Position numbers and translations under genes: made by a program
Shown here: piece by piece, positions 1 through 31,608 of the stretch
Numbering within the stretch: position 1 is the stretch's first letter
Layout: the number at the start of each line of letters is the position of its first letter
The notes under the pieces: generated by a model
Seen by the model: the letters and a program-made list of their open reading frames with translations, nothing else
Database searches by the model: none
Told to the model about the DNA's origin: nothing
IMG/VR virus record: IMGVR_UViG_3300042937_000066
Location: 1-31,608 of that record
Reading direction: 5' to 3' (one strand)
DNA length: 31,608 bases
From: a virus

Positions 1-665
1 GTAAACACACGTTGGAATCTATAGTTACTACTAATCAATTCGTCTGCGGGCTGTAGTTGATCACCTTCCGGGTATATACTATACACTTTACGGAACTTTG
101 TACTTAAAGTCAACTGAAATTGATCAAAGCCTAGTTCTTTAGCTAATAATTTCATATCAGCTAGCTTGTCTTGATTAAAACTAAAAGCAATTGCGTCCCA
201 GGTCATGTAAACATGGCTACTATTGCGCAAGGTAGTTACACCTTGTACAATGCTGGCCCAATCGCTGTTAACGCGATACTGTTCGTTACTAGCTTGATCC
301 CAACCGTCTAGACTAAAGTGAATGTGATCATCTTGATCTAACGTCCGCCCTAGTCTAGTCCACCAATCTATGCTCTTGTAGCTACCGTTGGTAACAATAA
401 CAAATTTAACTGGTTTGACGCTTTTAATATATTCGATTACAGCTATTAGATCATGCGCATAGATAGGATCACCATCATCACCGCAGAATGTAATTTTTTC
501 TACGTTAGCCTGTATGAACTCTGGTGTGAAGTTCTTTTTAAAGAAATCTAAACTTAGTTCAGTATTAACTAAGGTATCAGGCACTTCTGTACGGGCACAG
601 CGAGGACATTTTAGTGTACACTTGCTAGATATTTCTATGTGCCAATGCCACGTTGCTAATTTCAT
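1..665 (-). CDS. Radical SAM domain protein (3' end outside window)
   Basis: Reading leftward from ATG at 665-663, an uninterrupted frame of 221 codons reaches the window edge, so the C-terminus is missing. Residues about 16-23 read CTLKCPRC, the CxxxCxxC motif that binds the 4Fe-4S cluster of radical S-adenosylmethionine enzymes. It is followed by TFCGDDGDP (a glycine-rich SAM-contact segment), then VIVTNGS and HFSLDGW, strands typical of the radical SAM partial TIM barrel. The ATG overlaps the TGA stop of the gp46-like gene as ATGA, implying translational coupling and membership of the recombination operon. The family uses SAM to make a 5'-deoxyadenosyl radical. The substrate cannot be inferred here, and any C-terminal SPASM-type auxiliary cluster would lie outside the window. 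The family call is firm; function is unknown. Confidence 0.87.
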   Translation of the reverse strand, partial: MKLATWHWHIEISSKCTLKCPRCARTEVPDTLVNTELSLDFFKKNFTPEFIQANVEKITFCGDDGDPIYAHDLIAVIEYIKSVKPVKFVIVTNGSYKSIDWWTRLGRTLDQDDHIHFSLDGWDQASNEQYRVNSDWASIVQGVTTLRNSSHVYMTWDAIAFSFNQDKLADMKLLAKELGFDQFQLTLSTKFRKVYSIYPEGDQLQPADELISSNYRFQRVF

Positions 666-2434
666 TTAACATCTACGTCTGTGTTATATGTCGTAAACCC
701 GTTTTCCTTAACTACTGTAAGGATATTGTTTACACGACCTGCTAGTTCATCTTTATGCGAAACAAGCCATACACTTTTATTACTTTCACGGGTCATTTTC
801 TTAAGGATAGCCAAGGCATTTTCAACACCCGATGTATCCATACCCGAATCAACGAGCTCATCAATGAACAATAAGTTAATTGGTTGATATAAACTTTCCC
901 ATACATCACGGAATGCCCATGACAAACTAAGGATAAGTCTGTTACGTTCACCACGACTTAAGTTATCAAAATCTAACTCACGACCCAGTTCTTGTATTTC
1001 TACACTTAGATCGTTTAGGAACTTAACGCTGTGCGGTAAGCCAATCTTATCTAAGTAATAGCCTAGGCGAGCATTTAAGTAGCTTAAGTTCTGATCGATA
1101 ATACGTTTACGTATAAATGAATCTTTGTTTGTTAGTAATTTTAATAGGAACTCTTGGTGTTCTTTAACACGCATCAGTTCGTTCATTACTGCGTAATCAA
1201 TCTCAGCAAGGGCAGTTTGTTTCATTTCCTCAATCTGCTCATCATAAGGATCGGTTTCTGCTACCTTGCTTGCTAATTGTGTTTGTAGGCTTGCTACAGT
1301 ACTACGATGGTGGATAGCATCCTCTTCCTTATCATAGAACACCTTAGGAGGCACACTCAACACACCTAATTCTTGTTTAGCTATAGTCAATGCTTGTAGG
1401 TCCGATTCATGTTGGGTGTGTAATACTTGCACTTCACGGAGGTTGCCTTCTTTAACTTCCAGCATTTCAGAGTGCTTATCATCGTGTAGGTCTTGACCGC
1501 AACTGCTACACTTATGATCACGTAGTAACGCAATATCTGCCTCTAATTTTTGTATATTTTTAGTTTCACGGGTTAGGTCTTGATCAGCACGCTGAATAGC
1601 CTTGTCTAAATCGGCGATGTCTTTGCGTTTGTTATTGTACGCAGTTAGTTCTTTGTGTGCTTGAATTTCTGTATCAATATCAATCTTTAGTAGCTCATCT
1701 AACGCAATTTGTAATTTACTTACATCTTCTGCGTACTTAGTAGTCCACATAGTTTGTCGACGTTTTAGGCTGTCGATTTGCTCTTGAATACGGCCATTTG
1801 CGTCAGTAATCGCCTTAATATTGAACTCTTCTTGCTGAATTGCATCCTTGGTAGCCTTGCCCTGCTCTTTCAGCGAATCGGCTTTTTCCGACAACAAAGT
1901 AATACCCAACAACTGTTCGATGATAGTACGCTGATCATTGGCCCTAAGACTCAAGAATGGCTCAGTATATGTATTAAGTGCTACAATGTGCTTAAACATA
2001 TCGTGACTCATACCTAGCAAGCGTTCGATCTCATGCTGGGTTTCACGGCTATCACCTTGACTGTTATCGTCTTTAGCTTCTTGTTCTTGATCACCAATGT
2101 AGAACTTAAGTACATTACTCTTACGACCACGTTCGATCTTGTAGTCAACTCCATTAACTTCGAACTCAATAGTAACTAACATATTCTTAGCGTTAGTTTT
2201 ATTGATTAAGTTGTCTTTTTTAATGTTAGTAAGTGCTGTACCGTATAAGCCGTACGACAATGCGTTAATGATAGTGGTTTTACCTGTGCCATTACGTGCT
2301 CCGCTGTCATCTCCACCTAAGTCGATGTTCTCGCCTAATACTAATGTTAAGTCCTTGCGATCAAAGTTAACAGCCTGCGTGGCATTACCTACGCTCATAA
2401 AATTACGTACAGTCAGATGTTTGATTCTAAACAT
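662..2434 (-). CDS. 46: Recombination endonuclease subunit, gp46-like (SbcC/Rad50 ATPase)
   Basis: 590 residues, close to T4 gp46 in length. Walker A is GARNGTGKTT at 45-54, the ABC signature LSRGE at 492-496, Walker B LLFIDE at 521-526 with catalytic Glu526, and the H-loop His at 560. The middle (about 180-440) is a long coiled coil broken by the zinc hook CSSC at 309-312, as in Rad50 and SbcC. With gp47 it forms the Mre11-Rad50-like complex that resects DNA ends for recombination-dependent replication and helps degrade host DNA; this is known for T4, inferred here. The start ATG overlaps the gp47 stop by one base (TAATG). No good Shine-Dalgarno precedes it, so translation probably depends on gp47 translation. 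The stop overlaps the radical SAM start. Confidence 0.96.
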   Translation of the reverse strand: MFRIKHLTVRNFMSVGNATQAVNFDRKDLTLVLGENIDLGGDDSGARNGTGKTTIINALSYGLYGTALTNIKKDNLINKTNAKNMLVTIEFEVNGVDYKIERGRKSNVLKFYIGDQEQEAKDDNSQGDSRETQHEIERLLGMSHDMFKHIVALNTYTEPFLSLRANDQRTIIEQLLGITLLSEKADSLKEQGKATKDAIQQEEFNIKAITDANGRIQEQIDSLKRRQTMWTTKYAEDVSKLQIALDELLKIDIDTEIQAHKELTAYNNKRKDIADLDKAIQRADQDLTRETKNIQKLEADIALLRDHKCSSCGQDLHDDKHSEMLEVKEGNLREVQVLHTQHESDLQALTIAKQELGVLSVPPKVFYDKEEDAIHHRSTVASLQTQLASKVAETDPYDEQIEEMKQTALAEIDYAVMNELMRVKEHQEFLLKLLTNKDSFIRKRIIDQNLSYLNARLGYYLDKIGLPHSVKFLNDLSVEIQELGRELDFDNLSRGERNRLILSLSWAFRDVWESLYQPINLLFIDELVDSGMDTSGVENALAILKKMTRESNKSVWLVSHKDELAGRVNNILTVVKENGFTTYNTDVDVK

Positions 2435-3450
2435 TAAAGATGCCTATAGATGTCTAATAATAAGTTGGGATCGTAATGATCTGAATTGATGTTGGTTAAT
2501 TGATTAGTAACAATAGTGTCAATGCTTTCAAAAGCAATGTTACCTAATTGTATGTCCTGACCAATATCCATATTTTTTACTGGAATCAATGTAAGTTCAC
2601 GTAGATTGTACGTGCCCACAAACGTTTCTTTAATAAATGTAGCTTCTTCATAAGTGATATCGATGTCAATATTAACACGACAGTGCATGTCTTTTAGCAG
2701 TAGCGCATCGGGTACCTTAAGAACGTCACTTAATTTATACACTCGATATCTAGGTTGATCTGGCCAAGCATGGAATACAGGCTCTTCTCCCCATGTGAGT
2801 ATCATCATGCCACGCTCGTCATCTCCTGCGTCTGCGTAGTTATGCGGGAAAGCATTGCCAATATAGGTAATGTTCTTGGTAGTTTGACGTTTATGGAAGT
2901 GTCCACTGAACATATGATCGACATGCCCGAAGTGTTCGCCGCGTAGTTCGCCGTGTTCTGGCATCTGTACCATAGCATTCATAAAGAAGTGTGGTAGTTC
3001 AAAATGGCCAAACATATACTTGGCATTCATCTTAGGAATCTTTTTATAGTCGTCACCAACTAACCAAGGTACAATAGCAACATCACCTTCGCTATAGAAA
3101 TCATTTACAATCTCAATGTTGGGAATATGTCTTGCCCATTCAGCTGACTGAATATCGCGTTTATCTCTATAGTACAGGTCATGATTGCCCGGAATAAAGA
3201 TAACACGATCAAAGGCTTTGCCCAACAACTCTAAAGCTGTTAGGCTATAGTTTAAGGTAACGATATTGATAGCCGCTCGGTTATTATGCCAGTCGCCTAG
3301 CATAAAGCAAGTATCACACCCTTCTGCTTTTGCCTTAGTTATGAACCACTTGACGAAGTTTAAACAGTCATCATTATGTAGCTGACTGTTAGACTTTAAG
3401 CCGAAGTGAATGTCAGTGAGCACTGCTGCTTTTTTAAATAAATTTGCCAT
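2434..3450 (-). CDS. 47: Recombination endonuclease subunit, gp47-like (SbcD/Mre11 nuclease)
   Basis: 338 residues, the same size as T4 gp47. Calcineurin-type phosphoesterase motifs appear in order: DIH at 13-15, GDWH at 52-55, GNHD at 88-91, GH at 148-149 and GHFH at 183-186. These are the residues that hold the two metal ions of Mre11/SbcD nucleases. The C-terminal part (about 240-338) is expected to bind the partner ATPase. The gene ends one base into the gp46 start, and the gp47-gp46 order is as in T4. The stretch before the ATG (3451-3502) has no strong ribosome binding site and no clear hairpin. It most likely acts as the nuclease half of the gp46/47 complex. Confidence 0.96.
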   Translation of the reverse strand: MANLFKKAAVLTDIHFGLKSNSQLHNDDCLNFVKWFITKAKAEGCDTCFMLGDWHNNRAAINIVTLNYSLTALELLGKAFDRVIFIPGNHDLYYRDKRDIQSAEWARHIPNIEIVNDFYSEGDVAIVPWLVGDDYKKIPKMNAKYMFGHFELPHFFMNAMVQMPEHGELRGEHFGHVDHMFSGHFHKRQTTKNITYIGNAFPHNYADAGDDERGMMILTWGEEPVFHAWPDQPRYRVYKLSDVLKVPDALLLKDMHCRVNIDIDITYEEATFIKETFVGTYNLRELTLIPVKNMDIGQDIQLGNIAFESIDTIVTNQLTNINSDHYDPNLLLDIYRHL

Positions 3451-3502
3451 ATGTTTAGTATACGCTAATTAATGGGAAGAACGCAATGGTAATTTTGCCA
3501 AA

Positions 3503-4378
3503 CTATTCGTCAGCACCCCAACCACCGCCACCCCAATCTCCTTGGCGTGTATAGCTTGGAGTAAAGTTATTCATTTCTAAAATATCATCACGAATGTTTT
3601 GATTACGCTTTTCAATGTTTAGAACACGTGTAAAGCTGTTAGTAATAGCCGCTGTGTAGTAGGCAAATGGGTTTTGTGATTTTGCTTCGTCAAACTGTAG
3701 GCCAATTTGACTTAACTGGAGTAATGCCTGTGATCGCATTTCATCGTTGTAGGTATAACCACGCCAGTTACTACGTGTAGCATAGCGTTCACATAGTTTA
3801 ATAAACATGTGTGCTAGTTTAGGCGTCATTGACCCGTGGTCTTTGGTAAACTTACCTTTTTCAAAGTCGCCCTTCCAATGACTAATTCCTACTAGCACTG
3901 GATTGCTTTCTTCATCTACTTTGTAATGTTTAAATGGGGGGAAATTAACTTTAGTGTACTTGGTTGCGCCTTTAATAACCATAGGCTCATCGTATTCAGT
4001 TTCAAAGTTTTCTTCGTACCATTCCTCCTGTGCTTTAGCATCTGCTTTCTTTTGTTTGATGTCGTCAATAGGTATATGATCCCAGGTCATAACACGGAAC
4101 ACTACATCTGTTTGGGGAATTTTACCTAATGCTGTTAGATATTCATCTAATTTTTTCTTGACACCATTTAACAGATCAATTTCTTGTTGTTCTTTGGCTA
4201 GACGTTCGGCACGTGCTTTGCGTGCTTCTGCTATGGATTTTTTGTTTATTTTATCAATACTTGCTACGATCATGTCATAACTACTGTCAGTTGGACTAAC
4301 AAAGCTACAATATGTTGTTTTACTTTTATGAATTTCTTTAAGAATATCTTTATTGTTAAGATAATTTACCTTTCTCAT
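3503..4378 (-). CDS. 55: Late-transcription sigma factor, gp55-like
   Basis: 291 residues. Residues about 185-266 resemble the sigma region 2-like core of T4-type gp55. Landmarks are SNWRGYTYNDEM, then NPFAYYTAAITNSFTRVLN and NQNIRDD, the part that contacts RNA polymerase and reads the TATAAATA element. An N-terminal region of about 180 residues with a charged coiled-coil stretch (45-80) makes it much longer than T4 gp55 (185 residues). The C-terminus is acidic and tryptophan-containing after a run of four glycines; by analogy with T4 it may touch the sliding clamp, but the motif is not obvious. AAGGA at 4389-4393 (complement) lies 10 bases before the ATG. A perfect late promoter points at the gene from 4447. 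Being next to gp47/gp46 fits T4-type gene order. Confidence 0.88.
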   Translation of the reverse strand: MRKVNYLNNKDILKEIHKSKTTYCSFVSPTDSSYDMIVASIDKINKKSIAEARKARAERLAKEQQEIDLLNGVKKKLDEYLTALGKIPQTDVVFRVMTWDHIPIDDIKQKKADAKAQEEWYEENFETEYDEPMVIKGATKYTKVNFPPFKHYKVDEESNPVLVGISHWKGDFEKGKFTKDHGSMTPKLAHMFIKLCERYATRSNWRGYTYNDEMRSQALLQLSQIGLQFDEAKSQNPFAYYTAAITNSFTRVLNIEKRNQNIRDDILEMNNFTPSYTRQGDWGGGGWGADE

Positions 4379-4416
4379 TGGGGTTAGTTCCTTTTATATA
4401 CTACTATTATAAAGCC

Positions 4417-4424
4417 TATAAATA
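4417..4424 (+). promoter_or_regulatory. T4-type late promoter for the baseplate operon
   Basis: A perfect TATAAATA, the T4 late -10 element, followed by CATG. By T4 spacing the transcript would start near 4430, giving a leader of about 21 bases before the tail-tube cap ATG at 4451. No -35 element is needed for gp55-type promoters. It faces the minus-strand promoter at 4440-4447. Confidence 0.82.
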
Positions 4425-4439
4425 CATGAAAGCAAGAGG

Positions 4440-4447
4440 TATTTATA
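4440..4447 (-). promoter_or_regulatory. T4-type late promoter pointing at the gp55-like gene
   Basis: The plus strand reads TATTTATA, so the minus strand has a perfect TATAAATA followed by CC. By T4 spacing the transcript would start near 4434, leaving a leader of about 56 bases before the gp55-like ATG. If active, the late sigma factor would drive its own gene and probably gp47, gp46 and the radical SAM gene behind it. Confidence 0.68.
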
Positions 4448-4450
4448 ATT

Positions 4451-5437
4451 ATGGCATTTAATTTTTCCAGTGTAGCACAAACAGCTAGTAACTTACTTAG
4501 GGGTGCTTCTAAGCGGTCGTCTGGCACTGTGTTTGACCTATTAGATCCGTCGAACGCACGTCGAGCTATATCTGGTCTACTACCGGGCGGCGCAAGCGGT
4601 AGTAAAGAATCACCAAACATAGGATTCCAAGATCAAGCCGGATCTGGATCAGCAACTGCCGCCGGCGAAGATGATTGGCGAGTGCGATTAAGTTTGGCAG
4701 AAGGATCATCTATATTTTATAAAGACTCTTCATCTCCATCAGATTCTATAATGACACCTCTGATTGAAACCAACGGTGTTATTTGGCCATATACCCCACA
4801 AGTTTCAATTAGTCATGTTGCTAACTACAATCCTGTACAGCTTACACATAGTAATTATTCCGCACAATTCTACAACAACTCAGATGTGGCAGATATACAG
4901 ATATCTGGCGATTTTACTGTGCAAAACGTAGAAGAAGGGCAATATTTAATGGCAGTGATTTACTTTCTGCGTGCCAGTACTAAAATGTTCTTTGGTAGTG
5001 GTAATAATGTGGGCAATCCTCCGCCTATCTTATTCTTAGATGGATACGGAAGCCATTATTTCCCACATGTACCAGTAGTGATAACTAATTTTACACATAC
5101 CATGCCCAATGAAGTTGATTATGTAAATGTGCCGGTGTATGTAACCACCACAGAAACCCTTACAACTGATTATGGAAGTGTACAGGGGGCAATACCTGGG
5201 AAGGATTATCCAGCAATGTTAAGTAGCGGTGCGCCAACAGGACAAACAACACAGTCACAGACAACAATGTCCACTACAACAACTAGTACTACAAGGTTGC
5301 CAACTAACAGTACTGTATCAGTAACACTGCGACCAATATACAGTCGCAAAAATCTACATGATAGATTTAATCTTAACGACTTTGCTCAAGGTAAATTGAT
5401 CGCAGATAAAGACAAAGGCTTTGGAGGCTTCTTATAA
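4451..5437 (+). CDS. Baseplate tail-tube cap protein, gp48/gp54-like
   Basis: 328 residues. A variable, Gly/Ser-rich N-terminus (1-70) precedes a core with WRVRLSL (about 76-82), NYSAQFYNNSDV and FFGSGNNVGNPPPILFLDGYG. The protein ends with a beta strand NSTVSVTLRPIYSRKNL, then NLNDFAQGKL and GGFL, a C-terminal pattern of tube-cap proteins in aquatic T4-like phages. A threonine-rich linker (about 263-282) separates core and tail. Such proteins sit on the baseplate hub and start tail-tube polymerisation. It is first in the operon, with SD AGAGG at 4435-4439. The stop overlaps the next start as TAATG. I cannot decide between a gp48 and a gp54 equivalent; only one such gene is in the window. Confidence 0.68.
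   Translation: MAFNFSSVAQTASNLLRGASKRSSGTVFDLLDPSNARRAISGLLPGGASGSKESPNIGFQDQAGSGSATAAGEDDWRVRLSLAEGSSIFYKDSSSPSDSIMTPLIETNGVIWPYTPQVSISHVANYNPVQLTHSNYSAQFYNNSDVADIQISGDFTVQNVEEGQYLMAVIYFLRASTKMFFGSGNNVGNPPPILFLDGYGSHYFPHVPVVITNFTHTMPNEVDYVNVPVYVTTTETLTTDYGSVQGAIPGKDYPAMLSSGAPTGQTTQSQTTMSTTTTSTTRLPTNSTVSVTLRPIYSRKNLHDRFNLNDFAQGKLIADKDKGFGGFL
5423..5427 (+). promoter_or_regulatory. Strong ribosome binding site inside the upstream gene
   Basis: GGAGG lies nine bases before ATG 5437 and also encodes the terminal Gly-Gly of the tube-cap protein. Together with the TAATG overlap it fixes the start of the gp53-like gene. Confidence 0.75.
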
Positions 5438-5739
5438 TGGCTGTAGCTTACAGTAAAACTAGTCCTTATGCGACTACAGAAACATTCAGTTTCTTTTTAG
5501 ACGTAGCAAATATACCGCAATTACCCTATGACGCTAGCGATGTTCGCTACGAAATTGACGCAGTATATAAAAATCGTCCTGATTTATTAGCCTATGACTT
5601 ATACGGTGATACAGGTCTTTGGTGGGTATTCAGTGTGCGCAATCCTAACGCATTACAAGATCCAGTGTTTGATTTTGTTCCGGGAGCAATTATCTATATT
5701 CCTAAAAAAGAAACAATTCAAGCTGCGATAGGAGTTTAA
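5437..5739 (+). CDS. 53: Baseplate wedge protein, gp53-like (LysM-like fold)
   Basis: 100 residues. The second half has YDLYGDTGLWWVFSVRNPN, then DPVFDFVPGAIIYIP. This pattern (YGD, LWW, NP, DP, PG, IP) is the LysM-like fold of T4 gp53 and related small baseplate proteins. T4 gp53 is about twice as long, so this looks like a version reduced to the core fold. In T4, gp53 joins neighbouring wedges around the hub. The start overlaps the tube-cap stop and is preceded by GGAGG. The next gene starts three bases after its stop. Position between tube cap and hub fits a baseplate role; the exact equivalence to gp53 is inferred from pattern and context. Confidence 0.72.
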   Translation: MAVAYSKTSPYATTETFSFFLDVANIPQLPYDASDVRYEIDAVYKNRPDLLAYDLYGDTGLWWVFSVRNPNALQDPVFDFVPGAIIYIPKKETIQAAIGV

Positions 5740-5742
5740 TCG

Positions 5743-8700
5743 GTGGCAACAAAAACCTATACTGCTGAAGAAACCGCAAAACTAAAGGCTCTCTACGCAA
5801 AACTTGCTCAATTTGATGATACAACTATTCCTAAGGCAAGAGATACTGGCGGTCAAGCACTCACTGATGCTATCAACCAAAGAAACAGCATCGCCAGAGA
5901 AATTACTTCTATACAAAATGCTCCTGCGATAGTCGCCAAAGGCGCACCATTACCCAATCGAGTTGGTGCGGTGACACAAGACACAGCTGCATCCGCTATT
6001 TCCAACGATGCGCCAGTGCCGGCGGCTGGTGAGGAATTATCAACAACAGAACAAGGAAACTTAAATAACGCCGCCAACCCACAAAATGGTGAAGCTGCGG
6101 GGGTTAACGATCAAGGCCAACCACTAGACAATGGCGGCAGTGGCAGCGGCAGGGGCAGTGGCAACGGCAGTAGTAGCGGTGCGGGCGCAATCCAGACCGG
6201 TAACGACGCCGCCAATCCTTATACCGACACTGGTAAAACTCCCGACGCTACAATCAAAAAACCCTTGCCCAACGTACTACATAACTATGCTGGATATACC
6301 TACGGCATAAGTCTACATTTGTTAACTGCGGCTGAATACAATGACGTTATGAAAAATCAAACGTTTTTACCTAATCGTGTACTAGTAGCCAGCGCAGGCA
6401 AGTATAATAACACGCCAGGCCCTACACAGTTTATTCGCAGTTCTTATTTTAACGATGATTTTTACTTTGACAATTTATCAATTGAAACATTAATTGGCTA
6501 CAATGAAAGATCACGTGCTTCAAATGCTGTTGGTATTAACTTTACACTAATAGAACCTTACGGATTTACTTTTATCAATAGATTAATTGATCAATGTAAC
6601 GACCCTGAAGTAAATTGTAAAAATTACCTAGACATGCCATATCTATTACAAATAGATTTCTACGGTATGGATGATGCCGGCGAAATTATTGGGTTAATAC
6701 CAAATACTACTAAAAAAATACCTATTAGATTTCTTACAATGGATGTTAAGGTATCAACCAAGGGTGCTGAATACACAATCGAAGCGGGTCCGTATGGGCA
6801 TATTGCCTTTGATCATAGCTACGGTGAAGCACCAGCTAACTTTGAAATACAAGCTAGAACAGTGGCACAGTTCTTTCAGTCAATTGAATCAGCAGGTGGA
6901 GCAACAGATACTACAACCCAGCGAGAAGGTAGCAACGCAACACTATGGCGCACCAACGACGGTAGACTAGTGGGCGCAGACGGCCAGTATACGTCATTGA
7001 CAGAAATAAATGCTTCATTGATAAGTGCTAAGTCTCTACGTGAAATAGGATTACTCAAATCTTTTGGCAGTGCCATTAATGACTACAATAAAGATTTGTA
7101 CATTAAAAATAAGATTGGTGTCAATGATAGATACTTTTTTAAATTTGATTCTGAAATCGGCAACAGTGAATTTACCAATGATTCAGTAACAGCACCTAAA
7201 GATACAGGCATGGTTGATCCTAATAAGTTAATTTCGATCAAACAAGCTGATCTTGGAAAAAATACAGATGATTATGACCCTACGTTACGAATATTCCAAA
7301 TCAACGCCGGCAGTGCCATAGACAAGTTGATAGTCGATGTAGTACGCATGAGTGACTTTATGCAGAATCAGGTTAATATCCCCGATGGGCAAGACCCCGA
7401 AGTGTATCTGCGTAAAAAAGCCGCTATGGAAAATAAACCATTTTATTGGATTAAAATTGTTCCTAGCATTGTATTAGGGGCATACGACAATGTACGTAAG
7501 GTCTGGCAAAGAGATATTACGTACCATGTTCAACGATATGAAATACGTAATTTAAAAATGACAGACATTGGCCCACAGGCCAAAGCAGAGTATCCGGTTA
7601 AAGAATACAATTATATCTATACAGGTAAAAATGATGATGTGTTAGATTTTGATATAACATTTAATTGTCTTTATTATAATGCCATGACTTTCTATAGAGA
7701 TGCTCTGGCAGATATTTACAATACTCCTAATTATACAGAACAATCTAATTCCAACAATCCGGATAGTTATGACGGGGTACTACAAAATAATAACACAATC
7801 ATGCCTATGGCAATGAAGTCTCAGGTTATTGATGCGCAGTCTAGAGCAAACAGCGGATCTATTACAGCTAAACAGGTAGCAGTAGCAGATTTAGAAAGAT
7901 CATTGATGAACAGCTACGGTGCTGATATGATGGATTTAAAATTAACTATCATTGGTGACCCACAATTTATCAAACAAGATGATCTATTTTATATTCCTAA
8001 TCTAAGTGACGGGGCATTTGATTCAACAACCAACACCAGTGACGATCCTAGACTTGTGGCCAATGGAAGTCTAAGCATGGACACCGGTGAAGTTTATGTG
8101 CTGGTAAAATTTAGAACTCCGGAAGATGTAGACGAATCGACAGGGCTAATGCGATTTGGCAAATATGATTCTAGTTTGTTTAGCGGGTTCTATCAAGTAC
8201 TCACAGTGATGAGTACGTTCCGCCAAGGCCAATTTATGCAGCAACTAGAAATGGTTAGGATACCTACACAGGACAAGTTTGACTATTCTACTAATGCGCC
8301 TAAACCAACAGCGGCAAGAAAAGCTGAAGCGCCGGGCACATTAACAGCAGATGCTAACGCTAATCAACAGACAGCAGAAACAGCACCAAACACTGACACT
8401 TCAACAGGAACAACAGCCGACAACAGTGATGGCGCAGACGGACTACCGGCAATACCGCCAACAGAAGAAGGCGCATTACCTCCGTTGGAAGAAGATCCTA
8501 ATCTAGCAAATGTAGCGGCTAATGCTGAAACACAACCAATATCAAGTACCACTGAGCCTACTACAACTACACCACCACCAAAAGAAGTAGTCGCAACTCG
8601 AGAACTGTTGTCAACCCAGGCGGATACTAAAACTACAGAGGCGGCATATGACGCAGCCAAAGCAAAATATAAAGTATTTACAGACCAAATGAATAGTGCA

Positions 8701-8856
8701 AATCCTTATCAATACTTAGATGATCCGGCTTGGAGAGCTCGAGCCCAGGCAGCGCAAGATGAACTTAATGCGGCAGAAGCAGCCAATAAAAAAGCACAGT
8801 CTACATATAGCGCAAGTATTCAAAAATTATCAATCATCAAACAAGGCGGACAATAA
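5743..8856 (+). CDS. Baseplate hub protein (gp27 position)
   Basis: 1037 residues starting at GTG 5743 with AGGAG at 5730-5734. The structured core runs from about 175 (NVLHNYAGYTYGISLHLL) to about 850. It includes YLLQIDFYGMDDAG, GAEYTIEAGPYGHIAF, a central PFYWIKIVPS segment and a late GDPQFIKQDDLFYIPN segment near 737. Alternating beta-strand sequence of this kind and the place just before the gp5-like spike suggest the trimeric hub on which the spike sits (gp27/gpD role). Unusually, both ends carry extra material: an N-terminal helical stretch (6-60) with a Gly/Ser linker (about 127-150), and a Pro/Thr-rich linker (about 865-945) with a final coiled coil to 1037. The hub role is inferred; a gp27-gp29 type fusion cannot be excluded. 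Confidence 0.62.
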   Translation: MATKTYTAEETAKLKALYAKLAQFDDTTIPKARDTGGQALTDAINQRNSIAREITSIQNAPAIVAKGAPLPNRVGAVTQDTAASAISNDAPVPAAGEELSTTEQGNLNNAANPQNGEAAGVNDQGQPLDNGGSGSGRGSGNGSSSGAGAIQTGNDAANPYTDTGKTPDATIKKPLPNVLHNYAGYTYGISLHLLTAAEYNDVMKNQTFLPNRVLVASAGKYNNTPGPTQFIRSSYFNDDFYFDNLSIETLIGYNERSRASNAVGINFTLIEPYGFTFINRLIDQCNDPEVNCKNYLDMPYLLQIDFYGMDDAGEIIGLIPNTTKKIPIRFLTMDVKVSTKGAEYTIEAGPYGHIAFDHSYGEAPANFEIQARTVAQFFQSIESAGGATDTTTQREGSNATLWRTNDGRLVGADGQYTSLTEINASLISAKSLREIGLLKSFGSAINDYNKDLYIKNKIGVNDRYFFKFDSEIGNSEFTNDSVTAPKDTGMVDPNKLISIKQADLGKNTDDYDPTLRIFQINAGSAIDKLIVDVVRMSDFMQNQVNIPDGQDPEVYLRKKAAMENKPFYWIKIVPSIVLGAYDNVRKVWQRDITYHVQRYEIRNLKMTDIGPQAKAEYPVKEYNYIYTGKNDDVLDFDITFNCLYYNAMTFYRDALADIYNTPNYTEQSNSNNPDSYDGVLQNNNTIMPMAMKSQVIDAQSRANSGSITAKQVAVADLERSLMNSYGADMMDLKLTIIGDPQFIKQDDLFYIPNLSDGAFDSTTNTSDDPRLVANGSLSMDTGEVYVLVKFRTPEDVDESTGLMRFGKYDSSLFSGFYQVLTVMSTFRQGQFMQQLEMVRIPTQDKFDYSTNAPKPTAARKAEAPGTLTADANANQQTAETAPNTDTSTGTTADNSDGADGLPAIPPTEEGALPPLEEDPNLANVAANAETQPISSTTEPTTTTPPPKEVVATRELLSTQADTKTTEAAYDAAKAKYKVFTDQMNSANPYQYLDDPAWRARAQAAQDELNAAEAANKKAQSTYSASIQKLSIIKQGGQ

Positions 8857-8859
8857 TCA

Positions 8860-10971
8860 ATGGCAATAGATCAAAGAACGGGTAGTAAAGTATCAAAACA
8901 TATTAGACGCGAAGATGCTCCGGGCACACGTGTTGACCCATATCCGTATATTGGTGTAGTAAAAAACAATTTAGATCCTACCCGGTCTGGCCGCTTACAG
9001 GTATTCATTCCTGACCTAGGTGGTAATCCTGATGATCAAAAAAACTGGCGTACAGTAAGTTATGCTAGTCCGTTTATGGGCTATACCAGCACTGAACAAA
9101 AAGCAGCCGATCCTTATCAAACAGAAAACAAATTTGACACAGTGACCCATACCTATGGCATGTGGGCAGTGCCACCTGATTTAGGTGTAGAAGTCATTGT
9201 ACTGTTTGTTGCTGGCGATCCATTAAGGGGTTATTGGTTGGCTTGTGTTAACTCTAATCTAAGTCATCACATGTTACCAGGCATGGCAGGTAGTACAAAT
9301 TTTGAAGTGGCCACGGCTGAAGCCGGAGATAAGAAAACATTAATCTACGGTATTCCGGTACCAGTAGTTGAGTTTAATGAAAACAACAAAGATAGCGTAA
9401 GCAGTCCACAGTTTTATAATTTACCAAAACCTGTACACACGGTACAGTATAATATATTAAAAAATCAAGGTCTAGATAGAGATCCAATTCGAGGATCTAC
9501 AACCAGCAGTAGCCAACGCGAAACTCCTAGTCATGTATTTGGTATCAGCACACCAGGTCGTCCAATGAATGATCCGGCCGACGACGGGCAGTACGAAGCT
9601 AAATTAAACTCTGGTGAAATTGACAAAGAATACTTCCGTGTAAAATCACGCAAAGGTGGGCACACGTTTGTCATGGACGATGGAGCAACATTGGGTGAGG
9701 ATCAGCTGGTGCGTCTACGCACAGCAAAAGGTCATCAGGTGTTGATGCATGACACTGCTAATAATCTATACATAAGTCACGCAGATGGCACCAGCTGGAT
9801 AGAACTAACTCCACAAGGCGCAGTTAAAATATATGCTAAGTCTGGATTTCATGTTCGCAGTGAAGGTAGTATAAATCTACACTCTGACAGTTCGATTAAT
9901 ATCGAAGCTAAAAACAATATTAATTTTAGAGCCGGCAACAAGTTTCAAGTTAACAGCGTTACTACAAATCTACTACAGAATAAATTTAGTTTAGAGTCTG
10001 CTAGCAACAGTGAATTTAAAGTAGGCGGCACCTGTAACTTTGACGTAGAAGCCAAGATATCGTTAAAAGCTGGCGGAGCAATAGCAATAGAAGGATCACA
10101 ACTACTACAACAAAGCGGCGGAACTAATATAGTTAACAAACTAACTCCGTTGCCGACTAACGACCTGCCGGATGTTACATTTGATTCCTCACTAGGGGTT
10201 TGGCTAAACAAAGCTAAAGCGTTGAATACTATAGTTACAGCGGCACCAACACACGAGCCCTACTACAGAGGTGCTAGTGTTGAATATTTCAAATCAGAGG
10301 CTGCCGGAGTTACTCCACAGGAAAAATTTGATGGAGCATCGGATGCTACAAAAACTGTCACGGGCGCAGGTCTACATAAACCCGCAGGTGATAAATCTTT
10401 AAGAAATCAACCCGACCCCGGTAGTACTGTAGGCAATCTATCAAAAGAACAAATGACAGCATTACTAGCACAAATTGGTAACAGTGAAAGTGGCGGAAAT
10501 TACACTAGCATTAATCCTTTTGGTTATATAGGAAAATATCAATTTGGCGCAGAAGCCCTACAACGTATGGGTTATATTAAATCAGGATTAGTAACCAGCT
10601 ATAAACAGCTAGGAGCAGAAAAGCACAAGGCTCTACTAAACAATCCTAACAGCTGGGTCGCTAATAAATGTGCTAGCCAAGACGAATTCCTTAACAATCC
10701 AGCACTACAAGAAAAAATAATGGAACAATTTACAGCTCAGAACTATTCTGACATGATTAGCAACGGTGCTATTACCAAAGATATGACCCCAGAAGATGTT
10801 GGTGGTATGTTGATGACCGGACACATGTTGGGCGCAAGCGGAGCAAATACTTGGCGCAAAACAGGTAGTGGGCAGGACGGCAATGGTACAACCGGTAGCT
10901 TGTATTTCAAAACAGGCAAATATGCTGTATCAGTGCTGGCACCTAAAATGCCAGAGATCAACGCTGGATAA
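8860..10971 (+). CDS. 5: Baseplate central spike, gp5-like, with C-terminal murein hydrolase domain
   Basis: 703 residues. An OB-fold occupies about 25-135 (YIGVVKNNLDPTRSGRLQVFIPD, then WAVPPDLGVEVIVLF and GDPLRGYW), as in gp5 and VgrG spikes. A repetitive beta-helix needle follows at about 260-425, with GHTFVMDDG, LVRLRTAKGHQVLMHD and short IN/IE repeat strands. After a linker, residues about 527-703 form a lytic transglycosylase-like domain: NSESGGNY with probable catalytic Glu543, then GYIGKYQFGAEALQRMGY. In T4 gp5 an unrelated lysozyme lies between OB-fold and needle; here the enzyme is at the needle end. The protein would puncture the outer membrane and cut peptidoglycan. AAGGCGGA at 8843-8850 serves as ribosome binding site. 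Confidence 0.88.
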   Translation: MAIDQRTGSKVSKHIRREDAPGTRVDPYPYIGVVKNNLDPTRSGRLQVFIPDLGGNPDDQKNWRTVSYASPFMGYTSTEQKAADPYQTENKFDTVTHTYGMWAVPPDLGVEVIVLFVAGDPLRGYWLACVNSNLSHHMLPGMAGSTNFEVATAEAGDKKTLIYGIPVPVVEFNENNKDSVSSPQFYNLPKPVHTVQYNILKNQGLDRDPIRGSTTSSSQRETPSHVFGISTPGRPMNDPADDGQYEAKLNSGEIDKEYFRVKSRKGGHTFVMDDGATLGEDQLVRLRTAKGHQVLMHDTANNLYISHADGTSWIELTPQGAVKIYAKSGFHVRSEGSINLHSDSSINIEAKNNINFRAGNKFQVNSVTTNLLQNKFSLESASNSEFKVGGTCNFDVEAKISLKAGGAIAIEGSQLLQQSGGTNIVNKLTPLPTNDLPDVTFDSSLGVWLNKAKALNTIVTAAPTHEPYYRGASVEYFKSEAAGVTPQEKFDGASDATKTVTGAGLHKPAGDKSLRNQPDPGSTVGNLSKEQMTALLAQIGNSESGGNYTSINPFGYIGKYQFGAEALQRMGYIKSGLVTSYKQLGAEKHKALLNNPNSWVANKCASQDEFLNNPALQEKIMEQFTAQNYSDMISNGAITKDMTPEDVGGMLMTGHMLGASGANTWRKTGSGQDGNGTTGSLYFKTGKYAVSVLAPKMPEINAG

Positions 10972-10979
10972 ATATTACT

Positions 10980-11357
10980 ATGGCTATTATGTATAGAGGA
11001 TTTAGTACAGTGGGGCGAACTAGAAAGTTTCGTCTGACTGACTTTGAACTAGTTAAACAGGATATTATCAATCACTTCCATATCCGTAAGGGTGAGAAGT
11101 TAATGAATCCTAACTTTGGTACGATCATCTGGAACGTACTACATGAGCCTTTGACCGAAGACTTAAAAAGTGTAATAACTTCTGACATTAAATCTATTGC
11201 TAGCTACGATCCACGTGTTGGCATCGACAACGTAATCATCACAGAATACGAATTTGGTATTCAAATTGAATTAGAACTACGCTACATTCAAACTAATCAG
11301 ACCAGCGCAATGAATCTACGCTTCAACAGTCAATCAAACTCAGTTACAATGGTATAA
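10980..11357 (+). CDS. 25: Baseplate wedge protein, gp25-like
   Basis: 125 residues, close to T4 gp25. RKGEKLMNPNFGTIIW and HEPLTEDLKSVITSDI match the lysozyme-like fold shared by gp25 and TssE. The EPR motif of the family appears as DPR at 77-79 (YDPRV). gp25 binds gp6 and gp53 at the inner wedge core, in contact with the sheath. ATG 10989 is an alternative start giving MYRGFSTVGR, which may be the true N-terminus. Neither start has a clear ribosome binding site, so coupling to gp5, which ends eight bases upstream, is likely. The gene ends in two stop codons in a row (11355-11360). Confidence 0.92.
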   Translation: MAIMYRGFSTVGRTRKFRLTDFELVKQDIINHFHIRKGEKLMNPNFGTIIWNVLHEPLTEDLKSVITSDIKSIASYDPRVGIDNVIITEYEFGIQIELELRYIQTNQTSAMNLRFNSQSNSVTMV

Positions 11358-11372
11358 TAAACTACGCACTTA

Positions 11373-11405
11373 TATTTCCTGATAAATACATTATAACAGG
11401 AAATA
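11373..11405 (+). promoter_or_regulatory. Hairpin sequestering the gp6 ribosome binding site
   Basis: TATTTCCTG (11373-11381) and CAGGAAATA (11397-11405) form a perfect 9-bp stem around a 15-base loop. The 3' arm holds AGGAAATA, the ribosome binding site of the gp6 ATG at 11409. Read-through RNA from upstream could fold; RNA started inside the loop could not. Confidence 0.75.
11381..11388 (+). promoter_or_regulatory. Probable late promoter for gp6, inside a hairpin loop
   Basis: GATAAATA, one mismatch from the TATAAATA late element, followed by CATTATA. Predicted transcript start is near 11394, 15 bases before the gp6 ATG. The same AAATACATTATA extension precedes the giant gene at 14781. Confidence 0.68.
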
Positions 11406-11408
11406 AGT

Positions 11409-14400
11409 ATGGCTACCACAACAAGACAAACGAGTTTACTAGTTGCTGAAGACTGGACAAAGCTCTATCAAACCTTCCGTAGTGCGGATTTTCAAAGCTA
11501 TGATTATGAAACCTTGCGTAAGAGCATGGTCGACTATCTTCGCTTATACTACCCAGAAGATTTCAACGACTTCATTGAATCAAGTGAATTTGTTGCCTTA
11601 ATTGATCTCATTGCTTTCTTAGGACAATCGCTAGCATTCCGCGGCGACTTAAACGCACGTGAAAACTTTATCGACACAGCGCAACGTCGTGATAGCATTC
11701 TTAAACTTGCTAAACTAATTTCATATAACCCTAAACGCAATGTTGCTAGTAGCGGTTATTTAAAACTTGACAGTGTAAGTACTACCGAAACAGTATTTGA
11801 CAGCAACGGCTTAAATTTAGCCAGCTTGGTTGTTAACTGGGCAGATGCTGGTAATGATAACTGGTATGAACAGTTCATCACAGTATTGAATGCTAGTTTT
11901 AACTCAACGCAGGTTGTAGGTAAGCCTAGTAACAGTGCCTTAATTAACAACATTGTAACTGATGAATATCAAATTAATCTAATTCCTAACCTTGTTGCTA
12001 CATATTCTTTCCAAGCAGACATTGAAGGTAGCCAAACACCTTTTGAATTAGTAAGCCCTACTAGTGCTGGTCAAAGTTACATCTACGAAGCTGCGCCTCG
12101 CCCTAATACTAGTTTTAATCTATTGTACAAAAACGACAACCTAGGAAATAACAGTGCTAATACTGGATTTTTCTTATACTTCAAGCAAGGCGAATTAAAA
12201 TCAATTGATGTAAACTTCCAAGAAAGTTTACCTAATCGTGTTTATAGCATTAACGTTAATAACATTAACAACTCTGACATCTGGGTTTATAGTTTAGATC
12301 AAAATGGCGCTGTCGACACACAGTGGGCTAAAGTTCCTGCTGTGGGCACTACCAACGTGATCTACAATAAGAGCACAAACAAAAATGTTTACCAAGTAAA
12401 CAGCCGTGCTGGCGATCAAATTGATCTAGTGTTTGGTGACGGATCATTTAGTAACGTACCACAGGGTCGTTTCCGTATCTACTATCGTGTCAGCAACGGA
12501 TTAGAATATAAAATTACTCCAGACGAGCTACGTGGCATTACTATGTCAATAAACTACACTAGCCGTAACAATCGTGTTGAAACATTGACCATGCGTGCTA
12601 GCTTACAGTACACAGTGGCTAATGCTACAACACGTGAAACATTAGATGACGTGCGCCAAAAAGCACCGCAACAATACTATACACAAGATCGTATGGTCAC
12701 TGCGGAAGACTATAACATTTTACCATATACCCTGTTCAACAACGTATTAAAAGTTAAAGCAGTTAACCGTACAAGTTCTGGTGTTAGTCGTTACCTAGAT
12801 GTTATCGATACTACAGGTAAGTATTCAACTACTAATATTTTCTGCCAAGATGGTATGTTGTATCGCGAATCATTCATTAATTCGTTTAATTTTGATTTTG
12901 CCACAACCAATGATATTTTTAAAATATTAACAAATAGAATTAAACCTATTGTGGCAGAAAAAGAAACACAACAATTCTTCTATGCCTTCTATGATCTAAT
13001 CAATCTTGATGACTGCTATTGGAATAAATCAACTGAGATTGCCAACGGCAACACAGGATACTTCTATGACAGCTCAGATAAGATTCTACAACTTGGTAGT
13101 TATGTAGCTGGTAACAAAAAATACATTAAACAAGATGCTATTGTTAAATTTAGCGCAGGTGAAGGCAACTATTTTAATGCGTTAAATCAAATTAAAGCAG
13201 GTACTCCTACTAAAAACGGTGATAAATTTTATATCTATGCTAGCATACGTGAAGTACTAGCTGACGGTACTAACGGCGGCAACGGCAATTTATCTAACGG
13301 CAGTGGCCCGGTAGTTATTAATCAATCCGTGCCTACAGGTGCTAAGGCAATTCAAGCCTATGCGGTGTTTAATATTGATCTACCAAATTCATTAATCACT
13401 AGCATGACTGAATACATTGAAGCATTCCAAGACTTTGGTATACGTTATGATGTTGACACTAGCAGTTGGAAAATTGTCCTACCAGAAAACCTAAACACCA
13501 CAGGTGACTTTAGTCTAGCAAACGCAGGACTTGCTAATGACACTAGCTGGATAATTCGTTTCCAAACCAAAGGACAAACATTTACAGTTTGGTACCGTGG
13601 TGTTAACTATGCGTTTGAAAGTGTTATAGAAACTAACTTCTATTTTGATACTAAAGTTAAAGTGTTTGATCCTAAAACAGGATTTACAATCAACGACCAA
13701 ATCAACGTCCTCAAAATTAATAGTCAGCCCGATAGCACAGCCTTCTTGGGTATTGATTATAGTTGGTATGTTTATAAAAATATTACAGAAGCAGATGGCT
13801 ACGAAAATCCTAGTAAGATCTTAGTTACCTTTCCCGACAGTGACAATGATGGCGTGCCAGATAATCCTGAACTGTTTGAATTAATTGTTGCTCCTAGTAC
13901 AGACACAAAATCTAAATATGTGTTCTTCCAAAATACATATAGCTATGATAATTTTGTAGTACAAACACCAGTTAGCAATGATTTGGTTATAACAGAATAC
14001 GACACCCTAGTACAAATACAATCTGCGGCAACCTTATACACTAACGGGCAACTATTTTATCTAGCAGACAGAAATGAATTTTATCAACTAGTAGTAGTTG
14101 GCTCAGTATATACTCCAACATTGGTCACTGGCTACACTGCTAAAATAGGACGTCAAGACCTATACTTCCAGTATCGTCATAACAGTCCTAACAACAGACG
14201 TATTGACCCTAGTCCAAATAATATTGTTGACTTGTACATGCTGACTAAAACTTATGCTACTGATTACGTTGCTTGGTTACAGGACACATCAAATAAATTA
14301 TCTGAACCGACTGCTCCTACTCCTGAGGTTTTAGCCACAGACTTTAATGCGCTAGACAACTATAAGAGCATCAGTGATACAATCATTTACAATCCTGCTA

Positions 14401-14774
14401 AATTTAAACCAATCTTTGGTAGCAAGGCAGCTACAGCATTACAGGCTACGTTTAAGGTAGTTAAAAATCCCAACGTGGTTGTCAGCGACAACGACGTTAA
14501 AGTTGGAGTAATTGCGGCTATTAATCAATATTTTGATATAGCTAACTGGGACTTTGGTGAAACATTTTACTTTTCAGAGCTAAGTGCGTATCTACACAAT
14601 GCTCTAGCACCTAACATTGCCAGTGTTATAATTGTGCCAGCAAGCGAAACAGAAGCATTTGGTAGACTGTTTCAAATCAACGCTGAATACAATGAAATTA
14701 TAGTAAGTGCCGCAACAGTAGACAATGTACAAATTATTAGTTCCATTACTGCTGCGCAATTAAACCAGGTTTAG
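11409..14774 (+). CDS. 6: Baseplate wedge protein, gp6-like
   Basis: 1121 residues against 660 in T4. The N-terminal part is a clear gp6 signature: DFQSYDYETLRKSMVDYLRLYYPE, FIESSEFVALIDLIAFLGQSLAFRGDLNARENF and SILKLAKLISYNPKRN. A middle segment YYTQDRMVTAEDYNILPY and GVSRYLDVID fits the J/gp47-like wedge fold. The C-terminal third holds FKPIFGSKAATALQATFKVV and a final beta domain. gp6 dimers link the six wedges into the ring around the hub. Residues 810-818 form a DxDxDGxxD calcium-type loop. Translation start is set by AGGAAATA at 11398-11405, which lies in a hairpin arm. The extra length is typical of insertions between conserved blocks. Confidence 0.92.
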   Translation: MATTTRQTSLLVAEDWTKLYQTFRSADFQSYDYETLRKSMVDYLRLYYPEDFNDFIESSEFVALIDLIAFLGQSLAFRGDLNARENFIDTAQRRDSILKLAKLISYNPKRNVASSGYLKLDSVSTTETVFDSNGLNLASLVVNWADAGNDNWYEQFITVLNASFNSTQVVGKPSNSALINNIVTDEYQINLIPNLVATYSFQADIEGSQTPFELVSPTSAGQSYIYEAAPRPNTSFNLLYKNDNLGNNSANTGFFLYFKQGELKSIDVNFQESLPNRVYSINVNNINNSDIWVYSLDQNGAVDTQWAKVPAVGTTNVIYNKSTNKNVYQVNSRAGDQIDLVFGDGSFSNVPQGRFRIYYRVSNGLEYKITPDELRGITMSINYTSRNNRVETLTMRASLQYTVANATTRETLDDVRQKAPQQYYTQDRMVTAEDYNILPYTLFNNVLKVKAVNRTSSGVSRYLDVIDTTGKYSTTNIFCQDGMLYRESFINSFNFDFATTNDIFKILTNRIKPIVAEKETQQFFYAFYDLINLDDCYWNKSTEIANGNTGYFYDSSDKILQLGSYVAGNKKYIKQDAIVKFSAGEGNYFNALNQIKAGTPTKNGDKFYIYASIREVLADGTNGGNGNLSNGSGPVVINQSVPTGAKAIQAYAVFNIDLPNSLITSMTEYIEAFQDFGIRYDVDTSSWKIVLPENLNTTGDFSLANAGLANDTSWIIRFQTKGQTFTVWYRGVNYAFESVIETNFYFDTKVKVFDPKTGFTINDQINVLKINSQPDSTAFLGIDYSWYVYKNITEADGYENPSKILVTFPDSDNDGVPDNPELFELIVAPSTDTKSKYVFFQNTYSYDNFVVQTPVSNDLVITEYDTLVQIQSAATLYTNGQLFYLADRNEFYQLVVVGSVYTPTLVTGYTAKIGRQDLYFQYRHNSPNNRRIDPSPNNIVDLYMLTKTYATDYVAWLQDTSNKLSEPTAPTPEVLATDFNALDNYKSISDTIIYNPAKFKPIFGSKAATALQATFKVVKNPNVVVSDNDVKVGVIAAINQYFDIANWDFGETFYFSELSAYLHNALAPNIASVIIVPASETEAFGRLFQINAEYNEIIVSAATVDNVQIISSITAAQLNQV
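13836..13862 (+). other. Calcium-binding-type loop within gp6
   Basis: Encodes D810-S-D812-N-D814-G-V-P-D818, the DxDxDGxxD spacing of thrombospondin type 3, dockerin and EF-hand-like calcium loops. The flanking sequence ends in PELFELIV. No metal binding is proven. Confidence 0.5.
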
Positions 14775-14780
14775 AAAACG

Positions 14781-14788
14781 TTTAAATA
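14781..14788 (+). promoter_or_regulatory. Probable late promoter for the giant wedge gene
   Basis: TTTAAATA followed by CATTATA; one mismatch from the late consensus, and the downstream extension is shared with the gp6 promoter. Predicted start near 14794, giving a leader of about 22 bases to ATG 14816. AAAGAG at 14798-14803 is a weak ribosome binding site. Confidence 0.55.
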
Positions 14789-14815
14789 CATTATAGCAAA
14801 AGAGATCTTACAACA

Positions 14816-17800
14816 ATGGCCGCAAGAAAAAGTATAAATTTACTTCCACAAATATTTCAAACAGACATCAACGACAAGTTTTTATCTGCGACGATTGATC
14901 AATTAATCAGCGAACCATCACTGAAGAATATCAATGGTTATATTGGCCGTAAATTTGCTCCAACATATAAAAGCACAGATAGCTATCTATTAGAAAACAA
15001 TGCTAATAGAGAAAATTATCAACTTGAACCTAGTGTATTAATTAAAAATGAGTCGGGTGATGTTACTTTCTTTGCCAGTTACATTGACTTTCTAAACAAA
15101 GTTAAGTACTATGGCGGCTCAATAACAGACCATAGTCGTTTATTTAAAAACGAATACTACACATATGATCCAGGTATTAGCTTTGACAAGTTTGTTAACT
15201 TTGGTCAGTACTACTGGTTGCCCGACGGACCCGACACAGTACACGTTAACACAACCGGAGTACCTCTAGTTAAATCGTTTGATGTAACTCGTAATGTTAC
15301 AACTAACACCTACGATTTTGATATTGGCAATCTAAAAAATAACACCATAACATTGGCACGCGGCGGCACATATACATTTAATATTAATCAACCAGGACAT
15401 AAATTTTGGATTCAAAGTGAGTTGGGACTAGACGGCAAAGTTAACGCGACTCCTACAGTTAGCACAAGAGATGTACTTGGTGTATACAACAACGGCCTAG
15501 AAACCGGCGCAGTAATATTTGATGTGCCACAAAAAGATGCGCAAGATCGTTATACACTAATGAGCTCAGTCTACAATGTAGATTATGCGGCACCTATTCC
15601 TTATAGCAAATTACATAATCGTATTTTAAGCGATTTCCTAGAAGAATATCCGCAATACGCAGGCATTACTGGTCAGCTCAACGGCAAAACATTGGTATTT
15701 GTTGATGTAGACAAGTGGTCAGAGTCAACCGAAGAAGCATGGGTTGCCCGTGGTGTGTTTGATCGTGATGGGTTAGCAATTGATGGATATGACGCAGGCG
15801 TAGCAGTTCCAGAGAACCAAAGATTTGGTGTATGGAAAGTACTGTACACTGATGGTGGTGCCGGTGATCCATTGATTCGCTTGGTATACGAGCAAGACAT
15901 AGCCATTGAAGAAAAAGTATATATTAAGTACGGTATTGGCAATGCTAACAAAGAGTTCTATAAAGAATTAGACGGGCAACTACGTCGAGTGCCACATATT
16001 ACTGCGGTACAGGATACATTGTATATCCAAGACGGCACAGACCCCGGCATTTATTCATTCATTAAAATTGTTGATTCGACTAATTTTGTGATTGATGTAG
16101 AGAACGATATTCTAGGTAAGAAAACTTATACTAGCCCGAACGGTGTTAAATTTACCAGCGGATTAAAAATACATTTTGAAAATGATGTAACTCCGGCTAG
16201 CTATCAAAACAATACCTATTACGTAGAAAACGTTGGTGATGCGATTCGACTAGTAGACGTAACATTGCTAGTGACACCAGAACTATACAATGATGAATTA
16301 GCAGTAAACTATCCTGATCAAGTATTCCCAGAATATATTACAATCAAACGCGATGCGTTAGATCTTAACGCATGGGCACGCAATAATCGTTGGTTCCATA
16401 GAGAGGTTATTGTAGCAACATCTGAGTATAATGGTACATTATTATCATTTAACCAAACCTTGCGTGCGCAACGCCCTATCGTCCAATTTGAAAGTGATTA
16501 CAGACTATTTAACAATGGTAGAATCGGTAAACGTGCCATTGATATTTTAGATACAAATACCACAGACCCGTTTAATACATTAGAAGGTAAAACACTAAGT
16601 GGGGCATTTGGTATTACTCTAACCGACGGTCTTCGTGTGTTATTTGGATCAGCAGTTGACCCATTAGTACGTGATAAAATTTATGTAGTAAATTTAGTTC
16701 AATATGACGCAAATCCTGTAACAGGAATCCCAGAAGGTGATTTTTATATCAAATTGACCATAGCCGACGACGGCGACAGTGAGATATACGACACTGTAGC
16801 AGTTACAAACGGAAATTACAAAGGTAGCCAATGGTGGTATGATGGTACTAGTTGGTTAGAAAGTCAACAAAAAACTACCCTACAACAAGACCCATTATTT
16901 GATGTATTTAATAACAGCGGAATTAGCTTCAGTGATACCACAACATATCCTAGAAGCGCATTTACCGGCTGTAAAATATTTGGGTACCAACGCAATACTG
17001 CCGGAGTAAATGACTTAGTACTAGGATTTCCACTAACGTATAAAAATTTCCAAACACAGGGCGATATCCAATTCCTTAACTATTTTAGTAATGATACGTT
17101 TACCTATGTGGTTAACAACGAAACACTATCTGTTGATGTGGGTTCCGGCTTGTTGCAGAAAACTGTAGATAGAAATACAGTTAAATCTGCTAATACTTGG
17201 AGAACTGTAGTTGAAGCTAGTAGACAATACCAAATTATTAACACAGTATATGACGGCAATAATCAAATTGGTAAAAACATAGGTACCGTTAACGACGATC
17301 AAAAATTCTATATTGATATTCTACCAGAAACAGAAGCAACAATCCCTTATGTAAAAGTTTTTGTTAATAATAAATTAGTGCCAAATAGCCAATGGAATTT
17401 GGTATTGGCTAACAGCGCAGATGTTTATACTAAAAAGAATGGTATTCATATTCTTAATACATACCCGCTGACAGTCAACGATAAAGTTGATCTATTAATC
17501 CACAGTAGACAAATTAGTAAATTAGGACACTATCAAGTCCCTAGTAACTTAGATCTAAATGCGCAGGGTGTTAACTTAACATCACTGACATTAGGTCAGA
17601 TGCGAAATCACTTAGTTGAATTAAGTCAGAATAGTTTTGCCATAGACGGAAATATTTTAGGCACTAGCGATCTACGAGATATCGAACTTAAAGCACAAGG
17701 CGGCACGATCCTGCAGCACAGTGCTCCATTGCCTTACGCTAGTTTGTTCCTGTTGGACGAGCAGGCTAGCTATATTGATTCATTGAAATATGCGCAAAAA

Positions 17801-20800
17801 GAATATACTAAGTTTAAAAATAAATTTATAGAATTAAGTAGTTCTTTACCCGGAATTGACCCAATGAATCCGGTTGCGTCTGTAGATCTTATTTTAACAC
17901 AAATCAACGCTAATAAAAATTCTACATTCTCGTGGTTTTACAGTGACATGGTCCCATACGGTACACTTAAAACTACAATTAACTATACAGTATTTGATCC
18001 GTTAGTTACAGAATACCAAATCACTAATGTGTTTAATGACACAACATTAAGTGGGTTGGCAGTATTGGTGTACCTAAACGATGTACAACTAGTTAAAGAT
18101 CGAGACTATACATTTAGTAAAGTTAGTCCAAGTATTGTTTTCAACACAGACGCGATTACATTAACGATTGATGATAAAATTACATTTGTTGAATATTCTA
18201 ACACAGACGGCGCTTACATTCCGGAGACTCCGACTAAGTTGGGATTATATCCCAAATTTATTCCTGAACTGTATGAAGATGATACTTACAGAATAACTAT
18301 CAATGCCATTCGTGGACATGACGGTAGTATTACTCCAGCATTCAATGACTATAGAGATAATATTCTATTAGAATTAGAAAAACGTATATTTAATAATATC
18401 AAACTAGTAGATACTGGTATCTATAAAAATATCTATCATATTTTACCTAGCAAATTTAGAAATAATGATTATAGCAACGTTGAGATTAACAATGTTTTAA
18501 CTAAGAGCTTCTTAAGCTGGGTAGGAAATAACAAACTAGACTACACATCGAATAGTCTATTTGAAAGCAATGACGCATTTACCTGGAACTATAATCTTTT
18601 TGTTGATAGATTGGACAACGAGTACCTACCAGGAAGCTGGCGTGCTTGCTATATGTATTTCTATGATACAATAGCACCGCATCAACGTCCATGGGAAATG
18701 TTAGGATTTAGTATTAAACCTAATTGGTGGGAAAATTATTACGGCCCAGCACCATACACTGGTGGCAACGGACTATTGTGGGAAGACTTAGAAGCAGGAT
18801 TAATTGTTGATGGTGACCGCGCAGGCATTGATAAACAATTTGCTCGCCCTGGGTTAACATCGATTATTCCGGTTGACGAAAATGGATTCTTATTGAGCCC
18901 AGCCGCAATTATTGCCAAAGCAACAAACTCTACTAAAGCCGCCACATCGTGGGCAATCGGGCAGATTGGACCAGTTGAGTGGACATGGAGAGCAAGTAGT
19001 GATTATCCGTTTGCTGTTAACCAAGCACTAGCATTGACCCGTCCGGCAATGTATTTTGGTAGATTTATCGACACATATAATATTAAATTCAATAGTGATC
19101 TAGACCAATACCTAACAGCAAACAATCAACACGTTAACCAAAAAGAAATATATTACAATGGTGACACTAGTTCTGGGAGTGTTAAACGTAGTGCTGGATA
19201 TTTAAATTGGATTGCGGATTATTTAACTAACCTAGGTATAAGTCCTGAGGTAAAATTAAAAGGTATGATCCAAAACTATCAAGTAAATTTAGCCTACAAA
19301 ATGGCAGGCTTTACTGATAAGAAATTCTTAAATGTCCTAGCAGAGCAAAGTAGCCCAACAAGCACAAATGAAAGCGTGTTACTACCGGATGAAAACTATA
19401 ACATTTATTTGTATAAATCAACACCTATAGACAAAGTAGTTTACAGTGGTGTAATTGTAGAAAAAACATCTAACGGATATACGGTACGCGGCTATGATTT
19501 AAATAATCCGTACTTTACTATTATTCCTAGTGTGGTTAATACCAATGCGTTTAAGATCACTGTATTAAATGCCGACGGGACTATTTTCCGTGACTATCAA
19601 AACATTAAATTAACTGTTCCATATGGTTATGAATTTAAATCACGTCAACAGGTTGTTGATTTCTTAATTAGCTATGAACGCTACTTAATGGCGCTGGGTT
19701 TTCAATTTAACGAATACGATGGCCAATTAAAAGAAACACGTAACTTTAAATTAAGTGCTAAAGAATTCTTATTCTGGGCCCAACAAGGATGGAATGTTGG
19801 TAGCTTAATGATTCTAAGTCCTATTGTTAATTACTTAAAAGTCAACACCAACGGTAGTATTGTAGACGCAATAAGTAACAGTCAATACAGTTCTAGAATC
19901 TTAGATCAAAACTTTAACTTGGTTAAAAATACCAGTTACAATGTTACTAGATCAGCAAACAACTTTTCAGTATCATTAACTGATGCTAACAGCGTTTTGG
20001 CATTTGCTGAATTAAATTTAGTACAATACGAACATGTTTTAATATTTGACAACAGCACAGTGTTTAATGATGTTATCTATAGACCAGAATTGGGTAACAG
20101 ACAATATCGTTTAAAACTAGTTGGTCAAAAAACAGCCAACTGGGATGGTAGTTTATATGCTCCTGGATTTGTATATAATTCAGGTGATGTACAAACATGG
20201 CAACAGGGTAAAGATTACCTTAAAGGCGATCTAGTAGAATACAAAAATCTATACTATGTGGCCCTTAAACTAGTGCCAGCAGCAGTTGACTTTGACTTCT
20301 CAGTATGGAAACAATTATCTAGTTCAGAAATTAAAACAGGCTTACTACCTAACTGGTCAACTATCGCAGTTAAACCACAATCATATTATGATTCATACAG
20401 TGACTTTGACGACGAAAACGTTATAAAATACAGTCACGGTTTGATTGGATATAAACCGAGACAGTACCTAGCAGATCTAGGACTAAGTGACACAACACAA
20501 ATGGAATTCTACAAAGGATACATTCGTCAGAAAGGTAGTGCTAATGCGGTTAATGAATTAACCCGTGCTGAATTTAACAATTTAAAATCAGCGATCAATT
20601 ACTACGAAGAATGGGCAGTACGTGTAGGCGAGTATGGCGCATTAGACAGTAACCCGTATATTGAAATTGTGCTTGACGAAAAATCGTTTAGTGCTAACCC
20701 AACGACTGCGGAATTCGTTGATGATCAAAACAGCAACGATGCTGATGGCGTAACGGTGTTTAATCGTTTCCAACTATACAGATCTACTAATCAGTTCAAT

Positions 20801-23800
20801 GGTAATATTGCCCTAAACAGAGATGATTCAAGCATCTACGATCGCGATATCCCTACAGCTGGTTATGTTAACCTTGAAGACGTCGACGCTACTATATTTG
20901 ATCTATCTAACTATACTGATTTGAATGCTGACTTAGATAATATTGGCACAGGGTATAAAATTTGGGTAGCTAAAGATTTCACACAAGACTGGAATGTCTA
21001 TCGTGTTACTGAAACAGACAACACAGTAATTCAAATTAATAATATTCTTGATGGGTTGATTACATTTACTACAGCAACTCCGCATAACTTAGAAGACAAC
21101 GAAATCTTCCTAGTACGTAATTTTGGCAGTACCTATGATGGATTCTACCAAGTATATAACGTAATTGATCTTAACACGATAGCAGTAGTTTATTATGGTC
21201 TTCCATCTAACCTAGATACATTAACAACCTTAACTGGATCTGGACTGTTATTGCGTTTAGACAGTATGCGTTTTACATTTATGGAAGATGCTCGTGTGTA
21301 CGGCCTATCTAATCCTATCCGTAACTGGAAAGTAGGCGACAGAATTTGGATCGACGACGATGCGGCTACAAACTCAGTACAAGGTCAACCATATGATACT
21401 CCGGATGGCACATGGAAAGTATATGAAAAAACCAATCCGTGGAACTACGCACAGACATTAGAGAAATCAACTCTTGACTACGGTAAAGATGATGGCTTTG
21501 GTTCTAGTATTAGAATGAGCGCCGACGGATTAATTGTGGTAGCAGGTAGCCCATTTGCTAACACCACTCCAAGTTGGTCTGCTACTGGAGTTAAAACGGG
21601 TAGAGTTATTGCCTACGACAAAAATTACAGTGGTGAATTTGTACAAGGTTTTAACGTAACTGCCGATGCGGGCAACGCAAATGTTGTTGTTAGAGAATAC
21701 GGCAACAACATTGATATGGCTGTAGAAAAACTAGGGGTTGGTGCTCCTGGCAGTTACGGCAATGTGGGATTTGTGTTTGTTTATAACAGACCGATAGGAA
21801 CTACAGAATACCAACGTGGACAAGTTATTGTAGGTAATGTAAATTCCGCAGGTAGATTTGGTTCTAGCATATCTTTTGAAGAATTTGGTAACTGGTTGTA
21901 TATTGGTAGTCCAGATGAAGATACAGTGTACGTGTATGGTTTAAACAAAAATGTTACAACTAGAAAACAATTATACTCTGCTAGCGGATCAGCTAATACA
22001 GTTACACTAAACTTTACTCCTGATGTAGCCAACGTAGCTAGCTCATTGTTAGTGACTATTAGTAATCGTACTTACATACCCGACATTGATTATACCCTAA
22101 CTGGTTCTATATTAACATTTACAGAAACTGTGCCAGCTGGTACAGTTACAATTATACAACAGCCTTACTTCACACCAGTTGGTGAGCCGTTAGTGGGGCC
22201 AGCAGATAGTGAATTTGGCTATGATCTAGATTCGAGCTTAGATGGCGCACAGTTAGCCATTAGTGCCCCGGGCGCCAACGTAATGGTAAACGGCACATGG
22301 AAGATAGGTGCTGGTAGTGTTTATGTATACGATCGTGTTATTGAAGCATTTAACAGTGTCACCGATGCGGTAGTAGGATCAGGCAGTCGTAATTATGAAG
22401 CTACAGGAAATATTGGATTAGTATATAGAGTTACAATCGACGACATTGAAGTCAATGATTATCAAGTTATAGCTAATGCTGGATCGTATACTAATACTAT
22501 TAGTTTTATTAATCCGCCACCAGTTGGTAAGATGATTTTTGTTGAAACTAATAAATTTAACCTATTAGAATTATTGATTGGTATTGACAGCTTAGAAGGC
22601 GGACGATCAGCAATTCAAGACGGCGCACGTTTTGGTACAAGTCTAACTATCTGTTCAAACAACTGTGCGATTTATGTAGGTGCTCCTAAATATACTGCTG
22701 ATTCACTATACAATCAAGGTGCTGTTTGGAAGTTCCACCACAGAGGTCGCTTATACGGTACTAACACAGGATATACTTACAATCCAGTGTTCACACCAGG
22801 TGACACAATACGTTTAGATAACTTCGAAGTTGCGGTTACTGGTCGTATGTTGCCAACTGTGTTGGCCAACGGAACTAACGCAAACATACTAGCAGTAAGT
22901 GGTAATATAGTTGCTAATGTTGGTGATTATATCACTCAAACACTCAGTGGAGCAAACGTTACTGTATTAGAAAGTAACTGGCCAACAGGTAGCAAAACTA
23001 TCACAGTTAGTCAAGAATATAATACAAATATTCAATTGACATTGAACAGCACAATTACAGCATCACGTGGTGACTTCCTAGTACAAAACATCGACGGGGT
23101 TATTGCTAATGTAATGGTATACGCTGATGTAAGTTCAAGTACTACTGTAAACGTAAGACCTATTATGGGTAGTATTATTGCTGACGGTACTAAACTTGTT
23201 AAGAATGGCAGTTATATGGTACCAAACGTTCACGTAACTACAGTAACTACATTTACATCAAATACATTTACCTATGGCGCAGACGATCTATTAGTAAATG
23301 ATGCGGCTTATATTAGCAATGACTATGTAACAAACACAGCATCATGGTCTAATGTAGCAGTACATCCAATGGCTAGTTTAGATTCGTTTGTTAAAGATAT
23401 TAATGACGCTGGTATTCTTGGTGTAAGCGCAGTTAACGAAAACGGATTCTTTAGATTAGATTCTGACAGAACTGTGGCCAAAAACCTACTACGTAACCTA
23501 TCTGGCAGAAACAGCGATGGTAGTACAGGTGTAAGCGATATCTACGCATCAGCGGATATGGCTATTTTTGCGTTCATGCAGATTATTGTTAATCCATTTA
23601 GTCGCCAAGGCGAATACTTTGGTAGTAAAGTTATCCTGGCTCGCAACGCATACATGTTGGTTATTGCTAGTGAACGCGGAACTACACAGTATCAAACAAC
23701 ATTTGACAGTGGTGAGATGGTCTTAGATGATGACTCTACTGTATTCTTTGACGCAGTACTTGGTAGCGGTAGTGTTTACATTTATGAACTATATGATGAT

Positions 23801-26800
23801 CCACGCAATCAAGTTGAAGATCCTGGTCGTTATGCCTACTGTCAACAACTAACTCTTAATGGTTTAGAAGTTGGTGACAGATTTGGTGCTGACATTGACA
23901 TTGTTAACGGCGAGATTATTGTCAGCGCACCGGGCAACGATGATGTTGATGTTGACGGAAATCCGCTAACTCAAGACAACGCAGGCAAATTGTATCTATT
24001 CTCTAATCCAGCTCGCACACGTGGTTGGAACTTAATTAGATATCAAGAAGACAAAGTTGACCCCGACACTGTTAGTCGTATGTACTTGTATGACAATCAA
24101 TCGAATACTATTCTAACTAACTTAGAATTTATTGATCCTGCTAAAGGTAAGATCTTAGGTCAAGCTGAACAAGACCTAACATACAAAACAGAATACGATC
24201 CGGCTATTTACAATAGAGGCAACGTTACAACGACTATCTTGAACAGCCAAACTTACTGGGGTGAGAATCAAGTAAATCAAGTTTGGTGGAACTTAAGCCA
24301 AGTACGTTTTGTTGACTATGAGCAAGGTTCATTGGCCTATAGAGCTGTTAACTGGGGTAGATTGTTCCCGGGTAGTAGTATAGAAGTATGCGAGTGGGTA
24401 GAATCAACAGTACTACCAAGCCAATATGTAGGCGCAGGCTTTGATGGCGTACCTAAATATAGCAATGATGAAGCATACGTAGAAATTACCTATGTTGATC
24501 CAACTACTAATATTATTACCAGCAAGTATTATTTCTGGGTTACAAATAAAACTAGTCTAACAAATAATACCACAGGCAGAACACTGCCAGTACAGGTTAT
24601 TTCTGACTTGATTAGTAATCCCAAGAGTCAAGGTATTGCCTATACTGCTGTTATTAAATCTAATGCGTTTATTGTTTATAATGTTAGCGAATACTTATCA
24701 GCTACAGATACAATCTTACATTTAGATTATGACCTAATCAGAAACACAAATCTAATCCATAGTGAATACGAGCTACTCCAAGAAGGAAATAGATTCAGCG
24801 TTATTCCGGACAAGATCAGTAACAAAATGATTGATAGTTTGAGCGGAGTAGACTCACAAGGTGCTGTGGTTCCGGACAGTAAACTTAGCGTGGCAGATCG
24901 TTACGGTATTAGTTCACGACCAAGACAAAGTATGTTTGTTGACAGATTGCGTGCTCTAAGTGACCTAGTAGAATATGTTAACGCAGTTCTAGCCCAGAAA
25001 CCAATCGCCAGACAATACAACTTATCACAACTTGATTCGGCTGAACCTATACCGTTAAGTTATACACAAAATCCTGAATCGGGTGCGTGGGATTCAACTG
25101 TTGACACTGATATAGAATTAGCATACTTAGATACATTAAGTTTGACAACAGGTTATAGAATATTAGTTAAACAAGATACCACACAAGACAATCTATGGAC
25201 TATTTACGCCCTTGGTGCTAATAAACAGTGGAGTATTGTACAAGTACAAAGTTATAGCACTAATCAGTATTGGGAATATATAGACTGGTATGCTGATGGA
25301 TTTGGTCCTAACGAGCAGATCGAATATGTTGTTGACACACTAGTAGATGCCTTAAGATTACCGGCTAGTATCGGCGATGAAATTCTTGTTAAAGTTAACA
25401 ATACCGCATTGGGTGGCTGGAACTTGCTAACTGTGTTACCAGACGGCACATTTAGTGTCGTTGGTATTCAAAACGGTACAATACAAATTAAAACAGCTAT
25501 TAGTGATTTTGCTAATAATGGACTAGGCTTTGGCAACCAAGGTTTTGCCAGCGCACGTTACGACCAAAATCCTAACATAGAAATCCGTTACATTATACAA
25601 GCTCTTAGAGACGACATCTTCATTGGCGAACTAGACGGCGAATATAATAAATTATTCTTTGTAATGATGAACTACTTGTTCAATGAACAAAAATATGTAG
25701 ATTGGATCTTCAAAACAAGTTTTATCTCAGTTACGCACAACCTGCGAGAATTAACGCAACCAGCTAACTACATCAAAGATAACCAAACTTACTACGAAGA
25801 ATACATCAATGAAGTTAAACCTTACATTACTAAAATACGCGAGTATCTAACTTCTTATACAGGTACAGATGAGTTTAAAGGTAGTGTAACTGACTTTGAC
25901 CTAGCACCGTACTATGATGCTGAACGTGATATATTCCGTAGCCCGAGTGGAGAAAGTGGATATGCTGCGTCTGATAGCCAACTATGGGCTACAGGCTACT
26001 TAACATCAACAGGTCAACTAATTAATCAAGATTACCCACAATGGTATAGTCATAGAACCTACAGCATTGGTAGTATTGTAATCACAGACCCGGGCGCAGG
26101 ATACACTGCTGATCCAGAAGTAATTATCACTGGTGGCGGTGTTGGCGTGGTATCTGCTAAAGCAATTGCCGAAATTGATTTTGATACTGGACGTTTATTG
26201 CGCATTACGGTTACTTCTCCAGGTAGCGGATACACACAAAATCCAACAATTGAAATTAACGGCAGTGCTGTTACTGACGCTAGAGCATACGCATTATTGA
26301 CCAACGAACAAGTTCGCTCATTCGATACAACGTTAAAATTTGATCGTATAAGTTACACAAGTTCTGTGGTTGACTGGTCTGCTAATACATTATTTACAGC
26401 CAACACTATTGTTAGTTACAACGGTACTGGCTATAAAGTACTAGCAACAATTACAACTACTGATAAGTTTAATCCAGGTGACTACGAATTATACTTTGCT
26501 AATGCGTTTACTAATGCCAACGATCGTATTATGGCATACTATGCTCCGCAAGATACTATGCCAGCTAAAGATTTGAATCAATTAGTCTACGGTATTGAGT
26601 ATCCTGGTGTACAGGTACAGGGATTAGGATTTAATCAACAACCTGGCTTCCCGGGAACAACACAGGCTAACATTACATTTAGCAGTGCTGTTACCACTGC
26701 GGTTGGTAATGTAATTACACAATCCGAAGCAGACATAACATTAAAATTAAACTATCCTATCACAGCAAATGTAGGCGAGTACATTACTCAAACTATCGTA

Positions 26801-28690
26801 ACTCCATACTGGGGTAACGTGTTTAGTTCAAGTAATGCCGCACCGTACTTCTGGGCCAACACTGGTACCACTGCCAATGGTAGAGTGTATAGTTCTGTAA
26901 CCAGCAGTGAACAGGTTAGTTTGGTATATGTTAGCTTAAACACATTTACTGAAGGCGCGGCTAATATTACCATAGCTGGTAGTTCAGCAGTTCGCAGTAT
27001 CTGGGGCAACGTTGTGGTAGACCCAACTACAGGATTCTCAAGCAACGTAACTCCATGGAAATGGTCTAATGTAGGCGTGCGTCCAGAAGCAACTATTGTC
27101 AGCGGCACTAGCTATGTTGGTACTCCAATTACAGATGCTAGTTTAACTGTAACTAAAGTATGGGCGGCAAATAAAGTAACAGGTATTATCAACAACACAA
27201 CTGATTGGGTAATAGGAAATAGCAGTATCACATTTGGTAATATTAAAGTTGATACTCTTGCTGTTGGTAATGTTCATGTAACCGCAGTTGAATATATCAG
27301 CAACAATGATATTAATCCGTTTGACACCGGCAGTTTTGACAATGTTGAATATGATGAAGATGGTATTCCACTATCCAGTGAGGACCTATTAGATACAGTT
27401 ATACGCAGTACGTTCTTAGATTCAACACTAGGTACACGTCCAGAAGACATTAACATCAGTGGCGGCGCTTATATTGATAGCTATGGTAGTCATGCTCCTG
27501 AGGAACTAGTACCGGGTATTATATATGACACGTTAGATATGAAAGTCTACACTAAGATAGAAATCAGCGCAAACGTTGATGCTATTTTAGGGCATCGCAT
27601 ATTTAAAAACATGGTTAACAATACTGAGTTTTTACGTATATCCGGTGACTACACTACAACATTAACGCAACCATTGGCACTTAGTGACACAGAAATACAT
27701 GTGGCTAATGTTGCGGCACTGGCAACACCTACACCAAGTCAAGAAATTCCAGGTGTGATATTCATTGGTAGTGAACGTATTACATATTGGACAGCTAACG
27801 TGACAGCAGGAACGCTAGGCCAAATACGTCGTGGAACACAAGGAACAGCCGCACAAACTGTACACAGTTACGGGGCTGCTGTAATTGATGCGTCAATTGA
27901 GCAATTAGTTCCAAATGTGACTCTAGCAAATGTATCTTACACAACTGCTAATACATATACTATTACAGATTACATAGCATATTGGATAAGATTAAACACT
28001 AATGTTAGTGCTAATATTGGTGACACTATAGCACAAACAACATCAGGAGTTGATGCTAAAGTAACGGGTGTAGATGCTGATTCTAATTTATTGTTAGTGA
28101 ACTTTACTAACAGTTATAGATTCAATCACACCAATGTTAGTGTACAGTTAAGTGGTAACATCACAGCCAATGTTGGCGATTTTATTAGTCAACCAAGTAC
28201 AGGTGCTAATCTAACAGTAGTTGACAATTATACCAATGGTGCTAATATTTTAGCCACATACAATACAATTAACTTATTATCAACTGATGTTGCGTATGTA
28301 CAGATAAATGATGCGTGGCCTAGTGCTAACGTGTTTGTACGTGATGTGGGTGTAATACCATTGACAGGATCTAATATAGCAATCAACGGTGTACATAATG
28401 CTAATATATACCCAATGGTTACAACAATTGCCGGAAACGTAACTGCTAACGGTACTGCTACATTTGGTGCTGGTACAATATATCAACAAACACGCAGTTG
28501 GTACAATGTTGGAATATCATCAGCGACAGATGGCGGTGGATACGAACAGGCTACTACAGAACAAGTAGCATTCTTAAAAGCAAGTCCTGCTACGTACTCA
28601 ACTAGAATCCCATCAATACCAGATGCTATAACCACTGAAGATGCGATAAATATAACAACAGAAGATGGCAATGATTTATACGAGGAATAG
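14816..28690 (+). CDS. Giant baseplate wedge/tail protein (gp7 position) with FG-GAP propeller
   Basis: One uninterrupted frame of 4624 codons, about 44% of the window. The N-terminus (SINLLPQIFQTDINDKFLSATIDQLISEPS, shown in part) and the first ~150 residues (APTYKSTDSYL, SYIDFLNKVKYYGG, FVNFGQYYWLPDGPD) resemble the large proteins that follow gp6 in aquatic T4-like phages, the place of T4 gp7 (about 1030 residues). Residues about 1400-2050 are further conserved-looking, non-repetitive sequence. Residues about 2225-3066 hold seven FG-GAP blades. Residues about 3250-3740 are again non-repetitive. From about 3740 on come short beta modules: two PGxGYT units, NVGDxIxQ repeats and W-NV-P motifs. 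It would build the outer wedge and may carry the attachment point for fibres. Role is inferred from position; a fusion with genes 8-10 functions is possible, since no separate homologues are seen. Confidence 0.72.
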   Translation: MAARKSINLLPQIFQTDINDKFLSATIDQLISEPSLKNINGYIGRKFAPTYKSTDSYLLENNANRENYQLEPSVLIKNESGDVTFFASYIDFLNKVKYYGGSITDHSRLFKNEYYTYDPGISFDKFVNFGQYYWLPDGPDTVHVNTTGVPLVKSFDVTRNVTTNTYDFDIGNLKNNTITLARGGTYTFNINQPGHKFWIQSELGLDGKVNATPTVSTRDVLGVYNNGLETGAVIFDVPQKDAQDRYTLMSSVYNVDYAAPIPYSKLHNRILSDFLEEYPQYAGITGQLNGKTLVFVDVDKWSESTEEAWVARGVFDRDGLAIDGYDAGVAVPENQRFGVWKVLYTDGGAGDPLIRLVYEQDIAIEEKVYIKYGIGNANKEFYKELDGQLRRVPHITAVQDTLYIQDGTDPGIYSFIKIVDSTNFVIDVENDILGKKTYTSPNGVKFTSGLKIHFENDVTPASYQNNTYYVENVGDAIRLVDVTLLVTPELYNDELAVNYPDQVFPEYITIKRDALDLNAWARNNRWFHREVIVATSEYNGTLLSFNQTLRAQRPIVQFESDYRLFNNGRIGKRAIDILDTNTTDPFNTLEGKTLSGAFGITLTDGLRVLFGSAVDPLVRDKIYVVNLVQYDANPVTGIPEGDFYIKLTIADDGDSEIYDTVAVTNGNYKGSQWWYDGTSWLESQQKTTLQQDPLFDVFNNSGISFSDTTTYPRSAFTGCKIFGYQRNTAGVNDLVLGFPLTYKNFQTQGDIQFLNYFSNDTFTYVVNNETLSVDVGSGLLQKTVDRNTVKSANTWRTVVEASRQYQIINTVYDGNNQIGKNIGTVNDDQKFYIDILPETEATIPYVKVFVNNKLVPNSQWNLVLANSADVYTKKNGIHILNTYPLTVNDKVDLLIHSRQISKLGHYQVPSNLDLNAQGVNLTSLTLGQMRNHLVELSQNSFAIDGNILGTSDLRDIELKAQGGTILQHSAPLPYASLFLLDEQASYIDSLKYAQKEYTKFKNKFIELSSSLPGIDPMNPVASVDLILTQINANKNSTFSWFYSDMVPYGTLKTTINYTVFDPLVTEYQITNVFNDTTLSGLAVLVYLNDVQLVKDRDYTFSKVSPSIVFNTDAITLTIDDKITFVEYSNTDGAYIPETPTKLGLYPKFIPELYEDDTYRITINAIRGHDGSITPAFNDYRDNILLELEKRIFNNIKLVDTGIYKNIYHILPSKFRNNDYSNVEINNVLTKSFLSWVGNNKLDYTSNSLFESNDAFTWNYNLFVDRLDNEYLPGSWRACYMYFYDTIAPHQRPWEMLGFSIKPNWWENYYGPAPYTGGNGLLWEDLEAGLIVDGDRAGIDKQFARPGLTSIIPVDENGFLLSPAAIIAKATNSTKAATSWAIGQIGPVEWTWRASSDYPFAVNQALALTRPAMYFGRFIDTYNIKFNSDLDQYLTANNQHVNQKEIYYNGDTSSGSVKRSAGYLNWIADYLTNLGISPEVKLKGMIQNYQVNLAYKMAGFTDKKFLNVLAEQSSPTSTNESVLLPDENYNIYLYKSTPIDKVVYSGVIVEKTSNGYTVRGYDLNNPYFTIIPSVVNTNAFKITVLNADGTIFRDYQNIKLTVPYGYEFKSRQQVVDFLISYERYLMALGFQFNEYDGQLKETRNFKLSAKEFLFWAQQGWNVGSLMILSPIVNYLKVNTNGSIVDAISNSQYSSRILDQNFNLVKNTSYNVTRSANNFSVSLTDANSVLAFAELNLVQYEHVLIFDNSTVFNDVIYRPELGNRQYRLKLVGQKTANWDGSLYAPGFVYNSGDVQTWQQGKDYLKGDLVEYKNLYYVALKLVPAAVDFDFSVWKQLSSSEIKTGLLPNWSTIAVKPQSYYDSYSDFDDENVIKYSHGLIGYKPRQYLADLGLSDTTQMEFYKGYIRQKGSANAVNELTRAEFNNLKSAINYYEEWAVRVGEYGALDSNPYIEIVLDEKSFSANPTTAEFVDDQNSNDADGVTVFNRFQLYRSTNQFNGNIALNRDDSSIYDRDIPTAGYVNLEDVDATIFDLSNYTDLNADLDNIGTGYKIWVAKDFTQDWNVYRVTETDNTVIQINNILDGLITFTTATPHNLEDNEIFLVRNFGSTYDGFYQVYNVIDLNTIAVVYYGLPSNLDTLTTLTGSGLLLRLDSMRFTFMEDARVYGLSNPIRNWKVGDRIWIDDDAATNSVQGQPYDTPDGTWKVYEKTNPWNYAQTLEKSTLDYGKDDGFGSSIRMSADGLIVVAGSPFANTTPSWSATGVKTGRVIAYDKNYSGEFVQGFNVTADAGNANVVVREYGNNIDMAVEKLGVGAPGSYGNVGFVFVYNRPIGTTEYQRGQVIVGNVNSAGRFGSSISFEEFGNWLYIGSPDEDTVYVYGLNKNVTTRKQLYSASGSANTVTLNFTPDVANVASSLLVTISNRTYIPDIDYTLTGSILTFTETVPAGTVTIIQQPYFTPVGEPLVGPADSEFGYDLDSSLDGAQLAISAPGANVMVNGTWKIGAGSVYVYDRVIEAFNSVTDAVVGSGSRNYEATGNIGLVYRVTIDDIEVNDYQVIANAGSYTNTISFINPPPVGKMIFVETNKFNLLELLIGIDSLEGGRSAIQDGARFGTSLTICSNNCAIYVGAPKYTADSLYNQGAVWKFHHRGRLYGTNTGYTYNPVFTPGDTIRLDNFEVAVTGRMLPTVLANGTNANILAVSGNIVANVGDYITQTLSGANVTVLESNWPTGSKTITVSQEYNTNIQLTLNSTITASRGDFLVQNIDGVIANVMVYADVSSSTTVNVRPIMGSIIADGTKLVKNGSYMVPNVHVTTVTTFTSNTFTYGADDLLVNDAAYISNDYVTNTASWSNVAVHPMASLDSFVKDINDAGILGVSAVNENGFFRLDSDRTVAKNLLRNLSGRNSDGSTGVSDIYASADMAIFAFMQIIVNPFSRQGEYFGSKVILARNAYMLVIASERGTTQYQTTFDSGEMVLDDDSTVFFDAVLGSGSVYIYELYDDPRNQVEDPGRYAYCQQLTLNGLEVGDRFGADIDIVNGEIIVSAPGNDDVDVDGNPLTQDNAGKLYLFSNPARTRGWNLIRYQEDKVDPDTVSRMYLYDNQSNTILTNLEFIDPAKGKILGQAEQDLTYKTEYDPAIYNRGNVTTTILNSQTYWGENQVNQVWWNLSQVRFVDYEQGSLAYRAVNWGRLFPGSSIEVCEWVESTVLPSQYVGAGFDGVPKYSNDEAYVEITYVDPTTNIITSKYYFWVTNKTSLTNNTTGRTLPVQVISDLISNPKSQGIAYTAVIKSNAFIVYNVSEYLSATDTILHLDYDLIRNTNLIHSEYELLQEGNRFSVIPDKISNKMIDSLSGVDSQGAVVPDSKLSVADRYGISSRPRQSMFVDRLRALSDLVEYVNAVLAQKPIARQYNLSQLDSAEPIPLSYTQNPESGAWDSTVDTDIELAYLDTLSLTTGYRILVKQDTTQDNLWTIYALGANKQWSIVQVQSYSTNQYWEYIDWYADGFGPNEQIEYVVDTLVDALRLPASIGDEILVKVNNTALGGWNLLTVLPDGTFSVVGIQNGTIQIKTAISDFANNGLGFGNQGFASARYDQNPNIEIRYIIQALRDDIFIGELDGEYNKLFFVMMNYLFNEQKYVDWIFKTSFISVTHNLRELTQPANYIKDNQTYYEEYINEVKPYITKIREYLTSYTGTDEFKGSVTDFDLAPYYDAERDIFRSPSGESGYAASDSQLWATGYLTSTGQLINQDYPQWYSHRTYSIGSIVITDPGAGYTADPEVIITGGGVGVVSAKAIAEIDFDTGRLLRITVTSPGSGYTQNPTIEINGSAVTDARAYALLTNEQVRSFDTTLKFDRISYTSSVVDWSANTLFTANTIVSYNGTGYKVLATITTTDKFNPGDYELYFANAFTNANDRIMAYYAPQDTMPAKDLNQLVYGIEYPGVQVQGLGFNQQPGFPGTTQANITFSSAVTTAVGNVITQSEADITLKLNYPITANVGEYITQTIVTPYWGNVFSSSNAAPYFWANTGTTANGRVYSSVTSSEQVSLVYVSLNTFTEGAANITIAGSSAVRSIWGNVVVDPTTGFSSNVTPWKWSNVGVRPEATIVSGTSYVGTPITDASLTVTKVWAANKVTGIINNTTDWVIGNSSITFGNIKVDTLAVGNVHVTAVEYISNNDINPFDTGSFDNVEYDEDGIPLSSEDLLDTVIRSTFLDSTLGTRPEDINISGGAYIDSYGSHAPEELVPGIIYDTLDMKVYTKIEISANVDAILGHRIFKNMVNNTEFLRISGDYTTTLTQPLALSDTEIHVANVAALATPTPSQEIPGVIFIGSERITYWTANVTAGTLGQIRRGTQGTAAQTVHSYGAAVIDASIEQLVPNVTLANVSYTTANTYTITDYIAYWIRLNTNVSANIGDTIAQTTSGVDAKVTGVDADSNLLLVNFTNSYRFNHTNVSVQLSGNITANVGDFISQPSTGANLTVVDNYTNGANILATYNTINLLSTDVAYVQINDAWPSANVFVRDVGVIPLTGSNIAINGVHNANIYPMVTTIAGNVTANGTATFGAGTIYQQTRSWYNVGISSATDGGGYEQATTEQVAFLKASPATYSTRIPSIPDAITTEDAINITTEDGNDLYEE
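21490..24015 (+). other. Seven-bladed FG-GAP beta-propeller region of the giant protein
   Basis: Seven units begin with an FG or YG turn and continue into an (A/G)(S/A)P strand and a YVYDR-like strand. Approximate first residues are 2225 (GFGSS, VVAGSP), 2294 (EYGNN, GVGAPG), 2346 (GRFGSS, YIGSP), 2465 (SEFGYD, AISAPG), 2603 (ARFGTS, YVGAP), 2932 (EYFGSK, VIASER) and 3020 (DRFGAD, IVSAPG). This is the pattern of integrin-alpha-type FG-GAP propellers. About 290 residues are inserted between blades five and six. Confidence 0.72.
22901..22939 (+). repeat. NVGDxIxQ beta repeat, copy 1 (inside the propeller insertion)
   Basis: Encodes GNIVANVGDYITQ (residues 2696-2708), followed by TLSGANVTV. Copy 2 (STITASRGDFLVQ) is at 23048-23086, copy 3 (YPITANVGEYITQ) at 26753-26791, copy 4 (TNVSANIGDTIAQ) at 27998-28036 and copy 5 (GNITANVGDFISQ) at 28154-28192. 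Confidence 0.75.
26090..26236 (+). repeat. Two PGxGYT beta units in the giant protein
   Basis: PGAGYT at residue 3759 and PGSGYT at 3802, 43 residues apart, each followed by xxPxxxI strands (DPEVIITGGG and NPTIEINGS). This short unit is common in phage and bacterial surface beta proteins. Confidence 0.6.
28645..28652 (+). promoter_or_regulatory. Possible late promoter for the tail fibre gene
   Basis: GATAAATA followed by TAACAACAG, inside the last codons of the giant gene. Predicted start near 28658, about 35 bases before the fibre ATG at 28693. One mismatch from the late consensus, same first base as the gp6 promoter. It lies in coding sequence, so chance is a real alternative. Confidence 0.35.
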
Positions 28691-28692
28691 TA

Positions 28693-29958
28693 ATGACAAT
28701 CAAGATTAGCGAGTTAGGTAATCTAACCGTATTTTATGGTAACACTGTAGTTCCGGTAGTAGCGGATATATTTGGTACCCCAACAACATTAAAAGCCAAT
28801 GGCGCTGTGATGAAAACATATATCACCAGTGACGTTGTTGCCAATATATCGTCGTTGACCGCAACAGTTAATGTGTTGTCAGCCAACGCGGCCGCACAGT
28901 CCGGGGCGATTGCTAGTCTAGATGCTAATGCCGCTGTACAAGCAGGTGCGATAGTAACAGCCAACACAGCTATGAAAGGTTATGTTGACGCAGTTACTAC
29001 TGCGTGGACTGCTAACGCTGGAGCGCAAGCAGGTGACATTGCTACATTATATGCTAATGCTGGTGCGCAGTCAGGTACTATTGCTAGTGCGACTACAGCT
29101 ATAACTACTGCTAACACAGCAATGAAAGGTTATGTAGATGCCGCTAACACAGCAATGAAAGGTTATGTTGATGGGCAAGTATCGAGTTTGGTTGACGGAG
29201 CACCAGGTACATTAGATACATTAAATGAAATTGCTAGTGCCTTAGGCGACGATGCTAATTTATCAGTAACATTAACTAGTTACATTGGTAACGTTAATGC
29301 TAACATTGGCACAGCTAATACTGCTATGAAGGGTTATGTTGATGGGCAAATAACAACATTAACATCAAATGCCGCAGTACAAGCAGGTGCTATTGCTAGC
29401 GCAACCACAGCGATCACCACAGCTAATACAGCAATGAAGGGTTATGTTGATGGACAAGTGTCTACACTAACATCAAATGCCGCTGTACAAGCAGGTTTAA
29501 TTAACGATGTAACTGTGGCATTTAATAACTATAGTCCGAATGCTGCCGTAGCGAGTTTTGTTACAGTGACCCCTTTACAGCCGAATCAAGGTGGTACAGG
29601 ACTAGCAAGTTCAGGCATACTGGGCAACGTACTAACATCAGACGGAGCCGGCTGGGTAAGTAATTCTTTAGCAAATTTATTAGTATTTTCAAACTCGTTA
29701 GGAACGTCGGGATATCAAAAATTACCAGGTGGATTGATAGTACAATGGGGTAATGTTGCTACACCAACGTCGTCAACTAATATTACATTTTCAACGGCAT
29801 TTCCAACAGCGGCATTTGTGTTGATAGCAACAAGAGGAGCGCCGGGCGACACTGGTGGGGTTGATGTAGGACCAGCAGTATCTAGCTTAACAACAAGTGG
29901 TGCTGTCTTATCAACTGCTTCGGGCGATTGGCATTATTATGTAGTACTAGGTAATTAA
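28693..29958 (+). CDS. Tail fibre protein with tandem repeats
   Basis: 421 residues, two bases after the giant gene, with GAGGA at 28682-28686 as ribosome binding site. The N-terminus (MTIKISELGNLT) probably attaches to the baseplate. Residues about 50-275 are low-complexity alanine/threonine repeats predicted to form a trimeric fibre shaft, with five copies of ANTAMKGYVD and three of (T/D)xNAAVQAG. A GAPGTLDTLNEIASALGDD block near 170-188 is common in phage fibres. The end has NQGGTGLASSGILGNVLTSD, then GYQKLPGGLIVQWG and a compact tip ending in WHYYVVLGN. That tip resembles the receptor-binding C-terminal domain of many phage fibres (the gp53-like fibre tip family). It likely binds the host surface; the receptor is unknown. 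Confidence 0.83.
   Translation: MTIKISELGNLTVFYGNTVVPVVADIFGTPTTLKANGAVMKTYITSDVVANISSLTATVNVLSANAAAQSGAIASLDANAAVQAGAIVTANTAMKGYVDAVTTAWTANAGAQAGDIATLYANAGAQSGTIASATTAITTANTAMKGYVDAANTAMKGYVDGQVSSLVDGAPGTLDTLNEIASALGDDANLSVTLTSYIGNVNANIGTANTAMKGYVDGQITTLTSNAAVQAGAIASATTAITTANTAMKGYVDGQVSTLTSNAAVQAGLINDVTVAFNNYSPNAAVASFVTVTPLQPNQGGTGLASSGILGNVLTSDGAGWVSNSLANLLVFSNSLGTSGYQKLPGGLIVQWGNVATPTSSTNITFSTAFPTAAFVLIATRGAPGDTGGVDVGPAVSSLTTSGAVLSTASGDWHYYVVLGN
28960..29451 (+). repeat. Repeat array in the tail fibre gene
   Basis: Five 30-base units encode ANTAMKGYVD at 28960-28989, 29110-29139, 29143-29172, 29314-29343 and 29422-29451. Units two and three are 33 bases apart; units four and five are 108 bases apart, and the 36 residues from unit four recur largely after unit five. 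Confidence 0.88.
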
Positions 29959-29974
29959 TAGGTAAGAAAAACCA

Positions 29975-30661
29975 ATGGCCGAAAACGAAATAAATAGTAA
30001 TATGAATAAAAATACACAAGAGAATTCTATGGATCAACAGAAAAAACAACCTGACGAACGTGGTGGCGTACACATTCAAGGTCACATCAAGATTTTTGAC
30101 CCAGAAACTAAAGAAGTATTTGTTGATAAACGCAATGCTATTCACTATGAGAATATGAGTGAAGCTATTGCCTTAAGTTTATCTAATAAAGGTACTAATT
30201 TTATTTCGGAAATGCACTTTGGCAACGGCGGTACTACTGTTGACCCAACTGGCGTTATCACATATCTGCCAACTAACACTAACGTACAGAATGCTGACTT
30301 ATACAGCCCACAATACTATAAAATTGTAGACGATACTAACGCGGCAAACATAGATCCACTAAGAAATAAAATTGTGGTAACACATACTCCTGGTGTGGTA
30401 TATACAGACATCGTAGTAAACTGTTTACTAGACTACGGTGAGCCACAAGGGCAAGCTGTGTTTGATAACAGCCAAGATTTAAATGGACAATTTGTATTCG
30501 ACGAATTGGGCCTTAAAGGATTTAGCGTTAACGGCGCAGGCTCTGGCCAACTGCTAACACACGTAATTTTCAGTCCAGTACAAAAATCATTAAACAGACT
30601 GATACAAATTGATTACACAGTGCGTATACAGACACTGACTAACTTGAGCACAACTGTATAA
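29975..30661 (+). CDS. Conserved virion-region protein of unknown function
   Basis: 228 residues. The first ~30 are polar and disordered-looking (asparagine, glutamine, lysine). The rest is mostly beta: GVHIQGHIKIFDPETKEV, KRNAIHYENMSEAIALSLSN, EMHFGNGGTTVDPTGVITYLP, then YTDIVVNCLLDYGEP, FDELGLKGF and LLTHVIFSPVQKSLNRLIQIDYTVR. I associate this pattern with uncharacterised proteins beside tail-fibre genes of aquatic T4-like phages, but I know of no assigned role. The place between two fibre genes suggests a baseplate or fibre-connecting part. AGGTAAG at 29960-29966 is a weak ribosome binding site. ATG 30002 and 30029 are in-frame alternatives that would drop the disordered start. Confidence 0.75.
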   Translation: MAENEINSNMNKNTQENSMDQQKKQPDERGGVHIQGHIKIFDPETKEVFVDKRNAIHYENMSEAIALSLSNKGTNFISEMHFGNGGTTVDPTGVITYLPTNTNVQNADLYSPQYYKIVDDTNAANIDPLRNKIVVTHTPGVVYTDIVVNCLLDYGEPQGQAVFDNSQDLNGQFVFDELGLKGFSVNGAGSGQLLTHVIFSPVQKSLNRLIQIDYTVRIQTLTNLSTTV

Positions 30662-30674
30662 TTAGGAAAAGACA

Positions 30675-31608
30675 ATGGCATATACAATAGTAAAAACAAA
30701 TGGGGTATCGTTGGGGACCATCGCAGATGGTACTATAGATAACAAGTCTAAGACTAGTTTAGTTCTTATTGGACGTAATTACAGTAACTACGGTCAGCTA
30801 GTAGCAAATAACTTCGTAGCCTTATTAGAAAATTTTGCCAATTCGTCAGAACCGCCTAATCCAATTGCTGGACAATTATACTTTAACACTGCTGACCAAC
30901 GTATGCGTGTGTATACTGGCACAAGTTTTAAAATTATCAGTAGCTGTACAGCACAGGCATCATCTCCTACTACAACGGTAGCAGGTGACCTTTGGTGGGA
31001 CAGCACAGAAGAACAACTATACATCTACAACGGCACTGACCCATATACAAGTTTAGGTTGGATCCTAGTAGGCCCTCCTTACAAAAAATCTAAAGGCAAA
31101 AGCGGTGCTATTTGGGAACAAATCAGTGACGGCACTACTGACTATGATGTTGTTAGTGTTTATCTAAACGGTAGACGAACTAGCGTAACTTCGCTATCAA
31201 CTGCGTTTACACCAAGCCCAAGTATTCCTGGGTTTAGTTTAATTAATCTAGGTCTAACATCAAATTCTAGCGTAGCCAACGGTATACACTATATCACAGC
31301 AAACAACGCAAATTACCTAGGTAATGTCTATGCTGAGAACTATCTAAGAACAGATATTAATAACACTGCTACAGGCAATCTACAAATTGTTAACAACAGT
31401 GGTATTACTGTTGGTGGTAATTTAGATTTAGCAATTACCACAGCAACTAGTGGTGTAGTGAGTATCACTAACAGAATTAACAACGGTGACACAACATTCT
31501 ACGCTAATGTTAGCGGAACATTGCGCTCAACATTGTCAATCGATGGTGCTACAGGATTGATCACTGTTTACGACAGTCCTACAACAAACTACGGTATTGC
31601 TACTAAGA
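30675..31608 (+). CDS. Tail fibre-like structural protein (3' end outside window)
   Basis: An open frame of 311 codons from ATG 30675 runs off the right edge. AGGAA at 30664-30668 is a good ribosome binding site. The N-terminus MAYTIVKTNG, then GTIDNKSKTSLVLIGRNYSNYGQLVANNFVALLENFA and NPIAGQLYFNT, followed by VAGDLWWDSTEEQLYIYNG and GWILVGP, is a pattern I recognise from fibre-like proteins of aquatic T4-like phages. The GQLYFNT and GDLWWD segments are repeated strand-turn units. After about residue 210 the sequence becomes Asn/Thr-rich beta repeats, as in a fibre shaft. It is probably a host-recognition or fibre-attachment protein expressed with its upstream neighbours. The C-terminal tip is not visible. 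Confidence 0.77.
   Translation, partial: MAYTIVKTNGVSLGTIADGTIDNKSKTSLVLIGRNYSNYGQLVANNFVALLENFANSSEPPNPIAGQLYFNTADQRMRVYTGTSFKIISSCTAQASSPTTTVAGDLWWDSTEEQLYIYNGTDPYTSLGWILVGPPYKKSKGKSGAIWEQISDGTTDYDVVSVYLNGRRTSVTSLSTAFTPSPSIPGFSLINLGLTSNSSVANGIHYITANNANYLGNVYAENYLRTDINNTATGNLQIVNNSGITVGGNLDLAITTATSGVVSITNRINNGDTTFYANVSGTLRSTLSIDGATGLITVYDSPTTNYGIATK

Follow-up and report, generated by a model that had tools for sequence, protein, structure and literature searches.

The window analysed here is a 31.6-kb stretch of phage DNA (31,608 nucleotides) whose profile-matched genes include gp46/47-like genes, the late sigma factor gp55, gp53, a gp5-like gene, gp25 and gp6. The gp55-like late sigma factor is encoded on the minus strand (3503–4378; phrog_12791, 2.7e-79; phrog_234, 5.3e-24). 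The plus strand carries the gp25-like baseplate wedge gene (10980–11357; Pfam GPW_gp25, 9.7e-8; phrog_261, 7.4e-15), which is the 5' neighbour of the gp6-like baseplate wedge gene (11409–14774, ATG at 11409; phrog_10646, E printed as 0; phrog_219, 6.2e-26). The profile search upheld gp6, as named in a first-pass annotation of the window, and likewise gp25 and the late sigma gp55.

The two wedge genes are separated by a noncoding spacer of 51 nt (11358–11408, plus strand) that carries all elements of the putative control region. Its conserved ACTACGCACTTA (11361–11372) is followed by the hairpin 5' arm TATTTCCTG (11373–11381), by the T4-type late promoter GATAAATA (11381–11388), whose first G is also the final base of the 5' arm (11381), and by the 3' arm CAGGAAATA (11397–11405), which includes the gp6 Shine-Dalgarno sequence (SD) AGGAA at 11398–11402. 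Dependence of the promoter on gp55 is suggested by the conservation of NATAAATA and by the gp55 homologue of the window. In T4 the +1 of late transcription lies 13 nt after the first promoter base, and 11394 is what we take to be the +1 of the gp6 late promoter. NATAAATA sits in the loop, and the predicted start comes after the 5' arm.

The arms are perfect reverse complements over 9 bp. The repeat, with the late promoter between its arms and the gp6 SD within the 3' one, is present in the sequence as first annotated, and so is the bulged extension that joins CTTA (11369–11372) to TAAG (11404–11407). In the minimum free energy structure part of ACTACGCACTTA pairs with 11404–11408, forming an outer helix that adjoins the start codon. 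Folding of 11350–11430 (81 nt), a check suggested earlier, gave -12.4 kcal/mol, where shuffles average -6.83 +/- 2.06 (z -2.7); this value was matched by 2 of 200 shuffles and beats the other 198. The window holds five perfect 9-bp inverted-repeat matches with a spacer of 3–24 nt, two of which overlap as one repeat. Random first-order sequences (n=10) hold 5.3 +/- 4.2, which makes five a chance frequency. NATAAATA is enclosed by two of the five (the one at gp6 and another at 4417–4447) versus a mean of 0.0 in the random sequences: the unusual feature is the repeat enclosing NATAAATA, not the repeat by itself. Note that at 4417–4447 two facing TATAAATA motifs make up a perfect 9-bp inverted repeat, located between the gp55-like gene (minus strand) and a structural gene at 4451 (plus strand). 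The gp55 gene may have its own late promoter there, 61 nt before its ATG.

Conservation of the promoter and co-variation of the arms

A scan of viral contigs for gp6 relatives gave 80 loci among the matches listed (237 confirmed). Together with the window these are 81 loci, of which 75, representing 38 distinct spacers, have the gp6 start and enough upstream DNA to be usable. The six loci dropped are too short upstream (L008, L012) or lack the N terminus (L042, L064, L066, L070). Thirty-two distinct spacers form a closer clade with 65–100% gp6 identity, and six are distant, with 52–56% (L072, L073, L074, L076, L077, L081). Alignment, permutation and wobble tests were carried out on the 32 spacers, with the distant ones left out, while opening energies were computed for all 38. 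NATAAATA is kept in 38/38 distinct spacers (75 usable loci, window included, among the matches listed), and the ACTAC belonging to ACTACGCACTTA is found in 28 of the 32 distinct clade spacers among those matches. An intrinsic terminator (a GC stem and then a run of T) was considered for this junction and rejected, as none was detected in 10000–13000 of the window nor in any of the 32 distinct clade spacers among the matches listed.

The 32 distinct spacers of the matches listed pair their own arms with a mean of -11.0 kcal/mol. Arms swapped between spacers reach -9.56 +/- 0.33 kcal/mol and were as good as own arms in 0 of 20,000 permutations; shuffling of the 5' arm lowers the pairing to -6.06 +/- 0.37 kcal/mol. 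Swapped arms pair well because the SDs and the T-rich arms are alike across spacers. The advantage of own over swapped arms survives thinning of lineages by gp6 nucleotide identity (4/20,000 at 22 lineages, 19/20,000 at 16). Control region pairs gave a much weaker signal, the lowest value being that of a far-upstream arm against the 3' arm (779/20,000 at 16 lineages), a relatedness control that shows a weak effect in the same direction as the arm co-variation. Compensated arms are exemplified by TCCATTA/TAATGGA in L053 and by TTTATTTCTAA/TTAGGAATAAA in L055; single gp6 cases reach z values of -1.2 to -2.6 only. The search for paired changes in related phages that had been proposed earlier thus finds arms that co-vary in the closer clade. 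Chance complementarity in an AT-rich spacer with an SD would account for the frequency of such repeats in the window and for the pairing of swapped arms, but pairing is far worse with shuffled 5' arms, and own arms still outdo swapped ones in 16 thinned lineages, which leaves this explanation a negligible probability.

With a scoring neutral between both, the gp6 arms contain 22 G.U against 10 A.C pairs. These counts are not independent and they are noisy, helices other than the SD helix being chosen in, for instance, L004, L005, L014 and L040. The excess of G.U over A.C is in the direction expected of an RNA structure rather than of DNA.

Predicted accessibility of the gp6 start

The predicted probability that the SD of the window is unpaired is 0.01 in read-through RNA versus 0.83 in RNA started at 11394. 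Across the closer clade it is predicted to be below 0.5 in read-through RNA for 31 of the 32 distinct spacers of the matches listed, L004 being the exception. Opening of positions -15 to +3 in read-through RNA has a predicted mean cost of 10.5 kcal/mol over the 32 clade spacers, compared to 6.1 when the 5' arm is shuffled and 2.3 in self-started RNA. Since part of the easier opening of self-started RNA comes from its shorter length, the shuffled 5' arm is the fair control; the predicted cost in read-through RNA exceeds that of the spacer's own shuffles in 32/32 clade spacers among the matches listed. Folding and comparison support the earlier proposal that self-started RNA would lack the 5' arm and have its SD freed, the start being predicted from the T4 rule.

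The exception L004 is 84% identical and, among the matches listed, the distinct relative nearest to the window; it has lost the gp6 SD helix. In its read-through RNA the SD has a predicted unpaired probability of 0.81 and the opening cost is 7.7 versus 7.1 +/- 1.7 kcal/mol for shuffled arms. Another local hairpin (L004:4960–5003; ACTGTAT / ATACAGT) surrounds the SD and covers the bases just before and at the ATG; its 5' strand would also be absent from self-started RNA. The six distant spacers keep the promoter and on average have no clear arms. Their predicted opening costs are 6.7 (read-through), 5.8 (shuffled) and 2.6 kcal/mol (self-started), and the hairpin is therefore a property of the closer clade.

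Late promoters of other genes

The gene scan covered the contigs of five relatives and the window, with open reading frames called by a greedy caller of our own and orthologues counted repeatedly. These six contigs have 106 NATAAATA sites located 5–70 nt before a called start. A terminator precedes 14 of the 106, and 19 belong to the hairpin class, which includes gp6 in 6/6 contigs. Nine of the 19 have a divergent neighbour, and the facing SDs of divergent neighbours create a repeat by themselves. That the gp6 5' arm is the SD of a divergent gene was rejected because the gene upstream of gp6 is co-directional in the six contigs scanned; on the minus strand behind AGGAAA there is no start codon close by. 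An origin of the 5' arm in the promoter consensus was also rejected, since arms of this kind are lacking at other late promoters of the contigs. Over the 78 late promoters with room for an SD, own arms (-6.49 kcal/mol) have no significant advantage over swapped arms (-6.19; 2324/20,000). The hairpin is therefore gene-specific, and the idea that it is a general property of late promoters was discarded.

The strongest hairpin, a long one with the promoter in its loop, precedes the gene for a protein of 305 aa that matches phrog_211 as head-tail adaptor Ad2, a name also carried by T4 gp13 (L103:5687–6604, minus strand; also L136–L215). Eighty loci of this gp13-like gene were found; omission of L201 (which starts at residue 26) and of six without an ATG near the expected start leaves 73 usable loci with 36 distinct spacers. 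NATAAATA is in the loop and AGGAT in the 3' arm in 36/36, and reading by eye showed the SD to pair across the promoter in all 36. The stems span 9–21 columns, with at least 13 in 34 of the 36, and are stronger than the gp6 version. Their arms contain 21 G.U against 7 A.C pairs. At fibre-like genes (G003 site 146980, minus strand, in the L104/L103 region, and G004 site 97052) arms flanking the promoter were also seen to pair with the SD region.

Two other functions of the gp6 repeat can be weighed against these data. One is a DNA-level palindrome around the promoter, acting as a regulator site or cruciform, to which perfect arms flanking the promoter and, at the gp13-like gene, stems as long as 21 columns would conform. 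It is exceedingly unlikely given that G.U exceeds its opposite-strand mirror A.C (22:10 and 21:7) and that such a repeat is missing from most late promoters of the contigs. The other is that the hairpin mainly serves RNA processing or 3'-end stability between gp25 and gp6, SD burial being a by-product. This role fits a stem-loop that directly follows a stop codon where the spacer has no terminator, but what makes up the 3' arm is the SD, placed at constant spacing, the loop invariably contains the promoter, and a second gene start has the design too; we consider such an element very unlikely.

The gp25 gene has a different arrangement. A second late promoter GATAAATA (10967–10974, plus strand) overlaps the stop of ORF 8860–10971 and lies 5 nt before the gp25 ATG. 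NATAAATA-N5-ATG is found in 26 of the 39 distinct sequences upstream of gp25; 8 others have GATAAGTA or GCTAAATA at this spacing. In clade contigs, ORFs of at least 60 aa show two peaks (n=121) in how far their first ATG lies from NATAAATA: 27 are at 4–7 nt (16 at exactly 5), 0 at 8–16 and 54 at 17–25. By the T4 13-nt rule a 5-nt spacing puts the AUG at +1, and gp25 and other late genes likely have leaderless late mRNAs. Seven clade contigs contain the pattern ATAAATANNNNNATG 23 times and the reversed control 3 times; in 15 cultured records including T4 the counts are 42 versus 21. In T4 itself, 24 TATAAATA sites precede an ORF start with no distance below 13. Genes with ATAAATA-N5-ATG have no SD at the usual place and should therefore be poorly translated from read-through RNA too. 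TATAATA also peaks 5 nt before ATG-initiated ORFs (9/112, clade contigs G001–G004 and G007), perhaps reflecting leaderless early transcripts.

Role of the hairpin and comparison with known phages

The anatomy of the spacer, the conservation of its promoter, the co-variation of its arms, the predicted change in accessibility and the second case within the clade point to a self-liberating translation start, which would tie gp6 to its own late promoter and insulate it from upstream read-through (probability of about 0.8). Read-through RNA from the upstream baseplate operon would have both arms and fold, with the gp6 SD and the start-adjacent bases paired, and gp6 would be poorly translated from it, the strength of this repression being a prediction. 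RNA from the gp55-type promoter of the loop would begin near 11394, as judged from the T4 rule and from folding, and would lack the 5' arm; its SD should be open, a few bases from the 5' end. Gp6 is probably made mainly from RNA begun at its own promoter.

Late transcription of the region is in keeping with the gp55-like gene present in the window (phrog_12791, phrog_234). The profile-matched plus-strand genes from 4451 to gp6 code for virion proteins, late-type promoters at 4417 and 10967 precede these genes, and sigma-70-like sites within 10000–13000 are near chance (12 versus 9.1 +/- 2.5). By gene content and promoters the operon upstream of gp6 looks late. Decoupling from late read-through is therefore a likelier role than an early/late switch. 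In such a switch the same hairpin would block gp6 translation from early or middle read-through RNA, a temporal gating that is the role documented in T4 in the excerpts of PMC3014915 and PMC2988022. The genes of gp46/47 and gp55 are close by, as this gating would have it, but they are on the opposite strand, and the virion genes, late-type promoters and chance-level sigma-70-like sites described above also speak against it; we regard it as unlikely. Tentatively, insulation of gp6 could belong to a wider programme in the clade that restricts late translation to own-promoter RNA, each late virion gene being insulated by one of three interchangeable devices. These would be a terminator before the promoter, a promoter in a ribosome binding site hairpin (gp6, gp13-like), and a promoter exactly 13 nt before the AUG, giving leaderless RNA and a read-through RNA without SD (gp25 and others).

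Cultured jumbo phages have another element at the same junction. Among 77 phage records with a gp6 match, 14 were examined, picked by us to span genera. A terminator lies between gp25 and gp6 in 8 of these 14 cultured relatives versus 0 of the 32 clade spacers of the matches listed. It is directly followed by ATAAATA in seven of the 14 (PBECO4, XaC1, BF, CBB, Munch, GAP32 and Hallingskeid); in RaK2 the terminator stands without ATAAATA, XacN1 shows the reverse, and five of the 14 have neither. For CBB and GAP32, the excerpt of PMC5259590 proposes that ATAAATA is the late promoter. In the eight cultured relatives with the motif the predicted opening cost is 4.2–8.7 kcal/mol versus 4.5–7.9 with shuffled arms, and the upstream arm there therefore hides nothing. 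The first-pass annotation had named relatives with the promoter but without complementary arms as evidence against its reading. The arms are kept in the closer clade, L004 excepted; such relatives are found among the six distant spacers, and all eight cultured relatives with ATAAATA keep the promoter without sequestering arms, seven of the eight having the terminator. The junction of the seven cultured phages thus shares with the clade its gene order and the position of the promoter, and differs in the terminator placed before the promoter and in an upstream arm that adds no sequestration over shuffles. The simplest reading suggests that terminator and hairpin both insulate gp6 from upstream RNA, a job that in many cultured jumbo relatives the terminator would do at this same junction. 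The comparison opens the presumed purpose, to shield gp6 from gp25 read-through, to direct test.

The T4 genes e, soc, 49 and I-TevI are described in the excerpts of PMC3014915 and PMC2988022 as having a hairpin that sequesters the ribosome binding site and an internal late promoter; the SD and/or AUG is in the 3' arm and a short late RNA lacks the 5' arm. The position of the late promoter between the arms and of the SD in the 3' arm is the same at gp6 of the clade. According to the excerpt of PMC2988022 the transcripts of the T4 cases carry early and middle genes as well, so that their read-through RNA is early or middle, whereas the operon upstream of gp6 looks late. The clade gp6, unlike the T4 cases, is an essential-looking baseplate wedge gene of an uncultivated clade, for which the evidence is comparative. 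The mechanism of the first-pass annotation, T4 logic applied to a baseplate gene, is partly supported by comparison and prediction; its use on a baseplate gene is not new, since T4 genes 25 and 26 are listed among those with sequestered ribosome binding sites in the excerpt of PMC2988022. Gene 26 of T4, a baseplate gene too, has the same anatomy (CTCCTTT-[TATAAATA]-AAAGGAG before its ATG; accessibility of 0.24 in the long and 0.92 in the short RNA). It is divergent from gene 51 and its 5' arm is the complement of the gene 51 SD, while the neighbour of gp6 is co-directional. Note that the scan of T4 DNA is not a full positive control, because the soc hairpin did not show in it (0.73 / 0.73) and gene e and several others, whose leaders are short, have no accessibility value.

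A literature search that covered few subscription papers returned no report of the mechanism at gp6 or gp13 or in this clade. It has been described before, and there are precedents for it at baseplate genes; what this analysis adds is its conservation at virion genes in a new group of T4-like phages. The classic T4 trick, so far mostly known from lysis, capsid-decoration, recombination and homing-endonuclease genes, thereby gains members among the conserved virion genes of a phage group that is abundant and uncultivated, and does so in a seemingly all-late operon.
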